Shown here: positions 1-61,083 of the stretch, piece after piece
Layout: each line of letters starts with the position of its first letter
Position numbering within the stretch: the stretch's first letter is position 1
NCBI GenBank assembly: GCA_035498015.1
Contig: DATKAO010000109.1
Location: 1-61,083, forward strand
Direction of reading: 5' to 3'
Origin: Myxococcota bacterium
Lineage (GTDB): Bacteria > Myxococcota_A > UBA9160 > SZUA-336
Length of the DNA stretch: 61,083 nucleotides
The notes under the pieces: generated by a model
Seen by the model: the letters and a program-made list of their open reading frames with translations, nothing else
Told to the model about the DNA's origin: nothing
Database searches by the model: none
Position numbers and translations under genes: made by a program

Positions 1-285
1 GTGGTGGTGGATCTCGCCGCCGACCAGGGCGGGAACTGCGCACTCACTCGGCCGGGCGAAATCGTCGACCACGGCGGCGTGCACGTGCACGGGCCGCTCA
101 ACGTGCCCAGCACCATCCCGCTGCACGCCAGCCAGATGCTCTCGAAGAACTTCCAGAACTTCCTGCTGCACCTGCTGAAGAAGGGCGAGGCGCAGATCGA
201 CCTGGCCGACGAGGTCACGGCCGGGGCGCTCGTGACTCGCGGCGGCGAGGTCGTGCATCCGGCCGTGAAGGCCGCGCTGGGCTAG
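1..285 (+). CDS. pntAA: NAD(P) transhydrogenase alpha-1 subunit, C-terminal part (truncated by window edge)
   Basis: Only the last 94 residues are present; the reading frame is open from base 1 and stops with TAG at 283. The segment matches the NAD(H)-binding domain I of proton-translocating transhydrogenase: a VVDLAADQGGNC stretch, a GPLNVPSTIPLHASQ stretch and the following KNFQNFLLHL helix are family signatures. The protein ends directly after this soluble domain with no membrane helices, which fits the split form in which alpha-1 (PntAA) is separate from the membrane subunits. The enzyme exchanges hydride between NADH and NADP+ coupled to proton flow. The usual downstream partners pntAB and pntB are not here: the next gene is on the opposite strand, five bases away. 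Confidence 0.85.
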   Translation: MVVDLAADQGGNCALTRPGEIVDHGGVHVHGPLNVPSTIPLHASQMLSKNFQNFLLHLLKKGEAQIDLADEVTAGALVTRGGEVVHPAVKAALG

Positions 286-289
286 CGAC

Positions 290-1246
290 TCACTTCTTCG
301 GCGTCGTGTTCGGCTGCGCCGGGGCCGGCGCCGGGGTCTGGTTGTTGGCCGCGTTCGGATCGTCGTCGACGGTGATGTCGACGCCGCCCTTCTTGGTCTT
401 GTAGATCTTGCGCAGCTCCTCGCGGCGCTCGCGCTCGATGTCCTGCTGCTCCTTCACGGTCGACAGGTCGAGCTCGCGCCGCGCGACCGCCTGCTTCTCG
501 CGCTTGCACGCGTTCTCCATGTGCGGGCCGCAGGTCGGGTTCTTGCAGCAGGCCTCCGCGAAGTCGTCGAAGGTCTTCATCTTCCTGGGCAGCGGCGCGC
601 CGTCCCAGGTCTCGGAGAAGGCCTTCGACAGAGTGACTGCGCCGTTGAAGGTGTCGCGCGCCTCGACCATGTCGTTCTCCTTCCAGGCCAGCAGGATGGA
701 GATGCGGTCGAGCTCGTCCTGCGGCGCCTGGGTCTTGCCCGCCTTGGTGAGATAGCGGCGCGCGGCCTCGAGGTCGCCCTTGTACACGCAGATGTGGGCC
801 AGGTTCGAGTAGAAGGTCCCGCCGTACTGCCGGTAGCGGTCTTCCTGCGCCAGCCGCAGCGCGTTGCGGAACGAGGTCTCGGAGCCGCTCAAGTCGCCTT
901 CGTAGGCCGTGATGATGCCGAGCCAGGTGTGCGGGCTGGGGTCGGTGGGCTCGAGCTTGGCCGCGGCCAGGATCTCGTTCTGCGCCTTGCGCAGATACTC
1001 GACGTACTCGGTCTGCTTGCCCTCGTCCATCGCCTTGCGCGCGAGCTCGTAGTAGAGCTGCCCCAGCTTCATGCGCGCGTCGAAGTCCTTGGGGTCGGAG
1101 TCGACGTCTTTCTGCAGCTTGTCGGCGGCGCTCTCGAGCCGGCCCGCCTTCTCGTCCTGCGCGATCTCGCGCGGCGACGTGCCCGTGGAGCACGAGCCCA
1201 GGGCCAGGGTGAGCGCACACAGCCAGGCGAACGGTCTCTTGGACAT
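290..1246 (-). CDS. TPR-containing lipoprotein
   Basis: A 318-residue protein with a short positive N-terminus, a hydrophobic segment and a lipobox ending LGSC, placing the lipidated cysteine at residue 19. Residues of about 30-230 form TPR-like helical pairs (for example the KLGQLYYELARKAMDEG and NLAHICVYKGDLEAARRYL stretches). A cysteine-containing segment (ACCKNPTCGPHMENAC, near residue 235) and an acidic, proline- and alanine-rich tail follow. It is probably anchored in the outer membrane or periplasm as a scaffold. No specific partner is evident. The upstream neighbour on the same strand is the M18 aminopeptidase, with 15 bases between them, so the two could be co-transcribed. Confidence 0.8.
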   Translation of the reverse strand: MSKRPFAWLCALTLALGSCSTGTSPREIAQDEKAGRLESAADKLQKDVDSDPKDFDARMKLGQLYYELARKAMDEGKQTEYVEYLRKAQNEILAAAKLEPTDPSPHTWLGIITAYEGDLSGSETSFRNALRLAQEDRYRQYGGTFYSNLAHICVYKGDLEAARRYLTKAGKTQAPQDELDRISILLAWKENDMVEARDTFNGAVTLSKAFSETWDGAPLPRKMKTFDDFAEACCKNPTCGPHMENACKREKQAVARRELDLSTVKEQQDIERERREELRKIYKTKKGGVDITVDDDPNAANNQTPAPAPAQPNTTPKK

Positions 1247-1261
1247 GGAAACTCCTGTGAC

Positions 1262-2566
1262 TCAAACTCCGGTGAAGAAGGCCTGCAGCACGCGGATCAT
1301 CGGCTCGACGTCGGCCGCGCCCGCCATCTCGCGGCACGAGTGCATGGAGAGCATCGGGTTGCCGACGTCGACCGCGGGAATGCCGGTGCGCGCGGCGCTG
1401 ATCGGCCCGATGGTCGAGCCGCACGGGCCGTCGTTGCGCGGCGTGAACTGCTGCGGCGTCACGCCGACCTCGGCGCACAGCGCGGCGAACGCGCCGGCGG
1501 TGCGCGCGTCGCTGGCGTAGGACTGATTCACGTTGGTCTTGATCACCGGCCCGCGGCCGAGCACCGGCCGGTGACCGGCGTCGTGCTTCTCGGCGTAGTT
1601 CGGGTGCACGCCGTGCGCCATGTCGGCCGAGACCAGGAGCGAGCGCGAGCGCGCGCGCGCGAAGCCCTGCGGCTCGCCGCCCTTGAACGCGCCCACGATC
1701 CGCTCGAGTGACTCGAGCAGGAACGTGCCGGCCGCCCCCTGCGCGCTCTGACTCCCGACCTCCTCGTGGTCGTAGAGCACGACCGCGCGCGTGGCGCGGC
1801 CGAGCGGCGCGTTCGCCGCGCCGAGCAGCGCCGTGGTGGCGGCGTGACACGAGGCCAGGTTGTCGAGCCGGGGCGCGGCCAGGAACGCGCCATCGGCGCC
1901 CAGCGCGGCGGCGGGCTGCGCGTCGTAGAGCATGAGCTCGTGCGCCAGCACGTCTTCCGGAGCCACGTCGGCGAGCTGCTGCGCGCGCAGCTCGGTCGCA
2001 ACCAGCGCCGCCAGGCCGGGCGCGCCTTCGAGCCCCACGACCGGGAGCGCCTGCGTCTCGGGGTTCAGCTTCAGGCCCGACTCGCGGATCTCGCGGTTCA
2101 GGTGGATCGCCAGGCTGGGAATGCGCAGCAGCGGACGGCCGAAGTCGACCAGCACGGTGCGCGCGCCGTCGCGCTCGCGCAGAGTGACTCGCCCGGCCAG
2201 TGACAGGTCGCGGTCGAGCCAGGTATGCAGGAGCACGCCGCCGTAGGGCTCCACGGCCAGCTGCCGGTAGCCGTGCGCGGACACGTCGGCGCGCGGCTTG
2301 GCGCGCAGGTTGGGCGAGTCGCTGTGCGCGCCCACGATGCGGAAGCCGCCCTCGACCGGCGACTCGTCGCCCACCTGGAAGGCCAGCAGGCTGCCCCCGT
2401 TGCGCACCACGAAGCGGCGGTCGCCCGGCGACAGGCTCCACAGCTCGCTCTCACTGCAGGCGCGGAAGCCGCGCTCGGCGAGCCGCCGCGAGACCTCGGC
2501 CACCGCGTGGTAGGGCGTCGGAGCTGCGTCGATGAACGCGAGCAGGTCGCGCGACGGATCCGGCAT
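1262..2566 (-). CDS. M18 family metallo-aminopeptidase (aspartyl aminopeptidase type)
   Basis: The 434-residue length is typical for family M18. Metal-ligand signatures are present: GAHSDSPN near residue 80, the YDHEEVGS motif with paired glutamates in the middle, and a C-terminal SMHSCREM histidine. These enzymes remove N-terminal acidic or neutral residues from peptides using two zinc ions, in the cytoplasm, usually as large oligomers. The frame stays open upstream to 2680, but an ATG at 2566 is preferred: it gives the normal family N-terminus, and a longer start would overlap the divergent acyl-CoA synthetase gene at 2640. The stop codon lies in the heptamer TGAGTCA when read on this strand. 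Confidence 0.88.
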   Translation of the reverse strand: MPDPSRDLLAFIDAAPTPYHAVAEVSRRLAERGFRACSESELWSLSPGDRRFVVRNGGSLLAFQVGDESPVEGGFRIVGAHSDSPNLRAKPRADVSAHGYRQLAVEPYGGVLLHTWLDRDLSLAGRVTLRERDGARTVLVDFGRPLLRIPSLAIHLNREIRESGLKLNPETQALPVVGLEGAPGLAALVATELRAQQLADVAPEDVLAHELMLYDAQPAAALGADGAFLAAPRLDNLASCHAATTALLGAANAPLGRATRAVVLYDHEEVGSQSAQGAAGTFLLESLERIVGAFKGGEPQGFARARSRSLLVSADMAHGVHPNYAEKHDAGHRPVLGRGPVIKTNVNQSYASDARTAGAFAALCAEVGVTPQQFTPRNDGPCGSTIGPISAARTGIPAVDVGNPMLSMHSCREMAGAADVEPMIRVLQAFFTGV

Positions 2567-2639
2567 GCGCGCGAGGTTAGCGGCCCCTCGGGTAGAATGC
2601 AGCGCGCCCGCGGGGCGCGGCGAGGGAGTCGCGAAAAGC

Positions 2640-4205
2640 ATGACCACGGTGGCCGCAATTGCGCGCAAGAGTCCGGACAAGCCGGCCCTGATCTACGGCA
2701 ACGGCGAGACAGTCGAGACCTTCGGCCAGCTCGAGCAGCGCTCGCGGCGCATCGGCCACCTGCTGCGCAAGGCGGGGCTCGAGCCCGGCGACGGCATCGC
2801 GGTGTATCTCGCGAACGACGACGAGTTCTTCGACCTGTACTGGGCGTGTCACCGCGTCGGGCTCTACTTCACGCCGGTGAACTGGCACCTGCAGGAGGAC
2901 GAGATCCAGTACATCGTCGACAACTGCGACGCGAAGCTCCTGTTCGCGCACGCGCGCTTCGGCGAGCTCGCCGCGCGGGTGGCTTCGCGCGCGCCCAAGC
3001 TCGCGGGCCGCTTCGCGCTCGGCGGCGAGATCCCCGGCTTCCGCAGCCTGGCCGAGGCGCTCGACGAGCTGCCCGCCGACGCGCCGCTCGAAGACGAGCT
3101 CGAGGGCTCGGTCATGCTCTACTCGTCGGGCACCACCGGCAAGCCCAAGGGCGTGCGGCGCGCGCTGCCGCGCCTTCCGGCGGGTCACCCGTCGACCATG
3201 GCAGGCGTGGTGGGGCTGGCGATGCTGTTCGGGATCAGCGAGAACGACGTGTATCTCACGCCGGCGCCGCTGTATCACGCGGCGCCGATCGGCTTCACGT
3301 CGTCGATGCAGCGCTTGGGCGCCACGGCCGTGGTGCTGCGCCGCTTCGAGCCGGAAGAGGTGCTGCGCACGATCGCCGACCAGCGCGTGACCTCGGCGCA
3401 GTTCGTGCCGACTCATTTCCGGCGCCTCCTCTCCCTGCCCGAGTCGGTGCGCGACAAGGCCGATCTATCGAGCCTGCGCGTCGCGATCCACGCGGCCGCG
3501 CCCTGCCCGATCCCGCTCAAGGAGCAGATGATCGCCTGGTGGGGCGACGCCATCATGGAGTACTACGGCGGCACCGAAGGCGGCGGCACGCTGATCCGCG
3601 CGCAGGAGTGGCTGACTCACAAGGGCTCCGTGGGCCGGCACTGGGCGGGCGGCGTGGTGCACACGCTGGACGAGAACGGCCTGGAGTTCGACGAGCCCGG
3701 CCGCGAGGGCGCGATCTACTTCGACGCCCCTTCGGACCCGAGCGCCCGCTTCTCCTACCACAAGGATCCGGACAAGACCGCGTCGACCTACAAGGGCAGC
3801 CTATTCACGATCGGCGACATCGGCTACAAGGACGCCGAAGGCTACGTGTATCTCACGGACCGGCAGTCGAACATGATCATCTCGGGCGGCGTGAACATCT
3901 ACCCGCAGGAGACCGAGAACCACCTGATCATGCACCCCAAGGTGCAGGACGTGGCGGTGATCGGCGTGCCCAACGAAGACTTGGGCGAAGAGGTGAAGGC
4001 GGTGGTCGTGCCCGCGGCCGGAGTGAGTCCCGGCCCGGCGCTGGAGCGCGAGCTGATCGAGTTCTGCCGCAGCGCGCTCGCGCACTACAAGTGCCCGCGC
4101 ACCATCGACTTCGCGTCGGACGTGCCGCGCACCGAGACGGGCAAGATGGCCAAGCGCCGGCTGCGCGAGAAGTACTGGGCGGGCCGCGAGAGCCGCATCG
4201 TATGA
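2640..4205 (+). CDS. Acyl-CoA synthetase (AMP-forming, ANL superfamily)
   Basis: A 521-residue adenylate-forming enzyme that activates a carboxylic acid to acyl-AMP and then acyl-CoA. The phosphate-binding loop YSSGTTGKPKGV is near residue 160, the GGTEGGGT motif near residue 310, and the C-terminal hinge and catalytic lysine region (TETGKMAKRRL) near residue 500. The DRQSNMIISGGVNIYPQE stretch is the usual A8 hinge motif. The ATG at 2640 starts MTTVAAIARKSPDKPAL, the expected family N-terminus; the open frame further upstream would run into the divergent aminopeptidase. It overlaps the next gene by four bases (ATGA), so synthetase and glutathione transferase are translationally coupled. The substrate cannot be read from the sequence; a medium or long fatty or aromatic acid is likely. 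Confidence 0.9.
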   Translation: MTTVAAIARKSPDKPALIYGNGETVETFGQLEQRSRRIGHLLRKAGLEPGDGIAVYLANDDEFFDLYWACHRVGLYFTPVNWHLQEDEIQYIVDNCDAKLLFAHARFGELAARVASRAPKLAGRFALGGEIPGFRSLAEALDELPADAPLEDELEGSVMLYSSGTTGKPKGVRRALPRLPAGHPSTMAGVVGLAMLFGISENDVYLTPAPLYHAAPIGFTSSMQRLGATAVVLRRFEPEEVLRTIADQRVTSAQFVPTHFRRLLSLPESVRDKADLSSLRVAIHAAAPCPIPLKEQMIAWWGDAIMEYYGGTEGGGTLIRAQEWLTHKGSVGRHWAGGVVHTLDENGLEFDEPGREGAIYFDAPSDPSARFSYHKDPDKTASTYKGSLFTIGDIGYKDAEGYVYLTDRQSNMIISGGVNIYPQETENHLIMHPKVQDVAVIGVPNEDLGEEVKAVVVPAAGVSPGPALERELIEFCRSALAHYKCPRTIDFASDVPRTETGKMAKRRLREKYWAGRESRIV

Positions 4206-4954
4206 CCCGGCCGGTCACGATCGTCGGCAGCTACCTCTCGCCCTACGTGCGCAAGGTGCTGGCGGTGCTGCAGCGCAAGGGCATCGCCTACGAGATCGAC
4301 CCGATCACGCCCTTCATGGGCGACGAGCGCTTCTCGCAGCTCTCGCCGCTGCGGCGCATCCCGGTGCTCCTGGACGGCGACCTCGCGCTCGTGGACTCCA
4401 CGGTGATCTGCGAGTATCTCGAGGAGCGCACGCCCGAGCCGGCGCTCTACCCGCGCGGCCTGGCGGCGCGCGCGCGCGCGCGCTGGCTCGAGGAGTACGC
4501 CGACTCGCGCATGGGCGACGTGTTCATCTGGCAGTACTGGTATCCGCTGGTGGTGAACCGCTTCGTGTTCGGCGCCAAGCCGGACCCGGCCGCGATCGAG
4601 AAGACCGTGGCGGTGGAGATCCCCGAGGTGCTCGGGTATCTCGAGCGCGAGCTGCCCGAGCGCGGCTTCCTGTTCGGCGCGGAGCCGACCGTGCCCGACC
4701 TCACGATCGCCGCGGTCTACCGCAACCTGGAGCTCGGCCGCCATCGTCTCGACGAGACCCGCTGGCCGAAGACCGCGGCGTTCCTGGCGCGCGCGGCCGC
4801 GCTCGACGAGCTGGCGCGCCTACGGCCGTTCGAAGAGGCCATGCTGCGCGCGCCTCCAACCCAACACCGGAAGGTGTTGGCCGAGCTGGGCGCGCCGCTC
4901 ACGCGCGAGTCCTACGACACCGGCGTGCCGCGCCCGGGGATCATGCGCCTCTGA
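4202..4954 (+). CDS. Glutathione S-transferase family protein
   Basis: A 250-residue protein with the two-domain GST layout. The N-terminal thioredoxin-like domain contains SYLSPYVRKVLAVLQRKGI, the cis-proline turn RRIPVLLDGD and the glutathione-binding DSTVICEYLEE segment. The C-terminal half is all-helical, with the VPDLTIAA capping motif. The family conjugates glutathione to electrophiles, isomerises substrates or acts as a peroxidase in the cytoplasm. The start codon overlaps the stop of the acyl-CoA synthetase, suggesting a shared catabolic or detoxification role. The stop codon is part of a small inverted repeat between this gene and its convergent neighbour. Confidence 0.88.
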   Translation: MTRPVTIVGSYLSPYVRKVLAVLQRKGIAYEIDPITPFMGDERFSQLSPLRRIPVLLDGDLALVDSTVICEYLEERTPEPALYPRGLAARARARWLEEYADSRMGDVFIWQYWYPLVVNRFVFGAKPDPAAIEKTVAVEIPEVLGYLERELPERGFLFGAEPTVPDLTIAAVYRNLELGRHRLDETRWPKTAAFLARAAALDELARLRPFEEAMLRAPPTQHRKVLAELGAPLTRESYDTGVPRPGIMRL

Positions 4955-4967
4955 CTCGTGGAGTCAG
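4951..4967. terminator. Short inverted repeat spanning convergent stop codons
   Basis: CTGACTC and GAGTCAG form a perfect 7-bp stem around a GTG loop. Both stop codons, that of the GST and that of the molybdenum hydroxylase, lie inside the stem. There is no T-tract, so a role in termination is only a possibility. The arms carry the TGACTC word that is enriched across the window. Confidence 0.35.
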
Positions 4968-7204
4968 GTGCTGGACTCGTTCCCGCCCTGCTCCGGCTTC
5001 CACTCTTTAGGCGGCGTGCGCAGGTCGTGCTTGCGCAGCGGCAGCTCGCGCAGGCGCCGGCCGGTGAGCGCGAAGGCCGCGTTCGCCACGGCCGCAGCGA
5101 TCGGCGGCGTGCCGGGCTCGCCCGCGCCGCCCGCGTGCGCGCCCGACGGCACGAGCGCGAGCTCGATCACCGGCGCATCGGCCAGCTTCACCATCGGGTA
5201 GTCGGGGAAGTTCTGCTCCACGACTCGCCCGTCCCGGATCGAGATCTCGCCGTAGAGCGCGGCCGTGAGTCCGTAGATGATGCCGCCCTCGAGCTGCGCC
5301 CGGATGCCGTCCGGGTGTACCACCTCGCCCGGGTCCGCCGCGCACCACACCTTGTGCACGCGCACGCGGCCGTCTTCGCCCGCCGAGACCTCGGCGACCT
5401 GCGCCACGATCGTGTCGAACGCCTCCTTCAGCGAGATGCCTCGGGCGCGTCCCGGCGGCGTGGGGCCGCCCCAGCCCGAGAGCTTCGCCACCGCCTCCAA
5501 CACCGCGCGGTGTCGGGGCGCGCCGGCGAGCAGCTCGCGGCGGTATTCATAGGGGTCGCGCTGGGCGGCGGCCGCGAGCTCGTCCACGAACGACTCGATG
5601 AAGAAGCCGTGGATGCTGTTGTCGACGCTGCGCCACGGGCCGAACGGGATCGGGTCGGTGCCGGAGGCGAAGCGCGCGGCCCGGTGCTCGATGCCGTAGG
5701 CGATGTGGTTCGCGTCGGAGGGATCGTGCTTCTCGGTGAACTCCTGCAGCCAGGCGACCGTGCGCCCCGAGGCATCGAGCCCGCCGCGCATGCGCGAGAT
5801 CGATGCGTTGCGGTAGTTGTCCTGAGTCATGTCCTCTTCGCGCGACCAGATCACGTTCACCGGGCGGTCGAGCTGCTTGGCGACGTCGATCGCGCGCTCG
5901 AGATAGTTCAGCGTCGGGCCGCGGCGCCCGAAGCCGCCACCCATCGCGGTGTGGTGCAGAGTGACTCGCTCGAACGACAGTCCGGACAGCTCGGCCGCCT
6001 TGGCCCGCGCGCCCAGCCCGTCCTGGAAGCCGCCCCAGACCTCGAGCCGGCCGTCGTGGAACCAGGCGGTGCAGTTCACCGGCTCCATGCAGGCGTGGGC
6101 GAGATAGGGCACGCGGTAGGTCGCCTCGACCACGCGCGCGGCGCCGGCCAGCGCGCCGTCGGCGTCGCCGTGCGCCCAGTCCTTGTGCAGGCCGCCGGCC
6201 TTCAAGGCCGCTTCCATGCCGGAGAAGATCGATCCCGACGAGTGACTCGCGGCGCCGCCCGCGAACTCGACGGGCAGCGCCTCGAGCGCCTGCTTGGCGC
6301 GCCAGTAGTTGTCGGCCACGACGGCGACCGCACCCGGGAGCTCGAACGCCTTCACCACGCCGCGCCGGCTCGAGACCGCCGCCGCGTCGAAGCGCGTCAC
6401 GCGCCCGCCGAACACCGGGCTCGCGCGCACCGCGGCGAACAGCATGCCCGGAAGCCGGGTATCGATGCCGTAGCGCGCGCTGCCATCGACCTTCGAGGGC
6501 AGGTCGAGGCGCTGGATCGGCTGCCCGACGATCGTGTAGCGCTCGCGCGCCTTCAGCGGCACGTCGGCCGGCGGATCGAATGCGGCCGCGGCGCTCGCGA
6601 GCTCGCCGTAGCCGGCCGAGCGGTCCGATTTCGCGTGGAAGAGGCGGCCTTTCTCGGTGGTGACTTCGGACGCGGGCACCTTCCACTGCGCGGCCGCGGC
6701 CTGGACCAGCATCCAGCGCGCGGCGGCGCCGGTCCGGCGCATGCCCGCGATGCCGGTCGCGCGCACCGAGAGACTCCCGCCGGTGATCTGCACGTGCTTG
6801 AACTCGGCGATCTTGCGCGTGGCGAAGTCGGTCGCGCCCGAGAGCGACGCGGGTATCTCGTAGTCACCCAAGAGATAGCCGCGTGCCAGCGCACCGTTCG
6901 CGAACGCCGGGTCCGCCGGCGCCTGCTCCACGCGCACCTGGCTCCAGTCGGCGTCGAGCTCCTCGGCGAGCATCATGGGCAGCGACGTGTGCACGCCCTG
7001 GCCCATCTCGGAGTGCGGCACGATCACGGTCACCGTGCCATCGGGGGCGAGCTTCACCCAGGTGGCGAGCAGCACCTCGTCGCCGGCGGCGCCGAGCGAG
7101 CGCGCGCGCTTCAGGTTCGACAGAGGAGACAGGGCGTAGCCCAGCAGGAGTCCGCCGCCTGCCAGCGTCCCGCCGACGATGAAGGCGCGCCGGGTGAGTG
7201 CCAT
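4964..7204 (-). CDS. Molybdopterin-binding subunit of xanthine dehydrogenase-family hydroxylase (IorB-like)
   Basis: A 746-residue large subunit resembling isoquinoline 1-oxidoreductase beta. It starts with a Tat-type signal (LTRRAFIVGG, then a hydrophobic stretch), so the folded cofactor-loaded protein is probably exported. Family motifs include MGQGVHTSLPMMLAEEL near residue 65, the GGGFGRRG glycine loop in the middle, and GEPGTPPIAAAVANA near the C-terminus, whose glutamate is the catalytic base in this family. The enzyme would hydroxylate an N-heterocycle or oxidise an aldehyde with water as the oxygen source. It follows the 2Fe-2S subunit by eight bases. No separate FAD subunit is nearby, so electrons probably pass to a cytochrome, as in other IorAB-type enzymes. 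The start at 7204 is chosen for the Tat motif. Confidence 0.9.
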   Translation of the reverse strand: MALTRRAFIVGGTLAGGGLLLGYALSPLSNLKRARSLGAAGDEVLLATWVKLAPDGTVTVIVPHSEMGQGVHTSLPMMLAEELDADWSQVRVEQAPADPAFANGALARGYLLGDYEIPASLSGATDFATRKIAEFKHVQITGGSLSVRATGIAGMRRTGAAARWMLVQAAAAQWKVPASEVTTEKGRLFHAKSDRSAGYGELASAAAAFDPPADVPLKARERYTIVGQPIQRLDLPSKVDGSARYGIDTRLPGMLFAAVRASPVFGGRVTRFDAAAVSSRRGVVKAFELPGAVAVVADNYWRAKQALEALPVEFAGGAASHSSGSIFSGMEAALKAGGLHKDWAHGDADGALAGAARVVEATYRVPYLAHACMEPVNCTAWFHDGRLEVWGGFQDGLGARAKAAELSGLSFERVTLHHTAMGGGFGRRGPTLNYLERAIDVAKQLDRPVNVIWSREEDMTQDNYRNASISRMRGGLDASGRTVAWLQEFTEKHDPSDANHIAYGIEHRAARFASGTDPIPFGPWRSVDNSIHGFFIESFVDELAAAAQRDPYEYRRELLAGAPRHRAVLEAVAKLSGWGGPTPPGRARGISLKEAFDTIVAQVAEVSAGEDGRVRVHKVWCAADPGEVVHPDGIRAQLEGGIIYGLTAALYGEISIRDGRVVEQNFPDYPMVKLADAPVIELALVPSGAHAGGAGEPGTPPIAAAVANAAFALTGRRLRELPLRKHDLRTPPKEWKPEQGGNESST

Positions 7205-7212
7205 GGCGCCTC

Positions 7213-7659
7213 CTAGCCCCGCGCCACGGCGTGGATGGCCGCGCGGATGCGGCCGTAGGTGCCGCAGCGACACACGTTGGTCATCGCGGCGTCGATCTCG
7301 GCGTCGCTCGGCTTCGGGTTCGCGTCGAGCAGCGCGGCCGCCGCCAGGATCTGGCCCGACTGGCAGTAGCCGCACTGCGGCACCTGATGCTCGAGCCAGG
7401 CCTGCTGTACACGGTGCAGTGTACCCCCGCTCGCCAGCCCCTCGATCGTGGTGACCTCGTGGCCTTCGGCCGCGGCCACGGGCAGCACGCAGCTGCGCAC
7501 CGCCTTGCCGTCGACGAGCACCGTGCACGCCCCGCAGTACGAGACACCGCAGCCGTACTTGGTCCCGGTCAGGCCGAGCTGGTCGCGCAGCGCCCAGAGC
7601 AGCGGCATCTCGCTCTCGACGTCGAGCTCGTGCGCGGTCCCGTTCACCCGGATCTGCAT
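7213..7659 (-). CDS. (2Fe-2S)-binding subunit of molybdenum hydroxylase (IorA-like)
   Basis: A 148-residue electron-transfer subunit. The plant-ferredoxin-type cluster site is [15 protein letters not shown] followed by a further cysteine, and the second, all-helical cluster domain has CGYCQSGQI and [12 protein letters not shown]. It carries electrons from the molybdenum centre of the adjacent large subunit. An ATG four codons upstream exists (7671), but GAGGG sits correctly before the ATG at 7659, so that start is used. It is first in a two-gene operon with the large subunit. Lack of an export signal is normal, since this subunit is usually carried through Tat by its partner. Confidence 0.92.
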
Positions 7660-7754
7660 GGCGCCCTCCACTCGCTGGGGTCTGGCCAGGACGGTAGACC
7701 GATCGAGCGCTTTCGTCTCGTCGGCCCGGATCGTTCACCCGGGCATTCCGGCAC

Positions 7755-8723
7755 TCAGCCCCAGCGCTCGAAGTAGGTGATCGAGTCGGCGCCGGGCCGG
7801 TCGGCGGGCTTGAAGTCCATGCCCTTGGTGTAGGCGACGGGCAGGAGCCCGACCTGGGTCACGTCCTTGGGGATGCCCAAGAGCTCGGCCGCCTCCTCCT
7901 CGCGGTTCATGTGCAGGGTGGTCAGCACCGAGCCCAGCCCGCGCGAGCGCAGAGCGAGCTGGAAGCTCCAGACCGCGGGGTAGATCGAGCCGTAGAAGCC
8001 TGCGCGCATGCCGAGCGGGAGTGAGTCGTTCACGCGCCCCAGCGCGCACGGGATCACGTGCACCGGCACCTCGTGCAGGTGGTCGACCAGCCAGAGCGCG
8101 GAGTCGTATACGCGCCGGGTCTGTGCCTCCCCGGGCGGTGTCGCCTTCAGGGCCTGCTCGAGATACTGCGCGCCGCCGCGCTTGTAGATCTCGGCGAGCG
8201 CCTGGCGCTTCTTCGCGTCGGTCACCACGAGCCAGCGCCAGCCCTGGCGGTTGGAGCCGGTCGGCGCCTGCTGGGACAGGCGGATGCACTCCAGGATCAC
8301 CGACCTGGGCACGGGCTTGGCCAGGTCCAGGCGCTTGCGCACCGCGCGCGTCGTGGCGAGCAGGCGGTCGACGCCGTCGAGGTCGAAGCCGCCGCCGAAG
8401 CTCGCGGCGTCCTCCCAGCCGATGCCCACGTCGAGCTTGACGCCGAACTTGCCGATCATCACGCCCGCGTCCTCGCGCAGCGACTTCCAGGGCGCGGAGT
8501 GACTGCTGCGGGTGAGCGCCTCCTCGCTGTCGAAGGCCATCTCGGCGATCCGGTGGAAGACCGGCGCGCCGCCCTCGAGGCCGGCGTCGGTGCGCGTCAG
8601 CACGATGCGCCGCAGCTCGGGGACCGCGCGCGCGAGCGGCACGTGGACCTCGAGGTAGTGTTTCTCGAACGCCGCCACGTCCGCGGGCTTGGGATGCGAC
8701 CAGGCTGCCACCACCTTGTACAC
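7755..8723 (-). CDS. EthD-domain / nitroreductase-domain fusion protein
   Basis: A 322-residue protein of two unrelated folds. Residues 1-100 resemble an EthD-type ferredoxin-like domain (VPLARAVPELRRIVL, then APVFHRIAEMAFDSEEAL), a dimeric alpha+beta barrel often found in degradation of ethers and aromatics. Residues of about 115-322 are an FMN nitroreductase domain with SVILECIRLSQQAPTGSN at its start and QVGLLPVAYTKG near the end. The GTG start at 8723 has an AAGGAG ribosome-binding site. The C-terminal domain would use FMN and NAD(P)H to reduce a nitro or quinone-like substrate. It lies between the Mo-hydroxylase genes and a chromene-carboxylate isomerase homologue, which suggests an aromatic catabolic context. 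The exact reaction is unknown. Confidence 0.8.
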   Translation of the reverse strand: MYKVVAAWSHPKPADVAAFEKHYLEVHVPLARAVPELRRIVLTRTDAGLEGGAPVFHRIAEMAFDSEEALTRSSHSAPWKSLREDAGVMIGKFGVKLDVGIGWEDAASFGGGFDLDGVDRLLATTRAVRKRLDLAKPVPRSVILECIRLSQQAPTGSNRQGWRWLVVTDAKKRQALAEIYKRGGAQYLEQALKATPPGEAQTRRVYDSALWLVDHLHEVPVHVIPCALGRVNDSLPLGMRAGFYGSIYPAVWSFQLALRSRGLGSVLTTLHMNREEEAAELLGIPKDVTQVGLLPVAYTKGMDFKPADRPGADSITYFERWG

Positions 8724-8747
8724 GCCGTTCTCCTTCGCCGTGACGGA

Positions 8748-9347
8748 CTAGCCGCGCGCGGCCTTGGACACGTAGAAACGCACCAGCTCGAAGCGATCGT
8801 TGCCCCAGAACATCTCGTCGCCGACGAAGAGGGTCGGCACGCCGAACACGCCGCGCGCCACCGCGGCCTCCGTGTCGCGAGTGAGTCGCGCCTCGAGCTC
8901 GGCCGACTTCGCGCGCTCTAGAACCGCGTCCGGGTCGAGGCCGGCGGCGCGGATGCGCTGCGCGAGCAATGACTCGTCGGAGAGGTCGCGGGCCTCGGCC
9001 CAGCGCGCGCGGTACAGGGGGTAGTGCAGCTCGCGGAAGCGGCCCATGTCCTTGGCGACCAGCGCGCAGCGCAGGGCGAGCTGTGTGTCGCTCTTGTACA
9101 GGGCGCGCGCGGCCGGGTCGATCTGCGCGCCCAGCGCTTCGGCCCAGTGACGCACGTCGTTGGCGTAGTTGGCGGTCTTGCGCGGACCGAGCTCGGGCGG
9201 CTTGCCGACGCCGGGCTCGACCAGCCGGCGCAGGTGCACCGGCCGGAAGTCGATCTCGACCCCGAGGTCGCGGAAATACGCCTCGGCGCGGTGCGAGCCC
9301 AGGTACGCCCACGGACACGCGTAGTCGAAGTAGAGCGGAAGCTGCAC
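8748..9347 (-). CDS. 2-hydroxychromene-2-carboxylate isomerase / DsbA-like oxidoreductase
   Basis: A 199-residue thioredoxin-fold protein of the DsbA/HCCA-isomerase group. It begins LPLYFDYACPWAYLGSHRAE, the usual N-terminus with the glutathione-binding region; a single cysteine in the ACPWAY position replaces the DsbA CxxC pair. The C-terminal part has GVFGVPTLFVGDEMFWGNDR, typical of the isomerase group. Homologues isomerise ring-fission products of naphthalene-like aromatics with glutathione. The GTG start at 9347 has a strong GGGAGGA ribosome-binding site; longer in-frame starts would overlap the divergent gene. It is 24 bases upstream of the EthD-nitroreductase fusion, so a shared operon is likely. 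Confidence 0.85.
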   Translation of the reverse strand: MQLPLYFDYACPWAYLGSHRAEAYFRDLGVEIDFRPVHLRRLVEPGVGKPPELGPRKTANYANDVRHWAEALGAQIDPAARALYKSDTQLALRCALVAKDMGRFRELHYPLYRARWAEARDLSDESLLAQRIRAAGLDPDAVLERAKSAELEARLTRDTEAAVARGVFGVPTLFVGDEMFWGNDRFELVRFYVSKAARG

Positions 9348-9375
9348 GGCGGTTCCTCCCTGCGGCCAGCGTATC

Positions 9376-10497
9376 ATGCGGGCCTTCGTGGAACCGGACT
9401 TCACCGCGCTCGAAGCCGAGATGGAGCGCCAGATCGCGTCGGGCCTGCGGCCGACGCTGCAGATCGCCGTCGACTGGCGCGGCCGGCGCGTGTTCGAGCG
9501 CGCGCTCGGGCCGGGCGCCACGAGCGACGCGACTTACGTCTTGTGGAGCTCGACCAAGCCGTTCGTGGCGGTGGCGCTGCTGCAGGCCGTCGACGAGGGC
9601 AAGCTCGCGCTCGACACGCGCGTCGCGACTCACATCCCGGAGTTCGGCGCGCACGGCAAGCACAAGGTGACTCTGGCGCAGCTCTTGTCGCACCGCGGCG
9701 GCTTCCCCGACAACACGCCCGAGCTGTCGCGGGCGCTGGCGCGGGTGTCTCGCGACTGGAACGAGGCGCTGCGCTTCGTGTGCGACATGACGCCCGCCTG
9801 GGAGCCCGGCACCGACCGCGGCTACCACCCGTCGTCGGCCTGGTTCGTGGCCGGCGAGCTGCTGCAGCGGCTCGACGGACGGCCGCTCTACGACTCACTG
9901 CGCGCGCGCGTGCTCGATCCGCTGGGCATTCCGCGCGACGGCTTCACGCTGGGCCGGCCCGAGGAGCTGGCCGCGCCACCGCTGCGCGTGACTACGCGCG
10001 ACGTGCGCGGCGCGCCACCGCAGGCAGAGGCCGACTGGTGGAACGACCCGCGCACACACTCCGCGGTGATTCCCGGCGGAGGCGGCATCGCGCGCGCGCG
10101 CAGCCTGGTCGCGTTCTACCGCGCGCTGCTCGCCGGCGGGCGCGGCGCCCACGGGCGCATCCTGTCCGCGGCGATGTTGCGCGCCGCCACCTTCCCGCAC
10201 GCAGTCGGCATCCGCGACCGCACGTTCCTGCTCGACATTCCGTGGGGGCTCGGCTTCCACCTGAAGCACGTGGTGCCGTCGCTCGATGACTGCGGCACGC
10301 GCGCGACGCCGGGCACGTTCGGACACGGCGGGCACTTCCTGGTGAACACGGCGTTCGCGGACCCGAGCCGCGACCTCGCGGTCGCGATCCTGTCGAACGG
10401 GCTGGGCGAGCCGCGCGCGGGCCGCGCAGCCGTGACCGCGCTGTCGGACGCGGTGCACGCCGCGATCGACGCTGCGCAGGCGCGCGTCGCGGAGTAG
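9376..10497 (+). CDS. Beta-lactamase-fold serine hydrolase
   Basis: A 373-residue member of the class C beta-lactamase / penicillin-binding-protein-like family. The SxxK catalytic motif is SSTK at residues 58-61, the Tyr motif is in [10 protein letters not shown], and the C-terminal [10 protein letters not shown] segment supplies the third motif. No signal peptide is obvious, so it is probably cytoplasmic, as with many esterase-like members (EstB type). It may be an esterase, amidase or lactone hydrolase; true antibiotic hydrolysis is not indicated. It is divergent from the isomerase gene and nine bases before yqgE, with which it could be co-transcribed. Confidence 0.85.
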
Positions 10498-10506
10498 ACT
10501 TCGGGC

Positions 10507-11064
10507 ATGAGCGGTGACTCGATCGCGCCGGGCCTCCTCCTCGCCATGCCGCAGCTCGACGATCCGAACTTCGCCCGCGCCGTGGTGCTCATGGTGCAGC
10601 ACGGCGACCAGGGCTCGTTCGGCCTGGTGATCAACCGGCCGAGCGAGACACCGGTGATCGACGTGACCGCTCCCATGGGCATGCGCTGGCGCGGCGATCC
10701 GTCGGCGGTGATCTGGATCGGCGGGCCGGTGAGTCCCGAGACCGGCTGGCTGTTGCACGAGCCCACGCAGGCGGTCGCCGGCGAGGGCACGCTCGAGGTG
10801 AGCGACGGCGTGTCGCTCTCGACCTCGCCCCACAACTTCCGCGCGCTGATCGAGCACCCGCCGCGCCGCGTGCGCTTCCTGGCGGGCTACGCCGGCTGGG
10901 GCGCGCATCAGCTCGAGAGCGAGCTGGCGCAGGGCGCGTGGCTCACGAGCGATGTCACTCCGGAGCTGGTGTTCGACACGCCGGCGGAGCGCATGTGGGA
11001 CGTGGCGCTGCGCTCGCTCGGCATCGAGCCGGGGGCGCTCGTGCCGGGCGTCGGAGTCCACTGA
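10507..11064 (+). CDS. YqgE/AlgH family protein
   Basis: A 185-residue protein matching the YqgE/AlgH (DUF179) family. It begins [20 protein letters not shown] and contains [14 protein letters not shown] and [15 protein letters not shown], which are diagnostic. The cellular role is poorly defined; it is linked to transcriptional regulation in some pseudomonads. Length is normal for the family. The TGA stop is separated by one base from the stop of the convergent TIGR01777 gene, in the heptamer TGAGTCA. Confidence 0.92.
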
Positions 11065-11065
11065 G

Positions 11066-11956
11066 TCAGGCGAGCAGCTTGCGCAGCGCCGGCTCGAGCT
11101 CGGGATCCTGGAAGCGGAACCCGCTGGCCAGGAGCTTGGCGGGCCGCACCCGCTGACTCGCGAGCAGCATGCCGTCGGCCGCTTCGCCCAGCGCCAGCCG
11201 CAACAGCGCGGCCGGCAGCGGCAGAACGGCCGGCCGGTGCAGCGCGCGCGCGAGCGCCTTCGAGAGCTCGGCGTTGGTCACCGGCTGGGGCGCCACCAGA
11301 TTCACCGCGCCCACGAGCGCGGGCGTCACCAGGATGTGTCGTGCGGCGGCGCACACGTCGGCGCTCGTGATCCACGACACCCATTGCGTGCCGGGCCCGA
11401 CGCGCCCGCCGAGCCCGAGGCGGTGTTGCAGCGCCAGCGGCGCCAGCGCGCCGCCGTTCGGATCGAGCACGACCCCGAGCCGCAGGTTCACCACGCGCGC
11501 GCCCGCCGCGCGCGCGGGCTCGCACGCGCGCTCCCACTGCGCGCACACATCGGCCAGGAAGCCCTGTCCCGCCGGGCTCGTCTCTTCCAGCCACTCACCG
11601 CCGCGGTCGCCGTAGTAGCCGATCGCCGAGGCACAGAGCAGCGCCGGCCGCGGCGTGAGGCGCGCGATCGTCTCGGCCACGAGCGTGGTCGACGCCACGC
11701 GGCTGGCCGCGATCTCCTGCTTGCGCGCGGCGGTCCAGCGCACGCCGGCGACCCGCTCCCCCGACAGGTGGATGAACGCATCGAGCCCCGCGAGCCGCGC
11801 GGGATCGAGCCGGCCCCGCGCGGGGTCCCACTGGAGCTCGTTCTCGGCCGCGCTGCCGCGCACCAGCCGCAGCACGCGGTGGCCGTCGGCGCCCAGCGCC
11901 TCGGCCAGGCGCGCACCGACCAGGCCGGATGCCCCGCTCAGCGCGATGCGGGCCAT
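11066..11956 (-). CDS. TIGR01777 family NAD(P)-binding epimerase-like protein
   Basis: A 296-residue extended short-chain dehydrogenase-type protein. The Rossmann motif GASGLVGARLAEAL is at the N-terminus, followed by IHLSGERVAGVRW, which is characteristic of the TIGR01777 (SDR39U1-like) group. The central CASAIGYYGDRGGEWLEE segment supplies the YG active-site region. The natural substrate is not established for this family. Its start codon overlaps the acylphosphatase stop by one base, giving a three-gene operon with the ParB-like protein upstream. Confidence 0.88.
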   Translation of the reverse strand: MARIALSGASGLVGARLAEALGADGHRVLRLVRGSAAENELQWDPARGRLDPARLAGLDAFIHLSGERVAGVRWTAARKQEIAASRVASTTLVAETIARLTPRPALLCASAIGYYGDRGGEWLEETSPAGQGFLADVCAQWERACEPARAAGARVVNLRLGVVLDPNGGALAPLALQHRLGLGGRVGPGTQWVSWITSADVCAAARHILVTPALVGAVNLVAPQPVTNAELSKALARALHRPAVLPLPAALLRLALGEAADGMLLASQRVRPAKLLASGFRFQDPELEPALRKLLA

Positions 11957-12228
11957 CAGCGCCGGATCTCGAAGGCGCCGAGTGTCTCGCCGGCGCTCGC
12001 GTCGGCCACCTCGACCCCGGTCACGAGCGCGCCGCGCGGACCGCGGCGCAGGAACGCGAGCGCCTGCTCGAGCGCCGCGTCGTCGCCCTCGACCAGCGCC
12101 TCGACGCGCCCGTCGGGCAGGTTGCGCACCCAGCCGCGCACGCCGAGCTCGCGCATGCGCTCCTGAGTCGCACCGCGGAAGAACACGCCCTGCACCCGCC
12201 CCGTGACCCAGCAGCGCAAGCGCTTCAT
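11956..12228 (-). CDS. acyP: Acylphosphatase
   Basis: A 90-residue protein of normal acylphosphatase length. Catalytic features are visible: the phosphate-binding loop with its arginine in GRVQGVFFRGATQERM, and the asparagine in GWVRNLPDGRVEALVEG. It hydrolyses acyl phosphates such as carbamoyl phosphate and 1,3-bisphosphoglycerate in the cytoplasm. The ATG overlaps the stop codon of the upstream ParB-like gene by four bases, and its stop overlaps the start of the TIGR01777 gene, so translation of all three is probably coupled. Confidence 0.93.
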   Translation of the reverse strand: MKRLRCWVTGRVQGVFFRGATQERMRELGVRGWVRNLPDGRVEALVEGDDAALEQALAFLRRGPRGALVTGVEVADASAGETLGAFEIRR

Positions 12229-13238
12229 TCCGCCTCGGGCTCGGCCGGTCCCATGGCCGCCGCCAGCGCCAGGTCGCGCTCGCGCACCGAGCCCGGGTCG
12301 AACTTCCGGGCGGAGGCCGCCATGCGCGTGAGCGCCGCCCCGATCGGCATGGGCGGCGCCGAGTCGCCCTTCTTCGGCTTCACGAAGCGCACCGGGTTGA
12401 TGCGCGCGACCACGAGCGTGCGCAGATACGGTGACTGGAAGCCGCGCTCCTGCAGACCCGTCACGATCTCCTTCACGCGCGCGTCGATCTCGAGCAGGCG
12501 CGCCGAGTAGCCGGCGCGCTCGCGCAGCGCCGCCGGGAGTGACTTCTCCGAGAAGCGGTCCACCCGGCGCAGGAACGACAGGTACGCGCCCCCCGCGAAG
12601 CGCGGCGCGCTCTGGTAGCACAGGCCCAGGGTCAGGAACGCGGGCTGCTCGAACTCGGCCGCGAGCTGCGACTCCGCCGTGCGCGGCCGCTCCTTGGCCA
12701 GCGCCTGGGCCATGCGAATCACTTCGAGGCTGCGGTCCTTGGTGTTGTGCGCCTTCTCGGTGTTGAGCGCGAGGATCTTGTACGCGAGCGCCTCGTCGGC
12801 CGACACGAGCGCGGTGATCGCGCGCATGCCGAGGAGCTTCGCCGCCGCGAGCCGGTGTCTCCCGTTGGGCGTCCAGAAGCGGCCGCCGCCGCGCACGGCG
12901 ATGACCGGGTCGAGGAACGGCCCCGACTCCTCGATCTTCTGCGCCAGCCGCTTCACGTGCGTGGGCGAGAGATCGCGCTGGAACGGGGTGGGCTCGATCG
13001 CCTCGAGCGGCAGCACCGCGAGCAGCAGCGCATGACTCGACAGCGGATCGCGGTAGGCGCCGGCCGGCGCGCCACCGGCGGCGATCACGGCGGCAGAGAG
13101 CTCGCCGAGCTCCGCGGCGTCCGGCAGAAGCGGGGCCGCCGTGGCCTCGGGCCCGCGGCGCTCCTTCGCGGGCGTGAGTCGCTTGCGCGCGGCGCCCGCC
13201 TTCTTCTTGCCTCCGGTCGCCTTCTTTCGGGCCGCCAC
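12225..13238 (-). CDS. ParB/Spo0J nuclease-domain-like protein with basic N-terminal tail
   Basis: A 337-residue protein. Residues 1-30 are lysine-, arginine- and alanine-rich, resembling a histone H1-like DNA-binding tail. A ParB N-terminal-like domain follows: the IEPTPFQRDLSPTHVKRL segment, then PNGRHRLAAAKLLG, which corresponds to the ParB box with its conserved GxxR. The remainder is helical and lacks the centromere-binding HTH of chromosomal ParB. No parA is adjacent, and the partners are acylphosphatase and a TIGR01777 protein, so a partition role is doubtful. It may be a transcription-linked or CTP-binding switch protein. Confidence is good for the domain and low for the function. Confidence 0.75.
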   Translation of the reverse strand: MAARKKATGGKKKAGAARKRLTPAKERRGPEATAAPLLPDAAELGELSAAVIAAGGAPAGAYRDPLSSHALLLAVLPLEAIEPTPFQRDLSPTHVKRLAQKIEESGPFLDPVIAVRGGGRFWTPNGRHRLAAAKLLGMRAITALVSADEALAYKILALNTEKAHNTKDRSLEVIRMAQALAKERPRTAESQLAAEFEQPAFLTLGLCYQSAPRFAGGAYLSFLRRVDRFSEKSLPAALRERAGYSARLLEIDARVKEIVTGLQERGFQSPYLRTLVVARINPVRFVKPKKGDSAPPMPIGAALTRMAASARKFDPGSVRERDLALAAAMGPAEPEAE

Positions 13239-13276
13239 GCGGCGATTCTACTCGGGAAGCGTGCGGACGACGTATC

Positions 13277-13308
13277 GGGGCGGCGCCCGGCCCCCCGAGC
13301 GCCGCCCC
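13277..13308. other. GC-rich 10-bp stem hairpin between divergent genes
   Basis: GGGGCGGCGC at 13277-13286 is perfectly complementary to GCGCCGCCCC at 13299-13308, with a 12-base C-rich loop and a short TTTT run eleven bases later. It looks like an intrinsic terminator on the plus strand but lies between two divergent genes (ParB-like and PLD-like), where no plus-strand gene precedes it. It could be a fossil terminator, an attenuator in the 5' leader of the PLD gene, or coincidence. Confidence 0.35.
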
Positions 13309-13409
13309 TTCCCCGTTTTCCGAGGAGTGACCCGTCGCCTGTTCGATCGGCGCCCGCGGGAGCGCCTGAGTGACCTCGATCACCCGAGCCCGCCGGCTAA
13401 GCTCTGCGC

Positions 13410-14636
<1,227 letters not shown>

Positions 14637-14637
14637 C

Positions 14638-15777
14638 TCACAGCGCGCCGCGTTCCACCAAAAGACCGAGCGCCACGCGGCCCGCGAGCTCGAAGATCGG
14701 CTGCGCGACCATGATGTGCTGGGTGGCGACGTGCACGTCGCGAAAGCAGCGCGAGAGCGGACTCGCGTCGTAGACCGAAGTGCCGCCGGCGGCGTGGTAG
14801 GCCAGGTCGACGGCGCGGGCGGCGCTCCAGGCCGCGTTCGCGGCCGCCAGCCGCAGGTCCGCGCGCGTCTCGATCGGCAGTGACTCGCCGCGCTGGGCGA
14901 TCTGCCAGGCCTGGCCGACCGCGTCGTACACGTAGGCGCGCGCGGAGCGCAGCGCCGCCTCGCCCTCGCCCACCTGGCGCTGCACGACCGCGCGCGCGGC
15001 CAGGTTCCGCCCGCTGCCCGTGGGCACCTTGGCGCCCGCCAGGGCGACCAGCTCGTCCAGCGCGCGGCGCGCGATGCCCAGCGTGACTGCGCACACGCCG
15101 AGCGCGAGCAGCCCGAAGGTCGGGAACCGGTACAGCGGCCCCGGGCAGCGCGGCGGCTCGCCGATCACCAGCGAGCGGCCGTCGGGCACGAAGGCGTCGG
15201 TCACTTCGAAGTCGTGACTGCCGCTCCCGCGCAGCCCGCCCGTGTACCAGGTGTCGAGCACGCGCACCTGGTCGCGCGCGAAGAAGAACAGCCGCGACTC
15301 ACCCGCCGCGTCGGGCGCCGTGCCGCCCACCAGCCAGTCCGAGTGCAGACACCCGCTGCCGAACGGCCAGCGGCCGCTGACCTCGTGTCCGCCCGGCACG
15401 GCGCGCGCGCGGCCCAGCGGCGCGGCCGCGCCGCCGGTGATCACGGCCGGATTCGCGCCGTAGATCTGCGCTGCCTGCGCCTCGGGCAGGGACGCCGCGA
15501 GCACGCCCGTGGTCGCGCCGATCATCACGCACCAGCCGGCCGCGCCATCTGCGCGAGACACTTCCTCGATCACGCGCAGCACGTCCGCTGGGGAGAGCTC
15601 GCTGCCGCCGAAGCGCGCCGGCACGCAGATGCCCATGACGCCCGCGCCGGCGAGCTTGCGCATCAGCGCCGCCGGCTGCGTGCGCGCGGCCTCGGCCTCC
15701 GCCGCCGCGGCGCGCACCTCGCCGGCCAACTCGCGCGCGGCGCGCAGCGCTGCGGGCTCGGCGTCGCTGACACTCAT
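14638..15777 (-). CDS. Acyl-CoA dehydrogenase-like flavoprotein (HsaA / class D monooxygenase type)
   Basis: A 379-residue member of the acyl-CoA dehydrogenase superfamily. The N-terminal helical domain includes GICVPARFGGSELSPADVL; the middle beta domain has VSGRWPFGSGCLHSDWLVGG and TWYTGGLRGSGSHDFEVTD; the C-terminal helical domain ends with FRDVHVATQHIMVAQP. This pattern, with no obvious catalytic glutamate for acyl-CoA oxidation, matches flavin-dependent monooxygenases of the HsaA type and related DszC/IAA-oxidising enzymes. Those need a separate flavin reductase, which is not adjacent. It is divergent from the TetR gene, with only 69 bases between them containing the operator palindrome, so the regulator may also control this gene. 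Confidence 0.82.
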   Translation of the reverse strand: MSVSDAEPAALRAARELAGEVRAAAAEAEAARTQPAALMRKLAGAGVMGICVPARFGGSELSPADVLRVIEEVSRADGAAGWCVMIGATTGVLAASLPEAQAAQIYGANPAVITGGAAAPLGRARAVPGGHEVSGRWPFGSGCLHSDWLVGGTAPDAAGESRLFFFARDQVRVLDTWYTGGLRGSGSHDFEVTDAFVPDGRSLVIGEPPRCPGPLYRFPTFGLLALGVCAVTLGIARRALDELVALAGAKVPTGSGRNLAARAVVQRQVGEGEAALRSARAYVYDAVGQAWQIAQRGESLPIETRADLRLAAANAAWSAARAVDLAYHAAGGTSVYDASPLSRCFRDVHVATQHIMVAQPIFELAGRVALGLLVERGAL

Positions 15778-15829
15778 GGGCGCGCAATCTACACGAATTC
15801 GCGCGTTTGACCGGGCGCCGGAATCTTGT

Positions 15830-15845
15830 TAGTAAACGTTTACTA
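15830..15845. promoter_or_regulatory. Perfect 16-bp palindromic operator of the TetR regulator
   Basis: TAGTAAACGTTTACTA is a perfect palindrome, A/T-rich in a >70 % GC context, ending one base before the TetR start codon. TetR proteins bind such sites as dimers, and the location predicts autorepression and possibly control of the divergent acyl-CoA dehydrogenase-like gene. The site occupies the place of a ribosome-binding site, so the transcript may be leaderless. Confidence 0.75.
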
Positions 15846-15846
15846 G

Positions 15847-16527
15847 ATGCGAGCCACCCCTCGAGCCAGCGCCGTGCGCGCGCGTGCCGCGCGCCGGCCG
15901 CGGCCTACCTCCGAAGAGCGCCGCGGCCAGATCCTGCGCGAGGCCGCGCGCTGCTTCGGCACGCGCGGCTTCCGCGGCACCACCACGCGCGACGTCGCGA
16001 ACGCGGTCGGCATCACCGAGGCCGCGCTCTACCGGCACTTCCCCAGCAAGGAGGCGATCTACGCCGCCATCCTGGACGCGCGCATGACCGTGCCCATGGC
16101 GATCGACGGCGTGGAGCCGCTCGCGCAGGCGCGCGACGACCGGCAAGTGTTCCAGACACTCGCGGTCGCGATCCTGGAGAGCGTCGAGTCCGACCCGTCG
16201 TTCCTGCGGCTCCTGCTCTACTCCGCGCTCGAGGGGCACGAGATGGCGCGCCCCTTCTACGAGAAGCGCATGCGGCGCGTGCGCGAGTTCCTGACCCGCT
16301 ACATCGCGCAGCGCACGCGCGACGGCGAGTTCCGCGACCTGGAGCCCGTGCTCGCGGCGCGCGCGTTCGTGGGCATGGTCGCCGACCACCTGATCGCGCG
16401 CACCGTGTTCGGCCAGAAGGACCCCGTGCACTACGACCCGGAGCGCGTGGCCGAGAGCTTCACCTCGATCTTCCTCGACGGCGTGCGCGAGCCGGCGGCG
16501 CGCAAGCGCGGAGTGACTCGTGGCTGA
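15847..16527 (+). CDS. TetR/AcrR family transcriptional regulator
   Basis: A 226-residue regulator. An arginine-rich N-terminal tail (residues 1-20) precedes the helix-turn-helix TTRDVANAVGITEAALYRHF near residues 45-65. The C-terminal ligand-binding domain is all-helical (TVPMAIDGVEPLAQ onward). It heads an operon with an HlyD-type adaptor and a DHA2 exporter, so it most likely represses this efflux system until a toxic ligand binds. The stop overlaps the adaptor's GTG start by eight bases. The 16-bp palindrome immediately before the ATG is its probable operator. Confidence 0.92.
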   Translation: MRATPRASAVRARAARRPRPTSEERRGQILREAARCFGTRGFRGTTTRDVANAVGITEAALYRHFPSKEAIYAAILDARMTVPMAIDGVEPLAQARDDRQVFQTLAVAILESVESDPSFLRLLLYSALEGHEMARPFYEKRMRRVREFLTRYIAQRTRDGEFRDLEPVLAARAFVGMVADHLIARTVFGQKDPVHYDPERVAESFTSIFLDGVREPAARKRGVTRG

Positions 16528-17557
16528 GGCGGCGCTCGAAGGACGCGAACGCGGCCGCTTGAAGGTCGGCCTGCGCGAGGGCGTGGGCGCCGCGGTGCTG
16601 GTGCTGGTGCTGGCCGCGATCGGCTACTGGTTCGTGGCCCTGCGCGGGCGCGAGAGCACCGACGACGCCTTCGTCGAGGGCCACATGGTGCTGATCTCGC
16701 CGCGCGTGGCCGGCCAGGTGAGTCAGGTGTTCGTCGAGGAGAACTCGCACGTGCGCGCCGGCCAGCCGCTCGTGCAGCTCGACCCCGCGGACTTCGAGGC
16801 GCGCGTGGCCCATGCCAGAGCCGACGTCGAGGCCGCGAAGAACCGCATGGCCCAGTCACAGGCCGCCGCCGAGGCCGCTGCCGCGCAGGCCCGTGGGGCC
16901 GCGGTGCGCGTGAAACACGCCGAGCAGGAGCTCGAGCGCGCGAAGGGTCTGTTCGAGCGCAAGGTCTCGAGTCAGAACCAGCTCGACGCCGCGGTCGCAG
17001 CGCGCGACGCGGCGATGGCCGAGCTGCACGCGGCCGAGCAGCGCGAGCTCGCGGAGCGCGCGTCGGTGGTGAACGCGGCGCCCGTCCTGCAGGCCGAGGC
17101 ATCGCTGCGCGAGGCCGAGCTGGCGCTCTCGCACGCCACGATCAGCGCGCCCTTCGACGGCGACGTGGGCCGCAGGTCGGTCGAGCTGGGCGCCAACGTG
17201 TCTCCCGGCCAGGCGCTGTTCGCGCTCACCGCGCGCGAGGGCAACTGGGTCACCGCCAACTTCAAGGAGACCCAGGTCGGGCGCATGCACCCCGGCGATC
17301 CGGTCGAGATCCGCGTCGACGCTTTCCCCGACCACGTGTGGCGCGGTCACGTCGAGTCGATCTCGCCGGCCACCGGCGCCAAGTACGCGCTGCTGCCGCC
17401 CGACAACGCCACGGGCAACTTCACCAAGGTGGTGCAGCGCATCCCGGTGCGCATCGCGCTCGACCCCGAGCCAGCGGGCGCCGCGGACGTCGCCTCGGGC
17501 CCGGCCGAACCGCTCTCGGTCGGGCTCTCGGTGAGCGTGAGTGTCCGCCTCCGCTGA
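16520..17557 (+). CDS. HlyD/EmrA family membrane fusion protein
   Basis: A 345-residue periplasmic adaptor. One membrane helix lies at about residues 22-42 (VLVLVLAAIGYWFVAL); DDAFVEGHMVLISPRVAG begins the lipoyl/barrel-sandwich domain; a long alpha-helical coiled coil spans about residues 90-190; and APFDGDVGRRSVELGANVSPGQ returns to the lipoyl fold. It links the inner-membrane exporter to an outer-membrane channel. The GTG at 16520 overlaps the TetR gene end, and the next gene starts inside its 3' end, so all three genes are coupled. No TolC-like gene is in the window. Confidence 0.92.
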   Translation: MAEAALEGRERGRLKVGLREGVGAAVLVLVLAAIGYWFVALRGRESTDDAFVEGHMVLISPRVAGQVSQVFVEENSHVRAGQPLVQLDPADFEARVAHARADVEAAKNRMAQSQAAAEAAAAQARGAAVRVKHAEQELERAKGLFERKVSSQNQLDAAVAARDAAMAELHAAEQRELAERASVVNAAPVLQAEASLREAELALSHATISAPFDGDVGRRSVELGANVSPGQALFALTAREGNWVTANFKETQVGRMHPGDPVEIRVDAFPDHVWRGHVESISPATGAKYALLPPDNATGNFTKVVQRIPVRIALDPEPAGAADVASGPAEPLSVGLSVSVSVRLR

Positions 17558-19244
17558 ATCTCCGTCCGATGGTCGCGTGGGCACCCTACCCACGCTCCGC
17601 GCCCCGTCCGATGATCGCGTGGGCACCCTACCCACGTCCGATGATCGCGTGGGCACCCTACCCACGCTCCCGATCCCGGACGAGTTCCGCATGGATCTGC
17701 GCAAGACCCTCATGCTCATCGGGGTCATGCTGGCGCTGGTGCTGGAGATCCTCGACTCGTCGATCGTGAACGTCGCCCTGCCCAGCATGATGGGCAACCT
17801 GGGTGCGACGGTGGACGAGATCTCGTGGGTGGTGACGAGCTACATCATCGCCAACGTGATCGTGATTCCGATGACGAGCTTCCTGTCGGGCCGCTTCGGC
17901 CGGCGGCGCTACTTCGTGGGCTCGATCCTGATCTTCACGGCCGCGTCGTTCCTGTGCGGACTGTCTCACACGCTGCCCCAGCTGGTCGTGTTCCGAGTGA
18001 TCCAGGGCATGGGCGGCGGCGCGCTGCTGTCGACCTCGCAGTCGGTCATGATGGAGTCGTTCCCGCCCCAGCGTCAGGGCAGCGGCCAGGCGCTGTTCGG
18101 CATGGGCGCGACGCTGGGCCCGAGCCTGGGCCCGACGCTGGGCGGCTGGATCACCAACCAGTGGTCCTGGCCGTGGATCTTCTACGTGAACATTCCGCTC
18201 GGCCTGATCGCGGCGTTCCTGTGCTGGAGCTACCTGCCCGAGCCCAAGTTCGTGCGCCGCGTGGAGGGCGTGGACTGGCGGGGCATCGTCCTCCTGGTGG
18301 TCGGCGTGGGCGCGCTGCAGACCTTCCTCGAGCGCGGCAACCGGCTCGACTGGTTCGAGAGTGACTTCATCACGTTCCTGGCCGTGACCTGCGTGGCATC
18401 GCTCGCGTACTTCGTGTGGCACGAGCTGCACCACGAGCATCCGGTGGTCGACCTGCGCGTGTTCCGCCACCGGTCACTCATGATCGGCTCGATCTACGGC
18501 GCGATGATGGGCGTGGGCCTGTACGGCAGCGTGTTCCTGTTCCCGCTGTTCACGCAGCAGGTGCTGGGCTGGAGCTCGTGGCAGTCGGGCCTCGCGATCG
18601 CTCCGTCGTCGCTCGCGACCGCGCTGGTCATGCCGATCGCGGGCCGCGTGGTGTGGCGCTTCGGGCCCGCGCCGCTGTTCGCGACCGGCATCGCGATCTT
18701 CGTGCCCACGCTGTGGGCGATGAGTCACTGGACGCTGCAGAGCGGCGAGGCCGACCTGTTCTGGCCGCAGATCACGCGCGGCGTGGCGCTCGGGCTGATG
18801 TTCGTGCCGCTCTCGCTCGCCACGCTGCGCAGCCTGCCGCCCGAGGACATGCTGCAGGGAGCGGGGCTCTACAACCTGTTCCGCCAGGTCGGCGGGAGCC
18901 TCGGCATCGCCGTGCTCGCGACCCTGGTCGATCACCGCGCGGTGCTGCACCACGCCTATCTGTCCGAGAGTGTCTCGCCGTTCAGCATGGCGACCCAGGA
19001 GCGGCTGGCGGGGATCGCCGGCGTGCTGGTGCAGCGCGGGCTCGACCCGACCAGCGCCATGGACGCCGCGCGCCACACGCTCGACCTGATCGTCTCGCGT
19101 CAGGCGGCGGTGCTCGCGTTCCGCGATTGTTACTGGGTCGTGCTCGGCGTCTTCGCGGTGCTGGCGCCGCTCGTGCCGCTCTTGCGGCGCCCGCCCGGCG
19201 CCGGCCCGGGCGCGCCGCAGGCGTCCTCGGCCGCCGCGCACTGA
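17541..19244 (+). CDS. DHA2 family MFS drug exporter (EmrB-like)
   Basis: A 567-residue major facilitator of the 14-helix DHA2 family. It has the motif C-like and motif A-like regions typical of drug:H+ antiporters (LEILDSSIVNVALPSMMGNL in TM1, SFLSGRFGRRRYF after TM2, FRVIQGMGGGALLSTSQS in TM4). It exports hydrophobic toxins together with the EmrA-like adaptor. The GTG at 17541 couples translation to the upstream gene; ATG at 17691 (Met51) is an alternative start directly before TM1. If the first start is used, the protein carries a 50-residue cytoplasmic extension built mainly from an in-frame DNA repeat encoding (S)D(G/D)RVGTLPT three times. This extension is absent from ordinary EmrB proteins. 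Confidence 0.92.
   Translation: MSASAESPSDGRVGTLPTLRAPSDDRVGTLPTSDDRVGTLPTLPIPDEFRMDLRKTLMLIGVMLALVLEILDSSIVNVALPSMMGNLGATVDEISWVVTSYIIANVIVIPMTSFLSGRFGRRRYFVGSILIFTAASFLCGLSHTLPQLVVFRVIQGMGGGALLSTSQSVMMESFPPQRQGSGQALFGMGATLGPSLGPTLGGWITNQWSWPWIFYVNIPLGLIAAFLCWSYLPEPKFVRRVEGVDWRGIVLLVVGVGALQTFLERGNRLDWFESDFITFLAVTCVASLAYFVWHELHHEHPVVDLRVFRHRSLMIGSIYGAMMGVGLYGSVFLFPLFTQQVLGWSSWQSGLAIAPSSLATALVMPIAGRVVWRFGPAPLFATGIAIFVPTLWAMSHWTLQSGEADLFWPQITRGVALGLMFVPLSLATLRSLPPEDMLQGAGLYNLFRQVGGSLGIAVLATLVDHRAVLHHAYLSESVSPFSMATQERLAGIAGVLVQRGLDPTSAMDAARHTLDLIVSRQAAVLAFRDCYWVVLGVFAVLAPLVPLLRRPPGAGPGAPQASSAAAH
17563..17666 (+). repeat. Three copies of a hairpin-forming ~30-bp repeat inside the MFS gene start
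   Basis: The unit begins CGTCCGATGATCGCG and ends with an arm-loop-arm segment in which GCGTGGG pairs with CCCACGC across a CACCCTA loop. Copies start at 17563, 17605 and 17635; the last two are in direct tandem (30-bp period), and the first has one G-for-A change. The 30-bp period keeps frame, so each copy encodes ten residues of the MFS N-terminus. A palindromic unit that keeps frame resembles REP- or MITE-like short interspersed repeats inserted between adaptor and pump genes. Confidence 0.85.
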
Positions 19245-19245
19245 C

Positions 19246-19680
19246 TCAGCGCTGGCCCACCGTGGCGGGCGAGCGCGACTGGATCGAGCGCAGGAAGACC
19301 ACGAGCTGGTCGATCTTGCGCTTCACCTCGGCCTCCTTGGCCGCGCCGGCGGCGGCGCCGCCGCCGAGCGCGCGGCCCCAGATCGGCATGTCGCTCTTGC
19401 CGTGCCCGTGCACGATGCGCCGGCCGTCGATGATCTCGCGCACCTCGACCTCGGGGAACTCACCACCACGCCGCTGCGAGATGTGCGTCAGGTCCGCGGG
19501 AGCGACGCGGAGCTCGTCCGCGAGCGGACCGTCGCCGCGTCCTTCGGCGCCGTGACACAGCTCGCAGTGCTGCTCGAACAGGTCGCGGCCCGCGGCGATG
19601 TCCTCCGACTCACCCGCGCGCGCGACCAGACCGAAGCACAGGAACGTCGCGACCCCCAGCCAGACGAAGCTTCTCGACAT
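19246..19680 (-). CDS. Class I cytochrome c (exported)
   Basis: A 144-residue protein with a Sec signal peptide (residues 1-22) and a single heme site CELCH near residue 40. GDGPLADELRVAPADLTHI follows the heme, and a methionine suitable as the sixth ligand is in HGKSDMPIWGRAL. It would carry electrons in the periplasm or be membrane-attached. It is closely related to the cytochrome at 36078-36521, sharing the APADLT, FPE and REIIDGRR segments. It lies 69 bases downstream of phosphoketolase on the same strand and may belong to that transcript. Its stop is one base from the convergent MFS stop in TGACTCA. Confidence 0.88.
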   Translation of the reverse strand: MSRSFVWLGVATFLCFGLVARAGESEDIAAGRDLFEQHCELCHGAEGRGDGPLADELRVAPADLTHISQRRGGEFPEVEVREIIDGRRIVHGHGKSDMPIWGRALGGGAAAGAAKEAEVKRKIDQLVVFLRSIQSRSPATVGQR

Positions 19681-19749
19681 GACGCCGATCGTAGCAGCCG
19701 CCTGGCGCAGCGCGAGTGAGACATCGCGCCGCGGCGGCGGCGCGAATCG

Positions 19750-22155
19750 TCACACGTTGTCGGACTCCGTCGAGCTCGCCCGCGTGCCGGCGGAGCCCGC
19801 GAGATCGCCCCAGCGCCAGCTCGCGATCGCGGGCAGGTCCTCGCCGTGCCTCTCGATGTACTCCTGGTGCTCGATCAGCCGGTCGCGGATCGCCTGCTTC
19901 GCGTAGGCGGCGCGCGCGCCGAGCTGCGGCACGCGGTCGATCACGTCGTTCACCAGGTGGAAGCGGTCGAGGTCGTTGCGCACGACCATGTCGAACGGCG
20001 TGGTCGTGGTGCCCTCCTCCTTGTAGCCGCGCACGTGCAGGTTCTCGTGATTCGTGCGCCGGTAGGTGAGTCGGTGGATCAGCCACGGGTAGCCGTGGAA
20101 GGCGAAGATGATCGGCTTGTCGCGGGTGAACAGCACGTCGAACTCGCGGTCGCTGAGCCCGTGTGGATGCTCCTCCGCCGGCTGCAAGCGCATCAGGTCC
20201 ACGACGTTGACCACGCGCACCTTCAGCTCGGGCAGGTGGCGGCGGACCAAGTCCACCGCCGCGAGTGTCTCGAGCGTCGGAACGTCGCCGCAGCAGGCCA
20301 TCACCACGTCGGGCTCGCCGCCCCGGTCGTTGCTCGCCCAGTCCCAGATCCCGATCCCGGCGCTGCAGTGCTTCACGGCCTGATCCATGTCGAGCCACTG
20401 CGGCGCGGGCTGCTTGCCGGCCACGATCACGTTCACGTAGTTGCGGCTGCGCAGGCAGTGATCGGTGACCGAGAGCAGCGTGTTCGCGTCGGGCGGAAGG
20501 TAGACGCGGATCACTTCGGCCTTCTTGTTCACCACGTGGTCGATGAAGCCCGGGTCCTGGTGACTGAAGCCGTTGTGGTCCTGGCGCCAGACGTGGGAGC
20601 TCAGCAGGTAGTTCAGCGAGGCGATCGGCCGCCGCCACGCGATCTGCCGTGACACCTTCAGCCACTTGGCGTGCTGGTTGAACATCGAGTCGACGATGTG
20701 GATGAAGGCCTCGTAGCAGCTGAAGAAGCCGTGGCGGCCGGTCAGCAGGTAGCCTTCGAGCCAGCCCTGACACTGGTGCTCGGACAAGACCTCCATCACG
20801 CGCCCGTCGGGGGAGAGGTGGTCGTCCTCGGGCCGGATCTCCGCGACGAAGCAGCGGTCGGTGGCTTCGAGCACGTCCTGCCAGCGGTTCGAGTTGTTCT
20901 CGTCGGGGCTGAATACGCGGAAGTTCCGGCTCTCGAGGTTGCGCTCCATCACGTCGCGCAGGAATTCGCCCTGCACGCGCGTGGCTTCGGCGCTCGATGC
21001 GCCGGGCTTCGGCACGGGGACGGCATAGTCGCGGAAGTCGGGCAGCCGCAGGTCGCGCAGCAGGAGCCCGCCGTTGGTGTGCGGATTCGCGCTCATGCGG
21101 CGCTCGCCCTTGGGCGCGAGCGCGGCGAGCTCGGGCACGAGCCGGCCCGCCGCGTCGAACAGCTCGTCGGGGCGGTAGCTGCGCATCCAGCCTTCGAGCA
21201 CGGCCACGTGCTCGGGCCGGTCCATGTCACTCATCGGGACCTGGTGACTGCGCCAGTAGCCCTCGCACAGCTTGCCATCGATCTCGCGCGGACAGGTCCA
21301 GCCCTTCGGCGTGCGCAGCACGATCATCGGCCAGATCGGCCGCGCCCCCTGGCCGCGCTCGCGCGCGTCGGCCTGGATGCGCCGGATCTCGGCCAGCACG
21401 CGCTCGAGTGTCTCGGCCATCTGCCGGTGCACGAGCTCCGGCTCGTGACCCTCGACGAAGAACGGCGCGTAGCCGTAGCCCTCGAGCAGCTTGCTGAGCT
21501 CGGCCTTCGGGATGCGCGCCAGAAAGGCGGGGTTGGCGATCTTGTAGCCGTTCAGGTGCAGGATCGGCAGAACGCAGCCGTCGCGCGCCGGGTTCAGGAA
21601 CTTGTTCCCGTGCCAGCCGGTCGCGAGCGGCCCGGTCTCGGCCTCGCCGTCGCCGACCACGCATGCCGCGATCAGGTCGGGGTTGTCGAACGCCGCGCCG
21701 AACGCGTGGGCCAGCGAGTAACCGAGCTCACCGCCCTCGTGGATCGAGCCGGGTGTCTCGGGCGCCACGTGACTCGGAATGCCGCCCGGGAAGCTGAACT
21801 GCTTGAACAGACGGCGCATGCCCTCCTCGTCGGGACTGACGTCCGGGTAGACCTCGCTGTAGGTGCCCTCGAGATACGCCTGGGCGATCAGCGCCGGGCC
21901 GCCGTGACCGGGACCGGTCACGAACAGCATGTCGAGGTCGTGCTCGGTGATCAGCCGGTTCAGGTGCAGGTACGCGAAGTTCAGCCCGGGCGTGGTGCCC
22001 CAGTGGCCGAGCAGCCGCGGCTTGATGTGCTCGCGCGCGAGCGGCTTGCGCAACAGCGGGTTGTCGAGCAGGTAGATCTGTCCGACGGAGAGGTAGTTCG
22101 CGGCGCGCCAGAGCGCGTCCAGCCGGTGCAGCGACTCGTCCGAGAGCGGGCCCAT
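19750..22155 (-). CDS. xfp: Phosphoketolase (xylulose-5-phosphate / fructose-6-phosphate)
   Basis: An 801-residue thiamine-diphosphate enzyme that splits xylulose-5-P or fructose-6-P with phosphate to acetyl-phosphate. Family signatures are the N-terminal [20 protein letters not shown], the [18 protein letters not shown] loop, the cofactor motif GDGEAETGP near residue 170, the [17 protein letters not shown] segment and the C-terminal [19 protein letters not shown]. The full length matches the family (about 790-825). It yields acetyl-phosphate and ATP without oxygen-dependent steps, useful under energy or oxygen limitation. A GAGAAGGAG ribosome-binding site precedes the ATG, and a very good sigma-54 promoter match lies 27 bases before it, linking the gene to the regulator at 41449. 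Confidence 0.96.
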
Positions 22156-22181
22156 GGAATGACTCCTTCTCCAGCTTGGGA

Positions 22182-22197
22182 CGCAAGACGGATGCCA
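22182..22197 (-). promoter_or_regulatory. Putative sigma-54 promoter of phosphoketolase
   Basis: On the minus strand TGGCATCCGTCTTGCG matches the -24/-12 consensus TGGCACG-N4-TTGCA at GGCA and TTGC with the obligatory GG-N10-GC spacing. The GC is 27 bases before the ATG, leaving room for the GAGAAGGAG ribosome-binding site. The upstream gene on the same strand ends at 22208, so the upstream activator site would have to lie inside that coding region. Confidence 0.6.
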
Positions 22198-22207
22198 GGC
22201 GCTTCGA

Positions 22208-25200
22208 TCAGGCGCGGAGCTCGGCCAGGCGCGCGACGGCGTGCTCGGCGTCGTCGGGCTCGAAGAACTCGATGCGCGTGATCCGGCCCGCCGCGACGGT
22301 CATGAGCGCCAGGTGATTCCCCTCGAACTCTCCGCCTTGCACGAGCGTCCCCGAGACCTGGACCACGCTCACCACCCCGTGCGGCTCGAGCGCCAGCCGG
22401 AAGGGCGTGACCACGCGCACGCGCGAGGCGAGCTCGGCCATCACCGCGACGCTCTCCGCGTAGGCGGCGGGCCCTTCCAAGAGCCCGAGCCGCATGCGCC
22501 GGTGATCCAGGAGCACGAAGTCGTCCGACAGGACCGCGCGCACCCGCACGGAGTCGCGCGCGTCCAGCGCGTCGGCGAGCTCGATCCCGGGCGCGAGCAC
22601 CGCCGCGGCGACCGGGTCGCGCGCGCACAGGCGGTCGCGCAGCTCGCGCAGCGCGCGGGGGCGTTCGTCCGGGGCGAACTCGCGCAGCAGCGCGATGCGA
22701 CCCTCCGCGTCGAGCTCGAGCATCCACAGTGACTCTGCGCTGTCCCCGCGGAGCAGCTCGACCGCGGAACGCGGGTCGGCGGCGCCGACCAAGGTGCGCG
22801 CGCGGACCGCGCCCGACTCGACGCGCTTGCAGAGCTCGGCCAGGCCCCGCTCGAGCTCCGCGCCGCCTGCGCACAGCCGGCGAGCGCCGCGCCAGTCACT
22901 CGCCGCGAGCGCGGCGAGCAAGCGGTCCAGAGCCACCGTCGCCTGGTTGGTGCTGGCGAAGCGCTCGATCGCACGCTGCGGGGGCTCGGCGCGAGCCCGG
23001 AGCTCCGCCTGCGCGGCGGCCCGGTCCTCCGGGTCGAAGTGCACGAAGCCACGCAGCCGACCGCCCGCGTCGAGCTCGACCAGGCGCAGGAACTCGCCTT
23101 CGAACGCGCCTTCGCCGGCCCCGCCGCTGTAGCGGAGGCGCTCGAGCGCGAGACGCTGGCCGCTGGTGGCGAGCAGCTCGCGCTGCAGCGCGATCTCGCC
23201 CCACGAGCGCACCACCGACAGGTTGCGCACGTAGGTCTCGACGTCCCCGCGCACCAGCGCCTGTCTGCGCCGGTCGTCGAATACGAAATCGGGAGTCACG
23301 AGCGCGCGCAGCGCGTCCCAGTCACCGGCGGGAACGATCCGCGCCAGCCGCTGTCCGGTGAAGTGCCAGGCGGCGTTCGGCGCCACCTGCCCCGGGACCG
23401 CTCGCCGCTCCGCGAAGTGCGCGCGGGCCAGCTCGAGCTGCTCGAGCGCGTACGCGTCCCAGCGCCAGATCCGGCCCGCGCCGTCCAGCTCGAGCAGGTT
23501 GGCCCCCGCGATCTCGAACGGACCGCCGTCGCGCGTGCCCTGCCAGTGACCGACGTTCAGCACCCCCCTCTCGTCCAGCTCGAGCACGTGCTCCGCGCGC
23601 GAGCGCACGTCGGGCGCCAGCTCGAACAGCTCGCGCAGGTGTGCGAGATACTCGTCGCGCGAGCGCAGCGTGCCGAAGCCCATGGGCCGGTGGTCGTGGA
23701 ACACCAGGTCGGGCGCGAACACGGAAGCCAGCGCGCTCCAATCGCGCGCCGCCGTCGCGCTCTCGAGCCGCCGGAGCGTGTCGCGGGTGGTGGGGAACGG
23801 CGCGGCCTCGCCCGACGCGTAGCGGCGCTCGAGCTCGTCGTACGCCTCTTCGAGCTCTTCGGAATCGAAGCGCACCATCGCGGTCCGCTGGCCGTGCTCG
23901 TCGACCTCCACCACCGCGAGATTCTCCGACTCGCTGGCGCCCACGGTGTCTCCGGAGCCCGAGTAGCGCAGCCTGGCGAGCGCCAGCCGCTGGCCTCGGG
24001 TGGCGAGAATCACGTTGGGAAGCTGACTCTCGATCGTGTCGTACAGCTCGCGCATGAACGCCAGGAACTGGGCCCGATCGAGCTCGAGCTGCATCAGGCC
24101 GCGGCGGTCCTCGCAGCGGAAGTCGGGCGCGATGAGCGCGACGCAGGCCGTCCAGTCGCGCGCTTCCCACGCGCGACCGAAGCTCTCGAGCGAGCGGCTC
24201 GCGGCGTTCTCGATGCGCAGGACCGGAGCCCCTCCGCCAAGTGACTCACCGAGCGCGTGTCGCCGCCCGAGCTCCGCAAGCGCCTCGTCCAGGGCATCGG
24301 AGTCGAACACGACCAGCGCGCGGCGCCGCCCCAGGGCGTCCACCTCGATCACGTCGAGCGCCTCGACCGCGCTCGGGCCGCCGCCGCTCCCGGCGCGCGC
24401 GCCGAAACGCACGCGGAAGAGACCCAGCCGCTCGCCCCGCGTCGCCACCCGCTCGCTCTGCCAGCGGCTGCCTTCGAGCTCGAACAGGTGCCGCTCGTTC
24501 GCGACGAAGTCCGCGCTCTCCACCTGCATGCGGAACAGCCGCCGGCGGTCGTCCATGGCGTGGCCCGGCGCGTAGCTCGCCGCCACTCCCGGCCAGTCGC
24601 GCGCGTTCCAGGCGCGCTCGAAGCGCTCGAGCGCGCGCGTGGCCGCGTTGGCTGGGGGAACGGAGCTCGAGTCACTCGCGCCTCCGAGCGCCAGAAACCG
24701 CTCGCGCGCTTCCGCCTCGCGGCTCAGGTCGAACTGCTCGAACCGGGTCAGTCGCCCGTCGGCTCCGAACTGCCAGAGCATGACGGCCGAGCGCTCGAAC
24801 TCGCCCCCGCTCACGAGATCGCGGCCGAACGTCACGTGCAGCGCCAGCAGCGCATCGGGCCGTACTCCGATCACGCGCGGGACCTGCGCGCTGAGCTCGG
24901 CCGAGAGCTCGAGCAGCGTTCGAATCGCGCGAGTCACCGCCTCGGCACCGGTCACGACGCCCGCGCCCACCGTCCGGTGGTCGAGCAGCCGGACCTCCGG
25001 TGAGAAGCTCGACGCGTAGCGCTCCAGGTCGAGACGGCCACGCCACGGCAGCGCAGAGACCGAGCGCGCGGTGGCCGCCGCCCGGGCTCGCTCCGGTCCA
25101 TCGGGCGCCAGCTCCGCGTAGCGCTCGTAGAGGCGCGCGATCGCGTCGCCGAGGTTCTGGGGCATGAACACCTCGGAGCGCACGGCTCGCCCCCGCTCGT

Positions 25201-28200
25201 CGACCTCGACCAACACCAGGCTCTCGTGTGTCGTGGGACCGAACTCGAGGTCGCGAGTCGAGGAGCCGTCGAACGCGTATGCCTGCCGGCCCAGCGTCAG
25301 CGAGTCACCGAGGCTGGCGAGAGAGTCATAGCTCACCTCGCTCGCGCCTTCTTCGAACATCGCCCGCCAGCCCTGGAGCAGCCGCTCTCTGTCGTAGGTC
25401 GTCGCGACCCCGACGTGATCGACGTTGGTGATGTCGTCGGCCAGGAGACTCGATAGCGCGTCCAGATCGCGCGCGCGGATCGCGGCGACGACCCGCTCCT
25501 GATACGCCGTCGCGGCGTTGGCTCGGACGATCGGCGCGTCGACCCGCAGCTCGGGAAGCGCGGCGAAGCGCGCGAGCGCCTCGGACTGACTCCCGGCGTC
25601 GAACTGCTCCCAGCGCTCCAAGCGGCCGTCGGGTCCGAACGCGAAGAGCTGACACAGATCGCGCTCGAAGCCGCCGCCACCGTCGCGCCGTTCACCGGAG
25701 TTGGCCCAGCCGACCACGAGCGCGTCGGCGCGCAGCGCCCAGAGGTCGACGACCTGCACGCTGAAGCTCGCCGACAGCTCGAACAGCGCGCGGATGCTCT
25801 GCAGCACCGCCTCGAGCCCGCGCACCCGGCCCGGGCCGACGGTGCGCGTGTCGATGAACTCGATCCCGGGAGCGAAGGCCGGCGCCCAGAGGTCTGGATC
25901 CGCCGGCCCGAACAGCGCAGCGACCGCGCGCGCCGTGGCTGCGGCCCTCGACCGGGCAGGCCCGGCGGGCAGCCGTTCGGCGTAGCGCTCGTAGAGTCGG
26001 GCGATCGCCTCGCCGAGCTTCTCGGACGCGATGACCTCGTCGCGCGCCCGCCCGTTCGCGTCGACCTCGGACAACACGAGCTCGTGCGGCTCGAGACCCC
26101 GGGCGAGCTCGAGCGAGTCACCCAGCACGGCGAGCGTGCGTGGGCCGAGCCGGGTCCGCTGCGCGGCCGCGGCGTGGTCACTCACTCGTCGGGGCTGCGC
26201 GAGCGGATCGACGCGCGCCAGGCGCCCGGCACGCTCGGCGAGCAGCGTCGCGCCCTTGGCCTCCCAGAGCTCGACCGCGCGCGCGTCCTCGGCGTCGGCC
26301 TCCGCGCCGCGGCCAGCCGCGCGCAGCGCGGTCGCGAGCGCGCGGCGCGCGTTGGCGTGATGCAGCAGCGCGTCGGTGGCCGAGGCGATCTCGACGGCCG
26401 CGCGCGCGAGCTCCACGGCGGCGGCGTGCTCTCCGCGCCGGGCGAGCGCCTCCGCACGCACGCCGCGCCAGGCGATCGCGGCCTGCAGGTCGTCGCCGGC
26501 GAGCCGCTCACTCTCCTGACTCAACACCTCGGCGCCGATCGCATCGCCTTGCGCGAGACGCGCGCGCGCGAGCAGCGCCGCCGCCCGTGCGGCGTCGATC
26601 GCGAGCCCGTGCTCGCGCAGCCCCTCGTAGGCCACCGACAGGCAGCGCGCCGCGGCCTCGGGCTCCCCTTCGAGCAGCTCGATGTAGCCCGCAAAGAACT
26701 CGACCTCGAGCAGCTGCGGCGCGAGCCCGAGCTCCTCGACCGTGCGGCGCGCCGCGCCGATCATGCGCCGAGCGGCGTCGGCGCGGCCGCGCAGCGCCTC
26801 GAGCACGGCCTGACAGCGCAGCGCGACGGCCTCGACCACCGGCGCCCCCTGAGTGATTCGCAGCACGCGCACCACGTCGAGACAGCGACCGCTGGCGCGC
26901 GCGACGGGGCTCGGGCCGTACAGGGCGGCGACCGGCGCGCCGGCCAGCACGCTGTTCGCGCGCCGCCGGTCCTGTGCGCGGCGCGCCGCCGCGAGCGCGT
27001 GGTCGAGCGCCGCCTCAGAGGCGCCGATCCGACCCAGCCGCGCGAGGGCCGTGGCGTGCACCGAGTGCGCTTTGGCTTCGCCCGCGACGTCGCCCGCCGC
27101 AGCCAGCGCGGCCGCCGCCGCCTCGGCCGACTCCGCGGCGGCGCGCAGCGCCTCGGGGTCGGTGAGCACCGCGAGCTCGGCGGCAAAGCAGGCGTGCCAG
27201 GCGCGCAGGCGCTCGGAGCTCGGGGCGAAGCGCGCGAGCTCGGCGACCGCGCGGCTGGCCGAAGCGACCTCGCCCGCCGCCAGCAGTGACTCGCACCAGT
27301 CGAGCGCGAGCTCGGCGCGCGCCGGGTCGTCGGCATCGAGACAGCCGAGCGCGCGGCCGAGCAGGTCGGCCGCGAGCGTCAGCTCGTCGCGCGCGAGCGC
27401 CGCCCGCCCGGCGCCCCCCAGGTGCCGCGCCGCGCGCGCGCCGACCGCCCCGCCGTGCGAGTCGAGCGGGCCCAGCTCGCGCAGGTGCGCGTGCGCCTGC
27501 TCGAGGTGGAAGCCGATCCGCTCGGCGTGCTCGCGCGCCTCGCCCGCCTGCGCGGCGATCCACTCCGCCAGGCGCTCGTGCAGCTCGGCGCGCGTGCGGC
27601 GCAGCACGCGCCGGTAGGCGGCGTCGCGGATCAGCGCGTGGTGGAAGCGCAGCCCGGGCTCCCCGAGGAACCAGCCGTTGTCGGGCTCGATCAGCTCGCT
27701 GCGCCGGAGCGACTCGAGCCGCGCGTCGAGCTCCGCGGGGTCGCGCTGCAGGAGATGCGCGACGGCGGCGCGCGAGAAGTGGCGCCCGACCACCGCGGCG
27801 CGCTCGAGGATCGCGCGCTCGTCCGCGGCCAGCCGCTCGATGCGCGCGGCCAGCAGCGCATGGATGGTCGGCGGCATCTCGAGCCGGGCGAGCTCGATCC
27901 CGACGATCCAGCGCTCGCCGTCGCGCCGCAGCGCGCCGTCCTGCACCAGCATGCGCACGAGCTCGCCCACGAACAAAGGGTTCCCCTCGCTCGCGGCGAG
28001 CACGCGCCCGACCACCGCCGCGGGCAGCTCGTCCGCGCCGATCGCGTTGGCCGCGAGCCGTGCTGCTGCGGAGGCGTCGAGGCCCGAGAGAGTCACCACC
28101 TCGGCCACGACACCGCCTGGTGTCGCGAGCGACGAGCGCAGCTCGCGCAGCTCGGGGCGCGAGCCGAGCAGCACCAGGAGCGGCACGCCGCTCGACCACT

Positions 28201-29440
28201 CGACCAGGTGCTCGGCCAGGTCGAGCAAGAGCGGCTCCGCCCACTGCACGTCGTCGATCGCGAGCACCACGGGACGCGACACGGCCAGCCCCGCGAGCAG
28301 CCGGCGCACGACGAAGAAGGTCTCCTCGGGCGAGGCGGGGGCGCCGGCGAAGAGCGCCTCGAGGCCGCTCGCGAGCCGCGCGCGCTCGGCGTCCGCGCCG
28401 GGCACGGCGCGCTCGAGCGCGGCGCGAAGGTCGTCGGGCCCAAGCGCGTCACCGAGCCCGAGCTGGGCGCGCAGCGCCGCGGCCACGGGCGCAAAGCTGC
28501 GGCCTCGCGCCGGGTCGCAGCGCGCGGACAGCACGGTCGCCCGCTCGCTCACGCGGCGGGCGAACTCGGCGAGCAAGCGCGACTTGCCCAGGCCCGGTGA
28601 GCCGAGCAGCACGGCCATGCGCGCGCCGGGCGCGGCGACCGCGGTGTCGAACACGGCGCGCAAGCGGCGCAGCTCGTCCTCGCGTCCCACGAAGCTGGTC
28701 CCCGGCCGGGCTCCCCCGGGTGACTCGAGCGACACGACCCGGTAGGCCGACACGGGCTCCACGCGGCCGCGCAGCGCGAAGCTGCCCAGTGACTCGAGCG
28801 TGACCTCGCCCGCGACCAGGCGCCGGGTCGCCTCGCCGAGCAGAACGTCGCCATCGCGCGCCTCCTGCTGCAGGCGCGCCGCGACGTTGGTCGGATCGCC
28901 CGTCACGCTGGTCTGGTCATCGGAGACGATCACCTCGCCCGTGTTGACCGCGATGCGCAGGCCCGCGGCGCCCACGGCCTCGGCCTGCTCGCGCAAGAGC
29001 TCGCGAAAAGCCACCTGCATGGCGACCGCCGCGCGCACGCCGCGGATGGCATCGTCCTCGCCCACCCGCGGCACGCCGAACGCGCACAGCACCCCGTCGC
29101 CCAGGAGCTGGACCACGGTCCCGCCGTGGGCCCGGACCACGGCCGTCATTCCCTCGTGGTAGCGAGCCATGAAGCGGCGGGCGCGCTCCGCGTCGAGCCG
29201 CTCGTGGAGCCCCACCGAGCCGACCAGATCGGCGAAGACGATCGTGACCACCTTGCGCGCCGTGGTCTCGAGCGGCGGCGGCGCGGGACTTCCGAGCGCC
29301 GCGCCGCAGGCGTCGCAGAACTGCGCATCGGCCGGGCACTCGGCCCCGCAGCGCGGGCAGCGGGGCGCGAGCGCCTGCCCGCAGCCACTGCAGAATCGGG
29401 CGCCGGAGCGATTCGCTCGGCCGCAGCTCGCGCAGTTCAC
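22208..29440 (-). CDS. Giant zinc-ribbon / class III cyclase / AAA ATPase / TPR / NTF2-repeat protein
   Basis: A 2410-residue single reading frame. Residues 1-50 hold two zinc ribbons ([19 protein letters not shown] and [19 protein letters not shown]). Residues of about 62-240 are a class III nucleotide cyclase with metal aspartates in FADLVGS and LLGDGV and transition-state residues in TNVAARL; the usual purine-binding lysine is Gln (VVQLLGDG). From about residue 255 an AAA/STAND ATPase follows with Walker A GSPGLGKS (near 280) and Walker [14 protein letters not shown]-like helices fill about 640-1090. From about 1090 to the end there are about nine SnoaL/NTF2-like modules of roughly 140 residues (recurring DDRR/DHRR, ERFERAWxARDW and FD or FE endings), plus a leading half-module. 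The GTG start has only a weak ribosome-binding site. Cyclase-ATPase-TPR proteins are known; this length of NTF2 tail is unusual. Ligand and product are unknown. Confidence 0.88.
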
Positions 29441-29565
29441 AAGTCATGGTACCGCGCGGCCCCGGCAGCCACTCACGCGCGGCGCGGGAGTCGGCTGCTG
29501 GCGTGCCTGGTCCCACGGCCGACCGGGGAGTTGAGACCGGCCGGGCAAGGGCCGATCGAGCGGAG

Positions 29566-29757
29566 ATGACCACGCTGATCCGCCGACTCGGGAAGGGCTA
29601 TTGCGCCGCCGGGGACGGCTTCTATTGCTTCGACGAGGACCTTTCACAGGTGCTACGCAAAGTCGCCGAGTTCACCCGGCGGCTCGATTGCGAGGCGGGC
29701 GCCGAGGGTCCAAGCGAGCGGCTCCCGGACGAAGGGCGAAAACCCGCCGCAACTTGA
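29566..29757 (+). CDS. Small hypothetical protein
   Basis: A 63-residue protein beginning MTTLIRRLGKGYCAAGDGFY, with an acidic, charged C-terminal half. ATG at 29566 has GCGGAG just before it; the frame is open further upstream but reads as low-complexity composition there. No family is recognised. It lies between the giant cyclase gene (divergent) and another small gene on the same strand. It could be a small cytoplasmic regulator, but this is only position-based. Confidence 0.5.
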   Translation: MTTLIRRLGKGYCAAGDGFYCFDEDLSQVLRKVAEFTRRLDCEAGAEGPSERLPDEGRKPAAT

Positions 29758-29852
29758 CCCGTGACAGCTTGACGGGCGGGCTTTCGGCCACACTCGTAAC
29801 GGGCGGCCCGGGAATTGCGTCTGTAGAAGCAAGCTCCCGTGGGAGGAACCCT

Positions 29853-30014
29853 GTGAACGACGACGCCCGAAAGCCACGACCCATCACGCTCCTCGAGCTG
29901 CTGGAAGTGATTCAGCAGGTCGCCGAGACGGACGACGAGGCCGCGGCCACGCTGGCCTCGATGTTGCGCAGCGGCCGGATCCAGCGCCTCACCGAGGAGG
30001 CGCTCGCAGCCTAA
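29853..30014 (+). CDS. Small conserved-type hypothetical protein
   Basis: A 53-residue acidic helical protein with the core RPITLLELLEVIQQVAETDD and a C-terminal SGRIQRLTEEAL. The GTG at 29853 has an excellent GGGAGG ribosome-binding site seven bases upstream, which strongly supports translation. The pattern resembles short proteins seen in GC-rich proteobacteria, but no function is assigned. A borderline sigma-54-like sequence lies about 35 bases before the start. It ends ten bases before the L,D-transpeptidase gene, so co-expression is plausible. Confidence 0.65.
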   Translation: MNDDARKPRPITLLELLEVIQQVAETDDEAAATLASMLRSGRIQRLTEEALAA

Positions 30015-30024
30015 ACTCGCCCGC

Positions 30025-30963
30025 GTGAGCTTCGCAGAAACTGCGCGGCCGTGGATCGCGGGGGTGGCTGCCATCGGGCTGCTGGCTGCGCGCAAGCCAG
30101 AGCTGCCGGCGCTCCCCCAGCTCGCGCCCGTTCAGGGCGCGGAGTCCTACGAATACACGCACGAGCACGACACGCTGCTCGACGTCGCGGCGCGCGCCGG
30201 CGTCGGCTTCATCCCACTCACCGCGCTGAATCCCGACGTCGACGTGTGGGTGCCGCCGGCGAACACGCGCGTCCGGCTGCCCACGGACTACGTGCTGCCC
30301 GACGCCCCCCACCAGGGGCTCGTGATCAACGTGCCGGAGATGCGCCTGTACGACTACACGTCGGATCCGAACTCACCGACCGTGCTCGCGGTCGCGGTGG
30401 GTGACATCACGGATCAGACACCCGTGCGCGAGTTCAAGGTCGGCGGCAAGCGCGTGGATCCGGTCTGGACCGTGCCCGAGTCGATCCGCGCCGAGCGCCC
30501 CGACCTGCCCGCCGTGGTGCCCGCGGGGCCCGACAATCCGCTCGGCGACCGCTGGCTCACGCTCGGCAACACGAGCTACGGCGTCCACGGCACGAACAAC
30601 CTGTGGTCGATCGGGCGCCAGGCGACTCACGGCTGTGTGCGCCTCTACAACCACGACATGCGCGCGCTGTACGACCGGGTGCCGATCGGCACCCCCGTGC
30701 GGATCATCTACCAGCGCGTGAAGATCGGCGCGCGCGACGGCGGGGTGTGGGTAGAGGCCCACCCCGATCCGTACGACATGGACTTCGATCCGCTCCCGTC
30801 CACGCTCGCGAAGCTCGTCGCCTTCGACGCCCTCGGGATCGTCGACGGTGGCTCGATCAAAGGCTCGGACGTGCGGAAGGTCGTGAGCGAGTCGCGCGGC
30901 ATCCCGGTGCGGGTCGGAAACCTCGCCGCGCGCGAGCCGCTGCGCGAGCCGCCCTTGCGCTAG
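30025..30963 (+). CDS. L,D-transpeptidase (YkuD domain)
   Basis: A 312-residue cell-wall enzyme. An N-terminal hydrophobic segment (WIAGVAAIGLLAA) serves as signal or anchor; HEHDTLLDVAARAGVGF resembles a LysM-like carbohydrate-binding region. The YkuD catalytic domain spans about residues 95-235 with GVHGTNNLWSIG and the active-site motif ATHGCVRLYN, Cys204 being the nucleophile. It forms 3-3 peptidoglycan cross-links or attaches a protein to peptidoglycan. The next gene, convergent, encodes an Lpp-like alanine-zipper lipoprotein, a plausible substrate for such attachment. The start is GTG. Its TAG stop overlaps the lipoprotein stop as CTAG. Confidence 0.92.
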   Translation: MSFAETARPWIAGVAAIGLLAARKPELPALPQLAPVQGAESYEYTHEHDTLLDVAARAGVGFIPLTALNPDVDVWVPPANTRVRLPTDYVLPDAPHQGLVINVPEMRLYDYTSDPNSPTVLAVAVGDITDQTPVREFKVGGKRVDPVWTVPESIRAERPDLPAVVPAGPDNPLGDRWLTLGNTSYGVHGTNNLWSIGRQATHGCVRLYNHDMRALYDRVPIGTPVRIIYQRVKIGARDGGVWVEAHPDPYDMDFDPLPSTLAKLVAFDALGIVDGGSIKGSDVRKVVSESRGIPVRVGNLAAREPLREPPLR

Positions 30964-31241
30964 CGGCCGCCCTTCGAGACCGACTTGTTGAAGATCGCCT
31001 CGCTCTTGCGAGCGGCGGCGTCGGCCTGACCCGCGGCGGCCTGCGCCTGGCTCGCGGCCATGTCGGCCTTCTGCTCCGCCGCGGCGGCGCGCTGCTCGGC
31101 GGCAGCGGTGCGCTCGTCCAAGCGGCGCGACAGGTCGTCGACCTTCTTGTTCAAGGCGTCGATGTCTCCACTCGTCGCGCATGCGGCGAGACCGAGACCC
31201 GCTGCCACCAGGAACGCGAGCTCGACCCTGCTTCGGCTCAT
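30960..31241 (-). CDS. Lpp-like alanine-zipper lipoprotein
   Basis: A 93-residue protein. The signal peptide ends in the lipobox GLAAC (Cys at about residue 20), then a heptad-patterned coiled coil rich in alanine (DALNKKVDDLSRRLDERTAA, then EQRAAAAEQKAD repeats). This is the layout of major outer-membrane lipoprotein Lpp, which trimerises and tethers outer membrane to peptidoglycan. The C-terminus is SVSKGGR rather than ending in the lysine used by E. coli Lpp, though a lysine is close to the end. The ATG at 31241 has an AGGAGG ribosome-binding site. Pairing with an L,D-transpeptidase supports an envelope-tethering role. Confidence 0.85.
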   Translation of the reverse strand: MSRSRVELAFLVAAGLGLAACATSGDIDALNKKVDDLSRRLDERTAAAEQRAAAAEQKADMAASQAQAAAGQADAAARKSEAIFNKSVSKGGR

Positions 31242-31404
31242 TGCAGCCTCCTTCTCACGATCCGTTGACGGATACGCATTCGACGTACGGTACCAGGGGC
31301 TCGCAGCTCGCGCACTCCGCTCTTTCATGAGCGAAATCTCACGGTGATTCAATGCATGAACGCGCCGCACCCGCAAGTCTCAGCGCCCGGAGGTAAACCA
31401 ACTG

Positions 31405-31668
31405 ATGTCCGTTCGCATTGTTCTGTTGATCGCAGCTCTGGTGTTGGCAGGTGGCAACTTCGCGGGCGCCGCCGACAAGCCGGCCAAGTCGGTTTGTGCG
31501 GAGCACGTGAAGGCCATGAAAGGCATGAAGACTGCCGACGAGCGCACCGCGTACTGCAAGGAGCACGCGGATTGCGAGAGCAATCACTGCATGAGCAAGA
31601 TGGGGCACCACAAGAGCGCGAAGAAGAGCACGGCGCCTTCTTCCAGCTCGACGATGCCCCCGAAGTAA
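31405..31668 (+). CDS. Small exported cysteine-containing protein
   Basis: An 87-residue protein with a clear signal peptide (residues 1-22, IVLLIAALVLAGG, cleavage after NFAGA). The mature part is lysine-rich with four cysteines (SVCAEHVKAMK, AYCKEHADCESNHCMS), then a serine/proline-rich tail. The cysteine and histidine arrangement could bind a metal or form disulfides in the periplasm. No family is recognised. GGAGG lies eleven bases before the ATG. Confidence 0.7.
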   Translation: MSVRIVLLIAALVLAGGNFAGAADKPAKSVCAEHVKAMKGMKTADERTAYCKEHADCESNHCMSKMGHHKSAKKSTAPSSSSTMPPK

Positions 31669-31680
31669 CTCTTCTGACTC

Positions 31681-31704
31681 ACTGACCTCTGGGGGGAGGT
31701 CAGT
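31681..31704. terminator. Hairpin between convergent genes
   Basis: ACTGACCTC and GAGGTCAGT form a perfect 9-bp stem around a TGGGGG loop. It sits between the end of the small exported protein gene (31668) and the lipoprotein gene, whose stop codon is in the right arm. No U-tract follows, so it would be a bidirectional, possibly Rho-assisted, terminator. Confidence 0.6.
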
Positions 31705-32089
31705 ACGGCTCGAGCGACTGAGTGCCGTGTTGCACTCCGACGCTCACCAGCAAGCCGGCCCGGTCGAACATCACCACGAGGCGGTCGCTCTTCTCCTGCT
31801 CTTTGGTGTATTCGAAGATCGTCGTGTGGGTGAAGACGGGCTCCGCCAAGATCAGGCTGTTCACGTTTCGGCGCGTGAAGGCGTAGACGAACACGTCTCC
31901 GTCGTACTGGCGCACGAGGCGGTCGGGCGGCCCGACTTTGCGGAGCACGTCCGCCTTCGTGGTGGTGCCCGGGACCAGCACCCCCTCGCTCACGTTCGGC
32001 AGCTCGTTGCCCTGGTAGCTGCGCAGCACGATGCAGCCGCTCGCGGCAAAGACTGCGAGCGCGAGCGCGAGCGGCCTAGTCCAGGTCAT
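31700..32089 (-). CDS. BamE/SmpA-like lipoprotein (paralogue 1)
   Basis: A 129-residue lipoprotein with lipobox AASGC (Cys about residue 19). The mature region has VPGTTTKADVLRKVGPPDRL, the turn-helix start of the BamE/SmpA/OmlA fold, then alternating strands ending in a hydrophobic MFDRAGLLVSVGV strand. BamE-type proteins sit on the periplasmic face of the outer membrane; many relatives outside the BAM complex have unknown function. It overlaps the upstream paralogue by 14 bases, so the pair arose by duplication and is co-translated. Confidence 0.75.
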   Translation of the reverse strand: MTWTRPLALALAVFAASGCIVLRSYQGNELPNVSEGVLVPGTTTKADVLRKVGPPDRLVRQYDGDVFVYAFTRRNVNSLILAEPVFTHTTIFEYTKEQEKSDRLVVMFDRAGLLVSVGVQHGTQSLEPY

Positions 32090-32492
32090 CGCTTCCCCTT
32101 CGGAAGCCGTAGGAAGCCACTCGATCCTGGGCGTCGAAGAACACCACCAGCGTGTCGTTGGTGACGCGCACGTCGAGCCAGTTCCACAGGATCAGGATCA
32201 GGCCCTTCACGCGGCCGTGCGTCATGCGGAACACCAGCACGTCGGCGAACGGCAGGTCCACGACCGGTCCGGGCGTGAGCTCGCGGTCGGCGAGGAACGC
32301 CTCGAGCATCTGCGCGTCGGCCATGCCGGACGGCGCGCCGAACCAGTCGAGGATCTCCTTCTTCGTGGTCTGACCCACGACGATCGCCGGGATCTTCTCG
32401 GACGCGACCGGCGAGCCTTCCTCGTAGCGGCCGATCATGCAGCCCGACGCGCACAGCAACAGCAGCAGCAGCAGAGCGGGAGCGGTCTTCAA
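32076..32492 (-). CDS. BamE/SmpA-like lipoprotein (paralogue 2)
   Basis: A 138-residue lipoprotein with a leucine-run signal peptide and lipobox CASGC. It shares with its downstream neighbour the VGQTTKKEILDWFGAPSG turn-helix and a final VVFFDAQDRVASYGFRR strand, the same fold plan. The longer middle (DLPFADVLVFRMTHG and LILILWNWLDVRV) is more hydrophobic than in paralogue 1. It is probably an outer-membrane lipoprotein. The gene is divergent from pcm. Confidence 0.75.
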   Translation of the reverse strand: MKTAPALLLLLLLCASGCMIGRYEEGSPVASEKIPAIVVGQTTKKEILDWFGAPSGMADAQMLEAFLADRELTPGPVVDLPFADVLVFRMTHGRVKGLILILWNWLDVRVTNDTLVVFFDAQDRVASYGFRRGSDDLD

Positions 32493-32562
32493 GATCGGCG
32501 CAGATTATCGCGCTTGCTTGTGCCGCGCCCCCGCGCCATCGTGGTTGGCGAGAGTGACTCGT

Positions 32563-33219
32563 ATGGACGATGAGTCCGCGTCGGCGCGGCGCGCGCGCAT
32601 GGTCGAGCAGCAGCTCGCCGCGCGCGGCATCGCCGACGCGCGCGTGCTGGCCGCGATGCGCGCGCTGCCCCGACACGTATTCGTGTCGCCCGATCAGGCC
32701 GAGCTCGCCTACCAGGACCGCGCGCTGCCGTTGGGCGAAGGTCAGACGCTGTCGCAGCCCTTCGTCGTGGCGCTGATGCTCGAGGCGGCGCGGCTCGCAG
32801 GTCCCGAGCGCGTGCTCGAGGTTGGCGCCGGCTCGGGCTACGTGGCGGCGCTGCTGTCGCGGCTCGCGCGCGAGGTGTACGCGATCGAGCTCGACCCCGA
32901 GCTGGCGGAGCGCGCGCGGCGCCGGCTGGCGGAGCTCGGCTGCGCGAACGTGGAGCTGCGCGCCGGGGACGGCGCGCGCGGCTGGCCCGAGCGCGCGCCG
33001 TTCGACGCGATCCTGGTCTCGGCCGCGATGGAGCGTTTGCCGGAGGCGCTCGCGGCGCAGCTGGCCGTGGGCGGGCGGCTGGTCGCGCCGCTCGGTACGC
33101 CGCGCGGCGACCAGTCACTCGTGCGTCTCACCAAGACCGGCGGCGACTCACTGGCGCGCGAGGAGCTGTGCGTGGTGCAGTTCGTGCCGCTGGTCGCGCC
33201 TAGGCCGGCTTCACGCTGA
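32563..33219 (+). CDS. pcm: Protein-L-isoaspartate O-methyltransferase
   Basis: A 218-residue SAM-dependent methyltransferase. The family N-terminus RMVEQQLAARGIADARVLAAM and PRHVFV are present, motif I is VLEVGAGSGYVAALL, and DAILVSAAMERLPEAL matches the post-motif region. It methylates isoaspartyl residues so that damaged proteins can be repaired in the cytoplasm, often under stationary-phase or stress control. The frame is open upstream, but ATG at 32563 gives the normal family length. Its end overlaps the convergent universal stress gene by 20 bases. Confidence 0.92.
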   Translation: MDDESASARRARMVEQQLAARGIADARVLAAMRALPRHVFVSPDQAELAYQDRALPLGEGQTLSQPFVVALMLEAARLAGPERVLEVGAGSGYVAALLSRLAREVYAIELDPELAERARRRLAELGCANVELRAGDGARGWPERAPFDAILVSAAMERLPEALAAQLAVGGRLVAPLGTPRGDQSLVRLTKTGGDSLAREELCVVQFVPLVAPRPASR

Positions 33220-34069
33220 ACACCGGCAGCGGCGAGCGCCGGATCACGCGCTCCGCCACGCTGCCGAGCCACACGTGCGCCAGCCCGGTGCGGCCCTGCG
33301 TGCCCATCACGATCGCGTCGGCGGCGTGCTCGGCAGCGGCGTCGAGCACGGCGCCGTCGGCGGCGCCGAAGCGCAGGTCGAGCTCGGCCGAGACACCGCC
33401 CAGCGCGGGCACGAGCTTCTCGAACTCCGCGCGCGCCCAGGCCTCGCTGCGCGGGTCGGGCAGCGGCACGTCGGCGGCCAGCACGAGCGGGATCGCGTGC
33501 GCGAACACGAGCGAGCCGCCCGGCTCGAGCAGCCGGCGCGCCAGCTCGCCCGCCGCGCGGGCGGCGTCGGAGAAGTCGGTCGGCACGAGCAGCCGCTTCA
33601 GCGGCTTGGGAGGTGACACATCGGCGTGTAGGGTCAGCACGGGGCACGGCGCGAGCCGCGCCGTGCGCTCGGCCACGCTGCCCAAGAGCACGTGCGCCAG
33701 GCCCGCGCGCCCGCGCGTGCCCAGCGCGAGCAGGTCGGCGCGGTGCTCGCGGGCCAGCGCACAGATCCCGCTCGAGGGGTCCTCGTGGAGCACGGTCGTG
33801 GTGACCCGCAGCCCAGCCGCGCGCGCCGCCAGCTCGGCCAGCCGGCGCTCCGCGCCTTCCCGCAGGCCGCGCGTGAAGTCGGCCGGGATGCCGATCCCGG
33901 GCGGCCCGGGCGCGAAGGGCATCACGAACACCGAGGTCACGAGCTCGAGCTGCGCGGAGAAGCGCCGCGCGAGCGCCGCCGCCCATTCGAACGCGCGGTC
34001 CGCGTGCGGCGAGAAGTCGGTCGCGACCAGGATCCGCTGGAGTGAGGCGCTCGACATCGGCTGGGCCAA
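33200..34069 (-). CDS. Tandem universal stress protein (two UspA domains)
   Basis: A 289-residue protein with two UspA domains. Domain 1 begins [20 protein letters not shown] and ends [20 protein letters not shown]; domain 2 begins [19 protein letters not shown] and ends [20 protein letters not shown]. The G-2x-G-9x-G-S pattern in each domain is the ATP-binding form. It acts in the cytoplasm in stress survival. A TTG start at 34069 is supported by AGGAG seven bases upstream; ATG at 34057 is the alternative. It is divergent from the chaperone genes cbpA-cbpM. Confidence 0.9.
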
Positions 34070-34098
34070 TCATATCTCCTGCGGCTACTTTGGAGCCG

Positions 34099-35037
34099 AT
34101 GGCAGACCCCGACCTCTACGCGGCGCTGGGCGTGGCGCGCACCGCCAGCGAAGACGAGATCCGCAAGGCGTACCGCAAGCTCGCCCGGAAGCACCACCCG
34201 GACGTGAATCCCAACGACCGCAAGGCGGAGGAGAAGTTCAAGGAGATCTCCTTCGCCTACGAGGTGCTCTCGGACAAGGAGAAGCGCGCCCGCTACGACG
34301 AGTTCGGCACCCAGGGCCTGGCCCAGGGCTTCGACCCGGCGCAGGCGCGCGAGTACATGCGCTGGTCGCAGGGCGCGCGGCGCAGCCCCTCGTACGAGTC
34401 GTTCAGCTCGGAAGGTGACTTCGACCTCGACGACCTGCTGGGCGGGATCTTCGGCGGCGGCCTGGGAGGCCGGCGCGCGCGCGGCCCGCAGCGCGGCGCC
34501 GACGCCTCGGGCGAGATCGACGTCGACTTTCTCGACGCCGTGCGCGGGGGCGAGGTGCGCGTACAGGTCGCGGACCGCGGCGCGTTGCGCATCAAGATCC
34601 CGCCCGGCGCAGTCACCGGCACCAAGATCCGCCTCGCCGGCCAGGGCGACTCGGGCGCGCAGGGCGCGGCCGCGGGCGACCTGTATCTCACGCTGCGCGT
34701 CCGGCCGCACGCGTTCTTCCGGCGCGAAGGCAACGACCTGCAGCTCGAGCTGCCCGTGACCATCCCCGAGCTCGTGCAGGGCGCGTCGGTCGAGGTGCCC
34801 ACCGCGGACGGCAGCGTGACCATGAAGATCCCGCCGCGCTCCCAGAGCGGCCGCGTGCTGCGGCTGCGCGGCAAGGGCGCGCCGAAGCTCGGCGCGTCGG
34901 AACGGGGCGACCTGTACGTGAAGCTCGTGGCGGAGCTGCCCGATCCGGCCGACCCGCGGCTCGAGGCGATCGCGAAGGAGCTCGAGCCGCTGTACCAGGG
35001 CCGCGACCCGCGCGCGAAGCTGCGGAGTGAGTCATGA
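34099..35037 (+). CDS. cbpA: DnaJ-class co-chaperone CbpA
   Basis: A 312-residue DnaJ-type protein without the cysteine-rich zinc domain. The J-domain (residues 5-70) has the HPD motif in [22 protein letters not shown]-like linker ([12 protein letters not shown]) follows, and then two C-terminal peptide-binding domains ([14 protein letters not shown] and [20 protein letters not shown]). It stimulates DnaK ATPase and binds unfolded protein or DNA. GGAG precedes ATG 34099. The stop overlaps the start of the CbpM-like modulator by four bases. Confidence 0.94.
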
Positions 35038-35321
35038 CCTTCTACACGCGCAAGCAGATGCTCGAGCTGCTCGAGATCGACGAAGGCTTCCTCGTGACGC
35101 TCGAACGCGAGGAGATCGTTCTCCACGACGCGCCCAGCGGCGCGTCGGGCGACTTCTCGGAGCTGATGCTGGAACGCGCGCGCGTGGCCCAGAACCTGGT
35201 GCGGGACCTCGACGTGAACCTGCCCGGCGTCGCGGTCATCGTGCGCATGCGCGAGGAAGTCTCCGGTCTGCGCCGCAGGGTCGAGCAGCTGCTCGCCGAG
35301 CTGGGGCGCCTGCCGCGCTGA
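35034..35321 (+). CDS. cbpM: CbpM-like chaperone modulator
   Basis: A 95-residue MerR-type protein: [19 protein letters not shown] starts the winged-helix part, and residues 50-95 form an amphipathic helix ([20 protein letters not shown], then [18 protein letters not shown]). Size, sequence style and coupling to cbpA are those of CbpM, which binds the J-domain of CbpA and inhibits it. The ATGA overlap fixes the start. Confidence 0.88.
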
Positions 35322-35356
35322 AACCCCGCTGAAATCCCGGAAAAAGGAGTGACGAT

Positions 35357-35620
35357 ATGGCCGAGCTCGACGAGCGACTGAAGAAGGAGATCGACGCGCT
35401 GCGCACGCTGCGCGACGAGCTGCGCGTCAAGCTGAACCTCGCCAGCAAGGACGCGCGCGATGCGTTCGAGAGCGCCGAGAAGACCTGGCGCAAGCTCGAG
35501 GGGCGCATCCGGCTGGTCGGGCGTGAGTCGAAGAAAGAGCTGAACGAGATCGCCGAAGCCGCGCGCCCGCTCGCGCAGGAGCTCAAGACCGCGTATCACC
35601 GCATCCGCGATCTGATCTGA
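35357..35620 (+). CDS. Small coiled-coil protein of unknown function
   Basis: An 87-residue, highly charged, wholly helical protein (LDERLKKEIDALRTLRDELR, then KLNLASKDARDAFESAEKTW). A GGAG site eight bases before the ATG supports the start. Similar short proteins occur beside stress chaperones in GC-rich proteobacteria, but no function is known to me. It lies 35 bases after cbpM on the same strand, so membership in the chaperone operon is likely. Confidence 0.75.
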   Translation: MAELDERLKKEIDALRTLRDELRVKLNLASKDARDAFESAEKTWRKLEGRIRLVGRESKKELNEIAEAARPLAQELKTAYHRIRDLI

Positions 35621-35638
35621 CCGCGGCCGGCGCGGGGC

Positions 35639-36067
35639 TCAGTCTGCCTCGGGCGGGCTCTCCTTGCGCACGAGCTCGGCGATCGTGCCGAGCTCTTCCG
35701 CGAGCGCGACCAGGATGTCGTCGAGTGACACGACGCCCACGAGCTCGCGGCGGCCGTTCACGACCGGCACGCGGCGCAGCGCGAGATCGCGCATGACGCA
35801 GAGCACGCTGGCGGTGTCCTGGGTGTCGGTGACGAAGATCGGGCGCTCCGACATCACCTCGCCCACCAGGGCCTTCTCGGCGTCGAGGCCTTCCGCGAGC
35901 ACGCGCACGACCAGGTCGCGGTCGGTCAGCATGCCGATCGGCTCTCCGTCCTCGACCACCACCAGCGACCCCATCCGCTCGTCGCGCATGCACTGCGCCG
36001 CCACGGAGCACGGCGTGGCGGGCGAGACGGTTGCGGGCTCACGGCGCAAGAGCGTTCCGACGTTCAT
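35639..36067 (-). CDS. CBS-domain pair protein
   Basis: A 142-residue protein composed of two CBS domains: MNVGTLLRREPATVSPATPC with MGSLVVVEDGEPIGMLTDRDL, and VMSERPIFVTDTQD with LRRVPVVNGRRELVGVVSLDD. Such stand-alone Bateman modules bind adenine nucleotides and sense energy charge. It lies ten bases downstream of the cytochrome c gene on the same strand, so it should share that gene's sigma-54-like promoter. Two other CBS proteins (38 kb and 41 kb region) are in the same stress cluster. Confidence 0.92.
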   Translation of the reverse strand: MNVGTLLRREPATVSPATPCSVAAQCMRDERMGSLVVVEDGEPIGMLTDRDLVVRVLAEGLDAEKALVGEVMSERPIFVTDTQDTASVLCVMRDLALRRVPVVNGRRELVGVVSLDDILVALAEELGTIAELVRKESPPEAD

Positions 36068-36077
36068 GACCTTCCTC

Positions 36078-36521
36078 TCAGTGCTGGGGCGGCGGCGCGA
36101 CGGGCGCGGCCACTTGGATCGACTTCAGATACTCGACGAGCGATGCGATGCGGTCGCGAACCTCGACCTCGTTCGTCGCGTCCGCGGCGTCATAGGCGAA
36201 GACCTTGCCCCAGAGCGGCATCTTCGCGGGTCCGTGGCCGCGCACGCGCCTGCGGCCGTCGATGATCTCGCGCACCTCCGGCTCGGGAAACACACCGCCG
36301 CGGCGCTTCGCGATGGTCGTGAGATCGGCGGGCGCCACCTTCAGCTCGTCTGCCAGCGGGCCATCGCCGTGGGCGCGCAAGCCGTGACACACCATGCAGT
36401 GCTGCTCGTACAGGTTGTGCCCCGCCTGCGCCGGCACCGACTCCTCGCCGCGCGCGGAGCCGCCGATGACCAGCAAGAACCCCATTGCCGCGGTCGACCG
36501 CCAGAGCCCGTGCGATTTCAT
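36078..36521 (-). CDS. Class I cytochrome c (exported), paralogue of 19246-19680
   Basis: A 147-residue protein with a signal peptide (TAAMGFLLVIGGSARG) and one heme motif CMVCH near residue 45. GDGPLADELKVAPADLTTI, RRGGVFPEPEVREIIDGRR and a methionine in GPAKMPLWGKVF match the other cytochrome in this window. It is probably periplasmic, donating or accepting electrons near a terminal oxidase or reductase. ATG 36521 is only 14 bases after the GC of a strong sigma-54-like promoter, so its message would be nearly leaderless; a TTG six codons upstream is less likely. Confidence 0.88.
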   Translation of the reverse strand: MKSHGLWRSTAAMGFLLVIGGSARGEESVPAQAGHNLYEQHCMVCHGLRAHGDGPLADELKVAPADLTTIAKRRGGVFPEPEVREIIDGRRRVRGHGPAKMPLWGKVFAYDAADATNEVEVRDRIASLVEYLKSIQVAAPVAPPPQH

Positions 36522-36534
36522 GGCCCGGCGCTGG

Positions 36535-36550
36535 TGCAACGCACATGCCG
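36535..36550 (-). promoter_or_regulatory. Putative sigma-54 promoter of cytochrome c-CBS operon
   Basis: On the minus strand CGGCATGTGCGTTGCA fits TGGCACG-N4-TTGCA at GGCA, G and TTGCA, with GG-N10-GC spacing. The GC is 14 bases before the ATG, so transcription would start within a few bases of the start codon. Confidence 0.55.
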
Positions 36551-36643
36551 CCGCGGCCGCGCACGAGAGGTCACTCGACCGTGGCGGAATGACTCAGCGT
36601 GGCATCGAGTCACGAGCCCGAGCCACGAGCGCGCACCCGGCGC

Positions 36644-36659
36644 GGGTATGCTCGTTGCA
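36644..36659 (+). promoter_or_regulatory. Possible sigma-54 promoter of universal stress operon
   Basis: GGGTATGCTCGTTGCA has a perfect TTGCA -12 element and the GG-N10-GC spacing, but the -24 element (GGTAT) is weak. The GC is 13 bases before ATG 36672, and the bases between resemble those of the divergent cytochrome promoter. Confidence 0.35.
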
Positions 36660-36671
36660 CCGCCGGCCCGC

Positions 36672-37523
36672 ATGAGCTGGCCACCGCGCCGAATCCTCGT
36701 CGGAGTCGACTTTTCCGAGAGCTCCCGGGCGGCGCTGTCGGCGGCCAGCGGCCTGGCGCGACGGGTCGGCGCGACGCTCTCGCTGCTCCATGTCGTGCCC
36801 GATGCGCTGCTCTTCTCGCCCTCGCCGGAGGCCCGGGCCGCGGCGTCGAGGCGCTTGTCGCTGCTGGCCGAGCGCGAGGCGCCGCCGGGCACGGATTTCC
36901 ACGTCCGAAAGGGCGACCCGACGCTCGAGCTGGTCGCGCTGCGCGACCTGGGCGACTTCGACCTCGTCGTGACTGGCGCGGGTCACATGCGCAGCATGGG
37001 GCGCTTCGTGCTGGGCAGCGTCGCGGGCAAGCTGCTCGGATACCCCGGAGCACCGCTCCTGATCGTCGCCTCGACGCCCTCGGGGGGCGAGTTCAAGCGC
37101 ATCCTGATCGCGCAGGAGAACCCGCGAGTCACTTCGCCCTGGCAGAAGATCGGCCTCGCGCTGGCGCATGCCGAGCGCGGCGAGGTGGCGCTGCTGCACG
37201 TGCTGCCGCCGCGCGGCTATCTCTCCGATCGACACCACGTCGACCTCGAGCCGCAGCGCGCGCCATCGCGGCTTTGCGCACAGCTCGCCAAGCTCGATCC
37301 GACGGTGCCCGCCCAGGTGGTGATCCGGCAGGGCGAGGCCGGCAACGAGATCGCGGTCGCCGCGCGCGAGCTCGACGTTCATCTGGTCGTGCTCGGCGCC
37401 GAGCGCAACCGCCCCGACCACGGGCCCGGCCCGGTCGTGAACCGCATCGCGCGCTCCGGCGTCCCGGCGCTGCTCGTGATCTGGCCCGAGCGCGAGTCGG
37501 ACGAGGAGTTCGCCGAGCATTGA
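36672..37523 (+). CDS. Tandem universal stress protein
   Basis: A 283-residue protein with two UspA-like domains. The first starts RRILVGVDFSESSRAALSAA and includes VTGAGHMRSMGRFVLGSVAG, an intact nucleotide-binding glycine pattern. The second starts FKRILIAQENPRVTSPWQKI and is more divergent, with LGAERNRPDHGPGPVVNRI. ATG 36672 is used because the domain starts at once; ATG 36648 is also in frame. It is the first gene of a three-gene stress operon with a CBS-DksA fusion and a BCAM0308 protein. Confidence 0.87.
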   Translation: MSWPPRRILVGVDFSESSRAALSAASGLARRVGATLSLLHVVPDALLFSPSPEARAAASRRLSLLAEREAPPGTDFHVRKGDPTLELVALRDLGDFDLVVTGAGHMRSMGRFVLGSVAGKLLGYPGAPLLIVASTPSGGEFKRILIAQENPRVTSPWQKIGLALAHAERGEVALLHVLPPRGYLSDRHHVDLEPQRAPSRLCAQLAKLDPTVPAQVVIRQGEAGNEIAVAARELDVHLVVLGAERNRPDHGPGPVVNRIARSGVPALLVIWPERESDEEFAEH

Positions 37524-37566
37524 CCGCCGCGGCGCGACCTCGTGCCAGGCTCCACGGAGGCATCCC

Positions 37567-38373
37567 ATGAACCTCTCCCAGCTCATGACGCGCGACCCCG
37601 AGACGATCACGGCGGACGCATCCGTTCTCGCCGCGCTCGACCTCATGCTCGATCGGGGGATCCGCCACCTGCCGGTGGTCGACCGGCATGAGCGGCTGCG
37701 CGGCATCGTCTCGCTCGACGATCTGCGCGCCGCACTGCCCTTCCCGGTCTCCCTGCGCACCGCCCCCGATCCGGCCGATCGGCTGCTGGCGCTGGACTGC
37801 GCGGTCGGCGAGGTCATGACTCACGAGCCGCTGACCGGCCGGCCGGAGATGCCCCTCGGCGACGCAGCGGAGCTCCTGGCGCGCTTCCGGATCGGCTGCC
37901 TGCCCGTCGTCGACCAGGAGGGACGCGTGGTCGGCATCTTCACCGAGGTCGACGCGCTGCGTGCGCTCGTCCTGCGCGAGCCGCAGAAGCGCAGCGCTGC
38001 GGACGCACGCCTGCTGGACCGCGAGCTCCTGGTCGCCGAGCTGCGCGCCGAGCGCGAGCGGATCGGCCAGCAGCTCCAGCGCCTGCAGGACTCGGAGCGC
38101 GGGCTCTCCGCCCAGACGCGCGAGCCCATCGACAACCCGGAGCGGGCGCGCCTGCTCGAGGAGATCTATCTGGAGGAGCCGCTCTCCGCGCTGGCGGCGA
38201 GCCGACTCGAGGCCTTGGACCACGCGCTCGCGCGCGCCACGCAGGGCAGGTTCGGAGTATGTGAGGATTGCGGGGCCGAGATCCCGGCGGCCCGCTTGCG
38301 CGCGATGCCGGGAGCGACTCTGTGTGTGCGCTGTGCGGCCGGAAGGTCGGCGCGCGCGGAGGCTCTGCGATGA
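37567..38373 (+). CDS. CBS-pair / DksA-TraR zinc-finger fusion protein
   Basis: A 268-residue protein with three parts. Two CBS domains occupy about residues 1-60 (MNLSQLMTRDPETITADAS) and 80-138 (VMTHEPLTGRPEM, CLPVVDQEGRVVGIFTEVDA). A helical, charged linker of about residues 140-228 (LLVAELRAERERIGQQLQRL) leads to a C4 zinc finger with Cys232, 235, 253 and 256 (GVCEDCGAEIP, TLCVRCAAG) of the DksA/TraR type. The helix plus C4 finger resembles DksA-family proteins that enter the RNA polymerase secondary channel. The fusion suggests that nucleotide state sensed by CBS modules could tune transcription. GGAGG precedes the ATG. Confidence 0.88.
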   Translation: MNLSQLMTRDPETITADASVLAALDLMLDRGIRHLPVVDRHERLRGIVSLDDLRAALPFPVSLRTAPDPADRLLALDCAVGEVMTHEPLTGRPEMPLGDAAELLARFRIGCLPVVDQEGRVVGIFTEVDALRALVLREPQKRSAADARLLDRELLVAELRAERERIGQQLQRLQDSERGLSAQTREPIDNPERARLLEEIYLEEPLSALAASRLEALDHALARATQGRFGVCEDCGAEIPAARLRAMPGATLCVRCAAGRSARAEALR

Positions 38374-38891
38374 AGGGCAAGGGGAAGGGACCGAAGAGCA
38401 GGAAGGCGAGCGAGCGCGCCGAGCGGCCGCAGCCGTCGCGGCACGAGCCGGAGCGCGGCAAGACCGATCGGCCCGCGGGCAAGCTCGCGGAGCCCCAGGT
38501 TTGCTCGACCTGCAAGGCGATCTACCACGAAGGACGCTGGGTCTGGCCGAAGGTCGCCAACCCGACGGGCCGGCCGACCCTCTGCCCCGCCTGCCAGCGG
38601 ATCCGCGACGAGCTGCCGGGCGGCGAGGTGCGCATCTCGGGTGACTTCGCGCGCGAGCACAAGGACGAGATCCTGGCGCGCGTCCGCCACGTCGAGGAAC
38701 GCGAGAAGGCCGAGCACCCGCTTCAGCGGCTGATGGCGATCCGCGAGGTGGCGCACGAGACGCTGATCACCACGACCGACTCACATCTCGCTCACGCGAT
38801 CGGCACGGCGCTGCACGACGCCTTCAAGGGCGAGCTGTCGGCGCCGTGGGCCGAGAAGAACGAGACACTGCGGGTGCGCTGGTCGCGCTGA
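38370..38891 (+). CDS. BCAM0308-family protein
   Basis: A 173-residue protein. The lysine-rich N-terminus (residues 1-35) precedes a zinc-ribbon-like region (QVCSTCKAIYHEGRWVWPKV and CPACQRIRDELPGGEV). KAEHPLQRLMAIREV and ITTTDSHLAHAIGTALHDAF follow, both diagnostic of the BCAM0308 family, whose members occur in low-oxygen-induced stress loci. Biochemical function is unknown; a ribosome- or RNA-associated role has been guessed for similar proteins. Its start overlaps the CBS-DksA stop (ATGA). Confidence 0.85.
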   Translation: MKGKGKGPKSRKASERAERPQPSRHEPERGKTDRPAGKLAEPQVCSTCKAIYHEGRWVWPKVANPTGRPTLCPACQRIRDELPGGEVRISGDFAREHKDEILARVRHVEEREKAEHPLQRLMAIREVAHETLITTTDSHLAHAIGTALHDAFKGELSAPWAEKNETLRVRWSR

Positions 38892-38976
38892 ATCCCTTTC
38901 GGGGAGCCACCCGACGAGACGCAAGCGCGGGACGTGGATGGGGGGAAGCGGCTCCGCGCCTGCGCCTCGCGGTGAC

Positions 38977-39429
38977 TCACTTGATCGCGATCTGGCGCGC
39001 CTTCGTCGCTTCCTTCTTCGGGATCTCGATGCGCAGCACGCCGTCGGCGAAGCTCGCCTTCAGCTGCTCGGCGAGCGCCGTGGGCGGGAGCGTGAAGGAG
39101 CGCGAGAACGAGCCGTAGGAGCGCTCGACCCAGTGCGAGCGGTCCTTCTTCTCCTCGCGTTCGCTCTTCTTCTCGCCGCGCAGGGTGAGCACATCTTCAT
39201 GGAGCTCGACCGTGAGGTCTTCGCGGCGGACCCCCGGCAGCTCCGCGCTGATCACGAACGCGTGCTCGTTCTCGCTGAGATCGACGGCAGGTGAAAGCAG
39301 CGAACCCCTCGCCGCTTCTTCGCCTTGCCGCGCGACGCGGCCGAACGGCCAGTCGCGGAACAAGACGTCGGCGAGCGAAGGCTCGTCGCGTGGGTTCCAA
39401 CGCTTGAGGCCAGAAGTTGGTTCCGCCAT
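38977..39429 (-). CDS. Hsp20 / alpha-crystallin family small heat shock protein
   Basis: A 150-residue small heat shock protein. The alpha-crystallin domain runs from about residue 45 (AVDLSENEHAFVISAELPGV) to 140, with the ADGVLRIEIPKK strand at its end; the C-terminus is short (RQIAIK). It forms oligomers that hold unfolded proteins in the cytoplasm. The ATG at 39429 has an AAGGAG site. A near-perfect sigma-54 promoter lies 36 bases upstream. The stop codon sits in TGAGTCA (minus strand). Confidence 0.93.
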   Translation of the reverse strand: MAEPTSGLKRWNPRDEPSLADVLFRDWPFGRVARQGEEAARGSLLSPAVDLSENEHAFVISAELPGVRREDLTVELHEDVLTLRGEKKSEREEKKDRSHWVERSYGSFSRSFTLPPTALAEQLKASFADGVLRIEIPKKEATKARQIAIK

Positions 39430-39464
39430 GAGCTTCTCCTTCGGGGTTGAGTGACTCGCAGTAG

Positions 39465-39480
39465 AGCAAGCGACGTGCCG
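39465..39480 (-). promoter_or_regulatory. Putative sigma-54 promoter of hsp20
   Basis: Minus-strand CGGCACGTCGCTTGCT matches GGCACG-N4-TTGC at every conserved core position with GG-N10-GC spacing, the best match in the window. The predicted transcript starts about 25 bases before the ATG and includes the AAGGAG ribosome-binding site. Confidence 0.7.
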
Positions 39481-39609
39481 GGAAACGCGTCGCCTGTCCG
39501 CGCGCCGCGGGGGGCCAGTGTGTGGCGGCGCCTCAGTGTGACCCTCGCGCAGGGGAATCTGTTCACAGCGCTTGACTTCGGCGCACCCAGCTAGAAAATT
39601 CGCCCAGGG

Positions 39610-40884
39610 ATGCTGAACCACGAGCTTCGCCTCGCGTTCTACGAGCTTGGCGACGAGGATCGCAAGAACCTGTCGCAGCTCCGGCCCCTGCTCGAGAAGT
39701 GGGCCGATTCGCTCGTGGCCGCGTTCTACCGGCACCTGCTGAGCTTCCAGGCCACGCGCGAGCTCCTGGCCGATCCCGACGTCAAGGACCGGTTGCTGGT
39801 CAAGCAACGCGAGTATCTGCTCTCGCTCGCCGACCCCGGGCTCGATGCCGACTACTTCGCGCAGCGGCTCGGGATCGGACGAACACACGTTCGTGTAGGC
39901 CTCGAGCCGCGCTTCTACCTGGGCGCGTATTCGCTCTACTTGCGCCTGCTCGTGCCTGCGATCCTGGAGAACTGGCAGCGCGAGCCCGCGCTGGCCGAGC
40001 GCATCATCCTGTCGCTCGAGAAGCTGCTCATGCTCGACGCGTCGGTCGCGATGGACTCGTACATCGCGCGCCGCGAGGAGCGGCTCGCGTTCTTGAATCA
40101 GGAGCTCGCGAACGCCTCGCGCGAGAGCGAGCGGCGCTTCGAGGCCGAGCACGAGCGCTCGCGCGACGCCACGGCCCGCGCTCGCGCCGCCGAGCAGCTC
40201 GTTTCACTCGCCACGCTGGTCGCGGGGCTGGCCCACGAGATCGGAACGCCCATGGGCGTGATCCGCGGTCACGCCGAGCTGCTCGAGTCGTCGGTGGCCG
40301 ACGAGCGCGGGCGCAAGCGCCTGCAGACGATCCGCGAGCAGATCGACCGCATCTCCCACATCATCCAGACGTTGCTCAACATGGCGCGGCCCGGCGCGCG
40401 CGACACCGCGCCCGTCGACGTGTGCGCGCTGCTGCGCGAGACGCTGGCCTTCCTGGCCGAGAAGCTGCGCGCGCACGCGATCGAGACCCGGCTCGAGCTG
40501 CCACCCCGCGCGATGGTGCGCGGCAGCTCGGACAAGCTGCAGCAGGTCCTGATCAACTTGGTGATCAACGCGGTCGACGCCATGAGCGCGGGCGGACAGC
40601 TCTCGGTGAGCGTCGACGCGAAATCACCCGACACGCTGGCGATCCGGGTCGCCGACACGGGCCAGGGCATGGATGCCGAGACCCAGGCGCGCATCTTCGA
40701 GCCGTTCTTCAGCACCAAGCCGCCCGGAAGCGGCAGCGGGCTCGGGCTGGTGGTCGTGCGCGAGATCGTGTCGGACCACGGCGGCTCGATCGAAGTCTCG
40801 AGCTCGCCGGGTCACGGCACCGAGTTCATCGTGACTCTACCGCGGCTGACTCAGTCCGACGCGCCGGTGAAGTCGGGAACGTAG
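39610..40884 (+). CDS. Globin-coupled sensor histidine kinase
   Basis: A 424-residue soluble kinase. Residues 1-155 form a protoglobin domain (LLEKWADSLVAAFYRHLLSF and GIGRTHVRVGLEPRFYLGAY), with His93 as the expected proximal heme ligand. A coiled-coil linker (about 155-200) leads to the HisKA domain, H-box LAHEIGTPMGVIRG with phospho-acceptor His209, and then the ATPase domain with LVINAVDAMS (N box), VADTGQGMD (G1) and GSGLGLVVV (G2). Globin-coupled sensors bind O2, CO or NO. It lies beside the NtrC-type regulator at 41449, separated only by a convergent CBS gene, so that is the likely partner. Its 3' end overlaps the CBS gene by 34 bases. Confidence 0.92.
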   Translation: MLNHELRLAFYELGDEDRKNLSQLRPLLEKWADSLVAAFYRHLLSFQATRELLADPDVKDRLLVKQREYLLSLADPGLDADYFAQRLGIGRTHVRVGLEPRFYLGAYSLYLRLLVPAILENWQREPALAERIILSLEKLLMLDASVAMDSYIARREERLAFLNQELANASRESERRFEAEHERSRDATARARAAEQLVSLATLVAGLAHEIGTPMGVIRGHAELLESSVADERGRKRLQTIREQIDRISHIIQTLLNMARPGARDTAPVDVCALLRETLAFLAEKLRAHAIETRLELPPRAMVRGSSDKLQQVLINLVINAVDAMSAGGQLSVSVDAKSPDTLAIRVADTGQGMDAETQARIFEPFFSTKPPGSGSGLGLVVVREIVSDHGGSIEVSSSPGHGTEFIVTLPRLTQSDAPVKSGT

Positions 40885-41312
40885 GCCGCGCGCAGCAAGT
40901 CACTCTCAGTCACCAGGCCCAGCAGCACCGGCCCCGCGGGACCCGGGCGCACGACCGGCAGGCAGCCGATCTTCTGTCCGAGCATGCGGCGCGCGGCCGT
41001 CGCCAGCGTGGTGGTCTCGTCGGCGGTGGTGAGCGTGCGCTGCATGACCTCGCGGATCGAGATGCTCCGCAGGTGGTCGATGCGCTGGGCAGGCGCGGCC
41101 GCCTCGAGCTTCGAGATCGACGCGGCCAGCACGTCGCGGTGCGAGACCAGGCCGACCAGCACGTCCTTGTGCACGACCGGCAGGTGGCGGATGCGCGCGA
41201 GCCGCATGATCCGGTCGGCCTCGAGCAGCGTCTCGTCGGGCCCGACGGCGATGAAGTTCGAACGCATCAAGCTGGCGACGGTCCGAGCGGGCAGAGGCGT
41301 GGATTGGGCCAT
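40851..41312 (-). CDS. CBS-domain pair protein
   Basis: A 153-residue two-CBS protein: VASLMRSNFIAVGPDETL with IRHLPVVHKDVLVGLVSHRD, and IREVMQRTLTTADE with KIGCLPVVRPGPAGPVLLGL. It probably senses adenylate pools. The frame is open to 41450, but MAQSTPLPARTV at 41312 is the sensible start: the sigma-54-like promoter and a 19-bp palindrome lie just upstream, and a longer product would cover them. It lies between the globin kinase and the sigma-54 activator, on the opposite strand, and is a likely target of that system. Confidence 0.88.
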   Translation of the reverse strand: MAQSTPLPARTVASLMRSNFIAVGPDETLLEADRIMRLARIRHLPVVHKDVLVGLVSHRDVLAASISKLEAAAPAQRIDHLRSISIREVMQRTLTTADETTTLATAARRMLGQKIGCLPVVRPGPAGPVLLGLVTESDLLRAAYVPDFTGASD

Positions 41313-41327
41313 TGGTCCGGCGGATCG

Positions 41328-41343
41328 TGCATTGCGCGTGCCC
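41328..41343 (-). promoter_or_regulatory. Putative sigma-54 promoter of the CBS gene
   Basis: Minus-strand GGGCACGCGCAATGCA has GGCACG for the -24 element and TGCA at -12, with GG-N10-GC spacing. The GC is 16 bases before ATG 41312, again predicting a very short leader. Confidence 0.55.
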
Positions 41344-41370
41344 TGTGGTTCGAAACCCCAGTTGTGGCGG

Positions 41371-41389
41371 TGTGCCCCATTCGGGCACA
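41371..41389. promoter_or_regulatory. 19-bp inverted repeat between CBS gene and sigma-54 activator
   Basis: TGTGCCC-CATTC-GGGCACA has perfect 7-bp arms and a 5-bp spacer, the same architecture as NtrC-type enhancer sites. It is centred about 52 bases upstream of the predicted CBS promoter start and about 70 bases before the activator gene, so it could serve CBS activation and autoregulation. Confidence 0.55.
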
Positions 41390-41448
41390 ATGGAAGCGCG
41401 CGAATTGCGCTCCGGACGAGGGCACGCCCCCTGCTATGACGGCTGACC

Positions 41449-42840
41449 ATGGGTGAACCGCGAAACGTACTGGTGGTCGACGACGAGCCCGCGATGCGGG
41501 AGATGCTGGTCTCTCTGTTGGAGGAGGCCGGGATTCACGCCCAGGCCGCCGAGTCCGCGCAGCAAGCGCTCGCGCTCTGCCGGGACACCGACCTCGACGC
41601 GGTGATCTCCGACATCCGCATGCCGGGGAAGGACGGAGTCACCCTGCTGGGCGAGCTGCGCGAGACCCGCCCCGAGACGCCGGTCATCCTGATGACCGCC
41701 TTCGGCAGCATCGACTCCGCCGTCGACGCCATGCGCCACGGCGCGTTCGACTACATCACCAAGCCCTTCCAGCGCGGCGCCGTGCTCGCCTCGCTCGAGC
41801 GCGCCTTCGAGCGGCGCACGCTCGAGCAGGAGAACCGGCGCCTGCGCCGCGCGCTCGACCGGACGAGCTCGTTCGGCGACCTGATCGGGGCGAGCCCGGC
41901 CATGCGCGAGATCTTCGCGCTGGTGCGCAAGATCTCGAGCAGCCGCTCGAACGTGCTGATCACCGGCGAGAGCGGCACCGGCAAGGAGGTGGTCGCGCGC
42001 ACGATCCACTTCACCGGCGGCCGCGCGCACGCCGCGTTCGTGCCGATCAACTGCACGGCCATGCCCGAGGGCCTGCTCGAGAGCGAGCTCTTCGGTCACG
42101 TGCGCGGCGCCTTCACCGGCGCGCACACCAGCAAGCGCGGCCTGTTCGAGGAGGCGAGTCACGGCACGATCTTCCTCGACGAGATCGGCGACATGAGCCC
42201 GGCCTTGCAGAGCAAGCTCCTGCGCGTGCTGCAGGAGCACGAGATCCGGCCGGTGGGCGGCAACAAGACCGTGCAGGTCGACGCGCGAGTCATCGCCGCG
42301 ACCAACAAGGACCTGCGCGCCGAGGTGGCCGCTGGCCGCTTCCGCCAGGATCTGTACTACCGGCTGAACGTGATTCCGATCCACATCCCCCCGCTGCGCG
42401 AGCGCCCGGAAGACGTCGCCCCGCTGGCGCAGTCGTTCCTGGCGCGCCACGCCCCGGGGCGAAAAGTCACGCTGGGGCTGGATGCGCTCGAGCTGCTGCG
42501 CCGCCAGCGCTGGGAGGGCAACGCGCGCGAGCTCGAGAACGCGATCGAGCGCGCGCTCCTGCTGACCGCCGGCGACGAGATCCGTGCCGCCGACCTGCCG
42601 CTCGAGGCCGCCGAGCTCCGGCCGGCCGGCGTGCCGGCTTCCCCCGCTGCAGCCGGGCTGCTCGACGACGCGCTCGCGCGCCAGCTCACGCTGGCGCAGC
42701 TCGGCACGCTGTACATCGAGCGCGTGCTCGCGCTCGTCCACGGCAACAAGGTGCGCGCCGCGCGCATCCTGGGCATCAACCGCCGCACGCTGTACCGCCG
42801 CAAGGAAACCCGCCGCGGCCGCGCGCAGAACCAGGAGTGA
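41449..42840 (+). CDS. NtrC-family sigma-54-dependent response regulator
   Basis: A 463-residue regulator with all three domains. The receiver has Asp55 as phospho-acceptor (VISDIRMPG) and DDE acidic residues at 11-13. The AAA+ domain has Walker A GESGTGKE (173-180), the sigma-54 contact loop GAFTGA (220-225), and Walker B FLDEIGDM. The Fis-type HTH is near the C-terminus ([15 protein letters not shown]). It therefore activates sigma-54 promoters when phosphorylated, most likely by the globin kinase nearby. It is followed three bases later by a universal stress gene in the same operon. It is the only sigma-54 activator in the window. Confidence 0.95.
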
Positions 42841-42843
42841 CTC

Positions 42844-43725
42844 GTGCAGATCAAGACCATCCTCGTCCCCACCGACTTCTCCGAGCACGCCGAGCACGCG
42901 GTCTCGCAGGCCGCGGCGCTGGCGAAGCCGTTCGGCGCGAGCGTGCACCTGTTGCACGTGGTGCAGCTGCCCATGCTGCCCGCCAACCCCGAGGCGCCGC
43001 CGATCCCGATCACGTTCTGGCAGGAGATGCGCACCAACGCGCGCGCGCGGCTCGTGCCGATCCAGAAGAAGATCGAGTCACAGGGCGTGCGCTGCGAGAT
43101 CGAGGTGGTCGAGGACATTCCCGGCTTCGCGATCGCGGCGGCCGCGGAGCGCGCGCATGCCGACCTGATCGTGATGGGCAGCCGCGGTCTCACGGGGCTG
43201 AAGCACGTGCTGCTGGGGTCGGTCGCGGAGCGCACGGTGCGCGCCGCTCACTGCCCGGTCCTGACCGTGAAGACCGCCGACGTGCGACTGCGCACGATCC
43301 TGGTGCCCATGGACTTCTCGCCCGCGGCGCAGCAGGCGCTCGAGCTGGCCAAGTCGCTGGCCAAGACCGCGGGGCCGGCGCACCTGGTGCTGGTGCACGC
43401 CTACTACGTGCCGGTGGAGCTCGAGCAGTATCTCGTCTCGCACGGCGACCCGTTCTTCGAGCGCCTCGCCAAGGGAGTCACCAAGGACCTGGAGGCGATC
43501 CTGACCGGGCTCTCCGACGCCGGCATCTCGGCCGAGTACGCGGCGCGCCCAGGAGTGCCCGAGACCGTGATCCTCGAGGTGGCCCGGGAGAAGAAGGCCG
43601 ACCTGATCGCGATGGGCACGCACGGCCGGCGCGGCTTGAAGCACCTGCTCCTGGGTAGCGTGGCCGAGCACGTGGTGCGCGGCGCCGAGATCCCGGTGCT
43701 GACGGTGCGCGAGCGCAGCGCGTAG
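42844..43725 (+). CDS. Tandem universal stress protein
   Basis: A 293-residue protein with two intact UspA domains: [20 protein letters not shown] with [20 protein letters not shown], and [20 protein letters not shown] with [20 protein letters not shown]. Both nucleotide-binding glycine loops are complete. The GTG start lies three bases after the regulator's stop, whose TGACTC is part of a GAGTGACTC nonamer. Co-transcription with the sigma-54 activator makes it part of the stress circuit. It is convergent with pstB. Confidence 0.92.
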
Positions 43726-43739
43726 CTCGCTGATCGCGC

Positions 43740-44540
<801 letters not shown>

Positions 44541-44543
44541 GAC

Positions 44544-46091
44544 TTACACTCCGCTCCCGGCGTACTTTCGACGCAAGTGATTGCGAACGAGGATCGCGGT
44601 CAGATTGGTGCACAGCACCACGAGGATCAGCAAGAGGGCCGTCGCGAACACCAGCGGCCGCACGGCCTCCACGTTGGGGCTCTGGAAGCCCACGTCGTAG
44701 ATGTGGAAGCCCAGGTGCATGAACTTCCGCTCCAGATGAACGTAGGGAAACTCGCCGTCGAGCGGCAGGCTGGGCGCGAGCTTCACCATGCCCACGATCA
44801 TGAGCGGCGCGACCTCGCCTGCGGCGCGCGCCATGGCCAGGATCAGCCCGGTGAGTGCGCCCGGTAGCGCGGCGGGCAGCACCACGCGCCAGAGTGTCTC
44901 GACCTTGGTCGCGCCGAGAGCCAGTGACCCCTCGCGCACGATGCGCGGCACGGCCGCGAGGCCTTCCTCGGTCGCGACCACCACCACCGGCAGGGTGAGG
45001 AGCGCGAGCGTGAGGCTCGCCCAGAGCACGCCGCCCGTGCCGAAGGTCGGGGTGGGCAGGCGGTTGGCGAAGAACAGCGCGTCGAGGAGGCCCCCCACGC
45101 CGTACACGAAGAAGCCCAGGCCGAACACGCCGAACACGATCGACGGCACGCCCGCCAGGCTGTTCACGGCGATGCGCACGCTGCGCACGAGCCAGCCCTC
45201 GCGCGCATACTCGCGCAGATAGAGCGCGGTCAGCACGCCCAGGGGAGACACTGCGACGCTGGTGAGCAACACGAGCAGCACCGTGCCGAAGATCGCCGGG
45301 AAGATGCCGCCCTCGGTGTTCGACTCGCGCGGCTCGGCGAACAGGAACTCGCCCAGGCGCGAGACGTAGAGCCGGAGCTCGCCCGAGAGCCCCAGCGCGT
45401 TGGCCTGCACGGCGCGCACCACGTGCGCGAGCGCGATCGGCTTCTCGCTGCCGTCGGCGGTGCGCATGACCAGCACGTCGCCCATCACTTCCGACTCACG
45501 TTTGGCGAGCTCGGCGGCCGAGACCTCGTAGCGGGCCCGGAGCTGGGACACGTCGCGCCCCTCGCGCGCGCCGGCCTCGATCGCGCGGTTCTGGCCGCGG
45601 ATCTCGCGCCGCAGCGGCTCGAGCCGGGCCTCGATCTCGGCGCGCTTCTCGCCCAGCTTCTCGGGCAGCGCGGCGATCACCGCGGCGGTCCCGTCCACGA
45701 GCGCCGTGTCTCCGCGGCGGATCGCGACCGGGAAGCCGTAGAAGCGCCCCCACTCCTCGCGCTCGAGCACCAAGGCCTCGGCCGGCCGACTCTGCGCGCG
45801 GATCTCGGCCGGCGTCAGCCAGCGGAAGTCGGCGCCGCCGAGCTCGCGGTTGCCGAAGTGGACGCGCAGCTCGTCGCCCTGGTGCTCGACGATCTCGCCC
45901 AGCGCGCGCGTGCCGTCGGCGAGCTCGAACTCGGTGAGCGGCGACTGCCAGAAGTAGCCGAGCCCGTTCCAGGCCACGAGCACCACCAGCCCGGTCACCA
46001 GCAAAAGACTCACCGCCAGAGCGCCCGCCGACAGCCACAGCATGGCCGCCCCGAAACGGGCTCGCCGCGTGCTCCCGCCCGGGGCAGTCAC
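44544..46091 (-). CDS. pstA: Phosphate ABC transporter permease PstA, N-terminally extended
   Basis: A 515-residue permease. The C-terminal about 270 residues are a normal PstA with the EAA loop (LALGATKVETLWRVVLPAA) and NSLAGVPSIVFGVFGLGF. The N-terminal part has one membrane helix (residues 18-40) and a large charged, partly coiled-coil periplasmic region (EKRAEIEARLEPLRREIRGQ), making it much longer than E. coli PstA (about 296). Extended PstA proteins are known in several proteobacteria. The GTG start overlaps the pstC stop by four bases (GTGA). Confidence 0.93.
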   Translation of the reverse strand: MTAPGGSTRRARFGAAMLWLSAGALAVSLLLVTGLVVLVAWNGLGYFWQSPLTEFELADGTRALGEIVEHQGDELRVHFGNRELGGADFRWLTPAEIRAQSRPAEALVLEREEWGRFYGFPVAIRRGDTALVDGTAAVIAALPEKLGEKRAEIEARLEPLRREIRGQNRAIEAGAREGRDVSQLRARYEVSAAELAKRESEVMGDVLVMRTADGSEKPIALAHVVRAVQANALGLSGELRLYVSRLGEFLFAEPRESNTEGGIFPAIFGTVLLVLLTSVAVSPLGVLTALYLREYAREGWLVRSVRIAVNSLAGVPSIVFGVFGLGFFVYGVGGLLDALFFANRLPTPTFGTGGVLWASLTLALLTLPVVVVATEEGLAAVPRIVREGSLALGATKVETLWRVVLPAALPGALTGLILAMARAAGEVAPLMIVGMVKLAPSLPLDGEFPYVHLERKFMHLGFHIYDVGFQSPNVEAVRPLVFATALLLILVVLCTNLTAILVRNHLRRKYAGSGV

Positions 46092-48316
46092 TGCGTCCCC
46101 GAGTAGCGGCGCCGCAGGCGCTCGCGCACGACGTCGGCCAGGCCGTTGGCCGCGAAGGTCACCACGAACAGGAGCAGCGCCGACAGGAACAGCACGCGGT
46201 AGAGCGTGGCGCCCTGCGGCGCCTCCGGGATTTCGACCGCGATGTTCGCAGACAGCGAGCGGAAGCCGTTGAAGGGCGACAGGTCGATGAGCGGAGTGTT
46301 GCCCGTCGCCATCAGCACGATCATGGTCTCGCCGACGGCGCGGCCGAAGCCGATCATCACCGCGGCGAACAGCCCGGGGCTGGCCGCCGGCAGCACCACG
46401 CGCGCGATCGTCTGCCAGCGCGTCGCGCCCAGCGCGAGCGACGCGGCGGACAGCGTGCGCGGCACGTTGGAGAGTGACTCCTCGGCGATCGAGAACACGA
46501 TCGGGATCACCGCGAAGGCCATCGCGACGCCGGCGACGATCGCGTTGCGCGGGTCGTAGGTCGCGCCAGTCACCGTGCGCAGCCAGGCCGAGAAGTCACC
46601 GCCGAAGAAGAGCCGCTCGAGCCCGGGCGAGGCGCGCAGGCACAGCCAGCCGCACGTCAGCAGCACGGCGGCCGAGAGGGCGACTTCGGTGCCCAGCGGC
46701 AGCCGGCGCGTGAGTCGCACCGGAAGCGCGGCGTACAGCGCGCCCGCCGCGAGCGCGGCCAGCGGCGCGCTGCAGACCGCGGCCAGGAAGCCCGGGAACA
46801 CGTGCTCGAGCCGGGGCGCGAGCCACAGACCCGCGAGAAAGCCGAGCACCACGCTCGGCAGGGAAGCCATGATCTCGACCGCCGGCTTCACCACGCGCTG
46901 CAGCCGGGGGTCCATCACCTGCGACGTGTACAGCGCGCCCATCACGCCCAGCGGGATGGCGAAGAACAGCGCGTAGAACGTGCCCTTCAGCGTTCCGAAC
47001 CACAGCGGAGTGAGTGACAGCTTGGGCTCGGCCTCCTCGGTCCCGCCGGTCGACTGCCACACGAACGCGGGCTCGGGGTAGTCCTCGTACCACACGCGCC
47101 CGAACAGGCTCGAGAGCGAGATCTCCGGATGCAGGCTCGTGACCGACAGCGCGCGCACTTCGTCCGCGCGCGCCAGGAACGCCCGGTCGCCGCGCGTCGA
47201 GAACGCGACCGCGCGCGCGTCCGGCGTGCCGGAGTCACCGCGCCACAGCACGCGCTCCGAGGTCGAGTGATACAGCCCGAGCTTGCCGTCGCTGCCCAAG
47301 GCCAGGAACGATCGGCCGCGGCCCGACGGCGCGAGCGCGCGAATCTCGCCGCCCTGGGAGCCGAAGTGGTGGGCGCGCACCAGCTCGGTGCGCGCGCGGC
47401 CCTCGCGCAGCCGGAACCAGACCGAGAGCGTCCCGTCCTGGTGACCGGCGACCAGGCTGCGGCCGCCGACCAGCAGTCCCAGCGCAGTGACCGGCACGCC
47501 GGCATCGGCCACGTCGGGACCGGAGAGCCCGTTCGCCCCGAGCTCCCAGGCGTAGAGGTGACTCGTGGCCGCGCCGTAGAGCATGCGCTGGTCCGGGTCG
47601 AGCGCCAGGAACGCGAGCGGCTGCGCCGCGCTGAGCGCGAAGCGCTCGCTCTTCTCCTCGCGCTCGCCGCTGAAGGCGTTCACCTTCACGCTCTTGCGCA
47701 CGACCGCGAGCGTGCCGTCGTCGAGCGCAACCGCGCCGGTGACCTGCTCCGCCCCGGCGCGCGCGGCGAACGCCTGCACGCGGTCGCCCGGGACGTCGAG
47801 CGCCAGGTCCACGGGCGGGCCCGCGCTGGGAGTCACTCTGCGCCCGCCCTCGCCGTAGCGGACGTTCCACTCCAGGGGCTGCACGCGCAGGTGGCCATCT
47901 TCGCCCAGCGCGACGAACGCCGAGTCACCCGCGGGCGCGACCCTGCGCGCGGGCGCCGCCGCCGGCACGTCGAGCGACGTCTCTCCGCCGTCGAGCGAGT
48001 ACACGCGCAGGTGGCCGTCGCCGCCCATCGCCGCGAGCTGGGACATGCGCGGCTCGACCACGAGCGCCCCCGCAGCGAGCTCCGGCGTCGCCAGCGCGCC
48101 CAGCGGCGAAACGCTGGCCGAGCGCAGCAGCGGCGCCGTCTCGAGCACGAGAAACACCAGGATCGCGATCAGGCTCGCGACCACCAGGATGCCCCCCGCA
48201 CGCACGACGACGGCTGCGGCCCGATCGAGCCACAGCCGCCGGCGCGAAGTCACCCCTGGGGCCGGCGGAGGGGCCCGCGGCGGTGGCTCCGGATCGAGAC
48301 GAAGCGCGGGCTCCAT
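46088..48316 (-). CDS. pstC: Phosphate ABC transporter permease PstC with beta-propeller-like insertion
   Basis: A 742-residue permease. A cytoplasmic proline-rich start leads to TM1 (about residues 38-62). A long periplasmic region of about residues 70-400 follows with repeated strand-turn blades (GDGHLRVYSLDGGETSL, LGEDGHLRVQPLEWNVRY, LGSDGKLGLYHSTSERVLW), resembling a WD/beta-propeller. The C-terminal part is the permease core with EAA loop LALGATRWQTIARVVLPAA. E. coli PstC is about 319 residues; propeller-containing PstC proteins are known from pseudomonads. ATG 48316 is used because pstS ends two bases upstream. Confidence 0.93.
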   Translation of the reverse strand: MEPALRLDPEPPPRAPPPAPGVTSRRRLWLDRAAAVVVRAGGILVVASLIAILVFLVLETAPLLRSASVSPLGALATPELAAGALVVEPRMSQLAAMGGDGHLRVYSLDGGETSLDVPAAAPARRVAPAGDSAFVALGEDGHLRVQPLEWNVRYGEGGRRVTPSAGPPVDLALDVPGDRVQAFAARAGAEQVTGAVALDDGTLAVVRKSVKVNAFSGEREEKSERFALSAAQPLAFLALDPDQRMLYGAATSHLYAWELGANGLSGPDVADAGVPVTALGLLVGGRSLVAGHQDGTLSVWFRLREGRARTELVRAHHFGSQGGEIRALAPSGRGRSFLALGSDGKLGLYHSTSERVLWRGDSGTPDARAVAFSTRGDRAFLARADEVRALSVTSLHPEISLSSLFGRVWYEDYPEPAFVWQSTGGTEEAEPKLSLTPLWFGTLKGTFYALFFAIPLGVMGALYTSQVMDPRLQRVVKPAVEIMASLPSVVLGFLAGLWLAPRLEHVFPGFLAAVCSAPLAALAAGALYAALPVRLTRRLPLGTEVALSAAVLLTCGWLCLRASPGLERLFFGGDFSAWLRTVTGATYDPRNAIVAGVAMAFAVIPIVFSIAEESLSNVPRTLSAASLALGATRWQTIARVVLPAASPGLFAAVMIGFGRAVGETMIVLMATGNTPLIDLSPFNGFRSLSANIAVEIPEAPQGATLYRVLFLSALLLFVVTFAANGLADVVRERLRRRYSGTQ

Positions 48317-48318
48317 GG

Positions 48319-49296
48319 CTAGCGGAGCTTCGCGAGCTCCTGCTCCACGGTGGCGGCCTTGAGCGGCAAGTATCCTTCCTTCTTCACGTCTTCCTGTCCG
48401 TCGTGGGACAGCGCGAAGCGCATGAACTCGAGCGTGAGCGGATCGAGCGCCTTGCCGGGCGGGCGGTTCACGTACACGTAGAGGAAGCGCGCGAGCGGAT
48501 ACTTGCCCGCGTACACCTCTTCGGGCTCGGTCGTCGAGTACGGGCTGTTGGCGTCCTTGGCCAGCGAGAGTGTCTTCACGCCCGCGGTCTTGTAGCCGAT
48601 GCCGCTGTAGCCCATGGCCTGCTTGTCCTCGGTGACTCCCTGCACGACCGCCGACGAGCCGGGCTGCTCCTTCACCGTGTCGCGGTAGTCGCCGCCGCAC
48701 AGCGCCACTTCCTTGAAGTAGCCGTAGGTGCCCGAGGCCGAGTTGCGGCCGTAGAGCCGGATCGGCTGACTCGCGAGGCCGCCCTTCACGCCCAGATCAC
48801 CCCAGTTCTCGATCGAGGCCGGGTTGCCGCAGCGGCGGGACTTCGAGAACACCGCGTCGACCTGGGCGAGCGTGGCCTTGTCGAGCGGGTTGTCCTTGTG
48901 CACGTAGACCGCGAGCGCGTCGATCGCGACACGGATCTGTGTCGGCGGGTAGCCGAACTTCTTCTCGAAGGCGTCGAGCTCGTCGGCCTTCATCTCGCGG
49001 CTCATGGGCGCGAGCTGCGCCGTGCCCGCGATCAGTGCCGGGGGCGCGGTCGAGGAGCCCTTGCCCTCGACCTGCACCTGCACGCTCGGGTACTCCTTGC
49101 GGAAGCCCTCCGCCCAGGTGCTCATCACGTTGTTGAGCGTGTCGGAGCCGATCGCAGACAGATTCCCCGCGATGCCGCTCACCTTCTGATAGGCGGCGAT
49201 CTTCGCTTCTACCTGCGCCTCGGCGGCCTGCGCACCCTCCGCCCGGAGGACACACCAGCCGAGAGCGAACACGAGAGCCAGTCTTCCCCGCAGCAT
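48319..49296 (-). CDS. pstS: Phosphate-binding periplasmic protein PstS
   Basis: A 325-residue substrate-binding protein with a Sec signal peptide (residues 1-25). Phosphate-binding segments are visible: SAIGSDTLNNVM, GKGSSTAPPALIAGTAQLAP and YGRNSASGTYGYFKEVAL, which provide the serine/threonine hydroxyls of the site. It captures phosphate for PstCAB. It is the first gene of the pst operon. A PHO-box-like direct repeat lies about 70 bases upstream, and phoU-phoB-phoR is divergent. Confidence 0.95.
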   Translation of the reverse strand: MLRGRLALVFALGWCVLRAEGAQAAEAQVEAKIAAYQKVSGIAGNLSAIGSDTLNNVMSTWAEGFRKEYPSVQVQVEGKGSSTAPPALIAGTAQLAPMSREMKADELDAFEKKFGYPPTQIRVAIDALAVYVHKDNPLDKATLAQVDAVFSKSRRCGNPASIENWGDLGVKGGLASQPIRLYGRNSASGTYGYFKEVALCGGDYRDTVKEQPGSSAVVQGVTEDKQAMGYSGIGYKTAGVKTLSLAKDANSPYSTTEPEEVYAGKYPLARFLYVYVNRPPGKALDPLTLEFMRFALSHDGQEDVKKEGYLPLKAATVEQELAKLR

Positions 49297-49364
49297 TCCA
49301 GCCTCGCTTTTCAGTGGGTTGGCGCAAGACTCGTGGCCGGCAGTGTCGCCGGAACGTCGCGTCC

Positions 49365-49383
49365 GTGACGTTTCCGTGACGAA
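49365..49383 (-). promoter_or_regulatory. PHO-box-like direct repeat upstream of pstS
   Basis: Read on the minus strand, TCGTCACGGAAACGTCAC contains two CGTCAC units 11 bases apart, the spacing of PhoB half-sites (CTGTCAT-N4-CTGTCAT type). It is in the 167-bp region between pstS and phoU. A weaker GTCAC/GACAC pair with the same 11-base spacing is at 49411-49426 on the plus strand, facing phoU. Confidence 0.6.
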
Positions 49384-49463
49384 TCGTCTTCGCGGAATCG
49401 CACGCTCGGCGTCACTGAAATGACACGCGGGATCGGGGCGGCGAGGCTATTCTGCCCGCAGGC

Positions 49464-50144
49464 ATGACCGGTAAGGCCGAAGCCACGATCGAGGGGCTGC
49501 GCGAGCTGGTGCTGCGCATGGGCGCTCTCGCCGAGGCGATCTTCGCCAAGGCGGTGCGCGTGGTCCACGAGCGCGACGCCCGGCTCGCCGCCGAGGTGCA
49601 GCGCGACGACCTGGAGCTCGACAAGCTCGACATCGAGATCGACGACGCGGTGCTGCGTGCGCTCGCGCTGCAGCAGCCGGTCGCCGAGGACCTGCGCCAG
49701 GTGATCGCGATCAAGACCATGGCCACCGACCTCGAGCGGGTCGGTGACATCTCGCGCAACATCGCGCGCAGCGGCGCGCGCCTGGCCGAGCGGCCGCGCA
49801 CCGACCTGCCGATGCGGCTCGAGCCGCTCGAGCGCGAGGCGCGCGGGCAGCTGGCCGCGGCGCTCGACGCCTTCCAGGACCTGAACGTGGTGGGCGCGCA
49901 GGCCGTGCTCGACGGCGACGACCGGCTCGACCGGCTGCAGGACAACCTGGTGCGCGACCTGATCGAGCGCATCGAGCGCGACTCCACGACCTCGGCCCAG
50001 GCGGTCGACGTGATCTTCATCGCAGAGAGTCTCGAGCGCATCGGCGATCACGCCACCAACGTGGCCGAAGAGGTCATCCTGGTCGCGGAGGCACGCAACG
50101 TGAAGCACGCCGAGAAGCTGGCGAGATACGCACGGGAGCGATGA
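49464..50144 (+). CDS. phoU: Phosphate signalling complex protein PhoU
   Basis: A 226-residue, all-helical protein made of two PhoU repeats. ALQQPVAEDLRQVIAIKTMA and ATDLERVGDISRNIA form the first metal-binding region; FIAESLERIGDHATNVAEEV is the second. It relays transporter status to PhoR to keep the phosphate regulon off when phosphate is plentiful. The end is one base before the phoB start, so phoU-phoB-phoR form an operon. Confidence 0.96.
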   Translation: MTGKAEATIEGLRELVLRMGALAEAIFAKAVRVVHERDARLAAEVQRDDLELDKLDIEIDDAVLRALALQQPVAEDLRQVIAIKTMATDLERVGDISRNIARSGARLAERPRTDLPMRLEPLEREARGQLAAALDAFQDLNVVGAQAVLDGDDRLDRLQDNLVRDLIERIERDSTTSAQAVDVIFIAESLERIGDHATNVAEEVILVAEARNVKHAEKLARYARER

Positions 50145-50145
50145 G

Positions 50146-50826
<681 letters not shown>

Positions 50827-50842
50827 CCCCGCGGACGGAGGC

Positions 50843-52612
50843 ATGCCGAAGATCCAGGTCAGGCTCGCAGCGGCGTTGGCCGGGCTGGCCATCGCCATCT
50901 CGCTCCTGTTCGGAGCGCTGGTCGAGCGCAGCCTGCGCGCGCGCGAGCTGGCGCGGGTCGAGCACGGGCTCGAGGCGTCGGCGCGGCTGGTCGACGAGCT
51001 GTGTCACGGTGCCGTGTTCGCGCCCGGCAGCGGTGCCGCCGAGCTGACGGCGCTGGCGGCCCGCGCCGCAGCGGCCGCGGGCGCGCGAGTCACGTTCATC
51101 GCCCCCGACGGCACCGTGGTGGCCGACTCCGAGCTGCGCGCCGACGAGCTGTCGAAGGTCGCCAACCACGCCGGGCGGCCCGAGATCGCCCAGGCGCTCA
51201 CCGGCCAGCTCGGCGTCGCTTCGCGGCGCAGTGAGACGGTCGGCAAGCCCTATCTCTACCTGGCATTGCCGCGCGGCCCCGGCGAGCCGGGCGTGGTGCG
51301 CGTGGCCGCGGACCTGGCAGGCGTCGAGGCGGCGGTTGCCGCGATGCGGCGCTCACTCTTGATCGGCGGCCTGCTCGCGGTGAGCGCGGCACTCGTGCTG
51401 TCGTTCCTGCTGTCGCGCGCGCTGGTGGAGCCGCTGCGGGCGATCCACGCGGCGCTGGTGCAGATCTCGGGCGGCGACCTCGGCGCGCGCGTGCGCTGGC
51501 GCTCGCACGACGAGCTCGGCCAGGTCGCGCGCGCGATCGACCGCATGGCGGGCGATCTCGAGCAGTCACACGGCGAGATCTCGGCCGAGCGCGACCGGCT
51601 CGAGACGGTGCTGCGGGTCATGGTCGAGGGGGTGCTGGTGGTCGACCACGAGCTGCACATCCTGCTGGCCAACCCGCGCGTGCGCGAGCTGCTCGCGACT
51701 CGCGGCGAGCTCGAGGGCCGCCGGCCGCTCGAGGCGATCCGCTCGGCCGACGTGCACGACCTCCTGGTGGAGGCGCTGGCGAGCCGCGGCCCGGTGCGCC
51801 GCGAGCTGTCGCTCTCGGGCGGCGACCGGCGCGTGCTGGCGGTGCATTCGGCGAGCTTCTCGATCGCGGGCGCGAAGGGCGCCGTGGCCGTGTTTCACGA
51901 CATGACCGAGGTGCGGCGGCTCGAGACCGTGCGCCGCGACTTCGTGGCCAACGCCTCGCACGAGATCAAGACGCCGCTCACGGCGATCCGTGGCTTCGCC
52001 GAAACGCTGCTCGGGCAGGCGCTTCCGCCGGAGGAGAGCCGGAAGTATCTCGGCATCATCCTGAGTCACTCCGAGCGCCTGTCGCGGCTGGTCGAGGACC
52101 TGCTCGAGCTGTCGCGCCTGGAGTCCGGTGCGACCAAGCTCGAGCCCGCGCCGCTCGACGTGGCGGCGCTCGCGACGCGGCTGTGCGAGGAGCTCGCGCC
52201 GCGCATCCGCGAGCGGGGCTTCGACGTGCGCGTGCACGGCGCCGGCGCACCGCGCGCCTTCGCCGACCGGCGCGCGGTCGAGCAGATCCTGCAGAACCTG
52301 CTCGACAACGCGCTCAAGTACGCCGACTCCGGCAAGCGCATCGACGTGCGAGTCACCTCCGAGGACGGCTCGGTGCGGGTCGACGTGGCCGACCGCGGCC
52401 CGGGCATCTCCGACGCCGATTCCGCGCGCATCTTCGAGCGCTTCTACCGCGTGGACCGCGGCCGCGCGCGCGAGCAGGGCGGAACGGGCCTGGGACTCGC
52501 GATCGTGAAACACCTGGCCCAGGCGAGCGGCGGCGAGGTGTGGGTGGAGAGCACGCCGGGCGAGGGCTCGACCTTCAGCTTCAGCCTGCCCGCCGCTGAC
52601 CCGGCGGTTTGA
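50843..52612 (+). CDS. phoR: Phosphate regulon sensor histidine kinase PhoR
   Basis: A 589-residue membrane kinase. TM1 (residues 5-30) and TM2 (about 170-195) frame a periplasmic or extracytoplasmic region (HGAVFAPGSGAAELTALAAR). Then come a HAMP domain (LVEPLRAIHAALVQISGGDL), a PAS-like domain (ERDRLETVLRVMVEGVLVVD), the HisKA domain with H-box NASHEIKTPLTAI near residue 374, and the ATPase domain (ILQNLLDNALKYA, VADRGPGISDAD, GGTGLGLAI). It phosphorylates PhoB under phosphate starvation. It follows phoB by 16 bases. Confidence 0.94.
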   Translation: MPKIQVRLAAALAGLAIAISLLFGALVERSLRARELARVEHGLEASARLVDELCHGAVFAPGSGAAELTALAARAAAAAGARVTFIAPDGTVVADSELRADELSKVANHAGRPEIAQALTGQLGVASRRSETVGKPYLYLALPRGPGEPGVVRVAADLAGVEAAVAAMRRSLLIGGLLAVSAALVLSFLLSRALVEPLRAIHAALVQISGGDLGARVRWRSHDELGQVARAIDRMAGDLEQSHGEISAERDRLETVLRVMVEGVLVVDHELHILLANPRVRELLATRGELEGRRPLEAIRSADVHDLLVEALASRGPVRRELSLSGGDRRVLAVHSASFSIAGAKGAVAVFHDMTEVRRLETVRRDFVANASHEIKTPLTAIRGFAETLLGQALPPEESRKYLGIILSHSERLSRLVEDLLELSRLESGATKLEPAPLDVAALATRLCEELAPRIRERGFDVRVHGAGAPRAFADRRAVEQILQNLLDNALKYADSGKRIDVRVTSEDGSVRVDVADRGPGISDADSARIFERFYRVDRGRAREQGGTGLGLAIVKHLAQASGGEVWVESTPGEGSTFSFSLPAADPAV

Positions 52613-52630
52613 AGCCGCTCTTCACTCGAC

Positions 52631-52656
52631 CGTCACAGATACGCCACCGAACCTCA
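52631..52656 (+). promoter_or_regulatory. PHO-box-like repeats upstream of porin gene
   Basis: CGTCACAGATACGCCAC shows GTCAC and GCCAC 11 bases apart, with a further CTCAC ten bases on. The position, 50-75 bases before the porin ATG and directly after phoR, suggests PhoB control of the porin. Confidence 0.45.
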
Positions 52657-52706
52657 CTGACCGCCTCGTAGCATCGACGCCCACAACCAACTGAGGGGGC
52701 TCTCCG

Positions 52707-54098
52707 ATGCTGGGATCGAGGGGTTCGGTGCGCGCGCTGTTCTGCGCGGCCGTGCTGTCCATGGGAACGTTCTGGGCCGGCGCCGCGCGCGGCGACGACG
52801 CATCGGCGGTCGAGCAGATCGTCGCCGTGCTGCGCGAGAAGGGGCTGATCGATCAGGCCACGGGCGACGAGATACTCGCCAAGCAAGCGCAGAGCGAAGT
52901 CAAAGAGAACGCCAAGCCGACGCCGGCCGTGTCTCAGGCCCCGGGCCTGCTCGACGGCTTCATCTTCAGCGGCGACGTGCGGCTGCGCGACGAGCAGTAC
53001 TGGTACAACCACGGGCTGCAGGGCACCGAGGCGAACGACAACAACCGCTTCCGCTACCGCGCGCGCTTCGGCTTCACCAAGCAGGTCAACGATTGGGCGC
53101 TGGTGGGCGTGCGGCTGGCATCGGCCAGCAACACCGGCGACGGCGTCAACCGCAGCACGAACCTGAGCGCGGGCGAGACCTCGGACTTCAGCTACGACCC
53201 GATCTTCTTCGATCGGCTGTACGCGCAGTTCACGTTGCCCGACCCGGGCATCGGACTCACCACCACCGTCACGGGCGGCAAGATGGCCAACCCGTTCATC
53301 TGGAAGAACGGGCTCGACAAGATGCTGTGGGACGACGACATCTCGCCCGAAGGCGTGCAGATCTCGTCGACCTGGGCCGTGAACGAGAAGGCGAAGCTGT
53401 GGGGGAACTTCGGCTACTACGTGGAGCTGCAGAACGCGAGTCAGGTCGACCCGCGCGTGTTCGCGTACCAGTTCGGCGGCTCTTACAAGCTGCCCGAGGC
53501 GTTCGAGATCGGCGCGCGCGCCAGCTACTACGACTGGCAGTTCCTGGGCAACGACTCGACCTCGGCCACTCATACCGGCTACTTCGACCGCGCCCGCGCG
53601 AAGGGCAACCTGCCCAACGGCTTCAATCCCGACATGCACATCATGGAGTCGAGCGGCTACGTGACCTGGGGCGGCGTGCAGGAGTGGCCAGTCACCTTCT
53701 GGGGCTCGTGGATGCAGAACCTGGCGGCCGACGGCGCGGTCGTGAGCGGCGTCCGGATCGGCGCGAACGACACGGCTTACGGCTACGGCGTCGAGGCCGG
53801 CGACATGAAGCGCTGGGTGCGCGTCGGCGTGGCCTGGCAGCACGTCGAGGCCAACGCGGTGCCCTCGCTCTACACCGACAGCGACATGTTCGACGGACTC
53901 ACCAACCGCGAGGGCTGGGCGCTCTACGCGTCGCGTGAGATCTTCGCGAACACGGAGGTGCGGCTGTGGCTGTGGGACGAGTCGCCGATCAAGACCACGC
54001 AGAGCGGTGTCGGCGGCGGCCCGTTCAACATCTCGACCGCGACCGACTCACAAGCCAACCGCCTGCGGCTGCAGACCGACTTGATGCTCAAGTTCTAG
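52707..54098 (+). CDS. Outer-membrane porin (putative porin family)
   Basis: A 463-residue protein with a signal peptide (cleavage after AARG, about residue 30). A short helical segment (SAVEQIVAVLREKGLIDQAT) precedes a long run of amphipathic strands (FSGDVRLRDEQYWYN, RFRYRARFGFTKQVNDWAL, LWGNFGYYVELQNASQV), ending in a terminal aromatic (MLKF), the usual signature for outer-membrane beta-barrel assembly. Placement after phoR and PHO-box-like repeats suggests a phosphate-inducible channel similar in role to PhoE or OprP. Selectivity cannot be read from the sequence. Its 3' end overlaps the convergent kinase gene by 11 bases. Confidence 0.88.
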   Translation: MLGSRGSVRALFCAAVLSMGTFWAGAARGDDASAVEQIVAVLREKGLIDQATGDEILAKQAQSEVKENAKPTPAVSQAPGLLDGFIFSGDVRLRDEQYWYNHGLQGTEANDNNRFRYRARFGFTKQVNDWALVGVRLASASNTGDGVNRSTNLSAGETSDFSYDPIFFDRLYAQFTLPDPGIGLTTTVTGGKMANPFIWKNGLDKMLWDDDISPEGVQISSTWAVNEKAKLWGNFGYYVELQNASQVDPRVFAYQFGGSYKLPEAFEIGARASYYDWQFLGNDSTSATHTGYFDRARAKGNLPNGFNPDMHIMESSGYVTWGGVQEWPVTFWGSWMQNLAADGAVVSGVRIGANDTAYGYGVEAGDMKRWVRVGVAWQHVEANAVPSLYTDSDMFDGLTNREGWALYASREIFANTEVRLWLWDESPIKTTQSGVGGGPFNISTATDSQANRLRLQTDLMLKF

Positions 54099-55836
54099 GA
54101 GTGAGCGGCAGCCGGACGGTGAAGACGGTGCCTCGGCCGAGCTCGGAGCTGACCTCGATCTCGCCCCCGTGTCTCTCGACGATCTCGTAGCAGATCGAGA
54201 GGCCGAGGCCCGTCCCCTCACCCACCGGCTTGGTGGTGAAGAACGGATCGAACACCCGCGGCAGGTGCTCGCGCGCGATGCCCGCGCCCTCGTCGGCGAC
54301 GTCGATGCGCGCGCGGTCACCCTCGCGGGCGGTGGTGATGCGGATCGTGCCGCCGCCCGCGCTCGCGTCCGCTGCGTTCAAGAGCAGGTTCAGGAACACC
54401 TGCTCGAGCTCGCGCGGCGCGCACTCCAAGGGCGGCAGCGGCCCCGACGCGCGTTCGAGCGCGATGCCGTCGCGCAGGCGCGGCCGGGCCATGCGCAGCG
54501 CGGAGTCGAGTATCAGCTCGAGCTCGGCGGTCTCGCGCGCGCCCTCGTCGGCGCGCGTGAAGCGGCCGATCTGCTGCACGATCGAGGTGATGCGCTCGAT
54601 GCCCTCCAGTGACTCGTCGATCAGCTCGGCGCCGTCGGCGAACAGCCGGGTCTTCTCGTCGTCCTCGCCGCGCCCGATCAGGAGGTCGGCTGCGTTGCCC
54701 CAGTACTCGCGCAACAGCAGCATGTTCGAGCGCACGTACGCGGTCGGGTTGTTGACCTCGTGCGCCACGCCCGCGGCCAGCTGACCGACCGCGGCCATGC
54801 GGGCCGACAGCACGAGCCGGCGCTGCAGCGCCTCGATCTCGCGCATGTCTCGCACCACCACGGCCAGGCCCGTCTCGACCCCGCGCCGGTCGCGCAGAAG
54901 TCGAGCGCTCACCGACACGGGCACGCGCTGCTCGCCGGGTCCGTAGAGCCAGGCACGCGTCTCTTCGACCTCGACCGGCGGGCTGGCGAGCGCGAGGGAC
55001 AGGATCTCGCCGATGCGCCGTGACTCGACCTGTTCGAGCGGCAGGCCGAGCATGCGCACGAGCCCCGCGTTGGCCGAGCGGATGCTGCCGTCGAGCCGCA
55101 CCAGCGCCAGGCCCTCGCTCATGGTCTCGGTGATCTGCGCCGCGAACGTGCCGGGTGAGAGGATCGAGTAGCCGAAGCGCGAGAGACTCCAGGCGAACAA
55201 GACGCCCATGGCGGCATAGGACGTGGTCGCGACCTGCGGCACGGGATGGCCGAGCCAGGGCAGGAGGCCGTCCGAGGTACCGCCCACGAACAAGAGCTGT
55301 GCCGTACCCGCGCCGAGCCACAGCCCCTGGCGGCGCTCGCTGCCGAGCCGGCTCGCGCGGTAGGCGCGCGTGGCAATCACGAGCGCCCACACGAAGGCGC
55401 TCACGTTGAGCGCGAAGCTCGCGGGATACAGCCAGCCGAAGCGGTAGCCCCAGCCCCACGACATGCGCACGGCACCGGTGTGGATCCAGGGCGTGAGCAA
55501 GTCCGCCACCACCACCGCTCCGCTGCCGGCGAAGAAGAACGGCAGCGCGCGCCGCAGCGTGGGCGCGGGCGCGCGAGTCACATCGAGGATGAAGCGCGCC
55601 GACAGCGGGCCGAGCGCCGCCCAGCCCAACGACGACAGCCGCAAGAGTCCGAGCGCGCGCTCGGGGGAGTCGGTCGTGGTCCACAACAGCTGGCAGCTGG
55701 CCCAGATCGCGCCGCTGTACAAGAGCATGGCCGCGGAGCGGTTGCCGCGGTCGCCGGGGTCGCGCGCCACGATCACCGTGGCGCACACGAGCAACGCGCA
55801 CAGGTCGACGAGCTGAAGGGCCGTGAATGCGTTCAT
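54088..55836 (-). CDS. Membrane histidine kinase with 7TM-type N-terminal domain and PAS
   Basis: A 582-residue kinase. Residues of about 1-225 contain seven predicted membrane helices (LQLVDLCALLVCATVIVA through LLPWLGHPVPQVATTSYAA), the HisK 7TM sensor layout. A PAS domain (MSEGLALVRLDGSIRSANAG) follows; then the phospho-acceptor helix with AGVAHEVNNPTAYVRS; and an ATPase domain (LNLLLNAADASAG, VADEGAGIAREHL, EGTGLGLSI). ATG 55836 is chosen as the first residue before TM1. No response regulator is adjacent, so the partner is unknown. It is convergent with the porin and divergent from the enoyl-CoA hydratase. Confidence 0.9.
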   Translation of the reverse strand: MNAFTALQLVDLCALLVCATVIVARDPGDRGNRSAAMLLYSGAIWASCQLLWTTTDSPERALGLLRLSSLGWAALGPLSARFILDVTRAPAPTLRRALPFFFAGSGAVVVADLLTPWIHTGAVRMSWGWGYRFGWLYPASFALNVSAFVWALVIATRAYRASRLGSERRQGLWLGAGTAQLLFVGGTSDGLLPWLGHPVPQVATTSYAAMGVLFAWSLSRFGYSILSPGTFAAQITETMSEGLALVRLDGSIRSANAGLVRMLGLPLEQVESRRIGEILSLALASPPVEVEETRAWLYGPGEQRVPVSVSARLLRDRRGVETGLAVVVRDMREIEALQRRLVLSARMAAVGQLAAGVAHEVNNPTAYVRSNMLLLREYWGNAADLLIGRGEDDEKTRLFADGAELIDESLEGIERITSIVQQIGRFTRADEGARETAELELILDSALRMARPRLRDGIALERASGPLPPLECAPRELEQVFLNLLLNAADASAGGGTIRITTAREGDRARIDVADEGAGIAREHLPRVFDPFFTTKPVGEGTGLGLSICYEIVERHGGEIEVSSELGRGTVFTVRLPLTPRT

Positions 55837-55903
55837 GTCGCTCCCGTCCGCGCATCGGCGGCGACCTGTGTAGACTTGCGGGAAACAGGCGAGGGAGTCC
55901 GCG

Positions 55904-56698
55904 GTGTCTGCAGAGCTGGTGCGCTTCGAACGACGGGACCACGTGGCCGAGGTGACGATCTCGCGCCCGGAGAGCCGCAACGCGCTGAACCCCGAAGCCT
56001 ACCGGCAGCTCGAGGCCGCGGTCCGCACGGCGCAGAGTGACCCCGAGGTGCGCTGCGTGCTGCTCACGGGTACCGATCCCGCCTTCTGCAGCGGCGACGA
56101 CGTGAAGGAGATCATGGCCGGCCCCGCGCGCGAGACCACCGTGGCCAGCCTGCGGCAGGTGCGGCCGCGCGCCACGCCCGCGGCCATCACCATCCTGGAG
56201 TGCGACCGGCCGGTGATCGCGGCGGTGAACGGCCCGGCGGTCGGCTGGGGCATGGACCTGACCCTGTTCTGCGACATCCGCATCGCGTCCGAGCGCGCGA
56301 AGTTCGGCGAGCTGTTCATCAAGCGCGGGCTCGTGTCCGACATCGGGGGGCTCTACCGCCTGCCGCGCATCGTGGGCCCCTCGAAGGCCGCCGAGCTGCT
56401 CTTCACCGGCGACGTGATCGACGCCAAGGAGGCCGAGCGCATCGGCCTGGTGTCGCAGGTGGTACCGCACGAGTCACTCGTGCCGACCACGCGCGCGCTG
56501 GCGGGCAAGATCGCGGCGAACCCGCCGCTCGCCCTGCGCTACATGAAGGAAGGCCTGCGCCGCGCGCAGCTCGCCGATCCCCACGAGCTCGGTAGCTGGG
56601 TGAGTCAGACCCTCGCCACGCTCTTCCAGACCGAGGACCACAAGGAAGGCGTGCGCGCCTTCCTCGAGAAGCGCGAGCCGAAGTACTCCGGCCGCTGA
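55904..56698 (+). CDS. Enoyl-CoA hydratase/isomerase family protein
   Basis: A 264-residue crotonase-fold protein. The oxyanion-hole segments are FCSGDDVKEIM and NGPAVGWGMDLTLFCDIRIA; the usual catalytic region reads FGELFIKRGLVSDIGG, with Glu at the first acidic position and Asp where hydratases often have the second Glu, so isomerase or hydratase activity is possible. It acts in fatty- or aromatic-acid beta-oxidation in the cytoplasm. The GTG start has a GAGGGAG ribosome-binding site. The stop is one base from the PrsW-like gene's stop in TGACTCA. Confidence 0.9.
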   Translation: MSAELVRFERRDHVAEVTISRPESRNALNPEAYRQLEAAVRTAQSDPEVRCVLLTGTDPAFCSGDDVKEIMAGPARETTVASLRQVRPRATPAAITILECDRPVIAAVNGPAVGWGMDLTLFCDIRIASERAKFGELFIKRGLVSDIGGLYRLPRIVGPSKAAELLFTGDVIDAKEAERIGLVSQVVPHESLVPTTRALAGKIAANPPLALRYMKEGLRRAQLADPHELGSWVSQTLATLFQTEDHKEGVRAFLEKREPKYSGR

Positions 56699-56699
56699 C

Positions 56700-57617
56700 T
56701 CAGGAGCGGCGCACGGCCAGGCGCATGGCCTCGATCGAGCGCACGTAGGCGATGAACAGCATGACCGAGCCCACGGCGATCGGGAACTCGAGGCCGATCG
56801 TGCCGAACAGGTCGTACGTGCCGTGCAGGAAGGCCGCGATCGCGATCCCGGCCACGATCAGCGCCCGGCGCCGCGCCGGCGTCTCGACGCCGAGCGCGAT
56901 GAACTGGCCCGCGATGCCCGCGAAGACCGCGTGCAGCAAGGGCAGCGTGATCAGCCGCGAGAGCTGCACCACCATGTACACGCCCAGCGGCATGCGGCCC
57001 ATCGCCACGGTCTGCGCGTAGTTCAGCGAGAAGTACACCGCTTCGGAGACTCCGAACGCGAAGCCCGAGACACACCCGAGATAGGTGATCTCCCGTACCG
57101 TCCCCGGCTCGCGGTTGCGGATGAAGATCCAGAACAGCGGGATCGCCTTCACGAGCTCTTCCGAGAGCCCCACGCCGAACAGGTACCCGACCGCGCGCCG
57201 CAGGAAGTTGCTGGCGTGCGACGCGTCGTTGAGCTGACTCAGGATGGGCAGCTGCCCGAGCAGATACACCACGAACACGCCCGTGATCGACGTGAAGAGC
57301 GACACGCGCACGATGTCGAGGATGCCGATGCGCTCGGGCCGCACGAACAGCCAGATCACCAGCCCCCAGGTGGTCGCGAAGTAGATCGCGAACAGGTAGG
57401 CCACGCCGCGAAAGTGCGGGTGCGCGAGGCTCGTCCAGCCCACGAGGAACAGCGGGAACAGCGTGAAGAACAAGAACCACTGCACGCTGCGGATGTTCCA
57501 CGGGCGGTCGCTGCGCCAGATGGAGACCGGAACCAGCGTGCTCCAGCCCAGCTGCGCGAGCTGGCGCAGCACGCCCTCGCGAGTCACCGGTGCGGGTTCG
57601 TTCGGCTCCGCGCTCAC
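56700..57617 (-). CDS. PrsW-like intramembrane metalloprotease
   Basis: A 305-residue membrane protein with about eight hydrophobic helices. The PrsW/CPBP-type motif is the paired glutamate in GVGLSEELVKAIPLFWIFI; later histidines lie in LPLLHAVFAGIAGQF and AFLHGTYDLFG. Such proteases cleave anti-sigma factors or other single-pass proteins inside the membrane, although many homologues have other substrates. No sigma/anti-sigma pair is adjacent. The GTG start at 57617 is preferred because the longer frame upstream overlaps the divergent dehydrogenase gene. Confidence 0.85.
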   Translation of the reverse strand: MSAEPNEPAPVTREGVLRQLAQLGWSTLVPVSIWRSDRPWNIRSVQWFLFFTLFPLFLVGWTSLAHPHFRGVAYLFAIYFATTWGLVIWLFVRPERIGILDIVRVSLFTSITGVFVVYLLGQLPILSQLNDASHASNFLRRAVGYLFGVGLSEELVKAIPLFWIFIRNREPGTVREITYLGCVSGFAFGVSEAVYFSLNYAQTVAMGRMPLGVYMVVQLSRLITLPLLHAVFAGIAGQFIALGVETPARRRALIVAGIAIAAFLHGTYDLFGTIGLEFPIAVGSVMLFIAYVRSIEAMRLAVRRS

Positions 57618-57722
57618 GCGCGGGAGACTAGCGCCTCCGTCGCTTGCAGGCGCTGCTGGAAATCGCAGAGGGCTTCCGGGGACAATGGCCCCGCAAGCGC
57701 GGTTGCGCCCAGCGGGAGGGTC

Positions 57723-58790
57723 ATGAAGGCCATCGTCTATCACGGCAAGCACGATTTCCGTTACGAGTCGATCCCCGACCCCAGGCTCCAGGGCCCGGCC
57801 GACGCGATCGTGCGCATCACCCGCACGGCCATTTGCGGCTCGGACCTGCACCTGTGGCACGGCGGCCTGCCCGACGGCATCGGCGCGTCGGGGGGCTTCG
57901 CGGTGGGTCACGAGTTCATGGGCATCGTGGAGGAGGTCGGCAGCGCGGTGACCGGCGTGAAGAAGGGCGACCGGGTGCTCACCTCGTGCACGGTCGGCTG
58001 CGGCACGTGCGAGCTGTGCGCGCGGAACGTGTTCAGCGGCTGCAAGGTCATGACCGGCGGCGGCGGCGCGGGGGGAGTGTTCGGGTTCTCGCAAGGGCTG
58101 CCGGGTGGCCAGGCCGAGGCGGTGCGCGTGCCCTTCGCCGACACCAACCTGTTTCACGTGCCCGCCGACATGCCCGACGAGCAGGCGCTGTTCCTGACCG
58201 ACATCCTGCCCACGGGCTACATGGGCGCCGAGTTCGCCGAAGTGAGTCCCGGCGACACCGTGGTGGTGTTCGGCTGCGGCCCGGTGGGCACGTTCGCACA
58301 GATGAGCTGTCTGTTGCGCGGCGCCGCGCGTGTGATCGCGGTCGACCTGGACGAAGGCCGCCTCGAGCGCGCGCGCCAGCTCGGCTGCGACGCCGTGAAC
58401 CCGGCGCGCACGAACCTGGGCGAGCGCGTGCTCGAGCTCACGCACGGCGTGGGCGCCGACGCGTCAATCGAAGCCGTGGGCCGCGAGGACCTGATCACCC
58501 AGGCCGCCATGGTGACTCGCCCCGGCGGCCGCGTGGCGGTGATCGGCGTGCTGACCTCGCCCACTGCCACCCTGCCCTGGTTCCTGCTGTTCATGAAGAA
58601 CATCGCCCTGCGCACGGGCCTGGTGAACCCACAGGTCTTCATCCCCAAGCTCATGCCGCTGATCGAGCAGGGGCGGCTGGACCCGACCGTGATCATCAGT
58701 CACCGGCTGCCGCTCTCCGAGGGCTCGCACGGCTACGAGATCTTCGCGGGTCACAAGGAGAACGCGCTCAAGGTGGTGCTCACGCCATGA
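57723..58790 (+). CDS. Zinc-dependent alcohol dehydrogenase
   Basis: A 355-residue medium-chain dehydrogenase. Catalytic zinc ligands are Cys38 (AICGSDLHLW) and His63-Glu64 (VGHEFMG); the structural zinc site is Cys93, 96, 99 and 107. The Rossmann motif is VVVFGCGPVGTFA near residue 180, with Asp in VIAVDLDEGR favouring NAD. The short IPDPRLQGPADAIVRITRTA start is like glutathione-independent formaldehyde or alcohol dehydrogenases. A four-base overlap couples it to the following SDR. GGGAGGG precedes the ATG. Confidence 0.92.
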   Translation: MKAIVYHGKHDFRYESIPDPRLQGPADAIVRITRTAICGSDLHLWHGGLPDGIGASGGFAVGHEFMGIVEEVGSAVTGVKKGDRVLTSCTVGCGTCELCARNVFSGCKVMTGGGGAGGVFGFSQGLPGGQAEAVRVPFADTNLFHVPADMPDEQALFLTDILPTGYMGAEFAEVSPGDTVVVFGCGPVGTFAQMSCLLRGAARVIAVDLDEGRLERARQLGCDAVNPARTNLGERVLELTHGVGADASIEAVGREDLITQAAMVTRPGGRVAVIGVLTSPTATLPWFLLFMKNIALRTGLVNPQVFIPKLMPLIEQGRLDPTVIISHRLPLSEGSHGYEIFAGHKENALKVVLTP

Positions 58791-59575
58791 GCGAGCTGGA
58801 AGACCTGTTCTCGCTGCGCGGCCAGGTGGCCCTGGTCACCGGCGCCTCGAGCGGTCTCTCGGCCCAGGTCGCGCGCGCGCTCGCCAAGGCCGGCGCGAAC
58901 GTCGGCCTGGTGGCGCGTCGCAAGGAGCGGCTCGAGTCACTCGCCAAGGAGCTCGAGCAAAAGGGCGTGCGCGCTTGTGTGGCGCCCGCCGACGTGACCG
59001 TGACCGACGAGCTGCGCGCCGCGATCGACCGCGTAGAGACCGAGCTCGGCCCCATCGACATCCTGGTGAACGGCGCCGGCATCGCCCCCCTGGGCCGCGC
59101 CGAGAAGCACACGCGCGCGAAGTGGGACTCCGCCGTCGCGCTGAACCTGACCGCGGTGTGGGAGGGCTCGCAGCTCGTCGCGCAGCGCTGGATCGAGCGC
59201 GGCCGCGGCGGCCGCATCATCCAGCTCTCGTCGGTGATCGGCTTCGGCGCAAACCCCGTGCACCGCTCCGTGGGCTACGCCGCCACCAAGGGCGCGCTCA
59301 ACAACCTGACGCGCCACCTCGCGATCGAGTGGGGCAAGTTCGGCATCTACGTGAACGCGCTCGCGCCGTCCTACTTCCCGACCGAGATGACCACCGACCC
59401 GCGCACCGGCGACGTCCCGCCCGACCAAGCCGCGATCATCCACCAGTTCACGCCGCTCGGGAGACTCGGCCGGGTCGAGGAGATCGATACCGCGGTGCTA
59501 TTCCTGGCCTCGCCGAAGACGAGCTATGTGACGGGGGCTGTGGTGACTGTCGATGGGGGCTGGACGGCGTGGTGA
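58787..59575 (+). CDS. SDR family oxidoreductase
   Basis: A 262-residue classical short-chain dehydrogenase. The cofactor motif is TGASSGLSAQ (Leu-Ser instead of Ile-Gly at the final positions); NGAGIAPLG is the NNAG equivalent; catalytic Ser lies in QLSSVIGFG and Tyr/Lys in VGYAATKGA. It ends with GAVVTVDGGW, typical of FabG-like members. It oxidises a hydroxyacyl or alcohol substrate with NAD(P). The start overlaps the alcohol dehydrogenase stop (ATGA), suggesting consecutive steps of one pathway. Confidence 0.93.
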   Translation: MSELEDLFSLRGQVALVTGASSGLSAQVARALAKAGANVGLVARRKERLESLAKELEQKGVRACVAPADVTVTDELRAAIDRVETELGPIDILVNGAGIAPLGRAEKHTRAKWDSAVALNLTAVWEGSQLVAQRWIERGRGGRIIQLSSVIGFGANPVHRSVGYAATKGALNNLTRHLAIEWGKFGIYVNALAPSYFPTEMTTDPRTGDVPPDQAAIIHQFTPLGRLGRVEEIDTAVLFLASPKTSYVTGAVVTVDGGWTAW

Positions 59576-59658
59576 GTTCGCGGTGAACTCTTCAATGAGC
59601 AACGACGGACGCGCCCTTCCTCAGAACCTCCGCCCCCAGCACCCTTCTTCTGCGATGC

Positions 59659-60147
59659 CTATCGCCTTGGCACACCGTGTTCGTTCAACGGTACCAACGA
59701 CAGCCAGTCTTCGGTGCGCTCGTCCTCAAGTCGCTCAAGAAAGTCGCGATTGAGTTCGCTCCGGATCCCGAATTCATCAATACTGGTCTTGATGCTTCCC
59801 AACAGCGGCTCACCGAGGACCCTGCATCGAACGACCCACACTGCGCCGCGACTTTCGCGGCTCACTTGCTCGATCTCCGACTGAATCGCGTTCCAGCGAT
59901 CCTGATCGTTGCGCTCGTGAATTGGTGTACTGGCTAGAAGCGGCAAAATGCGATCGGCACGATCCTGAGAAATTGGAACCACTGCGTACACGCGTTCATC
60001 CGATTCGGGGCTCCACGCGAGCATAGCTGCATAAAATCGCTCACCGCTCGCTCTGAAGGTACCAACTGCGCTGACAGCGCCGTCGTACCACTCGATGGGC
60101 TTGATCTCGCTCAAACTATCGGAAGAGAGCGTTGAACCTTGCTGCAT
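59659..60147 (-). CDS. Hypothetical protein in lower-GC region
   Basis: A 162-residue protein with no recognised domain. It is mixed alpha/beta in look: IKPIEWYDGAVSAVGTFRAS and YAVVPISQDRADRILPLL near the N-terminal half, and a C-terminal SLVPLNEHGVPRR. Codon use and composition (one counted 60-base line is 53 % GC) are unlike the rest of the window. No signal peptide or membrane helix is apparent. The start is ATG. Neighbours are also unrecognised, so it is probably part of acquired DNA. Confidence 0.65.
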   Translation of the reverse strand: MQQGSTLSSDSLSEIKPIEWYDGAVSAVGTFRASGERFYAAMLAWSPESDERVYAVVPISQDRADRILPLLASTPIHERNDQDRWNAIQSEIEQVSRESRGAVWVVRCRVLGEPLLGSIKTSIDEFGIRSELNRDFLERLEDERTEDWLSLVPLNEHGVPRR

Positions 60148-60194
60148 CTTCGTCGCTAACCGGATCAGGTAAGACTACGGTGTAGTGGTTCGGT

Positions 60195-60272
60195 TTAGCG
60201 CCAGTCTTTAGCCCACTCGGCGATCTCTTCTCTGGATGTCTCTCCGCTCACCAAGCGAATAAGTCTCAACAC
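60195..60272 (-). pseudogene. Remnant of a small gene (short SREE-WA motif)
   Basis: Between the two hypothetical genes the minus strand reads LRLIRLVSGETSREEIAEWA, followed by KDWR and a stop. The frame is open back to 60296 but has no ATG; a GTG at 60272 gives only 25 residues. The segment looks like the N-terminal part of small proteins with a SREExxxWA motif that normally continue further, so it may be a truncated gene. Functional status is uncertain. Confidence 0.4.
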
Positions 60273-60309
60273 GACCTTCTTGCTTGGCCGGTGCAGCTAG
60301 CGGCTCAGC

Positions 60310-60522
60310 GTGTCCCGACATGGTTCCGAGCCTCATCAAGGGTACGGGCTCTTGAGCCGCTCCTTCCGGCCGGACGATCCGGAGCGTTACCGAAGCGTCG
60401 AGGATTGCTTGCTGCGCTCCCTCGAGACTGTCGAGAGGTACTCTCGCTATCAGTCGCAGGTCCGAATGGTGCCGCCGAGAGGCGGTCGGTTCTCTATCAC
60501 GACCGCAGACGGCGGATGGTGA
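60310..60522 (+). CDS. Possible small hypothetical protein
   Basis: A 70-residue frame from a GTG: SRHGSEPHQGYGLLSRSFRP, then SVEDCLLRSLETVERYSRYQ. Composition looks protein-like rather than random, and it lies in the 400-base gap between two minus-strand hypothetical genes, but no ribosome-binding site or family is seen. Confidence 0.3.
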   Translation: MSRHGSEPHQGYGLLSRSFRPDDPERYRSVEDCLLRSLETVERYSRYQSQVRMVPPRGGRFSITTADGGW

Positions 60523-60546
60523 TAACCGCGTGCTGGGCCAATCACC

Positions 60547-60846
60547 TCACTCGAGGGAAACCACCATCTCCCGCTCCCGCTTGGTCGGGTAGTACTTCTT
60601 CTTGTATTCGAGCCCGTAGAACAGCGTTCCTTGTATTCCGGTGACCCCCTTCTTATCCGCTCTGACCGACCAAAGGCGGTCGCAGATATCCTTTGCCCTA
60701 GGATCGCCGACGCGTTCGATGAAGTCGTCGATGAACTCGATGTCTTGACCCTGAGCAGGAAACAACGCGTAGAAGTCCTCGTCCGTCGCGGAAAAAATAT
60801 CGTAGGAACAGTTCCTGGCATCGTCGATGACTTGCACGTTCTTCAC
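60547..60846 (-). CDS. Small hypothetical protein (KKYYPTKRE type)
   Basis: A 99-residue protein: MKNVQVIDDARNCSYDIFSA, then FPAQGQDIEFIDDFIERVGD, VTGIQGTLFYGLEYKKKYYP and TKREREM at the C-terminus. I have the impression of a widespread small hypothetical family with a GxGTLFYxLxxKKxYYPTxRE pattern, often on mobile or defence-like islands; no function is known to me. The start is GTG. The lower-GC composition matches the neighbouring hypothetical gene, supporting a shared origin. Confidence 0.6.
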   Translation of the reverse strand: MKNVQVIDDARNCSYDIFSATDEDFYALFPAQGQDIEFIDDFIERVGDPRAKDICDRLWSVRADKKGVTGIQGTLFYGLEYKKKYYPTKREREMVVSLE

Positions 60847-61083
60847 AGGATCACTATCTCACCTTCCGACCCGGACAGACGTTCGTATGTGTTCCATCGG
60901 GCTGTTGAACATCCCAATGTGGTCCACCGTGGGCCCTCGGCCCTGGACTTTTGGGAATCTAGGCGTTGCACCGCGCGCACCGAGCCCAGGCAGAAATTTG
61001 CATCGCTGCCAACAGCTCCCGAACTTCTGATCATATGAACCTCACACGCTCATCAACGTAGATCTGGGATCCCAGCTCAGAAT
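60847..61083. other. Window end, no clear gene
   Basis: Lower-GC DNA. A 63-codon minus-strand frame (60843-61034) exists, but a second minus frame ending just after 60860 reads more protein-like (TVDHIGMFNSPMEHIRTSVR) without a start codon. No confident gene can be assigned; it may hold a decayed or frameshifted gene. Confidence 0.4.

Follow-up and report, generated by a model that had tools for sequence, protein, structure and literature searches.

A rare cyclase–STAND ATPase of a Myxococcota bacterium carries a variable array of NTF2-like modules

A single gene spanning 22208–29440

The window analysed here is a 61,083-nt stretch of DNA from a Myxococcota bacterium whose draft genome comprises 257 contigs. 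At 22208–29440 on the reverse strand lies a single open reading frame (ORF) of 2410 codons with a GTG start (MNCASC...), exactly where the sequence-only reading had placed a 2410-residue protein in one frame. The start is backed by a paralogue in the same genome, which begins MDCASC. Third-position GC content, calculated in 150-codon steps, was 0.87–0.97 from end to end, array and reduced modules included, supporting the ORF as one genuine coding frame. Neither a promoter nor a terminator signal was found for this gene. Pfam searches with the whole protein returned DZR, Guanylate_cyc, AAA_16 and SnoaL_2, the latter with E = 7e-50 across eight stretches. The resulting domain order was a double zinc ribbon, a class III cyclase, an AAA_16 ATPase, TPR-like helices and an array of NTF2-like modules.

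A phosphoketolase gene (XFP_N/XFP/XFP_C; 19750–22155, reverse strand) starts 52 nt after the stop codon of the cyclase gene and, being on the same strand, might be co-transcribed with it. Upstream, a YkuD transpeptidase gene is divergently oriented. The phosphoketolase was not conserved beside the other copies described below, whose neighbours differ, and there is no conserved operon around the array cyclase genes; the genes around them provided no pathway hint. The window also contained a 619-aa frame (35664–37523, forward strand) in which two stretches matched universal stress protein (Usp).

The cyclase, ATPase and TPR core

All parts of the 2410-residue protein described from here on are encoded on the reverse strand. 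The double zinc ribbon (29294–29440, residues 1–49) matched DZR (E = 1.1e-9, residues 3–46) and Zn_Ribbon_1. The class III nucleotidyl cyclase domain (28724–29257, residues 62–239) was identified by Guanylate_cyc (E = 1.1e-13, residues 62–228) together with a check of its motifs, and its sequence matched 2w01 and 3r5g in the PDB (E about 1e-19/20). Both metal-binding Asp residues and the transition-state Asn/Arg pair (NxxxR) were kept (motifs FADLVGS, LLGDG and TNVAAR), and all catalytic residues were present except the two base-specifying ones. At these positions Lys was replaced by Gln (VVQLLGDG) and Asp by Ser, such that the canonical Lys/Asp purine pair was lacking. In adenylyl cyclases this pair is a specificity feature and is not needed for class III membership. 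The Gln had been read from the sequence as casting doubt on the nucleotide product. The substitution is real, but the ordinary cyclase-ATPases of this bacterial family whose motif could be read mostly have Gln there as well, and it is therefore no peculiarity of the 2410-residue protein. Rv0386 of Mycobacterium tuberculosis (cyclase-ATPase-LuxR), likewise a class III cyclase on a STAND ATPase with Gln for Lys, makes cAMP; it carries a LuxR DNA-binding end where the array protein has NTF2-like modules. Judged by sequence, cAMP is the most likely product of the cyclase here. A count over the whole genome gave 17 matches to the class III cyclase domain and 7 encoded cNMP-binding domains, the latter being possible receivers of the cyclic nucleotide. 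A Pycsar defence cyclase (PycC) was considered and rejected, as only partial cyclase-domain matches were found (E 8e-11 and weaker) and no effector adjoined the gene (phosphoketolase and YkuD).

The AAA_16 ATPase (28172–28693, residues 250–423; E = 4.5e-21) was STAND/MalT-LAL-like, with intact Walker A (GSPGLGKS) and Walker B motifs. For the TPR-like helical region (26216–27493, about residues 650–1075), TPR_12 scored below cut-off in the 2410-residue protein (E = 0.004) and above it in the paralogue (E = 2.7e-7), so that the TPRs named in the sequence-only reading are clear in the second copy and weak in this one. A search of the PDB by sequence with the ATPase–TPR part gave no match. MalT-type STAND ATPases share the succession of an AAA_16-type NOD and TPRs, and the protein of the class with the most closely related core (L066) matched TPR_MalT. 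What sets the array protein apart from MalT is a cyclase ahead of the NOD and an NTF2 array following the TPRs. In MalT-like TPR-sensor STANDs, sensor contacts keep the protein shut and the inducer opens it (PMC6468293).

Ordinary cyclase-AAA_16-TPR proteins, including the TIGR03903 TOMM kinase/cyclase fusion and soluble-adenylyl-cyclase-like proteins, have the same order from zinc ribbon to TPRs and mostly the same Gln, yet stop at the TPRs and lack an NTF2 array. The TIGR03903 score of the 2410-residue protein was 225, far below the cut-off of 706. Ordinary relatives were 30–39% identical to it and about 1000–1450 aa in length, those of the same family being 29–34% identical and about 980–1370 aa, and the ones whose C-termini were read ended in TPR-like sequence with no NTF2 modules. 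The array-bearing cyclase is a rare variant within this cyclase-STAND family. Another genome of the family (G006) had eleven cyclase-AAA-TPR matches (e.g. on C40, C33, C34 and C36), several of which share one contig, an expansion of the ordinary family.

Eight intact NTF2-like modules and two reduced ones form the C-terminal array

About nine NTF2-like modules, diverged from each other, had been proposed beforehand. Using a profile built from eight modules, this count was refined slightly to eight intact modules, each 133–139 aa, and two reduced ones, with a mean identity among modules within one protein of ~26%. The first module, M1 (25955–26173, about residues 1090–1162), is a reduced type A module that has lost its N-terminal half, as seen when it is aligned with its complete counterpart in the paralogue. 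It is followed by M2 (type I; 25544–25954, residues 1163–1299), M3 (type A; 25112–25522, residues 1307–1443), M4 (type I; 24674–25090, residues 1451–1589), M5 (type II; 24248–24652, residues 1597–1731), M6 (type II; 23810–24211, residues 1744–1877), M7 (type I; 23393–23794, residues 1883–2016) and M8 (type II; 22979–23377, residues 2022–2154). M9 (22622–22951, about residues 2164–2273) occupies a type II position and is eroded, giving partial matches to our own HMM. The C-terminal M10 (22211–22609, residues 2278–2410) is again type I.

Each of the intact modules, searched singly, matched SnoaL_2 (8/8, E 2e-4 to 7e-15), six of them above the gathering cut-off: M2 (E = 1e-8), M3 (E = 1.7e-6), M4 (E = 2.1e-6), M6 (E = 6e-6), M7 (E = 7.3e-15) and M10 (E = 6.9e-7). 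M5 (E = 6e-5) fell just under the cut-off and M8 (E = 2e-4) under it, and neither M1 nor M9 alone had a Pfam match. An AlphaFold2 model of residues 1590–2410, covering modules 5–10 and built from four alignment rows, had a pLDDT of 80.9 and a pTM of 0.43, indicating that the domain folds are reliable and the mutual arrangement of the modules is not. In this model, modules 5–10 have the cone-shaped alpha+beta fold of NTF2-like domains, and the order of helices and strands is kept in M9. Structural comparison of the model with the PDB using Foldseek placed the tandem NTF2-fold proteins MonBI-MonBII, Lsd19 and iota-carbonic anhydrase first, followed by ketosteroid isomerases (KSI) and SnoaL-like proteins (target TM up to 0.82). 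The corresponding model of M1–M4 (two rows) reached a pLDDT of only 44, and the NTF2-like assignment of these four modules consequently rests on sequence. The anticipated fold of the repeats was thus borne out for the C-terminal six modules.

The array recurs in a paralogue and in another bacterial family

The paralogue is encoded on two contigs of the same genome (G000:C23:2-1951 and G000:C194:1-6560; L026 and L005), its first 656 codons closing C23 and the remainder opening C194. The contig ends overlap by 141 identical nucleotides and the frame is open across them, from which we infer that the contigs join, and the paralogue's length (about 2790 aa) and module count (12, all intact) depend on this join. 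Identity between the two proteins was 69% for the core and 38% for the array. Arrays were also found in two genomes from another family of the class, G024 (9 modules; contig deposited as QEVM01000258.1, Proteobacteria bacterium isolate PRO3) and G066 (at least 7 modules), both cut by contig ends. This comparison among relatives revealed that the number of modules ranges between 8 and 12 across array proteins on a conserved core. Array proteins occurred in 3/91 genomes of the class and in the same three of 379 genomes sampled from the phylum.

A scan of genome contigs with the whole protein found nothing and one with the module alignment found a single locus, on a contig of G024, both using narrow patterns that do not prove absence elsewhere. 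A tblastn search of the array against plasmids gave no match, and no description of tandem SnoaL/NTF2 arrays on cyclases was retrieved from the collection of papers searched. A cluster of small NTF2-like genes was seen in the genome of the window protein (G000:C69:7757-8840, reverse strand), where three nearby SnoaL_2 matches fall in short frames.

These relatives also bear on whether a cyclase gene and other genes were artificially fused during assembly, an explanation that a draft of so many contigs invites. The paralogue has the same layout, and in G024 the TPR-to-array junction recurs in frame with a TPR end 79% identical to that of the window protein. We therefore regard the ORF as a single gene, as first read, and an assembly fusion as scarcely credible.

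The array evolves faster than the core

A maximum-likelihood tree of 36 modules divided them, with good support, into type I (16 modules; 100/98) and all the others (20 modules; 100/98). The type A modules (100/98) and the N-terminal type I modules (100/99) each formed a supported subclade. Corresponding positions from different proteins tended to cluster in supported clades, suggesting that the layout (A-I)n-II-II-I-II-(II)-I is probably older than the copies. Three A-I units were counted in the paralogue, compared with one and a half to two in the window protein, and adjacent units were up to 59% identical; on this sequence evidence, duplication of an A-I unit is the apparent route by which module copy number changes.

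Between the window protein and the paralogue, dN was 0.18–0.22 in the core and 0.36–0.80 in the modules at similar dS (0.6–1.1), equating to ~3x faster evolution of the array protein sequence; these are simple Nei-Gojobori values from a GC-rich genome with modules paired by best match, and the contrast alone is usable. The core is under constraint. Such a contrast might be expected if the array were decaying, or expanding neutrally, under relaxed selection while the cyclase, ATPase and TPRs formed the working protein. The half-lost M1, the eroded M9 and the ordinary relatives that manage without an array point the same way. However, the four long arrays in the two bacterial families had no stops (945 and 1375 open codons in the contig-cut relatives, more in the complete ones), corresponding positions fell in supported cross-protein clades, and pN/pS outside the ligand pocket was 0.75. 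We consider decay or neutral expansion improbable.

The predicted ligand pocket is hydrophobic, hypervariable and lacks a complete catalytic triad

Pocket columns were set by sequence alignment to the Pseudomonas putida KSI and its active-site positions. Among the 36 modules, the general base Asp40 was retained in 30, Asp103 in two and the oxyanion-hole Tyr16 in none, and no module had the complete triad. The 19 pocket-equivalent positions were more often hydrophobic (62% vs 44% elsewhere) and less often charged (14% vs 30%). In corresponding modules, hydrophobic pocket columns were 23.5% identical compared with 47.5% for other hydrophobic columns, and none of 1000 random column sets was as variable as the pocket. 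The pN/pS ratio was 1.28 in the pocket. A hypervariable hydrophobic pocket is predicted by diversification of ligands and also by relaxed constraint in an unused cavity.

The modules could instead be enzymes (an isomerase, epoxide hydrolase or aldol cyclase) fused to a regulator, given that the nearest structures (MonB, Lsd19, KSI, SnoaL-like) are enzymes and that most modules retain the central Asp. The absence of the Tyr from every module and of the third-position Asp from all but two argues against this, as does the finding that active-site positions were the most variable. KSI-type catalysis was rejected, and a catalytic role of any of these kinds is very unlikely. Lsd19, the MonBI-MonBII fusion and iota-carbonic anhydrase resemble the array in having NTF2-like domains head to tail in one chain, but their domains are few and catalytic, whereas the array has 8–12 on a signalling core.

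A candidate sensor controlling cyclic nucleotide output

NTF2-like domains often dimerise and class III cyclases require two catalytic domains, so the array might serve as an oligomerisation or protein-docking scaffold that unites cyclase domains and binds no small ligands. The best PDB matches were tandem or multi-subunit NTF2 assemblies, and the association domain of CaMKII is an oligomerising NTF2-like example. Non-enzymatic, multimerising NTF2-like members exist (PMC3924330). Conservation of an interface, however, does not predict a low-charge, hydrophobic and hypervariable pocket, and the varying number of modules against a conserved core likewise speaks against a scaffold, which we judge a rather unlikely explanation.

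We favour, at about even chances, a MalT-like cyclase of the STAND type in which a non-catalytic, diversifying array would bind ligands and serve as the sensor. The class III domain would make cyclic nucleotide upon opening of the ATPase/TPR switch, whose state would be set by the eight intact and two reduced modules acting as non-catalytic sensory domains that bind ligands. Modules have been gained and lost and have diversified in their pockets, so that any one copy would probably respond to more than one small hydrophobic ligand. The multi-ligand sensor put forward in the sequence-only reading is compatible with the absence of a complete triad, the hydrophobic hypervariable pocket and the faster-evolving array; the binding of ligands, its coupling to the ATPase and cyclase, and the product we infer.

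A more specific proposal, which we hold only tentatively and think unlikely to the same degree as the scaffold, is a combinatorial chemosensor, in which 8–12 cavities, each for a different hydrophobic ligand and under positive selection, feed through a single STAND switch that integrates them into a single cyclic-nucleotide output. STAND proteins typically sense with surface repeats (TPR, WD40, LRR). If true, the combinatorial chemosensor would be a receptor built from an array of repeats that are ligand pockets instead of such surfaces, and a cyclase bearing some ten domains with enclosed pockets would represent a different route to a many-input sensor. The many-input sensor idea lends itself to a direct test, since the cores of the two paralogues are conserved and their pockets divergent.

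Follow-up and report, generated by a model that had tools for sequence, protein, structure and literature searches.

In textbooks, sigma-54 promoters stand for transcription that strictly requires an activator, and their genes usually carry an ordinary leader. The nearest described system that was found for the locus analyzed here is NmpRSTU of Myxococcus xanthus: the available parts of its description present an NtrC-like regulator connected to oxygen whose targets include its own operon and a universal stress protein, discuss CBS-domain proteins as well, and describe the first kinase as heme-dependent (PMC11841059). Leaderless genes are known from Deinococcus-Thermus, where, according to the accessible sections of the report, a −10 box lies against the open reading frame phylum-wide (PMC12340547). 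The start-site map of Sinorhizobium meliloti, as far as its text is available, counts 171 starts as leaderless and reports sigma-54 motifs ahead of 112 (PMC3616915). On the sensory side, AfGcHK is described in the excerpted source as the globin-coupled histidine kinase of Anaeromyxobacter (PMC8697598). A description of a leaderless sigma-54 gene class was not found in the literature searched, which lay mostly outside subscription journals.

The DNA considered here—the window—is a stretch of 61,083 nucleotides from a Myxococcota bacterium, in which predicted sigma-54 promoters stand directly before start codons in two divergent pairs. We assign a probability of about 0.78 to the reading that all four are true sigma-54 promoters whose RNA begins at the start codon or up to about 5 nt before it, that they form one regulon, and that this placement is a habit of the bacterial class. 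The reading builds on the motif, its distance from the start codon, its conservation, a palindrome, and the presence of rpoN and an activator. The predicted +1 is taken as the twelfth base past the C in the GC at −12; all leaders are derived from the −12 box alone. The relevant features are the following:

36078–36521, minus strand: cytochrome c gene, 147 aa (Pfam Cytochrome_CBB3 and Cytochrom_C)
36535–36550, minus strand: predicted sigma-54 promoter of the cytochrome c gene, CGGCATGTGCGTTGCA, 16.6 bits, top matrix match in the window; predicted +1 at 36524, predicted leader 3 nt
36580–36596, no strand: enhancer-like palindrome CGTGGCGGAATGACTCA, 17 bp, 13.8 bits, between the divergent cytochrome and Usp promoters
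36598–36614, no strand: second, weaker palindrome copy, 18 bp further, 7.3 bits, a score common by chance
36644–36659, plus strand: predicted sigma-54 promoter of the Usp gene, GGGTATGCTCGTTGCA, 14.5 bits, weak −24 box; predicted +1 at 36670, predicted leader 2 nt
36672–37523, plus strand: universal stress protein (Usp) gene, 283 aa (Pfam Usp), start MSWPPRRILVGVD
38977–39429, minus strand: Hsp20 gene (Pfam HSP20), the contrast case with a leader
39465–39480, minus strand: predicted sigma-54 promoter of the Hsp20 gene, CGGCACGTCGCTTGCT, 15.7 bits, ordinary 25-nt leader with the SD GGAG
39610–40884, plus strand: protoglobin-HisKA-HATPase histidine kinase gene, 424 aa (Pfam domains)
40851–41312, minus strand: tandem CBS-domain protein gene, 153 aa (Pfam CBS, two stretches)
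41328–41343, minus strand: sigma-54-like promoter of the CBS gene, GGGCACGCGCAATGCA, 12.9 bits, weak −12 box; predicted +1 at 41317, predicted leader 5 nt
41344–41360, no strand: second, weaker palindrome copy, 19 bp away, 7.5 bits, a score common by chance
41363–41379, no strand: enhancer-like palindrome TGTGGCGGTGTGCCCCA, 17 bp, between the CBS and response regulator promoters; at 14.1 bits the top palindrome match in the window
41420–41435, plus strand: predicted sigma-54 promoter of the response regulator gene, GGGCACGCCCCCTGCT, 11.8 bits; predicted +1 at 41446, predicted leader 3 nt
41449–42840, plus strand: NtrC-type response regulator (RR) gene, 463 aa

Three of these sites had been reported by a first-pass annotation, which placed −12 GC dinucleotides 13, 14, and 16 bases ahead of the ATGs at 36672 (plus strand), 36521 (minus strand), and 41312 (minus strand) and predicted nearly leaderless transcripts. 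The distances can be read off the sequence and translate into predicted leaders of 2, 3, and 5 nt; the fourth site at 41420–41435 (plus strand), before the RR gene, had been missed, so that the observation was right but understated. All four sites carry GG-N10-GC, and two of them have one weak, nonconsensus box: GGTA at −24 for the site at 36644 and ATGC at −12 for that at 41328. The earlier description of the 36644 promoter as weak thus stands for its −24 box, but the palindrome at 36580–36596 is present and the Usp homolog of locus L102 has a better promoter. The N terminus of the cytochrome c was judged by eye to be signal-peptide-like. In the same stress-gene neighborhood, which holds the Usp, CBS, and Hsp20 proteins, a gene at 37567–38373 (plus strand) joins two CBS domains to a zinc finger of the DksA/TraR type.

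How far such a picture could arise within the window alone depends on the motif definition. A loose pattern with two mismatches gave 13 matches in the window against 14.07 in shuffles; being uninformative, it was replaced by a weight matrix—its frequencies an approximation to those of the published compilation of sigma-54 promoters—combined with a distance rule. The six best matrix matches in the 61 kb are all intergenic after correction of the Usp start, and four of them have a predicted leader of 2–6 nt before a gene start (2–5 nt in fact). The fifth best match, TGGCATCCGTCTTGCG at 22182–22197 (minus strand), lies between genes with a predicted leader of 16 nt to a start at 22155. Column-permuted matrices never reached four in 400 trials and attained one at most, on 55 gene starts of which four (Usp, CBS, Hsp20, and cytochrome) were set by hand and three of these (36672, 36521, and 41312) belong to the scoring four; the weight of the argument was hence placed on the wider genome data. 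The hand-set starts replace the output of a small gene caller that had fused Usp with upstream DNA (35988–37523), shortened CBS, and missed Hsp20 and the cytochrome, and that was otherwise used solely for the 290-gene profile described below.

The firmest case among the four is the RR gene, which could be located in 30 of the 32 loci (the window and 31 fetched loci; L111 and L120 contain no RR in the available stretch and stand outside the 30). A sigma-54 site of at least 11 bits lies at leader 2–6 before this gene in 27 of the 30 loci, spread over seven families, and a comparable site occurs at 13 of 20,000 random positions. For L099, the start was scored one base off (true leader 3), and for L124, it was set by hand; the invariance of the motif is in part a selection effect, as 11 bits were required. 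The start codon is ATG in 25 of the 27 loci and GTG in two (L109 and L126). The exceptions are L110, with a leader of 14 nt and AGGAGG, L119, with a leader of 33 nt, and L114, which has no motif. In all 30 loci, only a few residues separate the start from the receiver domain (VLVVDDE and variants), which a later start would hence destroy. For the RR gene, this speaks strongly against start codons further downstream, a possibility raised by the first-pass annotation itself.

When the regions upstream of 28 RR genes were searched with a matrix, the 17-bp palindrome TGtGgCAtaaTGcCaCA emerged with a log-likelihood of 157.6, as compared with 28.4 for the best shuffled set (training on 28 loci, with L114 left out and L099 not included). 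Palindrome lists made locus by locus did not reveal a shared site. The copy at 41363–41379 is itself a member of the training set, and the one at 36580–36596 is the second best match of the window and its best nontraining one. Third in rank, with 12.0 bits, is a match at 9084–9100 inside a called gene (8748–9377), where no sigma-54 site is linked to it. Low-scoring matches are not in excess: 17 matches of at least 6 bits in the window are fewer than the 28.25 in shuffles, and as an IUPAC pattern, which is too loose, the palindrome is barely enriched genome-wide (114 versus 98). Upstream of the Hsp20 gene, the enhancer palindrome was not found (best score 3.0). Among the 54 sigma-54 motifs of the own genome, four have a palindrome of at least 10 bits upstream, against one of 54 in the downstream control; these four belong to RR, cytochrome, L129, and L152, of which L152 is not leaderless and has its nearest coding-like start at 60. 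As so few sigma-54 sites carry the palindrome, the leaderless placement is wider than the RR regulon.

For the other three genes of the window, the placement is less firm than for RR. Usp homologs show a leader of 2 nt in three of five matches (window, L102, and L126) and one of 31 nt in L112; the L102 protein has the same N terminus as the window Usp, and its better promoter also sits at leader 2. Of 12 cytochrome matches, which are probably not orthologs, two lie at leader 2–6. CBS homologs that diverge from RR in L103, L104, L105, and L108 have the motif and an ATG at leader 2–4. Among the 14 best CBS matches, two lie at leader 2–6 with the automatic start and three if any in-frame start is allowed; in L097, from the same genus, the motif is present and no start falls at leader 2–6.

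The distance between motif and start codon was then considered across genomes. The own genome contains GGCAYRNNNNYTGCW 54 times and its backward pattern 31 times. An ATG follows GGCAYRNNNNYTGCW at leader 2–4 in 12 cases, at −1 to 1 in none, at 5–7 in two, at 8–10 in none, and at 14–16 in five. By the authors' model, 11 of the 12 ATGs begin a coding-like frame, and six further GTGs at leader 2–4 do so with uncertain starts. In 59 genomes—the own one and 58 relatives from the class—leaders of −1 to 1, 2–4, 5–7, 8–10, and 14–16 gave 55, 268, 96, 75, and 118 matches, and backward-pattern controls in the same order gave 26, 32, 39, 54, and 40. Sites at leader 2–4 are present in 55 of the 59 genomes. 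A sharp lower edge appears in a profile of 290 called genes that have 40 nt free upstream (window and 31 loci, including the RR genes): the motif starts at −31, −30, −29, −28, and −27 in 1, 3, 4, 4, and 7 cases, 19 in total, and at none of the positions −26 to −15, although it would still fit there. Such an edge at leader 2 is what would be expected if the RNA had to start at or before the start codon. A near-leaderless placement of sigma-54 promoters thus seems to extend class-wide, as far as genome sequence can tell. The earlier judgment, which saw sigma-54 promoters of nearly leaderless messages at a distance beyond mere chance, is supported by this peak in 59 genomes with its lower edge at leader 2, the conservation before RR in 27 of 30 loci, the conserved upstream palindrome, the GAFTGA activator, and a single rpoN match in the own genome.

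In a further set of genomes, the picture differs. This set of 48 genomes, reached through 50 of 65 loci and chosen by the authors, was counted at leaders 2–4 and 14–16 and shows no excess at leader 2–4, with 83 matches (control 25) versus 90 at 14–16 (control 36); the set appears to consist mostly of other lineages, and its L032 genome looks identical to the class member G049. A strict leader-3 pattern matches 13 times in 49 genomes of the class and 11 times in 186 further genomes of the phylum, with a control of 0. Hence, the near-leaderless sigma-54 habit may reach past the class at a lower rate.

The bases around the start codon were analyzed in 149 leader 2–4 strings among the matches listed, 146 of them distinct. 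Of the 72 distinct leader-2 sites, 64 have a C directly before the ATG, as do 33 of 45 leader-3 sites; at leader 4, this base is mainly G (17 of 29). At leader 14–16, a C precedes the ATG in 48 of 118 cases (Fisher 1.7e-11 versus leader 2). Transcription commonly initiates at an A preceded by a pyrimidine. Together with this habit, the C|ATG of the leader-2 sites suggests that the A of the ATG may be the +1 itself. Leader-2 sites show two more regularities: a C follows the −12 TGCW in 47 of 72, so that the box extends to TTGCTC, and positions −2 to −4 are often G (43, 38, and 39 of 72). Both could possibly be class-specific features of the promoter or initiator.

Further genes of the own genome predicted to be leaderless and sigma-54-dependent encode an Fe/Mn superoxide dismutase, a Cpn60 family chaperonin, a LigD 3'-phosphoesterase, a phospholipase-D-like protein, an AMP-binding enzyme, a histidine kinase, and a PEP-CTERM protein, next to several proteins without known function. 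One contig of this genome (C239, 29.6 kb, with L168, L169, and L170) bears 10 of the 54 sigma-54 motifs, some close together on opposite strands, and looks like a sigma-54 stress island with PLD-like, DUF748, and nucleotidyltransferase genes. In the relative G025, contigs C207, C228, C235, and C293 bear four near-identical leader-2 sigma-54 promoters, three with almost the same 30-mer, which suggests that a leaderless sigma-54 gene or element has multiplied there.

Several other explanations of these placements have to be weighed. Promoters that are real and true starts that lie further downstream, giving ordinary leaders, would fit the cytochrome and CBS genes, whose start codons are, across the sequences compared, not fixed by homology; the cytochrome gene even has a second in-frame ATG 36 nt downstream (L148). 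Nevertheless, we regard this as quite unlikely, given the receiver domain near the RR start in all 30 loci, the start of the superoxide dismutase (L157)—firm because its Pfam domain begins at residue 2—and the fact that the ATG itself, not mere coding sequence, peaks at a fixed distance. Alternatively, the main mRNA might come from a promoter further upstream and have a normal leader, with the sigma-54 site being secondary. SD-like tetramers are in line with this: they occur in 32 of the 146 distinct strings (GGGG included) and in 8 of 27 RR spacers, where they speak against a purely leaderless design; if the RNA starts downstream of it, such a tetramer would be useless. But 19 of the 27 RR spacers have no such tetramer, and an upstream promoter leaves the sharp edge at leader 2 without a reason, so that this explanation appears unlikely.

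Chance or base composition, by which GC-rich intergenic DNA yields GG and GC pairs near an ATG, would agree with the lack of enrichment of the loose pattern in the window. It is disfavored to the point of being very improbable by the peak at a single distance (268 matches versus 32 in the backward control), by the missing excess in the 48 other genomes, and by the conservation before RR. A last possibility is compatible with the best explanation: leaderless mRNAs might be made from all promoters class-wide, the sigma-54 genes merely sharing the habit. Here, the balance is even. TANNNT is found 14 times at −14 to −11 in the 290 genes of the window and 31 loci, where about 5 would be expected—a hint of leaderless sigma-70 genes too—but the rise is small, and the same genes are enriched in SD sequences (GGAG at −11 17 times versus about 2 expected).

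If the four sites are indeed near-leaderless sigma-54 promoters of one regulon, the likely sensor, from its domains, is the protoglobin histidine kinase at 39610–40884, in which a protoglobin domain precedes HisKA and HATPase_c. Its globin domain aligns with those of HemAT and AfGcHK, and the His of THVRVGL (HVRxGL) is in register with the same His of these two proteins, which we take to be the proximal heme ligand. Matches that cover both globin and kinase parts occur in 32 of 59 genomes, among the matches listed. The globin domain makes oxygen the probable signal of the kinase, and the shared neighborhood suggests RR as its partner, a protein with receiver, AAA+, and Fis-type HTH domains (Pfam) and a GAFTGA loop read in the sequence. 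The kinase, as a probable O2 sensor, would thus act on the NtrC-type regulator (41449), which in turn would bind the 17-bp palindromes between the two divergent promoter pairs and open sigma-54 RNA polymerase at its own, the CBS, the Usp, and the cytochrome c promoters. RNA would start at the start codon or up to about 5 nt ahead, the mRNAs would be leaderless or nearly so, and they would be translated without an upstream SD. As a class habit, further sigma-54 genes would be near-leaderless, beside a second set with ordinary SD leaders.

A more specific version is tentative, with the odds slightly against it: the class might possess two kinds of sigma-54 promoters, one of which uses the start codon as initiator (C|ATG with A as +1) and couples promoter opening to leaderless translation. 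If true, ATP-dependent, enhancer-driven opening would be tied directly to leaderless translation, and the protoglobin–NtrC genes and other stress genes would bypass SD-dependent initiation, perhaps allowing for continued translation when ribosomes or initiation factors are limiting. In a bacterial class that sets sigma-54 promoters against start codons, the form of transcription initiation under the tightest control would be linked to the form of translation initiation that is least understood, and the purpose of leaderless translation would become testable on a defined regulon. In addition, the motif followed by 12–14 nt and an ATG might serve as a practical rule for start-codon correction and for finding regulons in uncultured bacteria.

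Compared with the systems described so far, this locus shares parts with several of them. Like the window system, NmpRSTU has two enhancer sites upstream of its sigma-54 sites. Its regulator recognizes GCGCA-N5-TGCGC, in contrast to the proposed TGTGGCA-N3-TGCCACA here, and its sites are 14–15 bp apart in five of seven promoters, whereas the window copies lie only about 1–2 bp apart; NmpRSTU also uses a hybrid-kinase relay instead of a single protoglobin kinase nearby, and the word leaderless is absent from the available part of its description (PMC11841059). As the binding consensus differs, the window regulator is regarded as working like NmpR and is not filed as NmpR. Its relatives in the Protein Data Bank are members of the NtrC family (4l4u and 1ny5), with which it has the receiver, AAA+, and Fis-type HTH domains and the type of 17-bp dyad site in common, while its predicted half-site is a different one and its predicted target promoters lie against the start codon. 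The window kinase and AfGcHK (PDB 5ohe) both fuse a protoglobin to a histidine kinase, and their globin parts align with 5.9e-09. In S. meliloti, the leaderless starts and the sigma-54 motifs are two sets that the accessible text does not join, nor does that text describe sigma-54 genes as a systematic leaderless class (PMC3616915). The leaderless genes of Deinococcus-Thermus depend on sigma-70-type (RpoD) promoters, as opposed to sigma-54 with enhancer and activator in the window; a core promoter directly before the start codon is, going by the sections at hand, common to that phylum and to the class analyzed here (PMC12340547).
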